A DNA stretch of 64,000 nucleotides from Acanthochlamys bracteata (Eukaryota; Streptophyta; Magnoliopsida; Pandanales; Velloziaceae). Position 1 is the first letter of the stretch, and every line of letters starts with the position of its first letter. The position numbers and the translations under genes were made by a program. This document shows positions 1 through 64,000 of this stretch, piece after piece. The notes under the pieces were generated by a model. The model made no database searches, was not told the DNA's origin, and worked only from the letters and a program-made list of their open reading frames with translations. The stretch covers positions 5,952,001 through 6,016,000 of the forward strand of contig CM034127.1 of NCBI GenBank assembly GCA_019914995.1, in the 5' to 3' direction.

Positions 1-3000
1 CTAGAGGAGATTTCCTCAGTGCTTTCCAAATGCAAGGTACTGCAGGTCAACATTCTTGTTGTTCCACAATTTGAAATTTGAAGATTTTAGAGTCACTCAT
101 CTGATGGTCTAGGGTCTAGAAGAGATGGTCTCGGGACCATCTTAGATCACTAGTAACTCTGCATCTTTCACCTGAAATGGATGGATCGGATTTTCCATTT
201 ATGTATAAGTTTACGTAGGACCTTAGAATGTCTTAGCTGATCTATAGAGAAGGAGGCACTATTTTGAAATATAAGGGCCTTAGGTCTTCTCAAAGATAAG
301 GGGTAGCGCTATTTTGAAATAACTTCAAGTCTGATATCACAACATGTGTTTTTTCATGACCTTGTCATTTTTCATGAATTTATTGCTTAGTATATATATA
401 GTATCAATTACAACAATTACTATGCCTCATTCTGCAAATTGGGATTGGAAATGTAGATCCTTTCATGTATTGTGCTTTGTTATACGTATAAAATCCTTGC
501 TAATAGAAATTTATTTATTTATTTCTATAGTATATGACCAACAGACCAAGTCTTCTTAGATTTTCATATATCCCTCTTAACAAGAGGAGCTTCCTTCAAT
601 TATAATCGGGTATACAGGGTCGCCTCTAATGGACATCCTAGCATTAGCACAATCGTCTGGAATGTATTAGATTTGACATGTTCTTATAGGAACTTTCAAC
701 CTAACTCCAACCCTCCTCTTATATTGGAAGTGATGTCCAATGGGAGGAGTTGAGCAAATATAAATCATACTTATTGAAAGAAGAGATCATAAATTGGAGT
801 ATTTACTATTTAAGTAACTTCTGAAGAATATGAATTGTTTCAATTTGAATTTGGGCTATGATAGGAAAGATAGTGTTGTAATAAGAACTGTTTTGTTTAA
901 TTAAAAAGGCTTCTTACATATTGAATAGCTAGCAGTTGTGGAACTTGGGAATTGAGATGGATAGACTGACTTAGGTATTAATCTAGTAGATTGTAAGATC
1001 TAATAAAGTTAAATCCAGATATACTTACTCTTGTTTAGAAAATCTGCATTGATTCTAATATATATAATCATTAGCATTAACTTATTAGATTTCTTGATTC
1101 AAAAGGTTACCACCTTATAGTGCTACATGTTCCCATCTTACAGAAGCCTTTCTGTCTTGGCACTTCAGAAGAGATTTCTGTCCTTTATGGTTTTGCTTTT
1201 AGTTCCTTTCTAATATCAGTTCAACAACCATTTGCTTTTCCCTAGTTGTATCTTATTGCATGTATTTTCTTCTTGATGTAATTCAGAAAGTTCTATGGAT
1301 AGGTCCTGTGAAATTTGGGCCGACAACACAAGAAGTGCATGGAGCATCTGAGCTGGCATCTGCACTTGATAGCTTGAACAAAAGTTGCGACATTACACTT
1401 GTTGGGAATGCAGCTTTAGAAGCATTTGCACGGGTCTCAAAATATCTTCTGTCATATAAATCCTTCAGAAGTGCATCTGTTGTCTGGGAATTTCTTAAAG
1501 CAAGGTCACTTCCAGGAGTTGCTGCATTAGATAGAGTATGCAAATTAGACCTTTTGTGCTATCAATTAACTTTTTGCTTAGTGGTTGCTCTAAGTGCATA
1601 TAAAAGAAAAATACATGCGTTTTTCCTGTGTTATTCAGTGACTCCGTGAGATGTGAACACACACTTAAGATTCTAGAATCACATGTTCAAGGGCCAAGGT
1701 TTTACCCTTTTTTATTTATACTATCATAGTAAAACACTACACGAGAACTCTATGTAGAATTTCTCTTTTAATTGCAACAATAACTTGTGTTTTTTTCTCA
1801 AATTTTATTAGTATTATGACTTCGTTAACTTCTTCTATTCTTTCTCACAGGCCTACCCATTCGCCCTTGATTGGACCACTATTTTTGCTGATCCGAACCA
1901 GCCTTTATTCATTGACATTGGAAGTGGTATTTCCTTTATTAATGTTCCAATATATCAGCCTAAAACGTCTGTTCATAGACGCTGAAGATATTATTCTGTT
2001 AGTAGTGGATGTTGTAGGCTATATCAGCATGCAATAAGAATCTTGACTGTTTAGGTTTTATGATAATTAGTAACTTATTCTGAGGCACCACCCTGCCTGG
2101 ATCTCAATCGAGTTTTGGACACAGACTTCATTTTTTAAATATAGCCTCGCTCGATTAGGGAAACTTGTTAATTATTCAGTCAAGTTCGTCATATCTCACG
2201 TTTACTACCTCAGCTCCATGCAAGATGGTACTGTTCCAACCAAAATACCTTCAAATTCTGAAAAAGCATCTGTTATTTACTGGTGTGCAAGAATTGCAAG
2301 ATATAGTCTTTGTCATAGAGAATACTTGCTGATCTGTGGAAGTAGGTATGGTTGTGGATGTGTATTATTGAATTTATCTATTGAACTTATCCTTAGGTGT
2401 TCCATATATGCAATATAGTACAAATACTTTCTCATTGAAAATTGAGGTTTTTTTTTCTTTTAATAAATTTTGTCTATGCGAAATATGGCTTGAGGATACA
2501 TAGTGAAAGTCCATGTTTGATTTTGTTCGAAGGCGAAGTTGCATGCTGTTAACCTCCATGAAATATTTTAACTCGCATGAGAATATCAGGCATGAAGGAG
2601 CTGTTTTTCTTACCTAAGAAAGTATAGTAATCGAACAAAAAGACTAAGATTTTTCTACTCAAGCTTTCTGTGTTCTTTACTGGTGTTGTTGGTATGCTGC
2701 ACTTGTATTTAGATCAATACTACCACTGGCTATTGGTTTTGTTTGAACTTTTCCCTTTCTTTTTTCGTTTAAGAGTTCTTGGTTCCCTTAAATTATGCTT
2801 CACCATTCTCTCATTTGCTGTAGGAAATGGACTGTTTGTGTTGAGAATGGCTAAAATATGGAAGGAGTTTAATTTCATTGGACTTGAGAATAATGATAAG
2901 GTTGACATGTTTCTTCATGATATCTGATGATTCTATTTAATGTATATTTTCATTCGTTTTGAGCTCTAATACATAACTATTGGCGAAGGTGATGGAATTT

Positions 3001-6000
3001 CATTTCTTGTTACTCTTGCTTCTTACAGCTTGTGAAGGTCTGCCTGGATAATGTCGTTGAATCTGATATTCAAAATGGGTGAGTTATCTACCATTCTACC
3101 ATCCTGGATTTGTTTGAATAAATAACCTAATTACCAATAATGTGGCCATATGATTTTCTTTCGTCCTCTACGAATAAGTAGGTACTACAGTAAATGATTG
3201 TACTACCTTTTGTATTCTGGTTCTCTTTATTCATCAACATATTTTAAGTTGAATTGTCTATCGTTTAGGTTGTCTAGTTTGATAGTTTGGAAAACGAATC
3301 CAGTTCCCTTGATGCAATTGTTATAAATGCTTAGAGTTACTTCATTTGTATTTATAACCACACAAATTATTCATCGTTGATTAACTCAATATGTGTCGAT
3401 ATTAAAGGTTAATAATTGTCTTTTGCTACGGTCATAATATCAGATATAACTGTTTATGGTTATCTTTCAGTATATTAAGAAGCCAGATTCCATTGTTTCA
3501 AGGAATAAGCAATCAACTTGCATCTCTCTATGATAAGAACTGTCGATCTTTGATTAGAGTTTGAGATTATGTCCATGATTTTATATCTGCAAGAATCTGA
3601 AATTTTCGTCGCCTAGCTTGATAGGATCATTTCTAAAATCAACTTCTATGTTCAGGGTTCAGGATATTAAATTACATCCCTACTGGTTTTGTTTTTCGCA
3701 TTCCATAGTGGCCTCCAAGTTTTTGAAATCGTACTATTTGATAAAAGTAAACTAGTATGTTAATCATCTCTAGATACTGAAGGTTTGGTTAAAATAATGG
3801 CAGATTGAAACTTCATAAGCTAGTAGCAACATTTAGCTTGTAAGTAAGTTATACTAATATCTTTGATTTAAGGTCTTCTCAGAAAAAGAAAAAAGAAAAA
3901 AAGAAAGCACTGAAATATTGGCATACGCTATATGTAAATGTAAATGAATATTTCAGAGTTGTCATTAACATTTGCTTTCTCCTGCATCTAATACAAGCTA
4001 AAGTATTTTCTCTAATAGGTAAACCATAGTGCTGATGAATAATGATTTGCTATCTCTAATTTTTAGCTTGTAGCTATTTGTATGTATATTAACGAAGAAC
4101 TTGTTAATGTTGAGTTGGTGTTACTTGATATGACTATGTGTCTCTTGATTAGTGGATATGACTGTGTCTTTTGTGATGCAAGATGATATTACTAATGGGT
4201 TTCGATTCGTTTACCATGGTCATCAATATCGAACCCATGTTTAACTATCTAGATTTTCCATTTAGTAGTTAGTATATCTTCATATCTTCTTTCCATATTT
4301 TTAGTAGCTTTAGAATTTTTGAGGGCATCTTGTTTGCTTATTTTAAGGTTGAGTTTATTTTCATTGTAAACAACTTCTGACGAATAATTTCTTCTCGAAG
4401 TCGGTAGCTTTTCTTCTGTTCTTCTCTTGTCCTTCTAATTTCCCTTTGTTGTTCTGCATCATTCTGCTTATAAGAATAAACCTAAAAGTTCACGGTTGCC
4501 TCTTACCTTCTGCGTATTCTGTTGAACCTGTGTGTTTGCCAGATACTTTATTTCAACAAATGCAACTTCTACGTTCCGTTCTATTATCTCAAGCTACCCT
4601 GGGCATCTGGCATTTGTTTCAATACAGGTATGTAGAATTAATTTATAACGTTTCTGCCGCATAACTTTTAAAGTTTCTTTTCTAAGTTTTGGATTATTTT
4701 GTTTTGTCCTGTTAAAATTCTTTCATCACTTTAGTTTCTCTTGCAAAACTACCATTAGATGATTTTTTCATTTTTTTATTTTATATTGTTCGTAAGAGTT
4801 TAGTTCACTTCTGAAGATTTGCAAATAACTGGATCATTCTCATTCTTCTGCTAGGCGCTAGCAGCATTGTGCTTAGAAATTTATGCATGTTGCTGCTATG
4901 AACAGTTGAGACTCTGTTACTTGTGGTGGAGCATTGTGTCATTGGGTTTGCCATCTTGTGTTTCTAAGATTTTATATGGAAAAAGTATTTTATGTATCAA
5001 GCTTGAATAATACTGTGTAAACCACTTCCTTCAGCTCTAAAGTAATGTTTAGCTAACCTGCAGTGCACATCAATCATTTATTTTAAGCGAAGAAAAGAAT
5101 TCTTTCTCATCCTTCGTTCCCTGTGCAACCTTTATGAATAGCTTGTATAGTTCTGGACCCTCTAGCTTGATGTAATATGTGTTAAACGCTTTTGAGAGCT
5201 ATTCATATTGTCTATCTGACACCTATTGAAAAGCTAGATGTTCTCTGGAAATTATTCTCAGATTCTTATTTACACCTTAAATTTTTTCTAGTTCCCGAAT
5301 CCAGATTTTAATAAAGAGGAGCAGAGATGGAGGATGGTTCAGAGGTTACTTGTTGAAGCAATTGTGGACTTGCTTACTACTAATGGAAAGGTAGCTTGAG
5401 CTTTGCCTTTCTTATACTGAACTCTTTGTTCATTACTTCATCATTGATATTTGTTTCTCTAGGCTGGAGATAGTAATGATTACATTTGTGAAATCTCCAT
5501 TATTTTTTAGGAGAAAAGACCACCTTGTACTACTTCTAGCTAGCCTGCCCTTTCCATATTATGCTTCAACACAGTAAGCTAAGTCAGCCTCCGGTTTAAT
5601 CCTGCCTGTTTTAAGGACCTCTTAACCAACCTCGAGCTTGTATTCTAATTTGAGCCCAAGGGCTGCTGGGTACCTGGCATTTTGTTTTGTTATATGTAAT
5701 GGGCTTTGAGCCAGGTCCATGCTATGAACTTCTAAACTTCAGTATTGCTTTGAACAAAATCCATTCAGAATATGATCTGAACCACAGGCTAAAGCTGATA
5801 TCTGATAAATTGCTCATTAAATGGTATCATTATTCTCAACTGTAAGCATAACAAGATATACATCATAACATGAAATCCGACAAATACATGAAACATGACG
5901 ATGAGTATAATGTATAGATAGTTCGTAGAGACAAATTTAATGAGCATAGCACATGGAGTTTTAGTCTAAACTTGAACCATAAAGTGCACTTGATTATGTG

Positions 6001-6621
6001 CTTAGTCTAATCTTAGGAGTACAATCTATATGTATGTCTACCTATATGTATGTACAAGCTCCTCAGATCTCTAAGTGAAAGGTACATTGACATATCTGTT
6101 GCATCACACCTGAGATACTTATTGCCTCAGTGGAACTTTCGGTTTTTGTGACAGACACTTAGAATGGAGAAGAAAACACAAATGCCTTTTTGGTTTTGGT
6201 TCTTTCCACTACTTCACTATTGAAATGGTTGGATATAGCTTATCTGTGTATTTTGACATGGAGATTTGTTATCAAAATTAGCAAATGCTGTATAAGTCAT
6301 GATCCTTTTACTGCTATGAGGAACTAGAAAGCACAGACCTTTCTTAGGGAAACTTTGGTAATATGAAAATTTAAACATTTCGTAAGCAATTTTCTAAGAA
6401 ATCTCTCTTGTCAATAGATCTTCTTGCAATCAGATATCAAGGCAGTTACTATGAGAATAAAGAAGGAATTTTTGCTTTATGGAAATGACAAACTTCTTGT
6501 GGATGGTGAAAATGATGGCTGGATTCAGGAAAATCCATTTGGTATGCGATCAGATTGGGAGGAGCATGTCTTAGATCGAGGAGCTCCAATGTACAGAGTG
6601 ATGCTGAAGAAAGTTGGTTGA
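1..6621 (+). CDS. PGK-like / tRNA (guanine-N7) methyltransferase fusion, 3' part (5' end outside window)
   Basis: Exons read as <1-36, 1287-1535, 1851-1926, 2824-2900, 3029-3078, 4543-4627, 5292-5390 and 6418-6621 (876 nt, 291 residues plus TGA). All borders are GT...AG and the frame stays open. Residues 1-95 resemble the C-terminal lobe of phosphoglycerate kinase: KKVLWIGPVKFGPTT sits where kinases have vlWNGPmGvFE, and LPGVAAL matches the end of the nucleotide loop, but the GGGD and GGGAS glycine motifs are lost (VGNAALEAF and SFRSASVVWEF instead), so kinase activity is unlikely. Residues 96-291 are a full TrmB domain: SAM loop FIDIGSGNG, IGLE, STNATSTFRSI, FPNPDFNKEEQRWRM and FLQSDIKAV. 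The family places m7G at tRNA position 46. The F in FPNPDF is C in the plant homologue I remember. The fusion rests on an in-frame join 1535/1851. Two separate transcripts would be the alternative. Confidence 0.85.
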
Positions 6622-7502
6622 AGTAAAGACATGTTGATGAAAGGTTGTGGACCTGTTGCTCATGTTCAATGTTCATGATTCATGAAGACTGCTGAAAAGC
6701 TCTTGTCAGATTCTGTGGGCGAGTACTGCGTGCAGTTTGGTTTTGATATCTTTCATATCTCAAAAGCTTGCAATCTGACACTGATCCTTTCTGGCGATTC
6801 GTCTGTTGTGAAGCAAAGGTTAGTCTGCCACCCAGACCATCATCTTCTATAAAAAAATCTCACTTTGTTAACTAATCTCAACTCCAAGAGAGAAGTACTT
6901 GTTCTCCCGTCATATCAGAAGATATCATTTTCCCACAAAAATAGAAAACAAAAAGATTGGCACTATATTTTGTGTACTTGTTTCTGCTGTTCGGAAAACA
7001 CCGGTCATTGTCAACACTCACCTGCAATTGCACATGACTCATTCCTGGAGCATTCATATTCAATTTTATGGACAGCTTAAACCTCTGGTTCCTCTCACAG
7101 GTTATTCAGAATAAATCATTGAGAGGCAAAGAAGCTATTGCTTACTCAAATACATCTGCCTGCAGCTTTCTTGACACCTAATTCCCTTGAATGTATGAGA
7201 AACACTGATGTATAAGTGTCAAATATTTGCCAGAAACCACTCAAGATCTGAAGCCAAGGGATTCTTGGTTCAGCTATTCTCTTGGTTTCAGTGGTGCCAA
7301 GAGAGTTGGAGGGCAACGTTTATCAAAATGAAAAAATCCTTTAAGACTTCAATCATGTGTAGTTGTGCATCAACTGCTTGTCTCTTGTAAGAAAAATAAT
7401 GGAAGGTGTTCTCTCCTGTATTATCCTGGTTTTGGCCTGACCAGAAAGCAGCCTAATTTCTGTACACTAAAAAAGATTGTGAAAATGCTTCCTTAGGCTG
7501 CG
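6622..7502 (+). other. Probable 3' UTR and downstream flank of the fusion gene
   Basis: No further coding exon is visible after the TGA at 6619-6621. The stretch is less AT-rich than the repeats that follow and probably holds the 3' untranslated region. I could not fix a polyadenylation site. Short open frames here (for example 6865-7080) have no recognisable motif or splice context. Confidence 0.45.
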
Positions 7503-7720
7503 GGACTGTTTGATTTAGCTTATCAATAAAATAGTTTTTTAATTTTATATTTTACGTTTTTTAATATATATTTTATAAATATTTAAAAATTTTAAAAAGT
7601 GTAGAAAAAATTTATATAATAAAATTTTTTTATTATATATTTCATTATTTTAAAAATAAAAAAATAAAAATATTTTTTTTAAAAATAATTTTTATTTTAT
7701 AAGTAATTTCGAACATCCCT
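7503..7720. mobile_element. AT-rich TIR element (MITE-like)
   Basis: The left end reads GGGACTGTTTGATTTAGCTT. The right end, reverse-complemented, reads GGGATGTTCGAAATTACTTA. The core is almost pure A/T with palindromic poly-A and poly-T blocks. It resembles the copies at 54122-54367 and 60589-60829 in both ends and core. Target duplications are not clear, so the superfamily is left open; the 54122 copy suggests a 3-bp duplication. It lies just downstream of the methyltransferase fusion gene. Confidence 0.55.
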
Positions 7721-8584
7721 AAGACGTCAACGCAGTCTTTTGTAGCGCTTTTGGGCTCGATAAAAGATTTGGTGTTAAGACTTGCCGTTCAGAATTTGTG
7801 GCGAGTAGTTTTCAGAAATCTGGAAAGTATTTTTTAGTTCTGCTATTAATACATATTAAGTTTGCTGTGGAAGTTTTAACCTTTCAATTTTTGAGTGATC
7901 CTAAACGTTAAAACAAAAGGGTATGCGACATGTCTGTAGACGTATACAAGCTTAGGATGTGTTTCAATTACACAAAAAAAAAAAAATTTGGCCAAATTTT
8001 GAATTCAAACTCATTTTTAATTTATTTCTTATCGAATTTAATTTTACTAGTTTTATTAAACCTGTTATTAAGATACACCCTATTCAGAATATTACAAATG
8101 CCTAGGATATATTTGTTGTACTAAACATGTTCACATTTAATCATACTACCTGTTGTTGTAGTACATTCGAAAATTTAAACTCTGTCGAGTAAATTGCTTC
8201 CATATAAAGAGGTCCGATCCAAATGCTGGAGCCATCAGATCATAATCCAAACCGTTGTTAGGCATTTTTCCACTATTTTCAGATCGTGGACAAACTTCCA
8301 TTGAAGCCAAATTTTTTATTCCAGTAACTGCCAGCAAAAGCAGCAGGAGCAGCAGCTCATGATTTGTAAGAGAAGAGTCGCCATCCTACATTTATACATC
8401 ATAAATAGCAGGTTCCTGTAAAATTGATATCATGCTTCTTTAACACCCCTTCTCATCAACGATGTGTTGCTCACTGGTACTAATATAACTAGCTTGAAGT
8501 CAGTCTTCGAGGCAGCCTCTTTCCGATTTCCTGCAGAGAAAGAGGACATCATTAATCAGTAAACAGCTATGTAAATTGTGATGT
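7721..8584. other. No gene supported; one short unassigned open stretch on the - strand
   Basis: The minus strand over about 8160-8370 is open and starts with a run of leucines (HELLLLLLLLAVTG), followed by a short polar segment. It could be a fragment of an exon encoding a signal or membrane segment. I recognise no family and see no convincing splice sites or neighbouring exons. The rest is AT-rich flank. Confidence 0.3.
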
Positions 8585-8880
8585 CTACAGATGAGACGGC
8601 AAATATCAAGAAAAGAATTTGCTCAGAAGTGTATGCGACATATTATGAGATCTACTTAAAAGCTACGTAGTGAACACCGAGTAAATACAATAATGAGACA
8701 CAGCGACAACCAATTAGGAGATGATAGGAAACCTACAGATGAGACTGCAAACATCAAGAAAAAGTTTGCTGATAAGTGTATGCGACGTATTATGAGATCT
8801 ACTTAAAAAGATACGTAGTGAACTCCAGGAAATACAATAATGAGACAAGGCAACGACCAACTAGGACATAACTAGGAAAC
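8585..8880. repeat. Tandem duplication, two units of about 148 bp
   Basis: Unit 1 (8585-8732) and unit 2 (8733-8880) both start CTACAGATGAGAC and both end AGGAAAC. They share TGTATGCGAC, ATTATGAGATCTACTTA and AATACAATAATGAGACA in the same order. Roughly a tenth to an eighth of sites differ by eye, plus small indels, so the duplication is not recent. Neither strand has a long open frame. The unit is not recognisable as a known element. Confidence 0.85.
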
Positions 8881-9598
8881 AGAAGCAAATTCTAAGTTTA
8901 AATATCCAGAACCTATAAAGGCCTCAAAATTAGAAAGCAGTGAAGCTGAAGACAGACTATCAACGAAAGACTACGCATGTATGGCATAAAGCAACTTTGT
9001 TTCAGGATGCAGACAAGCAGTTTGATCAATTTTAGTTGTTCAATTTTTGAAGAAAATGATGTTGAATTAGATGTCATAACAAATTAGTGTTAAGAAAGTC
9101 CGCTAATATCTGCTAATAAAAGGATGAAAGCTAAACTTGATCTTGCGTCCAACTTAGTGTTAGAAAAAACAGAAATGTCAAAGAAGAAGGACGGAAAGCA
9201 TGAAGCTAAAAGAACTCATATCTTCTTTAGTTATAATCATAACTTTTTGTTATGGTTTCAATAGAGAAAGTAAAAAAAGTCCAACAGTGGATTTCACATA
9301 AGAAAGCTCCTAACTCCTTTAACCAGGAAAGGAGCATTATAGTGGCCAAAGAGGGCCATACTCCCAGTATTGAAGCAGCTAAGTACCAGGACAAGGTAAA
9401 AAAGATATTTGCACATAACAGAAGGATAGTAGAGTGGTAGTATGTCCTGCCTTGAAAGCTTTAACCTGGGTTCAACTACATATAGCAGCATTTTTTTCTC
9501 TTTTTCATATAATTTTATCGTCAATAACAGCTTTAAGCTTACTTATCCCTGATTTAAAGCTGGCTCAACCAAAATTCTGGATTAAGGGCATTTGCATG
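8881..9598. other. Intergenic stretch without supported gene
   Basis: Only short frames are present (for example 9252-9440). A degraded tRNA-like patch near 9410-9475 has a CTGGGTTCAACT B-box-like string, but no cloverleaf can be drawn with confidence. The 8 bases at 9591-9598 are the left target duplication of the next element. Confidence 0.4.
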
Positions 9599-10334
9599 CA
9601 TAGTTGTAAGAACCGAAGAACTCTCCGGATCACGGTTCTCGGATTCATCCGTCAGATCAATCGGTCGAACCGTTGGGTCAATAATATTAAAACATTTTCG
9701 ATTAATAATAACAACAATCACGGTGAGAAACCTATTACTATTATGACACTACCAACAATAATAGCAGTAATAATTACAGTAAAAAATTAAAATATTTCTA
9801 CTATGATATTACTATCAATAACAACAGCAATAATAATAACAGTTGAAATATTGCCACCATAATACCTTCACTAACAACAATAATAACATCGAAAATTTAT
9901 AACGATAAATATTTAATTAGACGATTAGAAGAAGATAAAATTATTAAATAGATAAATCATAAAAGAAATATAATCACTTTTTTAGGTATACATATTTGAA
10001 TCTGAATATTTTACAATTTAAAAATCACTAATAATTGATATTTACAAATGAGACATAATCAATTGTATTTTTACATTATCATATCCAAATACAAAATCTA
10101 AACTATATATTATTTTTTAATATAGAGCTATTAATAATTATTTTTATATTAAATATATCATAAATTTAAATTTTAAAATTTTATTCAACTCGATTTAATC
10201 CAGATTAAAGCGAGTCAAAACGGGTCGAAATGGATCAATTGTACAGAGAGTTTTTTTATAAATTCGGACCGGTTTATCGTCCGGGTTGATGGTTTCCGGA
10301 TCAATCCGGACGGTTCGGTCCGGTGACAACTATG
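9599..10334. mobile_element. hAT-like non-autonomous element with 8-bp target duplication
   Basis: Inverted ends CATAGTTGTAAGAACCG and, from the right, CATAGTTGTCACCGGACC are flanked by near-identical 8-bp duplications TTTGCATG (9591-9598) and TTTGTATG (10335-10342). The subterminal regions are rich in CGG and CCG motifs (CTCCGGATCACGG, TCCGGATCAATCCGG), and the 0.5 kb core is AT-rich with no transposase. An 8-bp duplication fits hAT; a MULE (9 bp) fits less well. It is about 736 bp. Confidence 0.7.
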
Positions 10335-10744
10335 TTTGTATGAACTCATGAATGCTTGATAATGTGATAAAGACTTAGCTCTGTCTTTATTCTAGACTAA
10401 ATTCCATTACAAGCTTAGCCCTAAGATTAGTGGCATAAAGGCTTCTAAGTTGTTGTGTCTGAACAAGGGATTAATTCAAAAGTTTCCACGTAATATTCTC
10501 AACCTTTCTTCAGACAGTAACAAATAAGGTTACTATTCCCAGAAATGACATATGAGATAGTCAAATCACTAATTACCTTTCACAAATTGATCAATTAAAA
10601 CTGACCAACTAAATTTGAAATATCATCAGCTCAGGTACTGGACAAAGATCTATGTTCAGCATAAGCAGACATGTGAGCCTTCACTTTAGAAAGTGTATGA
10701 CAGCCCATGGCACCCATGTATCTTATTTGATATGTTACGCATAC

Positions 10745-11624
10745 CTCAAATAGTTGGTTGATGTTATCAGCTGTCTTTGCAGATGTCTCAATAAAGAACA
10801 TGCCATTCTTCTCATATGGGATCCTTTAGAGTAGAAAAATTGGTCATTTAGTATGTGCAATTGGTTAGAAACAGAGCGCTTCAATTAGTTCAACAATTAG
10901 CGCGCTCCTATCTTCATGAAGATCAGCTTTATTTCCAACCAAAGCCATAATAATATTAGGACTTCCATGTTTTTGCAGTTCCTGTCAGGTATCAAATTCA
11001 GGTAGCAATTTAACACAGAATAATCGTACTTAAATCCTACATACACAAATCTATGGGTATGACGAATCACCTTGACCCAGTTCTGTGCTTTACTGAATGA
11101 ATCCTGACTTGTTATATCGTAAACACAACGCAACAGCTTGACCTCGGTAGTAGAGTGGTGCCAAAGCAACATACCTATGAGAAAACTACCAATTAATCCC
11201 AAGTAAATCATTACAGAAGCTCGACACTTCTAAAATACTTAAATACTGGGGCTCAATCAGAATATGCTAATTGACATGAAAAATAAAAACGAGTATATAG
11301 AATATACCTCTCCTGGCCAGCAGTATCCCATATTTCAAATTTAACGGTAGTTGAGTCTATCAAAGCAATTGTTTGAGATAAGAATGATGCACCAACTGTT
11401 ACCTAGTAGCAATTGTTTGAGATAAGAATGATGCACCAACAGTTTCCTAGTAGCCAATGCACAAAGGATAGTATTGTGCCAAACATTGAGCAAGACTTAC
11501 AAATTAAAATAAATAACTTTAGTACTCCATAAGTTGTCAAGCTCGAGTCTATCATAGTACTGACCATGTACAAACGGAGGACAATACAGCTTTTACCAAC
11601 ACCTGAATCCCCCAGCAAAACTAA
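10745..11624 (-). pseudogene. RABF1: ARA6/RABF1-type Rab5 GTPase pseudogene
   Basis: Five exon remnants lie in the right order with introns kept: about 11540-11624 (VLLGDSGVGKSCIVLR, P-loop), 11308-11402 ([14 protein letters not shown] and [12 protein letters not shown]), 11071-11174 (YVALAPLYYRG...VYDITSQDSFSKAQNWVK), about 10899-10981 ([20 protein letters not shown]) and 10745 to about 10828 ([20 protein letters not shown]). The wording matches the plant-specific ARA6 class, which carries GDSGVGKS, rather than RABF2. It is broken: the P-loop exon changes frame after IVLR, the third exon changes frame between YYRGQ and VYDITS, the fifth lacks bases before its YEKNGM segment, and a 44-bp piece of the second exon is tandemly repeated. 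The first exon (N-myristoylation MGC) and last exon were not found. Retained introns mean a duplicated, not processed, pseudogene. Confidence 0.85.
11365..11452. repeat. 44-bp tandem duplication inside the Rab pseudogene
   Basis: Copies at 11365-11408 and 11409-11452 both read GCAATTGTTTGAGATAAGAA onward to CCTAGTA, differing at a few bases. The unit covers the intron 3' end and the start of the exon that encodes VGASFLSQT, so the 3' splice site is present twice. This is a local duplication that occurred in the relic or caused its decay. Confidence 0.85.
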
Positions 11625-13159
11625 CTGTGAAGAAAAAGGTATCGCATAATCAAGAACGAGATTTGAGAAATGCTTGAGGGTACCAGATGCAATGGATAAT
11701 AGCACGACAATAAGTAAACCTAGAAAATAGATGAACGATAAATAAATTTGCGACAAAAGTTTAATCTTTTTACAAGCAAGAAAATGACATCTGGATGATG
11801 ACATGTACCTAGCACACTGTATTAAAGCTTTCAATGGACGCCAAAAGAAGGATGATCAGAAAACCCTACTCCACAAGAGGCAATAGTACAACTACAACAT
11901 CAGCAGTGAAAGGTACATAAAGAACATAATATAGACCTTCCAACCTTTTAATATCTGAATTTAGGGAAGTAAGAAGAAGGCTACTGAATTACCTATGTCA
12001 AACAAGAAAGGAAGCTCATTTGTTAATATAACAACTTAACTTGCTTAGTGAGCCCATCATATAGTTCCAACTACCCTTCAAAGAATCAACATATAAAAGC
12101 TAGTAGGGATGATGAACCTGATTCTAATTACTAATAAATTTGTCACTAATTCATTTTCTAGTAAAAAAATCAAATACGATGTTGTCCCTTAGCACGCAAG
12201 TTTTGGGTCAGAAGAATCTGATCTTTCATTCTTCAAACTGCCTAACCTTGCTGTTTTCCTACCTGAAAGCAAAGCGACATCAGTTCAAAAAGATTGAACT
12301 TCTGTAGATGGCACTTTGATCACACACAAAGATGATTAGAACCTATGGCAATTTATTCTCTAAACTTACACTATCATGACAAATGCAGACAATTTCTGCT
12401 GACAATTTCTAAGTAAAAAAATAGTTAATAAATTACAATAAGACATGCAACCAAAACAGATGGAGGAACACTGTACAGGCATGAGAATCCAAAAGTAGAT
12501 ACTGCAAGGACTAATTAGCAATGTTCTTGTTCTCTTTCTAATAAAGTTATAGCTCGTACTGTTTAGCTTTGTATATGGGGATGTTTGGTAGTACTTTTCA
12601 ACCACTTTTTATTCCAATTTTTTGTTTCATGTTTTTAAATAAACATTTTACAATTAAGCACCACAAAAATATAACTCCAATGATGCAAAAGCAGTTAACA
12701 AAAATATAGGTTGAGGTTGACACAATGTACACAGGCAAAAGCTTCTATTTTCAAGAGAATCATGAAAAGTAAACAAAAAGTCATTTTATCATAGTACTAA
12801 TAGTACAATTTGCTATAGTGCTTCAAAAGATTTCTTTCGAATTGTAAATTCTGCCTTACAAAAAATAAGCATTCAAGTATGAAACTAAGGATATAAGGAA
12901 GCTGTGGTGCTAGGAATTAGTTTCATTGTACTTTAGAAAATATTACACAGAATATTTTTTCCATGCACACCCCTTAGATTCCTATAAAGGCCTCCTAAAG
13001 ACATTAAGTTACATATATATCATACTCTCAGCTTCATTTTACCGGCATCTCATATTTACACTCTTATCCAAGTTTGAGAAACAAAGGGCATCTCCAGGAA
13101 GCCTATCTGACTGCATATGAAAAATTTCACCTTCAACCTACCAAGTACATGGCTTCTTA
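11625..13159. other. Intergenic stretch without supported gene
   Basis: This should hold the missing first exon of the Rab relic if it were intact, but no MGC-type N-terminus was found. At 12575-12610 a GGGGATGTTTGGTAGT string looks like a single transposon end; its partner was not located. Nothing else is supported. Confidence 0.4.
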
Positions 13160-13544
13160 CGCTGTGTTTGGACGAAGAGTTCATAAAAAATTAGAAGTAA
13201 AAAGAAAAAAAGAGATAATAAAAAAAGAAGAAAAGAAAAAAAAAATTATAATAGTGTTTGAATAAATTAATAAACAAAAAAAAGTATAAAATTAAATTGT
13301 ATTTAAATTAAAAGAAGAATTATAAGAGAAAAAACAAAAATACCCTTGTTGGTAAGAGGGAGAGGAGGAAATAATGAAAGCAGAAATAAAAAAATAAGCC
13401 TACTGCGTATGACTTGTTTCTCCCCTTCTCTCCCTCATTCTCTTTCTCTGCCAAACAGTAACTTTTAAAAATAACACAAAATCAAAGAGAATTGATTTTT
13501 CTTCCTCTCCTTTCTCTCTATACCTACTCCATCCAAACACAGCC
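13160..13544. mobile_element. Tourist-like (PIF/Harbinger) MITE
   Basis: The left end CGCTGTGTTTGGACG and the reverse-complemented right end GGCTGTGTTTGGATGG are inverted copies. TTA direct duplications flank both ends (13157-13159 and 13545-13547). The element is 385 bp with a purine-rich left half and a pyrimidine-rich right half and no coding capacity. TTA duplications plus this type of end are diagnostic of Tourist-like elements. Confidence 0.85.
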
Positions 13545-13547
13545 TTA

Positions 13548-15852
13548 GAGTCATCTAGTAGGAAATTTAGCTAGCATAGCAGTTAACGAACATAATCCAA
13601 GATTAGATCGGGTAATTATTTAACACTCCAGCAATCTCCGCCCATTAAGTATATTGTTTCCCCTGCAAAACTCATGATGCAGATGGGGGTAAAAAACTGT
13701 TGCCAGGTAACCAATTTGCCTGAGGATAAGCTTTTCAGGCTGTGACTGGAATAAGGTAGCTCCAAAAGTACTTGCAATTTCCCCATCTGTTAATGTGTCA
13801 TTTTACCAACTACCCATACACGTATAAAATCAAACTCAAAATTGAAACATTAACTAATAGGATAAAATCCCACAGGTTCTTATGTACTAAAACAAAAGGG
13901 CACGAAACTGCACAACTAGACCATCTTCTCTCAATTCCCAAACGAAAGTCTATCTCCTAACATTTCACTCGTGATATAATATGATCTGCTAACAAATGAA
14001 ACAATTTCCAAGAAAAATAACATTACTCAACCAATCATCGGTTTATAAGAGAGAATCTCAACATCAAGCACAAATTGTTCTTCTTATATAGTTTCGCTTC
14101 TTTTTTATTCAAGAATAATTTATAAGCAAAAAGTTTATGCAACACGTAAAATACATTTAAATCTTGCGGCGTCATTTTTTAATTATTTTTTAATAAACTG
14201 TTACGTCTCGTTCAAACCCTTAAACTTACTCGTATGAAATGCTCTAGCCAACTGAACCACGGTTGCTTGGCATAAACCCTCCAGGCTTGATCTGCTCGTC
14301 TCCAGATTCAAATCAAACATTACTTCTACAAAGAAGTAGAAGAAAAACACAAAGATTTTTGCACTAAAACGATATTTTGTCAGAACAATTGTCTTTTATT
14401 AGTTAAAAGGTCGAGACCAAAAATTTCACCGGGACTTGAAGTTCTGTACAAAGCAATTAGAGACCCTCGGCTAAAATAGCCAAGATAAAATAACATGCAA
14501 TGAAATCATTGAACTACAAAAGGTCTCTAATTTACAACATCAGAGTATCAGACAACTACCGGGTATGTTTTATGCAAGACAAAACTAAAGAGATTAAAAT
14601 AAACTGAAATTTGAGAACAAGAATATTCATTGCTCCACCAAACGCATGTATTACATAAGAACTTCTACTCAGCACTGCATTTATTTGTAACTTGCTGCAT
14701 TTTCGTTCAGCATTTTTTGTCAATATTATAACCTCTACAAGACACCAATCCATAAAGCTGAAAAGTGAGCGAATAATTTCAAACAGCATTTACACTTCCT
14801 AAATCATAATTTCAGCCCAAAGTAACACAAAAAAAAAAAAAAGAAAAGAAAATAAGTGAAAAGCTTAATTACACCGCCATTTTCAGCAAGGGGACAAACA
14901 ATTTTGCTGTATAGAGACTGTTACAAACTATGGTCACGGAAAAGGCACGACGAATCTCAAAAAAAAAAAAAAAACAAAAAAAATAATTTCTTGATGGATT
15001 GTCCAAACTCTCCCCCTCAGCAAGGGTTCAACAAAATACCTGCAAAGGTGGTTCAACAAACTAAATTAGAACACTATCAAGATGAGGAAGTCCAGTCGTA
15101 CGATTAACACTTGTCAGTTGCGACTCAATATTCCTCTAGATTTCTTTGGGACACAGCCTGTTTCTTTCTACCTTGGCACGTAAGTTCTATGTACTGTTAA
15201 TGATTTACTTCCATTAAGTCTAAACACAAATGGAGCAGATACTCCTTATGATTGGGGATGGATGAAGCCCCTTCCATTTTCCCTTCTCTAATCCAAAAGC
15301 CCCCAATTATCCTCATGTCAGGCTTCCTGGAGTGACTTCTTTTCATGCGAATCAAGCAAAGATACCTCCACCTTGATCCCTAACTTACCTCAATTAGTAT
15401 GATGAAATACCACGACATCACTAACTAGATTTTGGGAAGTTCTTCCATTGTCTTCTAAATACTAACATCATGCAGAAAATTACGGCATTTTGCAGAAGCT
15501 CACACAATGGTATATCAGTAAAGTATACCATGATCTGTCACCTGGCCAAACAAGTCCAAGTTTGTTCCTAAACAGCCTTTTGAAAGTAATTCCTAAAATC
15601 AGCTAAAGAGTGTAAGAAATAGTAAAACATGTAATCACGTTGCGCCTCCTGCATCACACATATATTGTCATAAGCCTTGGCAAGAGATAAGAACAATTAT
15701 TGAAATGAAAGTGAGAATATATTGGGCATGTACCTGAATCAATGTTACAAGGGAAGTGATATTGACGAGATGCTCATTTACTTCCACAGAACCCTCGTGA
15801 CAGCTTCTAGAATTTACAGTTAGCTTCCTACTTTATATTATGTTGGTAGTGG
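13548..15852. other. Downstream flank of VPS54, probably including its 3' UTR
   Basis: No coding exon is recognised between the VPS54 stop (15853-15855) and the MITE at 13160. Poly-A runs occur near 14829 and 14957. The right part probably holds the VPS54 3' untranslated region, whose end I cannot place. A SINE relic lies at about 14170-14285. Confidence 0.4.
14170..14285 (-). mobile_element. tRNA-derived SINE relic
   Basis: On the minus strand an A-box-like TGGTTCAGTTGG (14248-14259) is followed about 30 bp later by a B-box-like GGGTTTGAACG (14209-14219), the spacing of an internal RNA polymerase III promoter. An A-rich stretch follows. No target duplications were identified, so the ends are approximate. 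Confidence 0.45.
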
Positions 15853-18800
15853 TTAATTGACTCTGGCTCCAAATCTCTCAGCCAAAAATTCATCAAGCAA
15901 ACCAAAGTTTGGTATCTCAACGGTAGTATCATCCGAAGGCAACTTGTGAATGCATCCAAGAATATGTTGCACATCACGACATAACCTGTAGCATTAAGAC
16001 AACAGGATGAGAACAACATGATTTCCATTCACAAAGAACACACAAGTGAATGTGACAAAATAGAAGTATACCTGTTATTAGCTTGGGGTGTGGTAACATC
16101 AAGATTTGAAAATGCTTCTGAAATATGTGAATGAAATAATTGAACCACTTGTCTGCATGAAAGAGACAACCAAACAAGGATCAAATAAATGGTAGGATAT
16201 CAGTATGATAGATCCAATTACATGTAGATTTCCATAGTAACTTATGACAGGATATCTGTAACTAAGTTGGATGAATCAAGTGCATAGTAATGACGAAGTA
16301 AAACTTCCAACAATAATCATTAACACTGTACATAACAGAACCTTAGGATTGTCTGCTAATTGACATCAAAATGCACCCATTTTAAATGCAGAGTGTGTGC
16401 TATACCTTTACCTCTCAACTCCTAAAGTGAAGTCCTATTTCTTATTCTCAAAACTCTTTCCTTAATCAATACTTAATTTACCAAAGAAAAATATGCAAGA
16501 CCAGTTCCTTTAACATCATCAACTAGCATTATATCCTTTCTTCATTCCTTCTGTTGTCATACTGCATTCAAGAGGATTGAACAAATGCAATAACAGAACT
16601 AGAGACACCACCATAAAGGATAGAGAGCTCAGTATGTCCTCCGTTAAAAATATTTCATTACAGCTCCTTAACCCAGTTCGATCAATTAACTCAAATTAAG
16701 AACAACAAAGAGCAGAACATCAAATTAAGAACAACAAAGAGCAGAACACTTGCACGCGCAGCAGGGTCCAGAGTGATATTATGGCGTATAGCTTAGGGGC
16801 TGTTTAGTTAATAAGGAAGTGAAGGAATCACATTTCTGCAAAAAGTTTCACTTCCTCCGTTTTAGGCATTTAGTTGTGTGGAAAACGGAAGTAAATTTTC
16901 TCGCACTTCTTTAGAAAAGATTTGTATTGATTTTGAATAGACCGACTTTGGAAGCTTTTTAATCCGAAGTAGATCACTTCCATAGAAATAAAATATTATA
17001 ATAATAAAATAATTCTATTACAATATAATAACAACACAATTACTTAATATTCATCAGAAAACTATTAAGATAGTAATATTAGTTTATTGCTACTAACTTT
17101 TGTCATTATTTAATATAAATTGCTATTAAAGTAGGTAATAATTACTAAAGAAAATTTTAATTTTCATTATAAAGAAATATGAATATCTTATATATAGGAT
17201 AGGATATAAGCACATGCCATTCTTATAGGCACACTTATGCACATGCTGGGCACACTTATGCACATGCCGGCCAAAAGAAGATCTCCAAATTTAATCTTTA
17301 TAGTTGAATATGAAGAATAATAAATTGAAAACATGAAGACAAAATTCCAACTCAATCAGAATACGAATCGACCTACTCTATCAAAACTTTTGACCAAAAT
17401 AAAATAAAAACGAAATACATATATATTTTGTCAATTTTTACTTTTTGTATCATTTTGATCAAGAATCTTGAGGTCGGTTTGTATTCCGATTAAGCTGAAT
17501 TTTGTCGACATGCTCCTAACTTATGATTATTCATATCCAACGGTGGATATTAGATTTGAAAATCTCGCCGACATGTGCACACATGTGCCCTTAAAATTGC
17601 ATGTGCCTAGATTATATCTCCTTATATATTTATAAATTAACTTCAAAACATAATTAACAATAAACTTATATAATTTCACACATAATTCACAAAAACAAAT
17701 TATATAAATACTACAAAATTACCAACTATATGACTATTTAATAGTTTAATCATTTTTATACATCATACTTAATATATTTAATGATTTATATTGCAGAACT
17801 TATAAATAAAAAGTTTCATTTTATTAAGAATATTACATTCATTGTTTGATTATGTCATAAAAATGTAATATATTTCAAATATACAAATTAAATAATATCA
17901 TGACATCACTATATTATAAATTATATAAAATTTTAAAATTTATTTACAATAATAGTTAAATAAATAATAGTAATTACACGTCAACGTCCACTCACCACTT
18001 TTATGCAACAAAACAAACTCAATTCTAATTTCCTATCACTTTTTAGCACTTAAGTACTCACTTCTCACACCACATTTCGCTATGACTAAAGAGGCCTTTA
18101 CACATTATCTTCACAAAGAATCACAAGTCGTACTATTTACTTCCTTCACAAAATTGTAAGACATTCAAATTGGAAAATAACTTTTTTAGCCAAGATGTGT
18201 CAAGAGACTCGGAAGCAAAATGTGCTGGGTATAGAAAGCACACCAAATAGACACCCGGAAAGAATTTTAGAACCCAACAAGAAATTATGTCCAAGCGGAT
18301 AGCCCATTGATTCAGGTAACTGCAAGGCTGACACTTCTCTCCACATTTATGGATGAACTAACTCTACTAATTTATACCATGAGAAGCATTTTACACCACA
18401 TGCCACTCAAATCTTAAAACCCTACCTCAAATTCGAAGGGTTAATTAGAGAACATCCAATAATATGGGTTAGTATCGTAATCGTTTGCAGAGGTTCATGA
18501 AAATGTTTCCAAGAAAAAACGCTTCTTCAATGCAAGAATTAAACACACACGGCAACATATATGAAATTATTTGCACAAATTTCTCAACATTCTATGGAAA
18601 CTTAAGAAAGTTCCTACCAGTACAACTGGGAGTAAAAGACCTCACCTGAATATCTCGTGGACATCAACCTCTAGTAGCGTTTGTGACAGAATACGATGAA
18701 GATATGTAACTTCCTGGAGAAGAACAAAAGGAATCTCCCAATTAGTGTAATGAGTCCAAAAAGGCGTACTAGAAAAGGGTTTCTGTTTAAATACTAAAAT

Positions 18801-21800
18801 ATCATGCTAGTTATATTTCTAAAACGATCATTATGTTAGAAAGACTAATAATCTTAGTATCAACAAGTAGATACAGCAAATCATAACTTTCTTATATCTA
18901 ACAATATACTGTCTTAACAAAGGTTTGCCAAAGGGAAAGAGCTGCCCAAGCAAACTCTTGGTGAGTCGACAAGCATAACAAATGCCTGATATAAACATCA
19001 AGAAGGTACACTTTTCCACTCTCCAAAGCATAGCCAGTATAAGGGCCCAAGAATGTGCTCAGGCATATAGCTATCTCTCGTTTACTTGTAAAAATGTTTT
19101 AGGTCTTTATCAAGCACTTAGGTAACTCGGTGGCCGATTAACTGCAGGAGAACTGTTCTCATTGTTGCTACACTGCATGCCTCATTCCTTAATCTTCTTT
19201 GTTTTACGACCAATCAACTACCCACAAAGCATGCCTATTTTCCTCCTCTCAGTGACATCCTTCCTGGTGGCTGAGGTCACGAGAAGACTTGGTCACTAGG
19301 GTACCACCAGAATAGATTGTCTAACCTGCTATAGGTGTAAAGCCACCTCCCAGTGATGCTGCTATGTGCTATCACCACTTGGATCCACAGGTAAAGAAAA
19401 TACCCTAAAATTTCACCAAACATCAACTGCCAATGGACATCATAAACGCAACTCAGAGGTACTAATACTATCCATTAGCGAATCATCTGGGTGGTCACTT
19501 GTATCGTTTACACTTTACCATGCAGCTTGGACACAGAATCTGTTCTGCTCTATGTATGAGCCATTTCATGCTCAACCAACATGAACAGAGAACGATAAGC
19601 AAGATAGGGTGCACAACAATACATGAATGAAACTATTGAATTTAGATTGAACTCAATGGTTACTTGCATTGCATTTAAACAGCTCTCTTTGATGTTTGTT
19701 TCGACAGTGAGGTGATTCGGTAATACACCCCCACTGTCATCTCTAACGTACCAACCATCAGTATAGCTTGGATCCTAAGGACCAACAGGCAAAAAATTAA
19801 AAATAGGTAGAAACTACAGACTAATGTTATTTCAGGAGTGTGCCTATTAGAAGCTTAAATGAGTCTGGCAAATAGACTCCAATAACAAGAAAAGGCAACA
19901 AAGTAGCAAAATATACTAACCTTGGTGACTGATCGGGCAAACTGACTCGGTTGAGGGTCGTTATCCTCTGGACCATTCCAACTTTCAACAATTTGTGGCA
20001 GCTTGCGAAGGTTAGCCAACAATCTTTCCCTCATTATTTGAACTAGTTTTGTGTGGATTTCATCTCGGTGGATCCTGTAATCCTGTTGCACTCAAAGACA
20101 TTAGCAACAGGTTACAATACGAAACAGACTTCAAAGAAATGCAGGTATATAAGAAACAGTCTCCCGTAACATTGGTGCTTGCTCGTAAAAAGTAAAGTAA
20201 AGCACACACATTTGTATACACCAAAAATGTTTATGAAGCATACCGAGTAGACATGCACATGGTTATAAATTGAAAAGAGTAGTAATGAGTGAAATAGCTT
20301 TTACTATATAATAAGTGATATATATATTAAATTTGTGTATCTATTTAACTTTTTTACTTTAATATATTTCTGTGAACAAATTAATTTCTCAATATCTTTT
20401 TTAGTAATAATGAATATTTTACATAATAGCAAATTAATATTTTACATTAATAGTGGAATTTTTCAATTCTTTACGGGCAAAAAATGTTCGAAAATGAAGG
20501 ATACAGGAGAAACTTTCAAATTCTCTTGAGACAAAATGTCATTTGGAAATAAACCGGGCGCTGCTTATTTCTAAAAATTACGTTTGTAACTTATTGAAAA
20601 AGCTGAAATAAGTGGCTAATTTTGCGAAAAAAGCATTGCATTCAAACATCATAAAACACTGTGCAGAGCTTATAAACGGCTTCGGCAAATAAGCACAAAA
20701 CTTAGCAAAAATTCAATCAAGTTCTCCCTGTATATGTACAAGGCAGTAATGATATTAAGCAATACAAACTACAAAGCCAAAAAAATTACTTGCAAACAAC
20801 GGCACATCAATTATATACACATATACACATGCCCATTTACAATTGCCCAATCAAGCCACAATTACCCCATGTTTTTTACAAGGAAATGACGCATTTGCCT
20901 TCTGCATCTCTGATCATTTGATTGAATCACAACCATCCGGTCAAGCGATCAAACGGCTATTAAAAAGAACAGTTCGCGAGAACGTCCAATGAGGGGAGTG
21001 CATGAAACTTGCTCACTTTTTAATCCATATACATGAAATTTGATCATGATCTCTAATTTGCACTTTCGAAGTTTCATTTTTTAACATGGTTTCTAGCTTC
21101 CATGTATTACCCTTTGATTATCATATAGTTCTTTATGGAGCAATAAAACAGAACAGAATCTTCTCATATTATTTTCTTAAGATGTTTTAATGCTCTATAT
21201 CATATCTAACTGTTCGTCTTTTGCATTTGGTTGCCTTACCATAAAAATCCAACCGATAATATTCAGGCCTCAATCCTACTGGTAGGATTTTAGCATCACT
21301 CTCTATATATATTTTAATATTAGCAAAACATGAAGAGTAGGCTCTAATGATTCCAACAATCAAGAATCAACATTACAAAAGTATCAAAGTTCATTATCAC
21401 TATATTAACATGATTTTCACACACAACAAACAGTCCAAATTAACCGTCCCAGTTCTCAAATTAAGAGGTAAAACAAAAGGAGAGGAGTGACTTGAAAATT
21501 TTTTTTGATCATCTGGAATTCATTCAGTGCGCATACTATACAATGAAGTACTAGATAGATATGCAGGCTATAGAGCCAAACACACACCAGCCAACTGTAT
21601 GGATGCTTACAATCATAAGAATCAACTCAAGCAAACTTCCACTCTTTTCCCTACATTAACATGATGCTTTGTGCTGTATGTGTCCAAACCATCTAATGTT
21701 CTCAAATTGAGAGGCGACAAAAAAAAAAGAGATGAGCCATAGGCCTATAGAATGAGCTATATACATCATAGTATTTCAGACAAAACATGTTTAAATGGTT

Positions 21801-24800
21801 TTATAGCTTTTCAAAAATGCGGGTATATGCTTGAAAACAATATGTAGAGTAATGCACCCATGTCCCAAGAGATGATATCCATTTTAACTTCATTAAATGA
21901 AAATTAGGGCAGAAAAAGATGACTAATATGAAACTCATCATTCACGACTGTAATACTGCAAGACCTAGACAGTGCTGACCCAAGCTCTCTCAAGTGATAG
22001 TCCAAGCCATCTCAAGTTATATTTCAAGACAATCAATGATTACATTGTTTTAATATATCCCTACCTAGAGTAGCACCCTCTTTTACACAATAAGATAATC
22101 AAGGAATCAACAAAAGCATTAAAAGGAAAGTAAGCCAAAGCCTACATGTCTTTGCTCTGATGTGCATGAAAGCTGAGATGGAGGCTAAAATTAAGATGAA
22201 AGTTGAGAGGTTGTAGCAAGTTAAACATATGATATATTAAGGCCTCATTAGGGCAGGCAGCTTATTCCTGAGTAAGTCAGGCCCGAACCAAACTAACGTT
22301 CAGAATGTCACCCAAAGGTGGATCAAACTCCCCATGCAAGTCTCACTGAGGCAGGCCTGTAAGTTACCCTTAAGTACAAGCTCTTGTTCTCCTATCCTAA
22401 GGTTAGTGATGACCGAAGCATTGATGCGGAACAATCACTCATGCAAACCACGGAGCCCTTTTTCTTTAACAGGAAGGATTTGAAACAACTCAACCTATGG
22501 TTGTCCACATTTTATCTGTGGTTGGGTAAAGGATTGCTATGCTGGCAGCCAAACGCCCAAAACAACAAAGTTGTTATATCTTTATGACATAATCAAATAC
22601 ATAGTACTCTGCATAGAAGACCCAGAAAAGTTGCAAATGAAAATAAATATAAATAACTCCACATACCTGTGCTACTCTATCTATCTCAGCCTGCAACACC
22701 CCTTTGCGCGAATCAGGAATATTTAGAAAGAGAACTCCCCGAATATCTGCATTGCATGGAAAAGCATATGATTTTGGAGTATAATAATAAACTTGATGCA
22801 CTGAAAAATTTTTAAGTTAAAGTTTGTTCTCAGATAAAACATCATCGTATTTCCCATGGCAGCATTACAATATATAGAATGAATGACACAACTTTCCCAA
22901 AAATACCACAACCTAAGTATGGTGCATACCCTATCAAAAGGAGTACAATTTGCAAATTTGAATATACTCAATATAGCACCAAGATACTTGATAAAAATTG
23001 GCAGAAAACATAACAGTGAGTTAAAGGTCCCAAAATTGCATAGTTGCAGCTCGAAAGAATTTACAACTTACATCATCCTTGCATGTGTACTAGCAATAGA
23101 AACTCTAATGACTGCCCTCATTTGTAACATCAAATACACTATTTTTAAAATAATTACTTGATTGTTTCTCATAATATGTGCTTGCTCTGGTTTCATGCCA
23201 ACACAGAATTTATCTCATATTCATCTTCTCCAAAGAAATGCCAGTAAATACTTGATTGTTTTCTCATAATATGTGCTTGCTCTGGATTTACAAAAAAAAT
23301 GCATCTCCTGTTCATTTTCTCCAAAGAATACCTACTTCTATTAAAAAGCTATAAAAACAAAGAATAACTCAGGATTAATGGCATGCCCCTTTAATTTAAT
23401 ACGTTTATTCAAGTTGTTATTTTTTAAGTATCGATTGTACTTTGTTTCTATTTATTCTAGTGTCACACACTTTTAAGGTGCTAAGCAAAATGCGTACTAA
23501 TAAATTCAAAAACCGAAATACAGAAAATCAGAGAAACTTAGTGTCAAAGCGGCAAGTTGATAGCAAACAAAGCATAGTCACTTATAGATTAATAGGATAA
23601 AAATTAAACATAAATTAATGAATACTTGGAGGAATGTGAGATATGATTAAAAAAATGAAAAATTAAGCATTTCATATTCCAAAAAACGGTCTGGTGGACA
23701 CTCAACGAGAAACCCAAAAAAAATTAATGAAACAGAGAGCCGCAAATCTGACTTGTCTCCAAAAGTATGTCAGTGACACAAATCTAAAATCAAGTCAAGC
23801 AAAAGCCATACAATTACAAACATGGCTCAGAGTAGAGTGCCAATTGCACCAAAAGCATGCATACTTGCATCTTTCGAAAAGGTGCATCAATTCTTAATAA
23901 TTTAATTTCATAAAAGAAATTTTCATAGTTCATCTTGAGAATTGCAAGATATTGGCAAATTAAATAAATTTTAACAATTAAAACTCCCCAAATTCTTGTG
24001 GAAAGTCTCATAGTAAGAATTATTTCGTTGACGGTTCAACTACAAGGGGTTTACTAGTTTTACAAATTTTACTTGTTTGTGAGTATCTAAACTTTTTCTA
24101 GTTGGTTCATTCATAGTTTTCAGTCTTTTAGATGATTTCTCAAATTATCCTACAAACTCAAAATTTTATATATCACACACTTCCGCGTGTTAACTAACAA
24201 AGTGTATGACCTTCTTACTTTTTCCTCGTTGCCTTGCGAGTAAAGTCCAGTTGAATTGCTTGAAATTTTTAGCCGAGGCATGTTAGTAACTTTATTTAAA
24301 GTTTACTACTATCTCTTTTTCAATATAAGTAACAAAGGGGTTTAAATCTCTAAAAATTGAATTTAGTGTAAAACTAAGGAAATTGAAAATACGTAAATGT
24401 TTTGGCAACTTATGTTAATAGATGAAACTTCTAGAATAAATTATAAAGATAAAACTTCTCTAAAAACAAAAATTTTATGAAAAAAAATAACATAAAAGTA
24501 TTAAAACCCAACCCATGACGCTATGTACTATTGGTGCAGCCTAACTTAAAAAACTGCTTTTGTGAAGGATACTCCTTAACAAGAAGAGGTAAATTCTTTT
24601 CATTTAAAAGAACTAGACTTTTTACCAAATATCGCATTTTTTCATTTCTGTGCATTTAAGTTGTTGTAGACCTCTACAACTAATTCAACTGTAGAGAATC
24701 CAAAACCATAACACAAGAAACCATTTATGATAATTGAGCTCCTATTATAAAATGCTTTCTTATATAAAAACCTATTAAAGATATTACGTAATAATTGAGT

Positions 24801-27800
24801 TTGCTATTATTTTTTGTGTACGAGAGAAAGATGACTTTTTCATTCTGAATATGTGAGAACAAGCACTATCAAAAGCTGGAAGAGATATGTTAAATCTGAT
24901 TTGAGCAGAGCAAATAAAAATAACAAAGTATACAGGAAAATAATAAGGACAAAGTTCCCAACTCTATTGAAGATTCACGAGGTAACAAAATGCTGGTGAA
25001 AATATAAGATAGGATTTTCATCCTGGTTCGGGTTTGTTTTGGTAGATTTTCATTCCTTATTGCATCAAACTACAATTTCACAAATTTAGAGGGTCTAAAG
25101 GAACTAACCCACCAAATCCTCTAATAACCATCACCTGTGTAGCTACCTCTTCAACCATTTTGATAAAATATCCTTACTTTTAACAACTTACCAAAGTAAC
25201 AAATCATATGCATATATTATCTAGGCTTTTACCAAATCTCAGTACAAAGAATTGCCCCATTTTCCCGTTTTATCTCTATTATTCTTGAAAACAATGATCA
25301 GAGAGAATAACCAAAAAAGACTATTGATTTAGTCCAAGAACAAAGAAAAGAACTTCTGTAGGCACGCTAGTTTGGATTACTATGATAAGATTATACCTAT
25401 TCTCTATATTTTGAATATGCTTTAGTCCTTTAAAGGAACATGAACAGCAAAATAACCACAAATTTTAATTTTAATAAAGAATTTTTCCTCACAAATTTTA
25501 GTCATGAGCATGGAAAAGAATTAGAGGCTGTTTTTCCTTTCCAATGTGTTACTCATGGTTCATCACATCTTTCCACAATATACCATTGGCTGTAAGAACA
25601 TAGGAGAGAAAGTAGATGAAGGGAGTAGAACTAATCCTGATATTTACAGTTGGATATTGCTGAAAGCAAGCAAAAGGAGACGTACAGTAAGACGGACACC
25701 AAGAGTAAATGCTGTGGATAAGTTAGAAAGTCAATTCATTTCCTTTGCAGGATCAAGATTGTTGTAAAAGTGAGTATGTTTCAACATTGGAATTGGAAAG
25801 CAATAGTGCAAAAGATATTCAATGAATTAAAACACCTCAAATGATATACAACACTGCTTACTAGAACAGTTTGATACTTGGTCCATTACCGTAATCAGCA
25901 ATGTTAAGGATGTGCTCTGTTAAAAGCTTACGTTTCCACAGCTTATCATCACAATAAAGTCAAAATCCATATGCATACCCCAACAACTCCTATTTCTCCT
26001 AAAGAAATGCACGAGAAACTCATTTGTATCATAACTGGAGTAACAATATCCACAAAGAAATCAATGGCACTTTTCTTTTCCTTGCTTATAAAAATCATAG
26101 CATTGATTTAATGTTACTACAAGTAGTAGATATGGTTTGTTAATGCTAAATAAGACAAACCTACTAGTATTTTGTGATCTATATAGTGAAACGTAGAAAC
26201 AAACATCATAGATAACCAGCAGGTCCGATGTGCAAATCTTCGAAATCAAGTACCTGGCATAATGGCATAGATAAAGCTGATAATCTGGCTTGCCAATGCC
26301 AAGTGCTTAGATGTTATGGACTTCAGACCAGACACCTGAAACCAGCTACCAGTATCAATATGCAAACTTGAAATAAGTACTACGGTGAACATTTTTTTAA
26401 ATACTAAAAGGAAATTCATAATTCGCTTACAGTTACAATTTATGCCATAGAAATATGCCAATATTGCAGGTAATGACATGATAATGATCATACATTCAGC
26501 TAACCCCATTTGGTAGAAAAATAAACAACAGGGACCATTTGCACAAAGTAGAAAGCTTGGGGACTAAATTGTGCCATATTAAACCTTAGGACTAAACTGC
26601 AAATTAGGGAAACCACATGGACAGCTAGTGCAATCCAGCCTCTAAAAGGACATAAATTATGATCGAAGTGTAGAAACAAGAAAATAAAGAGTGCTAGAGT
26701 AAGTAGTCTAAAACAAACACTCCCACATGTAAAGCACAAAGAAATTTAACAAAATTACAAAGGACTACGAAATGATCGTATATTTGTAAGAACCTTTTAT
26801 GTAATCTCATCCTCGGTTGTCGCATCTAGAAATCAGTAAAAGATATTAACTAGATATATCATAACAGGAAGAAGAAAGAATTTAACAATTTTTATGTAAT
26901 TTGGGTGAAGTTCCCATAGGTTAGAGCACATTTTCAGGCATTTTAGTGTAATGTGTAACTAGAGATTTCATGTGAAATTCATATGCTTTCATACCAAGGA
27001 GCACAACCAGAATGTGAGTTTGCCCTAAGTAGAATTATAACCTACAATCTTTTCGTGTGCAGACTTAAAAAATTATGAATTCAGATTATTAATGATGGTT
27101 AGTTAAAAACAAAAAAACAAATATATTTGAAATTATTGACCATAGATCATTAGGGATCAAAGATTATCAGATCCAAGAGAATTTGAGTAGCCCTAACAGA
27201 AAAGTGTCCATGCCTAGATTAAAACTACTCTAACAACTCCCTTATGGTGATTAACTAACAGGTATACCAATGGCAAACCTGCATGGCACCAGCCCCCAAA
27301 ACAAGCTGGCAAGTCCGAGTATTGAATAGTTTCAAAATATCCAAAACGCGATGGACTACTTCAGAAGATAATGTTGGTAGGCTCCTGCTAACGTCGATAT
27401 ATTCCGATATCATCTTCAATAAAATTAAACCACTGCAATTTTATAGCATCACAAGGTTAACCACCAATGAAAACAAAGAGCATCTTCCGAAAAACAAAAA
27501 CAAGATCAAAACGACAGATTGATACTAACCAGTTTACCATGTGATAACCAAGGCCTCCATAGAGCAGAGTTTGTGACGTAGATTTCACACGGTCATTATG
27601 GTTATAGTCATCCTTACGGGTAAGATTAGATTCAAGTTCGGTAACCCCATTAAAGTCACCGTTTTGCGGAGATAAAGAAGTTCTAGCATCAACTTCAGCA
27701 GAATCAACAGTCTTTGAGGATGTATCCGTCGTATTTGGGTAGATGTCAGCAAATGAAAATGATGCTACAATTGCCTGAAACTCCTCTGGAACATCTACAG

Positions 27801-30800
27801 CAACCCATGTTTCTTGATCCAGTACTGCTTTTATTTTTGCCATCTAGAAAGTCAACTTCAGTTAGCAATTTAGTAGCATGTCTGCATCAGTATATATTAA
27901 CCAGTATTTGAACCAATAAGAGTCACCTCAGGAATCACAGACAAACCAAAAAAAGGGACTGCTATATCAACATATTCTAAAAATACAACTTCATGCAAAA
28001 TCCCCTTACTCGAGATTCATGCTGAACATCTAGGAACGACTTCATTTGAGATTGAAGGCTTCCCCTGATGCTATAACCTATCCTTCCACCAATCTGTGAA
28101 GTATAGAGTTTGCTTTATGTAGAACAAGTTTCACAAAAATATGTGTAGAACAAAAACATTATTACCTTCTCTGTCATATTAATAAAATCCTGAGTTATAT
28201 TGTAAATACTCAAGAACTCTTGCAGTCTTAGCTTTGGATGGAGTTGAGCCCTAACACCAAGAAGTTTAGCCCATCTTGCCTGTGCAGCATCACAGGCAGA
28301 AAAAACAGCTTCTGTGTTTTCCCGTAATACATCAACACTGTCATTATTACCCATTAGCTTAACACCCATTATTGAAAGGAATCGATCCAAATGATGGAAG
28401 AATGATAATGTTTTAAAAGTATGAGCAGCCAGAAATTAGGAAATAGCATATAACATCGTAAAAATGTGCATATAACAAGCACTGTGTCATCCCACAAAGT
28501 GGGGGTTGACTTGACACGTGCTACATGCAGTGAAAGACATTCCTACATTGGACATAATCCACTTGATTTCAAACTACAAAGTTATAACTCAAAGAAGAAC
28601 TAGGAAATTGGACATTAGTGAAAGACATTCCTACATTATTAAAACACCAGATAGTTATATAAGACAAAGGATAGGAATAATAATGAAATGAAGATTTACT
28701 TATTAAGGACAAAGTCAACTGCTATCTACAGTATTAGATGCTTCCAAACTTTTCGTCAGGAATATATAAATGAGTGACTAACAATTTAACATCTGAAACT
28801 ATACTTGCTATCGCATATTTGAACACATGAAATTCAAAAAAATGCAGATGAACAGGTAATTAGTTAAAACCCACACTAGCCGATGCCATCAAAGCATTTC
28901 TGAACCTATATACAGGTCAACAAGCTTTAGACATTAGCTAGGTTGCTATGTCATTATTTCTTTTTATTATATTATGTAATTATATGAGTCATTTTATTTT
29001 ATTTATTCTGTTATTAACATTTTACTGTAAAGGAAAGGACCTATTAAAGCATATCCATGAGAGCGAGAGAGAAAGAGAATACAAGGCCCTAGATGATTTG
29101 AGACCAAAACCTAATGGTTCATTACCTAGCAAAAGGAGGCTAAACAACCTAAGTACAGCATATCAGTATTCTCCTGACCAAAAAATGCAACAGAAAAGAA
29201 GCTCACCGAAAATTCTTGGATGAATTTGGGCTTGAAGCATCATTAGTCCGACTTTGAAAGACATAACTTTTGGGAGCATTCATCAATATTGTGTATGGAT
29301 TATAAGAATTGACTTCACCATCACCACCTTCCTCAGCATCTGTTGTTGTGGCTGTTGCAGCAATAGAATCAGCCCCCATAACCCCATCCAGATTTCCCAT
29401 TACCCACTCAATGACTCTTTTTACTTCAGCAGCTCGAAGCAAGTGTGCCTGAATTCACTAAAAAATGACAAATTACATCACCGCATGCGAAAGAGAAAGA
29501 GATGAATGTCTTGAGCGGTACCTAGAAGATTAAAGAAAGAGAGCAAAAGTTGGTAGAGTGGTATGCAAATGATTCATAGTGCTGTAATAAGACAAACAAC
29601 CTTTCTAATGGAGGAGATGCAGGAAAAGTATCCACTACAAACACAAAAACACTTCTGTGTAGGACAACAAAGTAAACAATTTCGAATTTACAAAAAATCT
29701 GATAAAAAAGAAAGAATGTCCAAAGCTGTATTACCTGCACAATCTTGAAAATAGCAGCCAAAAGTTGAACAAAACTTTCAAGAGAAAGGCTCCTCAACTT
29801 GCTCGCTAGTGAAAGGTTTCTGCCTGCATAATGATGAAATGAACATAGAAGAAAAGTCAAACTCAGAAACCAAAAATGAAGGGAACTACAGTGATACACA
29901 ACAAATGGTTTGCTCTACCATCTGAATCAACTCCTCTTTCACCAGTAACTACATCAGATTCCATGGGTCGGGTCATCAGAACTGGAAGCAACTCCGCAAC
30001 CGTTGCTTTAATAGCGGCCTTCATTTCAACATTCAGTGTAGTACGGTACTGCCTCAGAGCGGCAGGAAGTTTAGCCTGCAAAACAAATGTGATGGGATGA
30101 CAACTAAAACTTCAACTCTAGCAAATCTTATGTGATAGAACATATCAAATACAGAAACACTATGGTTCAAATGCCATGCCATAACACTATCCAAAAGATA
30201 GGAAATCAGTATGGGAAAGCTCAAAATCAAGACCAGTGATCACTACTTCCGTGATTATGGCAGTAGTAACTGCAATCCAACTTTTGACTGGGAACTTTAA
30301 AATATACAAGTCAAGTAAAAAGGCAAATACGGATTGAATTGAGCAAAACTATTGTGTAAGACTGAGAAAGACAGGTAAAACTAACAGGAAATGGAACTGA
30401 CTATTCTGAGTAAACCAATTATGATAGGAAGGAGTCGGTCTCTTAGAATCAGGCTTTCATCGTCATCTAATTTAACCTGCAAAAAGATGAACAAATCAAT
30501 GATTCTCCAGAAAGCTAAAGTAGACACACTCAGAAAAAATATATACAAGAACACAAATCATAAAATTAAAAATATAAATTAAACAATAAGAAAGAAATAG
30601 TATATAATAAGTGATACAACTTTGTACCACTGCATACACCTTTAAGCCAATTATTCGTTCCTGAAATGTCAGCACATGGGTAACAACTTTAAAATTTTCT
30701 TTGAATCATGCAAGAAAAGCCAAGTCAATCAAGATCCTTAGATTGCACCCTGGGTCTAGAATTATTTCAATCATGAAATGAAATTGCACTTCTAATGACA

Positions 30801-33800
30801 ACATAGAAATTAATCAAAAGAGTGCCTACTGAATATTGATCATGGTAGAATTGGAAGGAATAGTGAATTGTGAGAAACAAATTTCTATACACAGAGGAAA
30901 ATGAATTATTTTCATAGGACACAGAAGGAGAATAACAATTACTAGAAATATGACAAGATTGAGTTAACAAATGGCATTCCAATACGTTTCAAACATGTTA
31001 AAAAATGAGAGCTACAGATAAGCATTCAAATACAAATATGTGATATGGTTACATCATCAGGTATGTTCTTTCAATATATTTAATCAGTTCAATCTTTTAA
31101 GTACAATAGTAAAGCAAATCAAATTTGCATTAGTCACATAGGAAGTTTAGTGCTGCCTGACATTGCTATGAGATCTGACAACTTTATAGTCATTTGTATC
31201 AACTCAGGTGACCTTACTGTTACAAAAACTCAATCTATTTGGATATGAAGTATACCAAATGATATGAAGTATCATATAATATGATGTCAAAGAAAAAATC
31301 AATTAGAGTTGAAAGAATCAAATCTGTGATATGTCTAAAGAAAGCAATACGACAACTAGACGATGTGCTCCTCAAATTGTGTGACCATTTAATTCTGCCT
31401 AAGAACAACTTAAGATCAATACAAGACAAGAATATCTACCTCATCTTCCAATCCATTCATGACAGTGGTGCTTTTGATTTTCAACTTAAACAAAATCGCA
31501 GAATCAACAGCCCTGGAATCATGTAGGGCTGCACGCAGAAGTTCCGCTGAAAGAATGCTACAACAATTGAATAAAAATCAAGTCAACACATATTATAAAC
31601 AAATAAAAACTGTTCTTTGATTGATATATTAGATTCTACATAAGAGAAGCAGGCCATACTGATAGTATTACAAAGTTCAGACTTCTTGCCATCTATTGTA
31701 TATTGAGGAAAGTCCAAGAAACCTTTGAGAAAGTTGACGAGATAAATATTGTAGCACCACAGAGGACAAAAGATGTGATGCAACAAAACAAAAGGGCAAA
31801 GCTGACTCTCTTCTCAGATTGTGCAAAGTATTTTGAAAAATATTTATTTTATAAAAGGAAATACCAGCATGGTTAAGCGACAAACATGAAATTGGTACTA
31901 AATCTGCTCATAAGTGTCCACCTTTGAGTGACCATCTCATGCCAAACCAAAGAACATAACAAAAATCTTTAAAAAGGGAATCATGTTTAGCAGGAAATAA
32001 ATAAACCTATATTTACTTTGCCCTTGGGAAACAAATGAGCGACACTTTCACCACTACAAGTACCTAAAAAGAACATATAGAGCAAGGTTTATAATTGTTA
32101 GGTTTTACCTGTTTATAGAATCTAGGGATGTAGCCAACTGTTCATGGAGATGGCGGAAACAATGAAGACCAGAAAGCTCATCTGTATCCTGATGGCACAT
32201 AAATAGGAATATTGTTAGCGAAAACCAACATAATAATGCTTTAAATAATAATAATCATAATAATATCCTTCGAACAATTATTTGCCTCTAATAAGAAGAA
32301 ATTTCTTCACTTTCTTTTACACAAATATGTTGGAATATAAGAAGAAAAATCAAATCGGAATAGTGCCAAATGTCAGACACGCAATGATATCTAAGAAATC
32401 AAGTGTGAACAGTTTTATATTTTTTTATTTTTTAAGAAGAAAGTGGGAATATTTTAAGTAGGGACTTTCTCATGTTTTAGTTTATAAGTGGATGAACATA
32501 AAACCATGCGCTTCAATAATTAATAAGGCGAAAATGATTACTCCGGAAGAACATCATAGTGAAATTTATCGCTAAACAGATATTGACCACTGCACATATA
32601 GTGACATTAGAGCAAGTAGCCATTTTGGAGTACCAGGGTCTTAACTGTTTCAACTATAAAATAAATTCTTATTCTAGCAAAGATGACAGGTCAAACCGCT
32701 AGAACACCTCTTAGCTTTATAATAAGGGGAGGTACAACAAGTTTTCCATGTTTGGTGTACTTATCTAACCATACAAACACTCAAGCAAACCAAAAAATCA
32801 GCGAATAAAGACATGATTCCCGTACGCATACTGTCTGTACTACGTTTCTTGGCTTCCTCCTATTACCAGCCCAAATGAACATGGGGTAGCTACTTGCAAT
32901 TCTGCAGAGATAACTTACCAAAAATTAAACACATCTGATCACATTTCGACACAATGAAATTTGAGTTAGTTTATTTTAACACCTATTTAGCCAAGTATCT
33001 AAAACTGTAGCCTACAAGTTCCAGTATTATTGAATTTGAAGTGCTTCATTATTCAGCAGTTTAATCACCTTGTGAAACACCAGAAAAAGAAGGAAAAAAA
33101 AGGAAGAAGAAAAAAGTAGTTTTGAACTAAGGATATGGCATGACACAAGTGTTCTCTGGATGAAAGAAATGCCTAAGAGAGTATGTTACTAGCTACATGA
33201 GAACAACATACAAGATTACATGCAATGGTGAGGCGCCTAAAAGATGGATGAAGTTGCGACCAACAGCTGTGCTCTGTAGTAAATTACCAATTGAAAACGA
33301 CATAACATAAAATCATTAAGAATTTAACAGTGGATCTCAAATCATAATCATCAAAATATTTTGATATAGAAGTCATCAATCAAGAAATACAAACAACAAT
33401 TAGCTGAGAGGAATCTAAGAAGTAAAGTAGCAAGTTACCAGCAAGCGCTGCAAGTCATCGATAACATCCAAAGCACCACCACAATCAGCAGCTCCAACAA
33501 GCTGTATACAGAGCAATTGAAGATACTCAGGCCTCAGTTGCTTAAACAAAATGCAATTGTAAAAGGGACATGGCATGACCAAAAATGTACTTAATAGAAA
33601 AGGTGGAATTATATAAGAATCCAAGATAGATGAATGCACACACAAGCATGCAATATAAAGATTAAAGGAGAACAAAGCCATTGAGCAGCATTCTTATAGT
33701 CTACATTGAGTTGGCAATAAAGAACTCCACTAACTAGGCTCTAACAGCTGGAGGCAAGCAGTTGCATATTTTTTCATAGAGTTCATGTTCGATCTTACAC

Positions 33801-34999
33801 ATATTTGGCATTCCTACTAGCATTCAGAGAATTCTAGAATAGTTACTACACTGATCAGTACCAGTCATGCTATTATAAGTGAGCTCCTTCGATCAGCCAG
33901 CATGAGAATTCAGCCCATAAACCAACCTGCAGAAAATATATTCACCGGACAGGCTGAGGACAACCCAGTTTCACTACCTAAAGCCAGATGTTATTAAATA
34001 CTCTTCACTACACCAGCTGTACTCCTAGCTTTCAATATATTGCAAGAAATCACTACAGTATGGTACCAAGTTCCTATTACAGAGACAATTTGCAATGCAA
34101 AACTTCACAACATACCCTAATCACTATCCTAAACAAATAATGGCAATACCAAATCAAATAGACAAAAACAAAGAAGCTACCAGCTTCAATGCGGAGAGCG
34201 CCTGGCTGACATACAGTATAACAGTGAGCTTCTGGTGCAATGCAACAAGGTTCCCTCTAGTAGAATTAAGCTCTTGCACCTGCTTCGCAGGTCCAATAAC
34301 ATCACCATCAAGCAGCTTCACAGTCTCCTTAAGCTGCCGTATCCTTGCGCAAGCAGTAACAATCTCCCCATCCAATCCCTGCAGCTTTCCCTGTGCCTCG
34401 TAAAAAGAATCCGACCTTAATGCAATCTCCCTCACCAAATGCATCTCAACAACGTCTAGGTACTGCCCTAATCGTTCCTGCAGAGTGACATTCTCTTCAG
34501 GATCAGGAGAGAAAGGGCAAGCTGCCCTAAACGTCTCCCCTTCCTCCAACATGAAATCCTCCTTGAAGAACAAAGCAGGAACTTCACGGAGACAAGCGAC
34601 AAGAGCTTCACCGGGACCCGTAGCAGAGTCATCAGAGAGCAATGATTCTCTTGCAGCATGACTCTGAACGTCTTCGAACCGCGCAAAGGAATCAGAAATA
34701 GAATTGAAGTAGTTACTGAAATCGGAGCGAGAAATGGTTGAAGTAGGGCCGGTAGGGAGTGGAGTGAAGAGAGAGAGATCAGGAGGAGAAGAAGAAGAAG
34801 AGAGAACGGTGCCCGCGGTAGGCCACCAGAGAGACCATGAAGTAGAAGAATAAGAAGACGAAGGATTGTTGAGAACAGATGAGAGGGTTTGAGTGATTGC
34901 TGCACCGGCGGTAGAGGAGACGGAAGAAGGTGAATCGGTGGAAGCGGAGGAGGTGTTGCGGGCAACGCGGAGAGATGATGGCCGTGGCGGCGCCTCCAT
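15853..34999 (-). CDS. VPS54: VPS54, GARP complex subunit (vesicle tether, endosome to trans-Golgi)
   Basis: Eighteen exons, in gene order: 34181-34999, 33439-33501, 32109-32188, 31440-31557, 30402-30476, 29919-30075, 29735-29823, 29207-29448, 28166-28337, 28010-28093, 27530-27843, 27279-27432, 26254-26335, 22667-22746, 19921-20082, 18646-18713, 16072-16152, 15853-15985. The sum is 2973 nt, 990 residues, close to the roughly 1030 of Arabidopsis VPS54. The Ser/Pro-rich N-terminus (1-100) is followed by the helical tether region (GEALVACLREVPALFFKEDF near 160 and QERLGQYLDVVEMHLVREI). The conserved C-terminal VPS54 domain starts near 730 (GGLGYHMVNCGLILLK, FNTRTCQLVLGAGAMQ, SKHLALASQIISF). All introns are GT...AG. 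The ATG at 34997-34999 is the first in frame; the frame is open upstream but without ATG. With VPS51, VPS52 and VPS53 the product forms GARP on the trans-Golgi. Confidence 0.95.
16796..18097. mobile_element. Harbinger/Tourist-like TIR element in a VPS54 intron
   Basis: The left end GGGGCTGTTTAGTTAA and the reverse-complemented right end AGGCCTCTTTAGTCAT match at about 11 of 16 sites, and TTA duplications sit at 16793-16795 and 18098-18100. At 1.3 kb it is long for a MITE, partly because another element (17197-17621) lies inside it. No transposase frame is visible. It sits in the intron between exons 16 and 17 of VPS54. Confidence 0.6.
17197..17621. mobile_element. Fold-back (long hairpin) MITE nested in the element at 16796-18097
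   Basis: The two halves are imperfect inverted copies over about 200 bp each, meeting near 17420. Matching blocks include GGATAGGATATAAGCACATG against GGAGATATAATCTAGGCACA, ATCAGAATACGAATCGACCT against ATCGGAATACAAACCGACCT, and GAAGACAAAATTC against its partner. The flanks TTATATATA (17188-17196) and TTATATATT (17622-17630) agree at 8 of 9 sites, which fits a Mutator-type 9-bp target duplication. A transcript through it would fold into a long hairpin. Confidence 0.8.
20083..22666. other. VPS54 intron between exons 14 and 15
   Basis: A 2.6 kb intron with no embedded gene. A palindromic AT-rich patch lies near 20550-20700 (repeated GCTTATTT, AATAAGTGG and AATAAGC), possibly an old small element with unclear ends. 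Otherwise nothing is recognisable. Confidence 0.5.
22747..26253. other. VPS54 intron between exons 13 and 14
   Basis: A 3.5 kb intron, the longest in the gene. It contains the 94-bp tandem duplication listed separately. The open frame at 25546-25767 has no recognisable motif. No transposon ends were identified. Confidence 0.5.
23156..23340. repeat. Tandem duplication of about 94 bp in a VPS54 intron
   Basis: Units starting at 23156 and 23250 share ACTTGATTGTTT, CTCATAATATGTGCTTGCTC, a TTCATYTTCTCCAAAGAA-like block and intervening sequence with small changes. It is non-coding on both strands. Confidence 0.8.
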
Positions 35000-36151
35000 G
35001 GTTTCCGGCGACGGTGGCGGAAGGAGAGAGATTAGAGGAGGAGTTAGTGTTGGTGTTGTTGCTGCTGCATGGGTGAGATCGAGATCCCGATCTGCGGCGA
35101 AAAACAAAGAGGGAGACAGATCTACGACTGCGAATATTGTTATTTATTAATACATACTTATCTTTCTTTATTACCAGCTTAGTAGCTAATAATATGGTTA
35201 GTGTTATTCTCTAAATAAATTTTAATTAACTATTGTTTCGGATTAATTGAGAGATGGTGGCGGGAGAGTCCACGGACCTGGATCAGCAGGATTGAACTTC
35301 AAGAGTAGGCAACTCTGCAAGCAAACTGTGCACCTCTTTCTTCTTGCTCTTTCTTTTCCAAAAATAACCTTCAGGGTGCCTTTAATTCATTACCTTACAA
35401 TATTAACATAATAATCACATTTTCAAAAATCTTAATTTCAATCAATTAAACTGCTGCCAGTGTTTCCTTTCATTCCAAATTTTGAAGGGCCTCTTATCTT
35501 CAAGTAGGTATTAAAAAGTTAAGACTGATCCTTTACTGCGTAGAAGATTTTGAACTTGCAAGTATTTTTTATTCAAGCAGCAACTGCACCACCTCAATTC
35601 CCTTCATTCGTTCCCCTTTGTTGTTGCTATATGTTCATTAATGTCCACAACAAAGTGGCATCCATCACTCTATTAAAGCATTCGAAGGCGTACAACCCCC
35701 TCCAGCTAACCCACCTTTTAGATGAGAAAGCAGGCAACAAAAACAAGAGCTAACAGGTACAATTGCATGTCCAAAATAATAGGCACCCTTTCAGGACTTC
35801 AGCACTCAAACATTAAAAAAGGATCACAAATTCCCATTCAGGTGACAGTTGTTCATCTCATAGGAATTTATGACTCAAATAAACAAATCATAAGACTCTA
35901 CAAATGTTTTTAATAGACAGATTGCAACCCATACCAATCAAATTGAAAGACAACTAAAAACATAACTCCAAAAAAAAATACATCAAAACTCAAACAGGGT
36001 TGTGAACACTTTATGGCAAGCTATGCGAACATCCTTGAATGCTTTCTTTTCCTTCATCTGTAGCAAACAGTTGATCTGATGAACTAATAAACAGAGCAAG
36101 GTAAATATCTTCACTAGTGATGGCTACTCAAAGTTTCAAGTTTCCTCATGC
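35000..36151. other. Intergenic: VPS54 5' flank and VPS33 3' flank
   Basis: About 1.15 kb separate the VPS33 stop (36152) from the VPS54 ATG (34999). The left side should hold the VPS54 promoter and 5' UTR and the right side the VPS33 3' UTR. I recognise no TATA box with confidence. The open frame on the + strand at 34893-35150 is a shadow of VPS54 exon 1. Confidence 0.5.
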
Positions 36152-39100
36152 CTAACTGCTCTTGAAAGTAAGCGTCTCCAGTAAGGTATTACCATTTACA
36201 ACCTTTGTGGTGGCTACTATAAAATCATAACCCATACCATCCTGCAATCAGATATGGACAAGCAAAAGAAATCTCATTAAGAAAATTAGTTGATTACAGT
36301 AAAGCCAGCAGACTGGTCACTAAATATAGTGAGACCATAACGCCAAGCATTTAGACCATGCAAACAGAAAATTTTATAGCCTTGCTTTGTCCTCAACATC
36401 CTTTGCAGAAGCTACAATCAGTTGTTAGACCTCATTTAGCTAGTAGGTACTAAGAACTCAATTCAGATAACCCAGTAACTGCAAGTTCCAAACTAAGATG
36501 TATAGCAACATGTTTACCAATAGCAGATTAATGAACCATGCATCTTTTGATTGTAGGATGTTTCGGTTTTTCCTACATAAGGCACATCAAGGACAGAGAA
36601 AATACTAACGTCTAGAATTCAGCCCTTTAAGGATTCTCTCTCTTAAACAGTGCGAGAACATAGACTAGATAGACTTAATGCCTAAATCTGAAAATCAACT
36701 TAGACAGTATTAAAACCATGATACTTTTACAAAATAGAAGTGGCTCATTTTGAGTAACCGGAGTTTATTGGTTGTAATAAACTCTGAGCAGAAGTCAAAA
36801 ACAAACAAATGATAAAAGTATAACTTCTCCAAAATGTAACAGTTGATATTACTGGTATAACATAGGCAATTTTAATCATACGTGTAAAATTCAAATTTAA
36901 AGGATATTTCAAAAATCGTTTTGCAATTTTTCAACATTAGCTTCATCTTTGTTAATAATATTTAGCATTTGTGTTTATATTTTTCACAGGAATTGTTTTT
37001 CATTTTTAGTCGCATTTTTGTAATGATTACTTCACATTTCATTTCAATATGTTTCAGTTTATATGTTTCCTAGATTCTGCAATAATTTTTTTGTTTTGTA
37101 ATTACGTTGAGAGTACTATAGGTACATCCTTATGTATCTTTCAAATAATTTATTCACAGATACACTCTTCATCTTCAAATACCCATTCGGGGGTCGGAAT
37201 CTCATCTTATCTCAATCGTACAACAATGAAAAATTGCACATACCGTTACGTAAGAGTTTTTAAGTTAATCTTGTGACAAAGGAATGTATGTTAAAAGTTC
37301 TGATAATAGAGAAAGTTTTTACATTATGAAACATAAATTGAAGAGAAATTATGGAAAGTTTATGTCTAACTTCAGTAAAGCATGGGTAAAAGGGTAGTTC
37401 ACACTATGTATGCACTCCACATTTTGGCTTGCTTTAAGTTAGAACCTTTTGTTTTTGGGGTGACCACTCATGTATGCATTGCACTCCAAGCATGAAAGAG
37501 GTTTTGACCTTTCTCCTTCAACACTTCGCTAAAGCCATGACCTAATTAATCTTAACATCTTACAAAATATGCTTTCTCTTTAAGTCCCCATATAACCCTA
37601 GTTTCAACTTCACTACTATGTTAATTGTAGCTACTACATTCATCGTTTAGTAGTTAGGTAAAAGATTCAGAAATGTTGAGATTGGTACCCAAGTCATATT
37701 CAAGAACTATGAGTTGATTGTATAAGAGGAAATTAAATACAGACACATGCCTGCATACGTGTGTGTGTGTGTGTACACATCCACTATATGCTGTACGAGC
37801 ACATGAATCCTCGATTCAGTGAGGTGTTTAAGTTTGCATTTACTCAAATATTCTTAAAATTTGGATCACATGAATCTTAGTATTACCTGGGAACTAAGAA
37901 AACGAAGAGCAGAAATCTCTGCAAATGTCACACCACCAATGAATACCACTAGGACCAAGGAACGTCGTCCATCTGCAACCCTGTGACTTATATAGAATTT
38001 TCAGCTATCGAATGCATATTCTTTCCTATTGAGTTTTACACATAATCATTGCAATGTTAGGAGAGTTAACTTCCAAAGTAGCTCGAGTAGGATATTGAGT
38101 TAAAAGCATAGTACCTAATATCAAATTAATGGATACAAGATGACAAGGGTCAATGCGACAAATACCATTGACATTGAGTAAACCCCAAGCTAGCAGGGCG
38201 CAATACCCAAGTTGCAAAAATAGATTTTGAAAAAATAAATACATAGAGGAGTGACTTAATACCATAATCTAATTCTGACCAGATTAACCAAGCACAAAAT
38301 GGGGTGCCTAGGCATCCCTCTTCAAAGGAGAGGTGGAGGGTTCAAATCTTAACAGCGCTAGTTTACTCCCAAAAATAAAAGAAAAAGAAAAGAAAAAGAA
38401 AAAGCCTCAAGGGAAATAGATTATGTGCCATCAAGACTCGAACTGTGTTAAGAAAAACTCGCGCAAACATGTAAACTGCCCATTGCTGAGAGGTTAAATC
38501 TAGTTATTTTCACATTTTTGCATCAAGTAACAGCACAACATTACTTTTATTGTAACTAAATCAAGCTCCAACATGCCAGAAAATAATGAACACACGACAT
38601 TTTGTGGGTCCTATATTTATGTGCCAATTTCATTTTCTTCTTCAATGGCCTATGAAATTTGTTGAGAGAAAATATTGGATTTATGTAATATTTTCCAACT
38701 TCAAGAATCGTCTGCAGAAGATGGTACTTCTAGAAACACAAAGACTTTGTACTCACCTATCGAGGTTAACACCATGTAATGAATCAACATAAGAGTTGCT
38801 TGTATAACCGCCCTACAAGTTCACCAAGTAAACCATATATCAACATCAACTAGATGGAGGCTGCTAATATACTACATAACATTTGAAAAACTTATTCTCA
38901 CCCTCTTCACATCCAAATGAGGTCCAGGCATCAGCTTCAAAACTTCATCCATAGAACGCCTGCAAGGATCATACTTAAGCAACATGCTGGAGAAGCAAAT
39001 CCATTCAAATATTAAGCAGCTAACACATTGGCATCTGGTTGAATAACATCCATGGCTGGATATTAAGACCTTTCTAAAATTGACAAATTGTTAACAAGCT

Positions 39101-42100
39101 GCAACTAATGTTCAATAACTTCCTTCTACCATCAAATGCGGGATCAGCTGATCCTTTTACAGATTGGCCATGACAGGATATAAGACCTTAGTAAAACATG
39201 GATAGAACGTTACCAAACTATAATTAATGTTCAAACAGAAGAAACAAGCCAAACAGATGAACTATGTATAAGCTGAACAATCCCCTTTTGCTACTCCTAA
39301 GCGAGGACTGTTCTGTATTTAAGTAAGCTTGAGGGTGAAGAGTCCTCAAAGAATCCAAGGCCACTAATGACATAAAGCGATAGCACAGCATCGCTGTTAA
39401 GTATTTAAAGTTTCGCTTTTGTTGAGTATTATTAATCTTTACCTAGGCTTTAATTTGGTATAAATGATCAAGGTTACTGATCAATGAATGTTTAAACAAA
39501 ATGTAGAGGTAGATGCTAGTTAGGTTCGGGAGTTGGCTTGCGATGGGGTAAGTGTTGATCGACCCAATATTTAATCCACTTAAACCATAGATATAAGTGG
39601 TCCGCAATAACTTACTCTTGCTGGAAGCTTCTTCCTCTCTTCTTCCTTCACTATCCAACAGCTCAACGCTCTCCTCTTGCTTTCAAACAGTTGACTGCCA
39701 ATTACATTGGCACAAACTTAATTTTTTCTCTTAGCTTTTGAATAGATCTCATTGATATGGACCACAATCGGGAACTAACCTATTTGTGCTCTTAGAGTTG
39801 TATTCAGATCAGGACGACAAGGGTTGATTTTGGATGCTTCATTCTGTTTCCAGAATTCATACAGTTACCTGTTTCTATTTATATTTATCCACGTCAGAAT
39901 GAGCGAGAGTAAAACACAATAAGAGCTCTCAGAACTTAAGTTCGTATGACTGCCAATACTCACAGAAAATAAGAATATCAACTGCTATAGATGAAGCTAA
40001 TGTGTTGGAGTTTAGATCCATAAAAGATATGTCTGTGCATTCATACCCATATAATATGGAATTAAAATTGAATGAGCAAAACATACCACCCAGATCTGAC
40101 TGCATTTTGAACAAGGCGGATGCTTAGTGGTGCATAACCAGAGAAGATATAAGATATATCATTCGGGCTGCATATGAACCAAAAGTTTATGTCAAGGATC
40201 AGGACTATCATCAGCAGGAAAATGGTAAGGCAGCAAAAATGAAGTCTGACAAGACTAAGAGGTCTCTAAATATTCTAATTAGTGATAATTAAGAGCAGGC
40301 ACAAAATGCAAATTCTTAACGTGCAAATCTGAATTTTACGATGAAGCATCCCCTAAACATTGTCTAGACAACATATCCAATTCAACTTTAGTTTAGGCTA
40401 AAGTTGAACCAGTTGTGTTGTCTAGACAGCATTCAGGGGTACACCCTAGCCTTGTAAACTTGTGGCATGAATACGTAGACCTCTTGATGATAACCAACAG
40501 TTGATTTGGTTTCAAAAATCAAATGCTGATGGTATCGTCACATGCACAAATTATTTGTATGAAGAACAAGCTGAGAACAAAATCATCAACATGGCTCATT
40601 GCTCAGTTCTAAAAAGTAACTGAGAAATAGAATCGAACTATTTGTTGCACTTAGCATATAACCTCAAACTCTTACATGACTTTTTAAAGTATTATGCTAC
40701 TAACACAGACTGCTTTTTATTGAACGCAATCTATGAAATCCCAAAAGTTTGCAAGTGGAAAGGAAGGGATCCAAATGGTGAGGGGTTCTATGCCACAAGT
40801 TTAGGTATAACGTTTCTGCAGATACGTACAGTAACTAAAGCTAATCAAGACCCAAATAGGGACACTTCCATTCATGTGCACATGATTCTATTTAAACTAC
40901 CTCATTTAGTAAATATGGAAATAAGAAATCATATAAAGGCAGGAAGTCTTGTTTCAATACAGAAAGAGAAAACTATTTTACTAAAAAACATGATATATAT
41001 ATATATATATTACTTGGCAGTATCCGTGTCGTCAACTATTAGTTGGAGTGCTTTCATAATTGTTGGCCAGCTGCTTTTTGTTTCCTGCATAAGAAATAAA
41101 CTCAAATTCAATTAAGATCAGATATGCCAAAGTAAAGGCATTTTCCCAAAGAGAAGGTCATCCAACTAGATGATTGTCAGTTAATATATCTAACGTGAAG
41201 CAGAAAATACATATTGTATACCAAAATCAATTTAAAAAACAGAAAAAAAAAAGTAGCTAAATGAACTACAACAAAATGAAGGTGAAGGTCACATGCCTGT
41301 CTCTTAAAGAGGCCTGCTTTTTCCAAATTGTTCAGTGTGAACATGTGCTCAAAACCATAGCTATGAAGTATCTCCCTCCTAAGTCAAAATAACCGACAAA
41401 CACCAATTTGTAATGTTGCCTAAGAGAGTTTAAGCAGAGAATTTTACTGAAAATTAAATATGAGTAAAACCATAATTCATAAAATATGATCTTTTACTGA
41501 TGGACACATATGCTTCTCCTTAATAAAACAGTGCAATCCCTATACCAAACAACTGTAAAGAGTCTCACAGGTGTCAAAAACAAAAGAAAAAAAAAGAAAA
41601 TGAAATTGATTGTGAAAGCAGTACCATAGTAGAATAATCCAAAACTCCAACAACATAACCTATGGGCTTTTACGACCAATAAAATTAGAACGACATGTGA
41701 CAATAATAACGGCATGCTATATAAAATAGAAAAAACCTAATATTGTATGACAAATGCCAAACCGTTCTTGACAAGTCAAGATTATATCTGCTAACGTACC
41801 CAATATAGCTGCTAGAATATCATGCACAGGTAATATCTCCTGGAAACTCCACCAGTGTGGATTTTTCCATGTAGCCAGTCACAAACTTCGGTAAAGGAGG
41901 AGGGTTATCGAAACGTTCCAGTACTCACATAGTACTCGCACTTCTATGAAGACAAACATATCTCTTATCCAAAACCCATAGTGTTGCGTATAATATAACA
42001 TAAAATTACATGCATGTTTTATACATTTGGTTGTTTGTTGGTTCATATATTTTAAAACTGTTACTTTTTTTACTTTATGACAGAAGTTGTTTACGTTTTT

Positions 42101-45100
42101 TGGTAAAAAAAAATCCAAACGGACAAAAAATTACATGTTGGTTGTTTTTATTTTTAGATCATATCCAATTGAATTTTGAATTTAAAGTATGTTCTGGGCT
42201 TCATATAAACAAGAAATGCATAGGATTTTTTGGTACTACAGTGCTAACACAGGTCGGTAGCCACCACTAAAATCCCATCAAAACTTTACAATTCTTTGAA
42301 AAGGATCCATATTGCCAACCCCACTTAGTTGGGATAACCATTGGTTCAAGAAGAAAAAAATAAGAAGGTAAATGTCACCTAAAACCTCGGCGCATCAAGT
42401 ACCTATTTGAATAATAAGTAATAAGTATATTTACAGTCATACTTAAAGTATGTATAAGCTATTGCCTTGTTAAAATGCATTAGCATTTTCATATCTATTT
42501 CATCTTCTTTTGAGAAACATAACTATGTAGCTTCATGTGAAGCTTTTCTTCTTCCAACTAGGCAATGGTTCCTGAAGCGGTACCAATCATTTGAAAACAT
42601 ACAAACCATTCTTATAAACAATAGCCTACTAGAATTTGGGGTGTCTCATTCTTATAAGGAAAAAATTAGAAATAGATTAGCAACAAGGTGGCACTACTTT
42701 CTAATATTGTATTGACATTTAATCTGTGTAAGCAACATTAGATCTACCAAGTGGCTGTAAAATCATGATCTATAATATATGTCCAAGTAATTGAAGATGA
42801 CGATAAAAATCAAAAGCATTTTTCCATTTTTTTCTTTATAAAACTGATAGATTCCTTGAATCGCCCAGCCTCGGTTAATGTTGTTTGAATTTAGTCAATA
42901 AATAGTTCTAGACATGGAACCTATCAGTAGATTAACAACAATGACGGTCAAACGAAATGATAAAGAATATCGAACAATTAAAATTGAACTTAAATGGGAG
43001 AAAGCGATAGCAGAATCTTCTAAACTCTTCGCGCCTGATGTGTGTTTAGATACAATCACAACAAGTATCTCAAACAGTAGTATCAGGACATGTCAACATT
43101 AAGGTTTCAAACAATCATGAGTCTTGAATTATCAGATTTCTCCTGACACACAAGTTAGACTCAAACTTACAAGTCAAAGATACAAATAGTTGATTTCCTA
43201 ACAAAACTAACCTAGCAAATTAACTAGAAGAAAGTTTAAATATTTACTCAAGAATTCTCTCATCCAAAAATCGGATATAGCTTATAGAGAAAGTAAGATG
43301 GACACAGAGAAAAGGAATACCAGTAATCATACCTTAGGTAGTCAAAGTTTTTCTTGGGCAACCCAGAGTTAGTGACAGAAAACAAGACAAGAAGGCGAAG
43401 CACGGCAATAATTGGCTCCTGCTTATGGATCATTTCCTCTATGTATTCAAAGCATCTGAAGTTGAGCAATAAACCAAAGAATGAACAAATCATTATGCCC
43501 TATATTTAACAGGGAGCATCACATTGTACATATGATTTATCAGAGTTCAGGATGGAGAACTGCACTTCCTTCAAGTGATGGGGAGCGAGTGCATTCATGA
43601 AATATTAAAAAACAGAGGCACCATATCTTAATTAGCAAGTATAGTGTCTTACATCTCAAAGTTCTGCATCTCCAAAATTGTTTGCTCCATGTCCAGACGG
43701 CCATGGAATGACGGCTTGCAAGTGTAGCTTTGCAAATGTTGAGCAAGATTAACATGCCTCTAAAACAACACATATTGACAAATAAGCCTCCTGAGTATAT
43801 ACTTGAGAAACCAACCAATGTGAAAACGCTCCTACCGCTATTTCTGGAAGCGAGTTGAGCTTTTTAACAAAATCCTTTAACTCGGAGACAGATTGGGACT
43901 GCAAGCATACGTGTGAACAAACTAATTAATGGCAAATCATAAGAAAATGGTCAATGTGAGACGTTCTACATAATGGAAATATAATCTTACATTAACACCA
44001 TAACAGTAACACTATAACATAAGTACTATGCTGGCAAATTTCTTAAAATATTTAATGTAATGAAGCTGCCTAAACTGAAGCCAAAAGATCATTCACACTG
44101 AACTGATAAAGCAAAGTGCATAGTCACTATCAAAGTTTACAGGTACATTATACCAATTCCAGCTAATCAAGTTCAATGTTATCACATCTGATCCCACAAT
44201 ATGAACATGATCTAAAAAGTAATTACTACTTGAAGCTGTCTGAACTCATCCTGCCAAGTACTGATTAAAAGAATATTAATAAATACTAAAAAGAATAAAT
44301 GCACAAAATAGATGATAATCACGAAAACCACATACTATATATAGTGACTTAGCTAATGGTGTACTGCCAAGTTTTACTAGTATGGACCGCCTCACATGAC
44401 AAAAGAATGAAGATTATTGCAAGGTTCAAAGTGTTGCCATTACCGTAGTTTTCACTTCGGCATAATCTTGTTGTATAGAGGTTGCCTTTTGTCGCAGAAC
44501 CTGACCATTAATATGATTATTTTAGCGAGCCAATCAGAGAGAATGATAACATTCAAGTTATGTTGACTCTCAGAAAAAAATACTATAGGAGAACTGGCAA
44601 ACCTGAACGACGACTTCAAAATTCAAATCTCGAATCTCTTTAAACAATTTATCACTTTATTATGACACACAACAAAGAATAAGTTAGAAAGCCAAAATTA
44701 TCACAAAGAGTATTAAACAGATATGTATGGTTATTGAGTCATATAAAAAGTAGATAGGATCATAAAGTTGATCTTCTAAGAAGTATATATAGCCATTAAC
44801 ATGCTGAGAATATGTATGTACATCTTTACGAGCACCATCCTATCTTAGCTACACAATGAAGCAACCCTTGCTTCTAGAGATTTTAGTCCTAATTATGATA
44901 AAAGCTACAATCTGACATCAATGCCAATTGAGTTTGACTAGCTGTATTGCATCTCTTTTAGATAATAATCACAGTCTCCACCATTTTGCTCTCTTTCTCA
45001 ATGCATCCGATACAAACCTTAAGTTTTCCATATCAACTCTAACGAAATATTATTCTCTTGGTCTATTTTCTTGTCAAATGCTTCAATGTCACTTTGTAAA

Positions 45101-48100
45101 TGGAGCTTCCTTTAATCTTCTTAAACGTGGAAACCATATAGTCTAACATCCCATACGGTTCTCAACTATACTGCTGCAAGGTTCCTTCGATCACTCTAAA
45201 ATGTTCTCCATAAGAACTGTCACAAGGATTGGAGTCTACTCTGAGATAAAACCTTTCACCAGTCACTCCATCATAGAGGTATAAAAATAATCTAGATATC
45301 ATTTCTACATCTCCAAGCCTAATCTAAATCTCCCACTCACATTTAAGTGAGATGCAAGTATGTCAGCAAACAAAAAAAGATAGCAAAAAAGGCAACTACA
45401 AATGCATAAGCTAAAGCTTTAGAAATACTTTTATTCAACCAACCTTGAATTTAGTGGCACCTTTGTCTTCTTTCCATCTTGTGGGCCACCCATGATAGAA
45501 GCATCAAGCTCAACAGAACCACTATTTATTTGCAAAATCTACATCACAACTATCAGACAAGAATCTCATAAAATGACTTGTTAAGGCCAGCATGTAATAG
45601 AAACTTAGCAAGATAAATGATTAATATAAAATTATAAATCATGAACAGCTAAATCAAGAGTGTCAACTATGAGAAAAAGAAGATTCTTTGTGTAGCTAAT
45701 ACACTCTGATAGTACAAGCACGAGTGAGGAATTAATGCCAAAGCCATGTAAAAATGGAGATTGGGTGAGGTAGAAATGGTTTTGCAGCATTTTTCCAGAA
45801 TATGTCGAAATTTGAGTACAAGAAAGTACTAGGCAAGGGTTACATGAGCCAAAATTAATTGACTTTTGTATAAAAATATTATAAGTAGGCATTACTTCAA
45901 AAATCAACAATCAAAAGAATTTTCTGCATATACATAAATATAAAGTGCACAATCTTTGAACTTTAAGTACTAAAATACAAAATTTATAGCTTTTGAGAGG
46001 CTATATATACATTCAAATGATAAAATCTAAAGGTGCATGCCCATAGTAACTGTACTGACCTCATCAAGTAGTCCTTCGTATGTAAGCTGGAAGCACATGG
46101 GAGTTACCATATCAACCTGTGGTCCAAAAAGCAAGTGTATACTTTCTAGTTTATAACCCTTCAAACATCACTTATACTATGAGAATAAAAAGTAAGAAAC
46201 TAATGTGATGAATGTTTCTATATTCAAATTACTTTTAAATTCTTTAAGACATTGGAACAGTTTGCCACCTAATGCCCAAATGTAAACAAATACGGAACCT
46301 TGCAAATGTAATAAACATAAGTTTACCTCACGGTCCAGCAAAATGAGCATATCTATTCCCGGAATTCCCATCTAAACAATCATCAACAAACCACTTGATA
46401 TAAGCCACTAAATAAATAAATAAATAAACAAAAGAGTATAAAAGGAGAATCCAGAACAGAATTACATCAGATGAGTTGACTGGCTCTTCCGCTTGCATGC
46501 TATTTAGAATGTCAGCAACTCTGGTTGAAGCTTTTCCCTTAGCCCTCACATTTGGTATCACACCGAAGGAAAGCTGCAACATGATAAGAAAAAAGAAGAA
46601 TAATATTCAAAAGGGAAATACATGGTTTTGGTAATTTTGCAAAAAACATGCATGACAAGAAATCATACACTTGCTGCTACTAAAGAAAATTTAAGCATCA
46701 CAAGGCAAACATAAACCAGAAATTAAACACTATGAAGACAAGATATCCTTGTATAAATTTAGTCTGCGACTTTTTGACAGATCAAGCAAATAACAATCAT
46801 TTAAAAGAAATCTCAGTCACTAGAAAACAAAAAGTCACATCCACATTTGGTATACCAAAACAGTTGGTAGACCGAGTCTATAAAGATTTTTTTTCCTTTT
46901 AAGTTGTGCAAGCAAACAGTAGTTCTAAGTAAACATTTAAAAGGGGCTAAATTGCACTAGTCACCCATATGGTTTCACCAAAGTACAGGTTTATCCCCAA
47001 GATTTACTTTGATGCATTTTCGTCTGTATGTAAATCACGAAGGACCCTCCTATACAAGCCAGTCTGTATTTTAAGAGTTCGTTTAGATCTCAAAAAACAT
47101 GCTGTGTGGCAACTAATGCCTCATCAGCCACATACAGTGTTCAACAAACATCATTTGATAAAAAGAAAGACAGTGAGGCCTTCTTGAAAGGAAAAAAACC
47201 ACATAGACAAAAATGGACCAAAGTAAACATTGGGACCAAACTGCACTATTGGTGAAACTACATTCTACCGTCCATCATTCCAAATCTAAGGCTAACTGCA
47301 CTCAACGACTACTGCAATTCAGCCATTTAAAAGATGAAAATACTTCGAGCTGCATGATCACATGTACTTCTAGCTGGCAGAATATTTTCCCAACACTACA
47401 AGGCTACCTCTTTTCCTTGACTATATGCAATTTGAGCTGAGTTTTATGTGTCAAGGTACTCAATTGGTAATTTCATCTAGGTTGAATTCAGATCTTAGTT
47501 GCTCACATCAAATGACATATGTTACTGCTCAAATCTCCTCTGTCTAAGAGCTCTAAAGCACCCTCCATCTACCAAATTCGCACTTCTCCAGCATTTGCAG
47601 TCATTGATGTCTGTGTCCAAAACTTAACAAACTCCTTTAGTGATCTTCATCCCCCATTCATAAACTAATCTAGCTCCTCCATTTGGACCTATATAATACG
47701 AGCCTCCAAGTGGAACCCCAAGTCTTTAAGTCCTCACATTGCCATCCTCCACTTACAAGGTGAGGGTATACCTCTCTTCATCTCTACTATTACCTATTCT
47801 ATATAGAGTTCTTCACGGTTCACCCCTTTGTCCAAAAACCTTCTGCAGTATTGTTCACAAGCAGTTCTTATATATATTTTTTGCATTGCATTTGCTTCAT
47901 TGAAAAGAAGTTCATGGACACAAGTCCCATAATTATATAATTGAATCACATCCATGAATCATTATGCCAACAACAAACAAAAGGTGCTAACATAATCAAG
48001 TCGGTTGCTGTAAAATCATACCTCCAACTTATGAATGGCTTTAGCAACATGCCAAAGGGAACTTATATCCCCATCAACTTGACATTCCTATAAGCATAAA

Positions 48101-51100
48101 TACCTTTAGTGATACGAAATAGTCTAGGAAAAACTTGAATGAACATTGAACGGGCTGCTTAACATTTTAACATACCTTACAAGCCAGGTCAATTTCAAAA
48201 GATAAAACATCCTCATCCAATGGTATCATATACAAAGGGCATTCTCCTAAAGTAAGCAACTGATGAACTTTCTCCTCCTCCAATATCTGTATATGAAAAC
48301 AGACTAACCCTTGGAATTATCATTGACAAAAGTAATTAGGATAACAGAGTTTTTAAGTGATCCATATGGTGAAAAACTTTAATGCATCCAACTTACTCAT
48401 ATACAACCGGCAAGTCCTATATTCTCAGTAAGAAATCATGTGTACTGACAGACATTATCAAATAGAAATGACTCATAGCTGTTCATAGAATATTTTTCAA
48501 TTTGAGAAGGTTAAGAAAAGAAAAGGGAAAAAAATATCATAAGGATATATATTAAAAAATTAATAGAATTGCGTATAACCAATCCAAGCAAACCAGGGCA
48601 AAATAAGCCTAGGGACCAGTCTCTAAATTCTCTGATTATCATGGCTTAAGTTTCCAATTGTATCACCCACTACGAAGCAGAGACATGTCTTGGGAGGTGC
48701 CATGTATGCGTCCAACACATACCAGAGCCTTCCCTAAATACCCCTTCTCAGACACATTTCAGAAGTTAGTTATAGTTTCCACTATAGAACACTATAAGGG
48801 CACCTAATACTCACGTTTTCTAAGCTAAACATACCCTTAAGCATAATTTAACATTCCTTAGAAAAAATCGGTGATTATGAGTACTCATCTAGTCATCTAT
48901 ACCAACAGATAATTTGAAATGCAGAAGGCTTGCTGTATAACTACGGCGGCCATAATAATTATGTTTTGGACTTTTGTTAATCTTAAATAAGTCGTTGTTC
49001 TAAATATTGACAAACACATAGTAGGCACTTATCATAAGTAGCAAATCCTTCACATACTTTTTATTATAGGAGTATGCTTCCAAGTATATTTTTCCGCACA
49101 CTTAAGAGTATTTACATATAAATCTCTTTTCTTACCATGTCCTACCCCTATTGTGCTCACGCCTTTTAAATATTGCAGTGTCGTGTGTCCATGTCGTGTC
49201 ATATCCGTGTCCATCCTTCATAGACGCACAACTACTTCAAGTTTTACTTTGATATGTCATGGCATAAAATCAATTTTGCTGCCGACTAAATAGGGGTGGC
49301 AATATATGATCCAATCTGAAATTTCAATCCGACCGACCTATTTAATTCAGATTAGAATTGACAATTTTGACCCGTATAAATTTATGAATTGAATTAGAGT
49401 TAAAACGAAATTTGACCTGGTTATTAAATGAATCGACCAGAAACTGACCCAAAAATCCAAATTGCCATTCCTAAAAGAAATAACTCTTTCCTGATTTTCC
49501 CTTACCGTATAATAAAAGTTTTTATCAACAAAAAAAATCGATAATATAATAATTTAAAAATTATTATAATTATATTGTATTTATAATTAATCATTTACTT
49601 TCATTCTTTAATAAAATAGTGCAAGTTGAGAATTATGATATTATCAAAATTATTACTATATAGGTATTTTTTTAATTACAAATTTGAATTTTGTATAAAG
49701 ATCTTTATCAAAATTTTGCCAGCTAGATATGTTTATCAAAATTTTTATCAAAAATATTATTATATATTTATAATTATAAAAATTTCAGTTGTCACCACAT
49801 ATTTTTTTAAAATAATATAAAATCTTTTTGAAGCATTAAAGAACTGATGAAGATATTAAGAAATGTACATTTTAATGAATACTCACAAGATCTTTTCACC
49901 AAGAACATCGTACAACATTCATTTCAACTGATTTTATAATCACTCAAGCTTAAAAGTGTAAAAATAAAATAATAAATTAATTATTTAAAAGGGTCGATCC
50001 GAATTTAATTCGGTTATTAAATAAAATTAGGTTATAATTGAACGAATTTGACCAGATTATTAAATAGATCAATCCGAAACTAACAAACCAACCCAAATTG
50101 CCATCCCTACAATTAAATATGATTAAGGATGTTTTAGCAGTAATAGCATGCATAGTATGTGAAACCTACACATAATAACTTGAAGGGAGTAGCGAAGTAA
50201 CAAAACAAAATTTATATATGCCAAAAAGCATAGATAACAATAATGAAAAGTACAATTTTATCAGTTTACTTTCAATTTTTACTATTAACTTAAAAACTTG
50301 GAGAGAGTAATGAAGCAACAAACAAAAACTTATATAATGAAAAGGACAATTTTATCATTTTACTTTTAATTTTACTATTAACTTGACAACTAGTCTCCAA
50401 CGACATCCATTTTAAAATAAGGGGTTATTTATAGAACATAACAAAGGAGGTAAATATTAAATAATGACTCTTAAGTAAGCACCATTAAAAGTAGAATGCT
50501 TTCAAACACCACTTATGCTTTTCAAAACTACAAATAACAACAATACCCACTATCTTTTCTCAAAATTCATAAGTAAAATGAGGAAAAAATCTTAAACTAT
50601 TAGTTTGTATGTACTAATACTTTTATTCCAACTATTAAAAACTAAATCTAGTGTAACACAATAACAACAAACTAAGGAGACGTTAGACATTGCTTTCCAA
50701 GTGCTTATCACTCCAAATAAGCACTTCGTGTTTCCCAATAAATATTCTCCAGTATTTTACATTTTTTTTTAAATTTTAGAAAGTAAAAAAGAAAAATGTA
50801 AATCGTAAATCTTTATATGTATAATTTTTATTACTTTTTTTAAAGTAAAAAATGTCAAGCTCCAAAATACCCTTCATTTTATAAAGGCTCCAATTCATAA
50901 GCACTCAGTACTCTATGCTTTTGTACCACTTGAATGGGGTCAACTATATCAATCCATTTTTTCATTCCGTTCGATTATAAATCAGATTTAACAAAAACTA
51001 ATCCCTCTAAATCCTTCACCATCACCCTAAGCCAAATTAATTTTGGTTTACTATTTTTTCTCCTAAAGTGTTCTGATAGAATCGCATGGAAGATCTTTAG

Positions 51101-53042
51101 GTCTGTGCAAGACGCGTCAGAACCACCTAAGCCTACCATTTCTTAACTTGTTCGCCATCGGCACAACAACTGCTTGTCAGCGTATATTCTTATTTAAAAT
51201 TTTGTTTATTCCAGTATATCCACAAATCTATTTTAACATCTTCATTTTTTCTATGTTTATTTTCATGAACATTTTGACCTTTGATGGCCTAGCACTCCGT
51301 ATACGGCAGAATGACTATTTTACAACACTAACATTTAGTCTTTAAGGGATTTTCTTATCACACAAATTTTAGGTGATACCTTGCCATTTCATCCACCCTA
51401 GTTTAATCCTATGCAAACATCTTTTCAAGCTTTTCTTTCTTATGAATAATCGAACATAAATATTTGAAACTATCACTTTATGGTACAGCACAATTATCTA
51501 TGGCAACAGAAATATTTTATCATCATTATTATATTTACTAAAATGATAATGCATGATTCTGTCTTAATCCTACTTAATTTAATATTTTTAGACTCTAAAA
51601 TACTACTCCAAATTTTCAATTTAGACGTTTTTTTTTTGTCTCATCGACTAAAACTATATCATCAACAAATAAAATATATCATGATACTTCATCCTAAATA
51701 TGTCGATTGCATCCATCCCACTACTAAAACAAATAAATAAGGACTTAAAACTAAACTTTAATGTAATCCTATAGTAATAGAAAACTATGTGCTACTATCA
51801 CCATTATAATATACTCAAGTGACTACTCCATCGTACATATCCTTAATAACCTTACATATTAAAAAAATATTATTCCAATAGCTCATTGTTTTAATTTTTT
51901 CAAAACATGCAACTTCTTGAGCAAGGTTTTAAGAGACAGATGTATTCTAACAACATCTTGATAGGTCTAATCTGATGTTTTAAATACTCCGTTGATTCTC
52001 TAGAGCTTCAACATGCTGTGACATATAAAATTTTGCTTATAAATCCAATTATTGTAATCTATTGCTTGTAGTTACCTTCTCACAGGCGACTGTTCTTCTT
52101 GGGACAAAATAAACAAAGTACTCTCTTTGAAGTCCTTTAGCTTGGTCATTCTGTATGTGTGACGCTATAAACTTTGCCCATTTAAGTTCCGAACGAACAA
52201 GATACATTACTTTCGAGCATTCAGTTTGTACAGGATCAGCAGAGAGATATCGCACTTCTGCCCCATTTTCCTATTTAAGATTTAAGAATAAGACGAACAG
52301 CAAATCAGAAATCACTTTTCACTTCTGGTGAGTCAAAATAATAAATCATAAAACTTTAGAATAAGAACTAACAATCGCGCCAAAATTTTGAAATTTCAGG
52401 AACATCAGAATTCACAGACACAGATTTTCCTTTTCCTAAAAGATACACAATCTAGGTAAGTAGCTTTCTTAAAAAGATACCAATATCCTCCAAACGCTTC
52501 AGATGAACTTATAAGAAAATGTGGGCATCAAGCATTAACTCCATTACCTTATTTTCTAGAAATCTGTAAGCATGAACTAAAGCTAACGACCATTTGTCCT
52601 TCTTTTACAATTCAAACAAAGCCTAGTTCATACTCAATGATCCATTTGCATAGAGCTGTGAAGAAATACCGCACCTTGAGGACCGAAGTCTGAATGAGAA
52701 GCGAGAGCGAACCCCCGAGCTTCGGATCGACAACCAAGCACTTCTTCCCTCGAACCTATGCAGACAAATTTAAATCACAATCAAGGAGAACTTGCATCAC
52801 AAAACATGACAAAAAATCTCAATGAAAGAGAGGAATCGAGATTGAACTCACGTTGCGGAGAATATTCAGAAGATCTTTCTTCGATTTTTCCCTACCACCA
52901 TCGAAATTTGCATAAAGAAAATTTCCACGGATCAAGAATACGGAAAAAAGAAATTGAGAGAAAATAATGAAAACCGAATCAAGTCGAACCTTATAGAACC
53001 GAGATTAAGAGGAGCATTATCGATATTAGGGATCTGAGCCAT
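36152..53042 (-). CDS. VPS33: VPS33, SM-family subunit of HOPS/CORVET
   Basis: Twenty-two exons, in gene order: 52990-53042, 52852-52891, 52675-52755, 52076-52270, 48176-48286, 48022-48087, 46466-46573, 46327-46371, 46060-46116, 45444-45538, 44603-44654, 44444-44500, 43836-43898, 43653-43759, 43333-43455, 41297-41378, 41014-41084, 40087-40167, 38902-38959, 38757-38812, 37887-37980, 36152-36241. The sum is 1785 nt, 594 residues; I recall about 592 for Arabidopsis VPS33. Sec1/Munc18 landmarks: [10 protein letters not shown] near 33, [10 protein letters not shown] near 112, [15 protein letters not shown] near 225, [14 protein letters not shown] near 400, [12 protein letters not shown] near 475 and [18 protein letters not shown] near 540. 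It binds SNAREs to drive late-endosome and vacuole fusion. Introns are GT...AG except after exon 16 (GC...AG). The last residues differ from the family (see finding). Confidence 0.95.
37759..37774. repeat. (GT)n microsatellite
   Basis: An uninterrupted GT dinucleotide run of eight units near the 3' end of VPS33, in the last intron. Confidence 0.9.
38290..38404 (+). mobile_element. SINE relic in a VPS33 intron
   Basis: A GAGGTGGAGGGTTCAAATC string (B box at 38338-38348) is preceded by CCCTCTTCAAAGGAGAGG, as in plant tRNA-derived SINEs. An AAAGAAAAAG-type purine tail runs to about 38404. The A box is weak and no target duplication was found. Confidence 0.5.
38405..38500 (-). mobile_element. 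Possible second SINE relic, opposite orientation
   Basis: The minus strand carries an ACAGTTCGAGTCTTG string (B-box-like, 38434-38446) about 40 bp downstream of CTCAGCAATGGGCAG. It abuts the A-rich tail of the previous SINE. Support is limited to the B-box-like motif. Confidence 0.3.
40992..41012. repeat. (TA)n microsatellite beside a VPS33 5' splice site
   Basis: The TA run ends next to the donor of the intron after exon 17 (exon end 41014). On the coding strand the donor reads GTAATATATATATA, so intron positions +3 onward are microsatellite. Confidence 0.85.
42301..42340 (+). mobile_element. Short fragment resembling the 3' end of an RTE-type LINE
   Basis: GGATCCATATTGCCAACCCC followed by ACTTAGTTGGGATAA matches, from memory, a phrase found at the 3' ends of plant RTE-clade LINEs. 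Only about 40 bp are seen, within the VPS33 intron between exons 15 and 16. Confidence 0.35.
46930..47270. repeat. Repeat-like segment in a VPS33 intron
   Basis: It starts GGGGCTAAATTGCACTAGTC and ends near GGGACCAAACTGCACTATTG. The two edge phrases are direct-repeat variants of a string common in dispersed plant repeats, and a related phrase (GGGGACTAAATTGTGCC) occurs near 26555. Ends and family are unknown. Confidence 0.3.
49292..50110. mobile_element. hAT-like element in a VPS33 intron
   Basis: Inverted ends AGGGGTGGCAAT and (right end, reverse-complemented) GTAGGGATGGCAAT enclose subterminal repeats of the type GACCTGGTTATTAAATGAAT and GACCAGATTATTAAATAGAT. The 8-bp flanks GACTAAAT (49284-49291) and AATTAAAT (50111-50118) agree at 6 of 8 sites. 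There is no transposase. Confidence 0.55.
50930..51990 (-). mobile_element. Decayed RTE-type LINE remnant (tentative)
   Basis: The right-to-left reading ends in GGATTGATATAGTTGACCCC, a variant of the RTE 3'-end phrase also seen at 42301. The following 1 kb has scattered short open stretches but no reverse-transcriptase motif I can name. Its extent is a guess from base composition. Confidence 0.3.
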
Positions 53043-54056
53043 GGATTTGGAACTCGAAAATTTGATTTGATATTCGGATGATGAGCTCGCTGAACCTGAA
53101 ACACCCAACCGGCCGAAAAAAGAATACAACGAACGAAAAAGTTCAGGCAGAGAGAGAAATTCTACGACCAACACGCAGAACCCCAATTACAACCAATAAA
53201 AATAATTTTAAGAATGAAGTTGGCTCAATGACATGGTCTTTATGTGTAAAACCTGTTCAAATTGAGATTTAGGAATCGTTCGCGGTTGCTTATGAGATAA
53301 CTTTCACTATTCTATTTCATTTCATAATAAATTTTTTATAATAATATAAAATTTATTTAAAATTTTAAATAATAAAAAAATTTATATTATAAAATTTTAT
53401 TATTTTTTATTTTTATTAATTTTTAATAAAAATAAATTTTATTTTTTAAAATACGATAAAAATATATTATTTTTTAAAAAATTTTATTTTATAATGACTC
53501 TTAAATGTTTTTTTAGTGTTTAGGCTTTACATCTGGATTCTTGTGATAAATCGCTTTTTTTTAAAATTTTGAGAATATCTTTGAAATAGATCTTTTTTAA
53601 AATAAAATATATTTTTATTTTTTAAAAAAATAAGTTTTACTTTTTATTAAAAATATAATAAAATATTTTACTATATAGAATTTTTTTATATTTTCTAAAT
53701 TTTTAAATAAATTCTTTAAATATTTATAAAAATATATATTAGAAACATAAAATTAAAAATTAAAAAGTTGTTTTTGAAAAACGTTTTTCCAAACGTCTCC
53801 ATAAGAAGTACGTTTTTTTTAAAACATTGATTGTGTTTAAACTTAGTTACTAAAGGAAAGTTTACAAGTATTTAAAATAAAGAGTTTAAAAAAATTATTT
53901 TGAAATTTTTTTAAGCAATGAATTTATTTTTTCAACTAATATATATATATATATATTTAAAATTTTATTTATAACTTATAATTTTTTATACGGTTTAAAT
54001 CTAAACATATATATGCATATAAGAAAAAATTTTAAATGAGGACATTGTGAGCCAAA
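53043..54056. other. VPS33 5' flank with AT-rich MITE-like pieces
   Basis: The first about 230 bp upstream of the VPS33 ATG are of mixed composition and should contain its 5' UTR and promoter. From about 53275 to 53810 the DNA is made of A/T palindromic blocks with ends like AGGAATCGTTCGCGGTTGCT and CCAAACGTCTCC. These suggest one or two decayed copies of the AT-rich TIR family seen at 7503, 54122 and 60589. Confidence 0.45.
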
Positions 54057-54768
54057 TGTTAGTTAAATTTCGCAACTCTATGTGATATCATAATTCACAT
54101 ATAATATAACATGAAGATCTAGGGATGTTTGGGAGTGCTTATTGAAAAGTAGCTTTTCGAAAAGAAGTGATATTTTGGATATTTTTAAAAAACGAGCTCT
54201 ATTTTTTTTATTTCAAAAAAAATAACAAAAATAACTAATAAAAAATTTTACAACGTAAAATTTTCTGTACTATTAAAATTTTTTAAAAATTTTTTAGAAT
54301 ATTCTAGAATCTTTATTGTGAAGAGTGAAATGAAAAGTTGGTGGAGAAAAGCTCCCCAAATATGGCCCTAAGAACTCAAGAATTTTGACATAACTTAAAT
54401 AAGAGAAACGTACCTTAGTCCATAACGCTTATCTTCAATCAATTGTTTGCATTTAGAAAACTTGATTTCTCTCTCTTAATCTTTACTTGATTCTAAAATA
54501 ATACTTAAGTGATGAAATAGATAACAAAGATTTAGATGTTAATTGAGATAGAGAGAGTACTAAGTATTCATTTAGAATGTAGTTATAACCCACAACCATC
54601 ATAATATATAGTTGCTGTAATTTCTTTCAAATGAAGAGTTATTGTAATTTTTCACTATATAAAGTTATTATAACTTTCCACATAATTGATAGTTTTAATA
54701 ACTCTTTAACCAATAGGATTTTATCATTATATATTAAACCAAAGATTATACATGAGTCACATCCAACA
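54057..54768 (-). repeat. Copia LTR (3' LTR in element orientation), with MITE inside
   Basis: Starts TGTTAGTTAAATTTCGCAAC and ends ATGAGTCACATCCAACA on the + strand, so the TG...CA borders are intact. It is 712 bp. Without the 246-bp insert and its 3-bp duplication it is about 463 bp, the length of the other LTR. Confidence 0.9.
54122..54367. mobile_element. AT-rich MITE inserted in the LTR, 3-bp duplication CTA
   Basis: Ends GGGATGTTTGGGAG and, from the right, GGCCATATTTGGGGAG. CTA flanks both sides (54119-54121 and 54368-54370), and the other LTR has a single CTA at the matching site. The 3-bp duplication suggests PIF/Harbinger affinity. The core is palindromic A/T with no coding capacity. 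Confidence 0.85.
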
Positions 54769-55200
54769 TTCTCCTACTTGACTCATGTGTTATAATGTTC
54801 AACTTAATGGTTTAATAAAACTTAATGCGCAATAAATAAATGCTTTCGTTAATTGGTTGTAACATAATATCATTATTAAGTAAATACTACTATGAGTCAT
54901 GGCGGTTCTATATCATTAACTCGGCATAGTTCTTTCCATGTATTACAAAATCAGTCTTAAACTTAATAACACCTATAAATAAGAATTACCATAATGGTTC
55001 ACGTAATGTCTTTATAAAAGATAAATTCTATCATTTTTCCTATAAAATATTTATGTATATACTAATAAAAGATATATGATACATATAATAGAAACAATAC
55101 ATAAATGAGCTCGAATGTCAAATACGTAAACATTAAAAATTTTCAATAATGCCCATTCTTTCGACATTCTCAATAAATGTCTTTGGAGGCAATCCTTTAG
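54769..55200 (-). other. Copia 3' untranslated segment
   Basis: Non-coding internal part of the fossil element between the RNase H region and the 3' LTR. A short purine-rich stretch (AGTAGGAGAA on the minus strand) next to the LTR is in the place of the polypurine tract. Confidence 0.5.
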
Positions 55201-58200
55201 TTAATGGATCCGCAATCATTAGATTGGTGCTAACATGCTCAATTAACACTCTTTGTTTCTAAACTTTTTCTTTAACGGCAAGATATTTTAAATTCATATG
55301 TTGAGCACCCTTAGAATACTTGTCGTTCTTAGAGAAGAAAACTGCTGCAGAATTATTACAGTAAATTTTCAGCGATTTGTCAATACTGTCGACAACGCCA
55401 AGCGTAGAAATAAAATTCTACAGCCAATTAGCTTGGATTATGGCTTCAAAGCATGCCACAAATTCAGCTTCTATAGTGAAAATAGCAATGACAGACTGGT
55501 TCGTATTTTTCCATGATATTGCTCCTCCAACCAAAAGGACACATACCCAAATATGAATTTTCTAATATCAACACATCCAACAAAGTTTGAATCCGAAAAT
55601 CCGACAACCTCCAAATTGTCAGATCTTCTGTAAGTGAACATATGATCTTTCGTTCCTTGCAAGTTCTTAATACTTTCTTTGCAGCTCTCCAGTGATCATG
55701 TTATGGATTACTTTCATATCGGCCTAGCATTCCGACGGCAAAACTGATGTCGGGTTTAGTATAAGTCCGAGTATATATCAGGCTCCCAACAAGAGATGCA
55801 TAAGAAATTTTCATCATTTGTTTGCGTTCCAATTCATTTTCTGGACATTGCATAAGACTAAATTTGTCATCTTTTTGGATTGGAACAATATTTGCTGAGC
55901 AATTTTTCATTCCAAATCTCTCTGAAATTTTATTAACATATGCTTTATTAGACAACCCTAACAATCCTTATGATCGATTTCGATAAATTTTAATACCAAT
56001 CACAAAAGTTGTCTCTCTCATATCTTTCATTTCAAAGTTTTTAGAAAGAAATTTCTTAGTCTTATGTAACATACCAAAATTATTTGTAGCACATAAGATA
56101 TCATCAACATACAGAATTAGAAATATAAATTTGCTCCCACTGATCTTTGGATATACACATCGATTAACAGTGTTTTCTTTAAATACAAAAGAAAAGATAG
56201 TATCATTAAACTTGAGATACCATTATCGGGAAGCTTGCTTAAGTCCGTATATTAATTTTTTAAGTTTACATACCAACTTTTCTTTTTCTTCAACCAAAAA
56301 GCCTTCAGATTGACACATATATACTTCCTCATCCAAATTTCCATATAAGAAGACGGTTTTCACATTCATTTGATTTAGTTCTAAATCATAATGAGCTACT
56401 AAAACTATGATAATTCTAAATGAGTCCTTTTTTGAAACTGGAGAAAATGTTTTATTATAATCAATACCATTTTTTTAAGTAAAATTCTTAGTAACAAGTC
56501 TAGCTTTATATCATTCGATATTATCATTTGAGTCACGTTTGGTTTTAAAGACTCACTTGCACCCAATACACTTATGTCCTTCTGGCAATTCAACAAGTTC
56601 TCAAACTTTATTACGTTGCATACATTTAACTCATCAGTTATGGCATCTATCCATTCAGAACTATTAGCACCATCAATGGCCTGTGAAAATGAAACTGGAT
56701 CATCATTAATGCCTAAGTCAAAATTTGACTCTTGTAAATAAACCACATAATCGTTCGAAATAGCAGATTTTTTTTGTGGTTGAGATCCTCTTAATGCTAT
56801 TTCTTTTGGCTCATTTACAATAGATTCATCGAGATTGATGTCATTTGGAGGAGTTTCACTTATTTGTTGTTCTTGTACACTATTAAACCGTTCTACAGCC
56901 GTAAACAATAATTTTATAAGAAGTTTGAGGTAAAGAAATTTATTCCCTAACTTTTTTAATTTCCACTTTGAGTGGTTTTTCACTCCCACTGATTTCACCA
57001 TTTTCAGTGAATCTAGCATTTCTAGTTTCAACAATTCTTGTATTATAATTAAAACAATAAAATGTATACTCTTTTGATTTTTCTGGATAACCAATGAATA
57101 ATCCACTGATTGTTCTTGCATCCAGTTTTCTTTCATTTGGATTATAAATTTTTATCTCCGCTGGACAACCCCATACATGTAGATGCCTTAAACTAGGTTT
57201 CTTTTCTGTCCACAGTTCAAAAGGAGTTTTTGAAACTGCCTTACTAGTAACACTGTTTAACAGATACGTGGCAATTTTTAAAGCATGCATCCACAATAAT
57301 TTAGGTAAAGATGAATTACTTAACATACTTCTAACCATATCCATTAGAGTACGATTACGTCTTTCTGCTACACCATTTTATTGTGGTGTGCCTAACATTG
57401 TGTATTGAGCACACATGTCATGTCTTTCAAGAAATTTAGCAAATGGATTTGGATATTGTCCCGTTTCATCATACTTTCCGTAATATTCACCACTTCTATC
57501 AGATCTGATAATTTTTACCTTTCTATCTAACTGTCTTTCAACTTTAATAATAAATACCTCTAAGATATTTATTGCATGAGTTTTTTCATTTAACAGATAG
57601 ATATAACCATAACGTGAAAAATCATCAATAAAGGTGATAAAATACTTTTCTCCACTAAAAAATAAAATATCAAAAGGTTCAGAAATATCAGTATGTATAA
57701 TCTCAATAAGCTGTGTACTTTTTTTGTCTCATTTTTTTGTGTGTTTAGTTTGTTTTTCTTTAATACAATCCACACACATATCAACATCGGTAAAATCTAA
57801 ATTCGGAAGAATTTCATTTTTTCCAATCTTTTTAATCTTGATTTGGATATGTGACCCAAACGTTTATGCCACAAGTAAGCTGAATATTCATTCACTAAAT
57901 CTTGTTTAGTGCCAACATCATAATGTAAGGTTAAAAGTATTTTAGCGAAGGAATTATCAAGTTTTAACTTGTATAAACCATCACATAAGACACCAGAACC
58001 AATAATATTATTTTTTTTAAACAAACTGACATATCTATTTCCAAATTTAAAAGAGTATCCATGAACGTCAAATTTTGACAAAAAAATTAAATTGCGGGAA
58101 ATAAAAGGTACATAAAGTAAATTCATATGGTTTCAACTGAAACTTTGACTCGATTCTCCATAAAAATAAATTTCTCATTTTGATTTGTGATTCGGGTCAT

Positions 58201-59986
58201 AATGAATCCCTGCATCGTATTTGAAACATGAGCGGTACATGTAGAATCAATCCACTAAGTATTATAAGAAACTTTAACTAAATTTGATTCGAAACATACA
58301 CAAGCATAATGCTTACCTTCTTTTTGAACCAAGTCTTATGCTTCAGGCAATCTTTCTGATAGTGGCAATGTTTCTTACAGAACCGACACTTGTCATCTTT
58401 ACATTCCTTCTTATGAATTGAAGCAGAATACCTATTTATATTAAATGGTCATTGAGCTTCTTTTCCATTCTTTCTTTCAGCTTTCTTTTCAGCTTTTTGA
58501 TGCTTAATGAAATGAACGGAATGAGTTTTCAAATTCTTAAGTCTTGTCTCCTCTTGCACAAGTATACTGTGTAATTACTCATATTTCATTTGTCCTTCAT
58601 AGTATTAGAGTTCATTTGGAATGTACCATATTCAGGAGGTAAGGAATTAATAATAAACTGTACAAGAAAATTGTCATCTACATTCATTCCCAAGGACTTT
58701 AATCTTGCTGCAATATTTGACGTTTCAATAGCATGCTCATGCATACTACGAGATTTATCAAATTTTATGGTGGTCAATATACCCATAAGTGTCCCAGCAA
58801 ATGACTTATCAGCTGTTTGGAAACGCTCTTCCACAAACTTCATAAATTCCTTAGCACTTTCAGTATTAGAAAGAGTTGATTTAATATTCTTTGCAACAGT
58901 CATTCGCATAAATTTTAAATTTAATCTGTTTGATCTTTCCCAAATACTATGGAAAGATTTTTCTTCATCGTTGCTGTCATTAGTAAGAGCAACGGGTTTC
59001 TCAGTTAATAGTGCTAAATTAAGATCCAGCACACCTAAGTAAAACTGAACTTGTTCACACCAATCAAAGAAATTAAGTCCGTTGAACAGTGATACAGACG
59101 TACCATATGAATGCAAAGAAATAAGAATAGATGCTGCAAAATTAATAAATACTCGCAAATTAATACTTTGACTTTCAAATTTTTAAAACATAATCTGATT
59201 CAAACAAATTTAATCAATAAATGTATATCAAGGTTCTCCTTTGGGTGAAGCAACGACATACAACATAAACAATAATGATCCTTAAATAAAATTTTAACTT
59301 AATTTGATAATTAAATATATTCAAATTAGATATGTTTGCTATCTTTGAATATACAAAATAAATCTAATAAAATATATAAATTACCACATCATGTTTATGA
59401 AATATAAGAACTACTAATTAATCTTTGGGTGATTCTAAATATCTTAAACTTCAATTATTCATAAAATAAAATATTTAATATAATGTCATATCAATTATAA
59501 ACATCGCATATTTATGGATAATTGAACATATAGAATATATAATTTGAAATTCACGACAGCTTATAATTTGGCCACTTTGGTGATTAACAAACTATTATAA
59601 TATAAATTCAAATTAACTTACAAATTATATAATTTGAAATTTGCAAAATTTGCGATTTGACCACTTTGGTAACTAACAAATCATCATAATACAAACTCAA
59701 ATTAGCATAAATTCAATAGTTGTAAGAAAATAATTTATACATATATGATATAAATTCTTTTATGCAATATATCACATAAATCACCATATAATAGCATACA
59801 ATTCATGATGCTAATAATTTAATTGACGAACTTTATACATATTTGATAAAAGTATGCAGAAAATTTTTATTTATAAATACCAACAACAGCGAAAAACATA
59901 AACTCCCAAAATAAATAATTTGAGGATTTTCAAAATCAAGAGAGAAATGAAATCTTTAATGAAAAATTATCGATTTCTAAAACCTT

Positions 59987-59999
59987 GGCTCTGATACCA
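59987..59999 (-). other. Primer binding site, initiator tRNA-Met type
   Basis: On the minus strand TGGTATCAGAGCC follows a few bases after the LTR. This is complementary to the 3' end of plant initiator tRNA-Met and is the usual primer site of plant Copia elements. Confidence 0.9.
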
Positions 60000-60001
60000 C
60001 A

Positions 60002-60465
60002 TGATAATTAAATTTCGTAAATCTATGTGATATCATAATTCACATAGAACATAATACGAAGATCTAAAAACTCAATAATTTTTACATAACTTAAATAAGA
60101 GAAACATACATTGGTCTATAACGCTTATATTCAATCAATTGTTTGCCTTTAAAAAACTTGATTTCTCCCTCTTGATCTTTACTTGATTCTAAAGCAATAT
60201 TTAAGTGATGGAATAAATAACAAAACTTTAGATGTTAATTGAGATAGAGAGAGGACCAAGCATTTATTTAGAAAGGTATTTATAACCCACAACCATCATA
60301 GTGGGTAGTTATTATAATTTCTCTCAAGTGGAGAGTTATTGTAACTTTTCACTATATAGAGTTGTTATAATTTTTCACATAATGGATAGTTTTAATAACT
60401 CTTTAATCAATATAATTTTATCATTATACATTAAACCAAATATTATACATGAGCCACATCCAACA
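60002..60465 (-). repeat. Copia LTR (5' LTR in element orientation)
   Basis: Starts TGATAATTAAATTTCGTAAA and ends ATGAGCCACATCCAACA on the + strand; 464 bp. It lacks the MITE found in its partner and so records the pre-insertion site. Confidence 0.9.
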
Positions 60466-60588
60466 CTAAACGTCCGCTGAACAGGCCATAAGAATTTGAA
60501 AATTTTTTATCTCGCGAAGTATTCACCTATTTCATATTCTTCATTTTGTATCAATTTAAGTTTTCAAAAATCATAAGATATCTTATTA

Positions 60589-60829
60589 GGAAGCGTTTGA
60601 AAGTCTTTTTAAAATAGAATTTTTTTAAAATAAAAAATATTTTATTCTATTTTAAAAAAATAAATTCTATTTTTTATCTCAAAAAATAATAAACATAAAT
60701 AATAATAAAATTTTGTTTATATTTTCTAAATTTTAAATAAATTTAATAAAATATTATATAAATTTTATTTAAAAATATGAAAAAACTAAAATTATTAGAA
60801 TAAAGTGAAACACACTTCGAAACAGCTCC
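60589..60829. mobile_element. AT-rich TIR element, same family as 7503 and 54122
   Basis: The left end GGAAGCGTTTGAAAG and the reverse-complemented right end GGAGCTGTTTCGAAG frame a 240-bp core of poly-A/poly-T palindromes (TTTTAAAATA, TATTTTAAAAA). The left flank is TTA and the right flank TTC, an imperfect 3-bp duplication. Confidence 0.55.
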
Positions 60830-63800
60830 TTCTATGATTTCAACACTGGGCTCTAATTTAAAAAAGCTCCATTTAATTCTTCATTTTTAGATGTTCGAAG
60901 TTCTACTTGTTGGTATTTTTTATGCTAGAGGCACTACACCAATGTTCGATATTTAGAAGATGTTTTTTTATGTATTTTTTCAATTTGATCATATAAATAA
61001 ATTTTATTTCATAAAATTATATATATATATATATAAACTTTACTTACTTGTTAAATAAAAATACATATTTATTTTCTTAAAAAAAACTCTAACATAATTT
61101 TTTCTAAAAGAAATTATTTTAGGAATCTTGGAAATCGACTTAGAACTGAAACATTATTAATTGATATTGTCAAATTTAATCGTCCACAGCCATGCCATGT
61201 TCAAAACATTTATCCTCTCTATCAGAAAGAATGAATAGCTGCATGTTAACGTTAATAATTAATGAGTTTTAATTTCTTCAAATTTGAGATGATTACATGT
61301 GGGGTACTTATACGGATTGCAATAGTATTTTTTATTTGCAATCATTCTAAACTTAATCAAAGCGTTCTATTAAGGCCTACTGATGAGGTGCTACTCGACT
61401 CAAGGGCTGTGTTTTACTTACCGCCCGAACTTCATTTTTTTTTCAAACTTACATTTATAAGTTTTAATAAATTTTTTCTATTATTTTTTTCAAATTTAAT
61501 TTAAAACTTGTTTTTATACAAAGTTAATATAAAAATCTATGTTTATTAAATATGTAAGAAATTTATTTAATTTTTTAATTCACTTTCAAAAAAAATAAGT
61601 TCACCTCAAAATAAACACACCTCAAATATGAGTTCAACATACAAAAAATAGCTACAGCAAAAGAGGCCCAACTAGATTGGGCGGAGTTGTCAGAAAGCCC
61701 ATTGGAGCCTAGTGTCTTGGTGTGTTACGAGCGCATGCTACCCGAGACCTGAAACATTCCGCATCCACTGCTCATGGGCTCAATCAGGTGCAATTTTCTC
61801 GCGAATGGCTCAGCACTTACCGCTGATACAAATGCCAAGGAGCAGTTGGTCACACTTGTCGTCCCGTCTCATGCAGGGGAACCTGATGCTGCTGTCGCTG
61901 ATCATCTGCCTACGACTAGCACTAGCACTTCGAGCAACCACGAGCCAGACCTTGGCATTAGCATCTAAGCACACTCTCATCATCCTGGTCTCCCTTTCCG
62001 CTCTAGCATACTAAAAAGTAATACTCCTACATATTCCCAAGTACTGCTAGTGCCAACCATCCGGCAGGCAGCACCATCTTTCTTGTTGAGTGCTGGCACC
62101 AAGAATGCGCACTGTCTCTTCTTGCTGCATGTCTATGTATAGAGAAACCATGTAAGACAGCAGAAGATGAACGAAAAAATCCAAGTATTTTCTTAGTTCA
62201 GCTTAGATTTACCTGTTTTGCTCGTTTCATCCTTCTGCTCTTGCACTGCCAACTCCTTATCCGTAACATGGTAACGCAGTCCAAGTGATAGTTAGCACCT
62301 TTTGTATTTAAGGATACATGTAACTGAACGAACCCTTTAAAGATAAATATGTACTACGCGGCAAAAAGATGCTAGCGGAGAAGAGGTAATTATCCTTTTA
62401 GACATATGGGTGAATAGCACGAAACTTCTCTTTATTAAGATAAACTTGTAGGTCAAGTTCGTAGGGATTTTTGTAGCCGATGGGTTATTCTTATAACCCA
62501 TTCAAACCTTTATAGTAAAAAATTTTTAAATAGGGAAATAATTAGTGTATGAATTTTCTATATATACCCACTTCTTTGTTAGCTCTTGTGTGTTCTATTA
62601 TTTCTACCATTTCTTCTTGCTATTTATTTTATTTAAATAGATTTTCTCATCATTCTTAATATAAACTCCCAATAATCACTTTAAAAATTTATTATTAATT
62701 GAAGTTCACGCTTCATCTCCTACTATATCATGAATGGGTTAACCATGAACTGGCATGTTAGATGATGCATCATGCAGCAGCCACTCCATCATGCGCCCAA
62801 GCAATTCCCAACAGAGGGAGGGCATCATGCCAACAACTACAGGTCTTACGTCTATGTTAGATGATAAGATCGTGCATGTTGAAATAACATTTCCCACCAT
62901 GATGATTCTGTTTATGGCTAGCTGCGTACGTACTGATTCATATAGAAAAGAGAAGAATCATTAATTCGCCAAACAGAAAGTTACTAAAAATTTCAATTGC
63001 AAGCGACCGCAGTTTCTTTGTAAATCTAATTAAATCTTTCACTTTCACAGTAGAGGTGAAAAAATCCACCTTAAAGAACACAATGATAGCTAGCGGTAAA
63101 AACTTGCTGAGATGAGAGACCTTTGAGCTAAAAGTTCGACGTATGGAGTAATCGAAGTTGTTTACCATGCTTTGGTTCAAATTCAAAGACATTGAAAAAC
63201 AAAAATTTCTCTGGTTAATTTCTAGTTTTGCTTCTAGCTTCTTCATTTTGTCCACTATTTTGTGTGTTGAGTGTTTTGCAAAGAAGACAAAACTAAGAAG
63301 GTTCAAGTTTGAACTAAATACAAAGATCAATCCGCCAACAAATTCATTACATTGTTAGATAAAATTCAACGCTTAAGAAAGAGAAAGAGAAAACATAAGA
63401 AAAGAATCTAAAATATCGACGAGATCACAACTAACGCCTATAGCCCACTTGCTCCCCCCAAAGGTCAATTTACACACGGCGGCGGCGGTTTGCGGCCGCC
63501 GGTTGCTTACAACTCTTATGCATCCACTTGATGTTGCTATCTTTTAAAGTAAATTAGAATGAGTAGTTTGAATGCCCTTATCCGAAGAAATTCAAAAGAA
63601 AAAAAAGGAATTATTTTTGTTAGAGAATGTAATTATTGAAGATTATATCAGCAAGAAAGCTATGTATGTACGTACGAACACTTATACAACTAGATTCATT
63701 TGAATATTCAAAAAAATCAACTTGCTACTTATCAGCAGTCCATTAATTGGGTCATCACTAATTATCAACTTGCTACTTTCAACAATCAAGAACATATTTA

Positions 63801-64000
63801 TATATTTGGTTGATTTTCACTTAAGTTAGTGTGTATATTAAAATAGTTAAACAACAATTAGAGATGATTGCATTTGAAGGCCAGAACACAATTTTTCGCA
63901 AGAGAAGAAAATTTGCATTGCCCTTCTTCAGTTGAGAACGTTGACATTTGACCTACTATATGGGGTCATAGCTGCGCGTGGAACCTGACGCGCGACCAAC
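60830..64000. other. Repeat-rich tail without supported gene
   Basis: AT-rich DNA with a (TA)n run at about 61020-61036. A GC-richer patch at 61660-62290 has a short frame (61774-61968) rich in Ser/Thr; it may be a fragment of an old mobile element, but no motif supports this. A small GC-rich knot at 63476-63500 (GGCGGCGGCGGTTTGCGGCC) is also present. The frames at 62755-62964 and 62938-63330 show no recognisable domain. Confidence 0.45.

Follow-up and report, generated by a model that had tools for sequence, protein, structure and literature searches.

The window analysed here (C2:5952001-6016000, 64,000 nucleotides of the 195.5 Mb genome of Acanthochlamys bracteata) opens inside a gene of 13 exons that we spliced by reading frame and GT-AG boundaries. 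The gene runs from an ATG at L009:5747 (C2:5947747), L009 being the stretch that adjoins the window on the left, to window position 6621, and it encodes 653 codons plus a stop in an open frame with no internal stops (Table 1). Exons 1-5 fall wholly to the left of the window, as do 32 of the 68 bases of exon 6. All 12 introns are bounded by GT-AG, partly by construction, since the boundaries were set by eye and a script then shifted them, by no more than 2 bases, onto a GT or AG. In the encoded protein, exons 1-2 supply an N-terminal extension, exons 3-7 a full-length phosphoglycerate kinase (PGK) fold with a degenerate active site, and exons 8-13 a methyltransferase (MT) fold of the TrmB kind. 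The PGK-like exons that a sequence-only reading had placed at 1-36 and 1287-1535, together with their phase-0 junction to an exon at 1851, are reproduced by this spliced model. That reading had also expected the PGK N-lobe to lie beyond the left edge; on leftward extension, a profile search of the genome does indeed find Pfam PGK matches directly left of the window and on the same strand (C2:5948915-5949670 and C2:5951048-5951329).

Table 1. Exons of the PGK-MT gene, its junction intron and the standalone comparison gene. Positions without a prefix are those of the window.
Feature	Position	Strand	Content or basis
Exon 1	L009 5747-5837	+	spliced model
Exon 2	L009 5929-6002	+	spliced model
Exon 3	L009 6840-7104	+	spliced model
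Exon 4	L009 7327-7667	+	spliced model
Exon 5	L009 9048-9330	+	spliced model
Exon 6	L009:9969 to window 36; 3' part 1..36	+	PGK 'LEEISSVLSKCK'; GT donor at 37
Exon 7	1287..1535	+	end of PGK-like C-lobe, KVLWIGP...LPGVAALDR; nucleotide-site motifs largely lost
Junction intron, phase 0	1536..1850	+	position and phase equal those of the intron ahead of the MT core in standalone plastid-type TrmB
Exon 8	1851..1926	+	76 nt as in TrmB; MT core start, SAM motif IDIGSG
Exon 9	2824..2900	+	77 nt as in TrmB; NGLF...GLENNDK; acidic SAM residue E504 retained
Exon 10	3029..3078	+	50 nt as in TrmB; spliced model, TrmB comparison
Exon 11	4543..4627	+	85 nt as in TrmB; NATS...FVSIQ
Exon 12	5292..5390	+	99 nt as in TrmB; FPNPDFNKEEQRWR vs CPDPHFKKRHHKRR in plastid-type TrmB; catalytic Asp replaced by Asn556
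Exon 13 with stop codon	6418..6621	+	IFLQSD...RSDWEEH, MT domain end
Standalone plastid-type TrmB gene	L024:1486-3862		same genome

The in-frame fusion of the two domains holds up at the level of the spliced protein. Within the 653 codons, Pfam PGK matches residues 81-416 (181 bits, E 4.7e-53) and Pfam Methyltransf_4 matches residues 473-643 (88.3 bits, E 5.3e-25), both scores being well over the Pfam cut-offs; PF00162 is followed by PF02390 in one protein, which is the arrangement that marks the PGK4B or group II fusions discussed below. Elsewhere in the genome we found no second copy of the fusion; the protein's other matches there number four, all weak and all to ordinary PGK genes. We also looked for a separate start for the MT part. 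Between the upstream stop and exon 8 there is no ATG in the exon-8 frame, and within the MT part a Met is not reached until residue 491, past the SAM motif; barring a non-ATG start, the MT part therefore has no in-frame start of its own that would include this motif. Read-through from exon 7, for its part, meets a stop within the junction intron. Given the phase-0 junction, a single PGK-MT protein is the natural reading of the sequence. It is highly improbable that the locus is instead a decaying pseudogene, or two adjacent genes that have been mis-joined: very long tree branches would fit such an explanation, but it has to contend with 653 open codons spread over 13 exons (as against the broken PGK copy on C6 and the broken Trm8 copy), with an MT part that has no ATG start of its own ahead of the SAM motif, and with reports of the same fusion in other land plants (PMC7826186).

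The sequence-only reading presented the fusion as new; this does not hold, because both the architecture and the degenerate PGK of this family are already published for land plants, under the names PGK4B, 'group II' PGK and ZmPGK5. Foflonker and Blaby-Haas (2020; PMC7826186) describe PGK4B as a PF00162-PF02390 fusion, with rice LOC_Os10g30550 as the example; it is, by their account, the one PGK-like protein that land plants have beyond the canonical subfamily, and Arabidopsis lacks it. PMC9228606 reports six PGK-MT proteins of group II plus one from Klebsormidium, and states that the key ATP and 3PGA residues are absent from them and that the fusion is missing from Brassicaceae and Asteraceae. 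ZmPGK5 and its relatives in poplar, castor, grape, sorghum and rice are called nuclear in PMC7761438, where recombination after horizontal transfer is suggested as the origin of the maize protein. The available part of a paper on the soybean PGK family (PMC13259330) makes no mention of a methyltransferase.

We compared the PGK half with 44 reference sequences, 41 of them cyanobacterial and three from this genome (the genes on C10, C15 and C4), numbering the residues by the C4 gene. The 41 were those among 80 cyanobacterial loci with a frame of 380-520 aa and two expected motifs. A PGK copy on C6, visibly broken unlike the fusion frame, was excluded. The degeneracy attributed to this half is well founded: the fusion retains 70 of the 174 columns that are invariant among the 44 references, the first GGG keeps one of its three glycines and the second is deleted. 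Substituted or deleted are N99, H136, R139, R194 and R227, which we take to be 3PGA-side residues, and K273, N392, E399, D430 and S431, presumably on the nucleotide side. The features expected of an active PGK (EC 2.7.2.3), i.e., the basic 3PGA patch, the GGSK lysine and the GGGD and GGGA nucleotide loops, are not retained as a set, and, like group II, the fusion lacks most key 3PGA- and ATP-binding residues. Nevertheless, weak or altered ligand binding by the PGK half is possible, since D97 and K277 remain, GGSK keeps its GG, and R113, which falls at a gap in the alignment, may also be retained. As for the donor of this half, bit scores of 123-160 against the 41 cyanobacterial sequences and 134-138 against the plant's own PGKs, together with 163 bits (in a separate search) against PDB 7zy7, presumably a Chlamydomonas protein, do not single one out among these three sources; nor could the PGK part be placed in a tree with 21 of the 41 cyanobacterial sequences, in which its end branch has a length of 10.

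These losses bear on the suggestion that proteins of this kind confer arsenate tolerance, as proposed for algal PGK3 and PGK4A, which are neighbours of ArsJ and GAPDH3. PGK4B has been grouped with PGK4A, the possibility has been raised for PGK4, and in Chlamydomonas mutants of pgk3 and of arsJ show sensitivity to arsenate (PMC7826186). By analogy the present protein might act in the same way, but recycling of 3PGA would need a PGK active site, and that site is mostly lost here; we therefore regard this role as very unlikely.

For the MT half, the comparison set comprised the best 30 of 75 cyanobacterial TrmB matches (E <=1e-15; 74 of 146 genomes) and two plant proteins from this same genome, namely a cytosolic Trm8-type protein and a standalone plastid-type TrmB (L024), the latter of which we take to resemble Arabidopsis At5g17660. 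An intronless-looking Trm8 copy also occurs in the genome and is visibly broken, unlike the fusion frame. The MT domain of the fusion spans 169 of the 173 Pfam Methyltransf_4 positions, yet to call it a complete TrmB domain, as had been done, is too strong, because the TrmB N-terminal motif and catalytic residues are missing. At the N-terminus, 30/30 cyanobacterial sequences and both plant homologues carry RxRxHxNPL with its R, R, H, N, P and L intact; in the alignment the fusion has no counterpart, offering either gaps or an AYPF against the end of the motif in which only the P agrees. Likewise, the catalytic Asp of all 30 cyanobacterial loci and of both plant homologues is Asn556 in the fusion, an R present in 30/30 cyanobacterial sequences is N at position 506, and, relative to plastid-type TrmB, the fusion carries H558D, K560N, H563E and R566W. 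The NCBIfam equivalog TIGR00091 (cut-off 112.65 bits) separates the two genes: the fusion, at 84.9 bits, falls short, and the standalone TrmB, at 123, passes. Conserved TrmB columns are retained at 43/90 in the fusion and 62/90 in the standalone plastid-type TrmB, a count that by itself proves nothing, since the presumably active cytosolic Trm8-type protein retains only 37/90; the argument for loss of activity therefore rests on the catalytic positions.

We take Asp133 of the A. aeolicus TrmB to be the Asp of FPDP, an assignment inferred from residue spacing and supported by the LFPD to AFPA mutant of METTL1. Replacement of this Asp133 by Ala or Asn abolishes activity, according to a review (PMC6320965), and the METTL1 AFPA mutant is catalytically dead (PMC12075834). 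On the other hand, the features associated with SAM persist in the fusion: motif I (DxGxG; DIGSGNG) and the acidic E504 are retained, as are N531 and D592. In our alignment E504 falls where METTL1 has E107, a residue proposed to bind SAM (PMC10300002). In sum, the residue evidence suggests that the TrmB half lacks a working m7G catalytic site, and it predicts that assays for PGK and m7G46 activity would be negative.

It might be argued that the MT half is still active, with its chemistry or its target changed. NPP(F/Y) is an amino-methyltransferase motif, which the FPNPDF of the fusion resembles, and the acceptor might then be an exocyclic amine, an amide in a protein or an unusual position in tRNA (e.g., m7G36 in chloroplast tRNA-Leu(UAG)). 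Retention of the SAM motif, E504, N531 and D592 would accord with this proposal; moreover, m7G36 has been reported in chloroplast tRNA-Leu (PMC8877259), and a 2018 review lists the gene behind the m7G of the chloroplast tRNA anticodon as not yet identified (PMC6320965). We nonetheless judge a surviving activity unlikely, given that Asp to Asn at the catalytic position kills TrmB (PMC6320965), that the basic residues facing the tRNA have gone along with the N-terminal motif, and that NPDF differs from both NPPF and NPPY.

Another key observation concerns the introns of the MT half. Exons 8-12 of the fusion are as long as their counterparts, exons 3-7, in the standalone gene for plastid-type TrmB (76/77/50/85/99 nt), and the intron offsets from the MT-core start are identical in the two genes (0, 76, 153, 203, 288 and 387). 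Because these exon lengths are equal and ungapped, 5/5 internal introns agree in position and phase, as does the junction intron, which in the TrmB gene parts the exons for the presequence and RxRxHxNPL from the MT core; 6/6 introns are therefore common to both genes. Over exons 8-12 the proteins share 50 of 129 residues. In the alignment the opening four residues of the fusion MT part were shifted; the match at the junction was judged by the ungapped exon lengths. The fusion exons had been fixed before the standalone gene was read; splice sites in the comparison genes were chosen by script around peptides picked by eye. The probability of five internal matches by chance is about 2e-12 over all positions, or about 2e-9 if introns are allowed only after G, which precedes all five internal MT introns (the junction intron follows A). 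Single coincidences or very old introns do occur, as the cytosolic Trm8-type gene has one of these introns too. By comparison, 0/4 introns of the PGK half match any of the five found in the three canonical PGK genes, and the closest approach is 9 aligned columns; one or two of the canonical boundaries are off by a few codons, too little to span that distance.

Bearing in mind that 6/6 introns match TrmB whereas no PGK intron matches those of ordinary PGK genes, we consider exon shuffling in phase 0, with a plant TrmB gene as the source, to be the probable origin of the fusion. The standalone TrmB, which retains motifs in common with cyanobacteria, is taken as the ancestral form. Very likely on this evidence, the TrmB gene of the plant itself was duplicated and the duplicate lost its first two exons (those for the presequence and RxRxHxNPL); its third exon would then have been joined, through the phase-0 intron already in place, to the final exon of a PGK gene of non-canonical type. 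The shared introns and the ancestral standalone form argue that the MT half is a duplicate of a plant gene as opposed to a separately acquired bacterial one (PMC7761438); for this half only, duplication and exon shuffling within the plant replace the published idea of a bacterial chimera. Among the passages searched in one open-access library, we found no report of the introns shared with standalone TrmB.

Protein trees neither prove nor reject the pairing of the fusion MT with plastid-type TrmB. The two form one clade in 2% of bootstrap trees of the full protein set, in which, with the remote rows included, plastid-type TrmB is drawn with eukaryotic cytosolic enzymes (94/74); the pairing has a p-AU of 0.33, i.e., it is not rejected. 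When the cytosolic and four PDB rows are removed, the fusion MT and plastid-type TrmB do pair, with weak support (73/83).

A plastid-targeting start is possible, and is weakly indicated by the N-terminus. The extension encoded by the two exons ahead of the PGK fold is basic: its first 55 aa have a net charge of +7, against 0 for the next 55. Ser plus Thr, at 0.18, is the same in both segments, and is 0.24 in the presequence of the C4 PGK. An alternative destination has been proposed for the maize protein, namely a nuclear PGK-methyltransferase, perhaps in the DNA-polymerase-alpha complex, and Wolf PSORT predicts a nuclear ZmPGK5 (PMC7761438). However, a NATS sequon lies at position 531 of 653 here and at 389 of 509 in the annotated ZmPGK5 (PMC7761438), an offset of 142 beside a length difference of 144, and exons 1-3 here end at residue 143. 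NATS alone among the four listed maize sequons has an identical counterpart here; the comparison used the published positions of the maize protein. The offset and the length difference suggest that the maize model lacks some 142-144 N-terminal residues, corresponding to exons 1-3 and whatever presequence they encode; a truncated model would then underlie the nuclear prediction, which makes the assignment doubtful, and for the present protein we consider a nuclear role quite unlikely.

The gene model, the domains, the substitutions of key residues at both active sites and the 6/6 TrmB introns can be read directly from the DNA. Building on them, we think it reasonably likely that this locus is the PGK4B-type gene of this genome and encodes a shuffled double pseudoenzyme that is plastid-targeted, retains its SAM pocket and is probably regulatory. 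Such a protein probably neither phosphorylates 3-phosphoglycerate nor makes m7G, and may well enter plastids. With both active sites apparently dead while the folds, the SAM pocket and the frame are intact, a non-catalytic role is the most likely one, and the protein may serve as a regulatory or structural subunit still able to bind SAM. Dead paralogues of dimeric methyltransferases can pair with an active partner. The subunit might most plausibly pair with plastid TrmB, its presumed ancestor, or dock a plastid partner through its PGK lobes; with low confidence, we favour a regulatory or structural partner in the plastid, plastid TrmB being the first candidate. A partner that binds tRNA is made less likely by the missing basic patch. 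Furthermore, a role as a TrmB partner cannot be essential, because Arabidopsis retains the chloroplast Trm8 homologue At5g17660 (PMC2956550) in a genome without the fusion. In its most specific form the proposal is speculative, and on balance doubtful: that streptophyte shuffling of a plastid tRNA methyltransferase gene with an algal-type PGK gene yielded a SAM-sensing, non-catalytic tuner of plastid TrmB (or of another plastid RNA methyltransferase), which would have been kept in many land plants and is reported absent from Brassicaceae and Asteraceae (PMC9228606).

Among the closest known systems are the canonical PGKs of this genome. The C4 enzyme shares the PGK fold and 116 of 389 aligned residues with the fusion, but it and its C10 and C15 relatives have an intact active site, five introns with none in common, and no MT domain. 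The standalone plastid-type TrmB differs in the other half, having RxRxHxNPL and CPDPHFKKRHHKRR and passing TIGR00091. The nearest likeness is to PGK4B, for which the published description of rice LOC_Os10g30550, with an N-terminal PF00162 and a C-terminal TrmB-like PF02390, gives the same architecture (PMC7826186). ZmPGK5 and the other 'nuclear' PGKs also combine a degenerate PGK with an IPR003358 domain and have the NATS sequon in the MT part (PMC7761438). In contrast to the maize protein, described as 509 aa, predicted nuclear and a horizontal-transfer chimera (PMC7761438), the protein described here has 653 aa and a basic N-terminal extension, and its MT part is, by its introns, probably the duplicate of a plant gene.

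Two further gene copies lie elsewhere in the genome. We observed a plastid-type PGK copy at C6:6283476-6285781; in the Pfam PGK search of the genome, its listed matches end at profile position 272. Its N-lobe contains a near-repeat (KLASLADPYV) in frame and its C-lobe carries a frame shift; judged on sequence, this copy looks inactive. On the contig that carries the fusion gene, C2:11001497-11002055 holds a frame-broken, intronless-looking copy of the cytosolic Trm8-type gene at C1:11677883, which is probably a processed pseudogene.

Within the window itself, two other features were recorded (see table). The GTPase-like fragment may represent a single exon of a Rab gene. Near the gag domain, minus-strand frames at window 56408-57377 resemble, by eye, the remains of copia pol; a Pfam scan of the minus-strand frame at 56408-57151 gave no match.

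Other features in the window
Feature	Position	Strand	Evidence
Fragment with likeness to Ras-type GTPase P-loop (GDSGVGKS)	11406-11855	-	under Pfam cut-offs
Copia-type retrotransposon gag domain (Retrotran_gag_2)	58589-59182	-	Pfam, E 2.4e-12

Among the 146 cyanobacterial genomes sampled, only 74 have a TrmB-family match (E 1e-15); 15 of the 20 listed genomes that lack one are no larger than 2.2 Mb (52 more are unlisted). We also noted that the intron after GMELRDK in the cytosolic Trm8-type gene coincides in position and phase with one intron of the plastid-type TrmB gene, a correspondence that could reflect either parallel insertion or shared ancestry.
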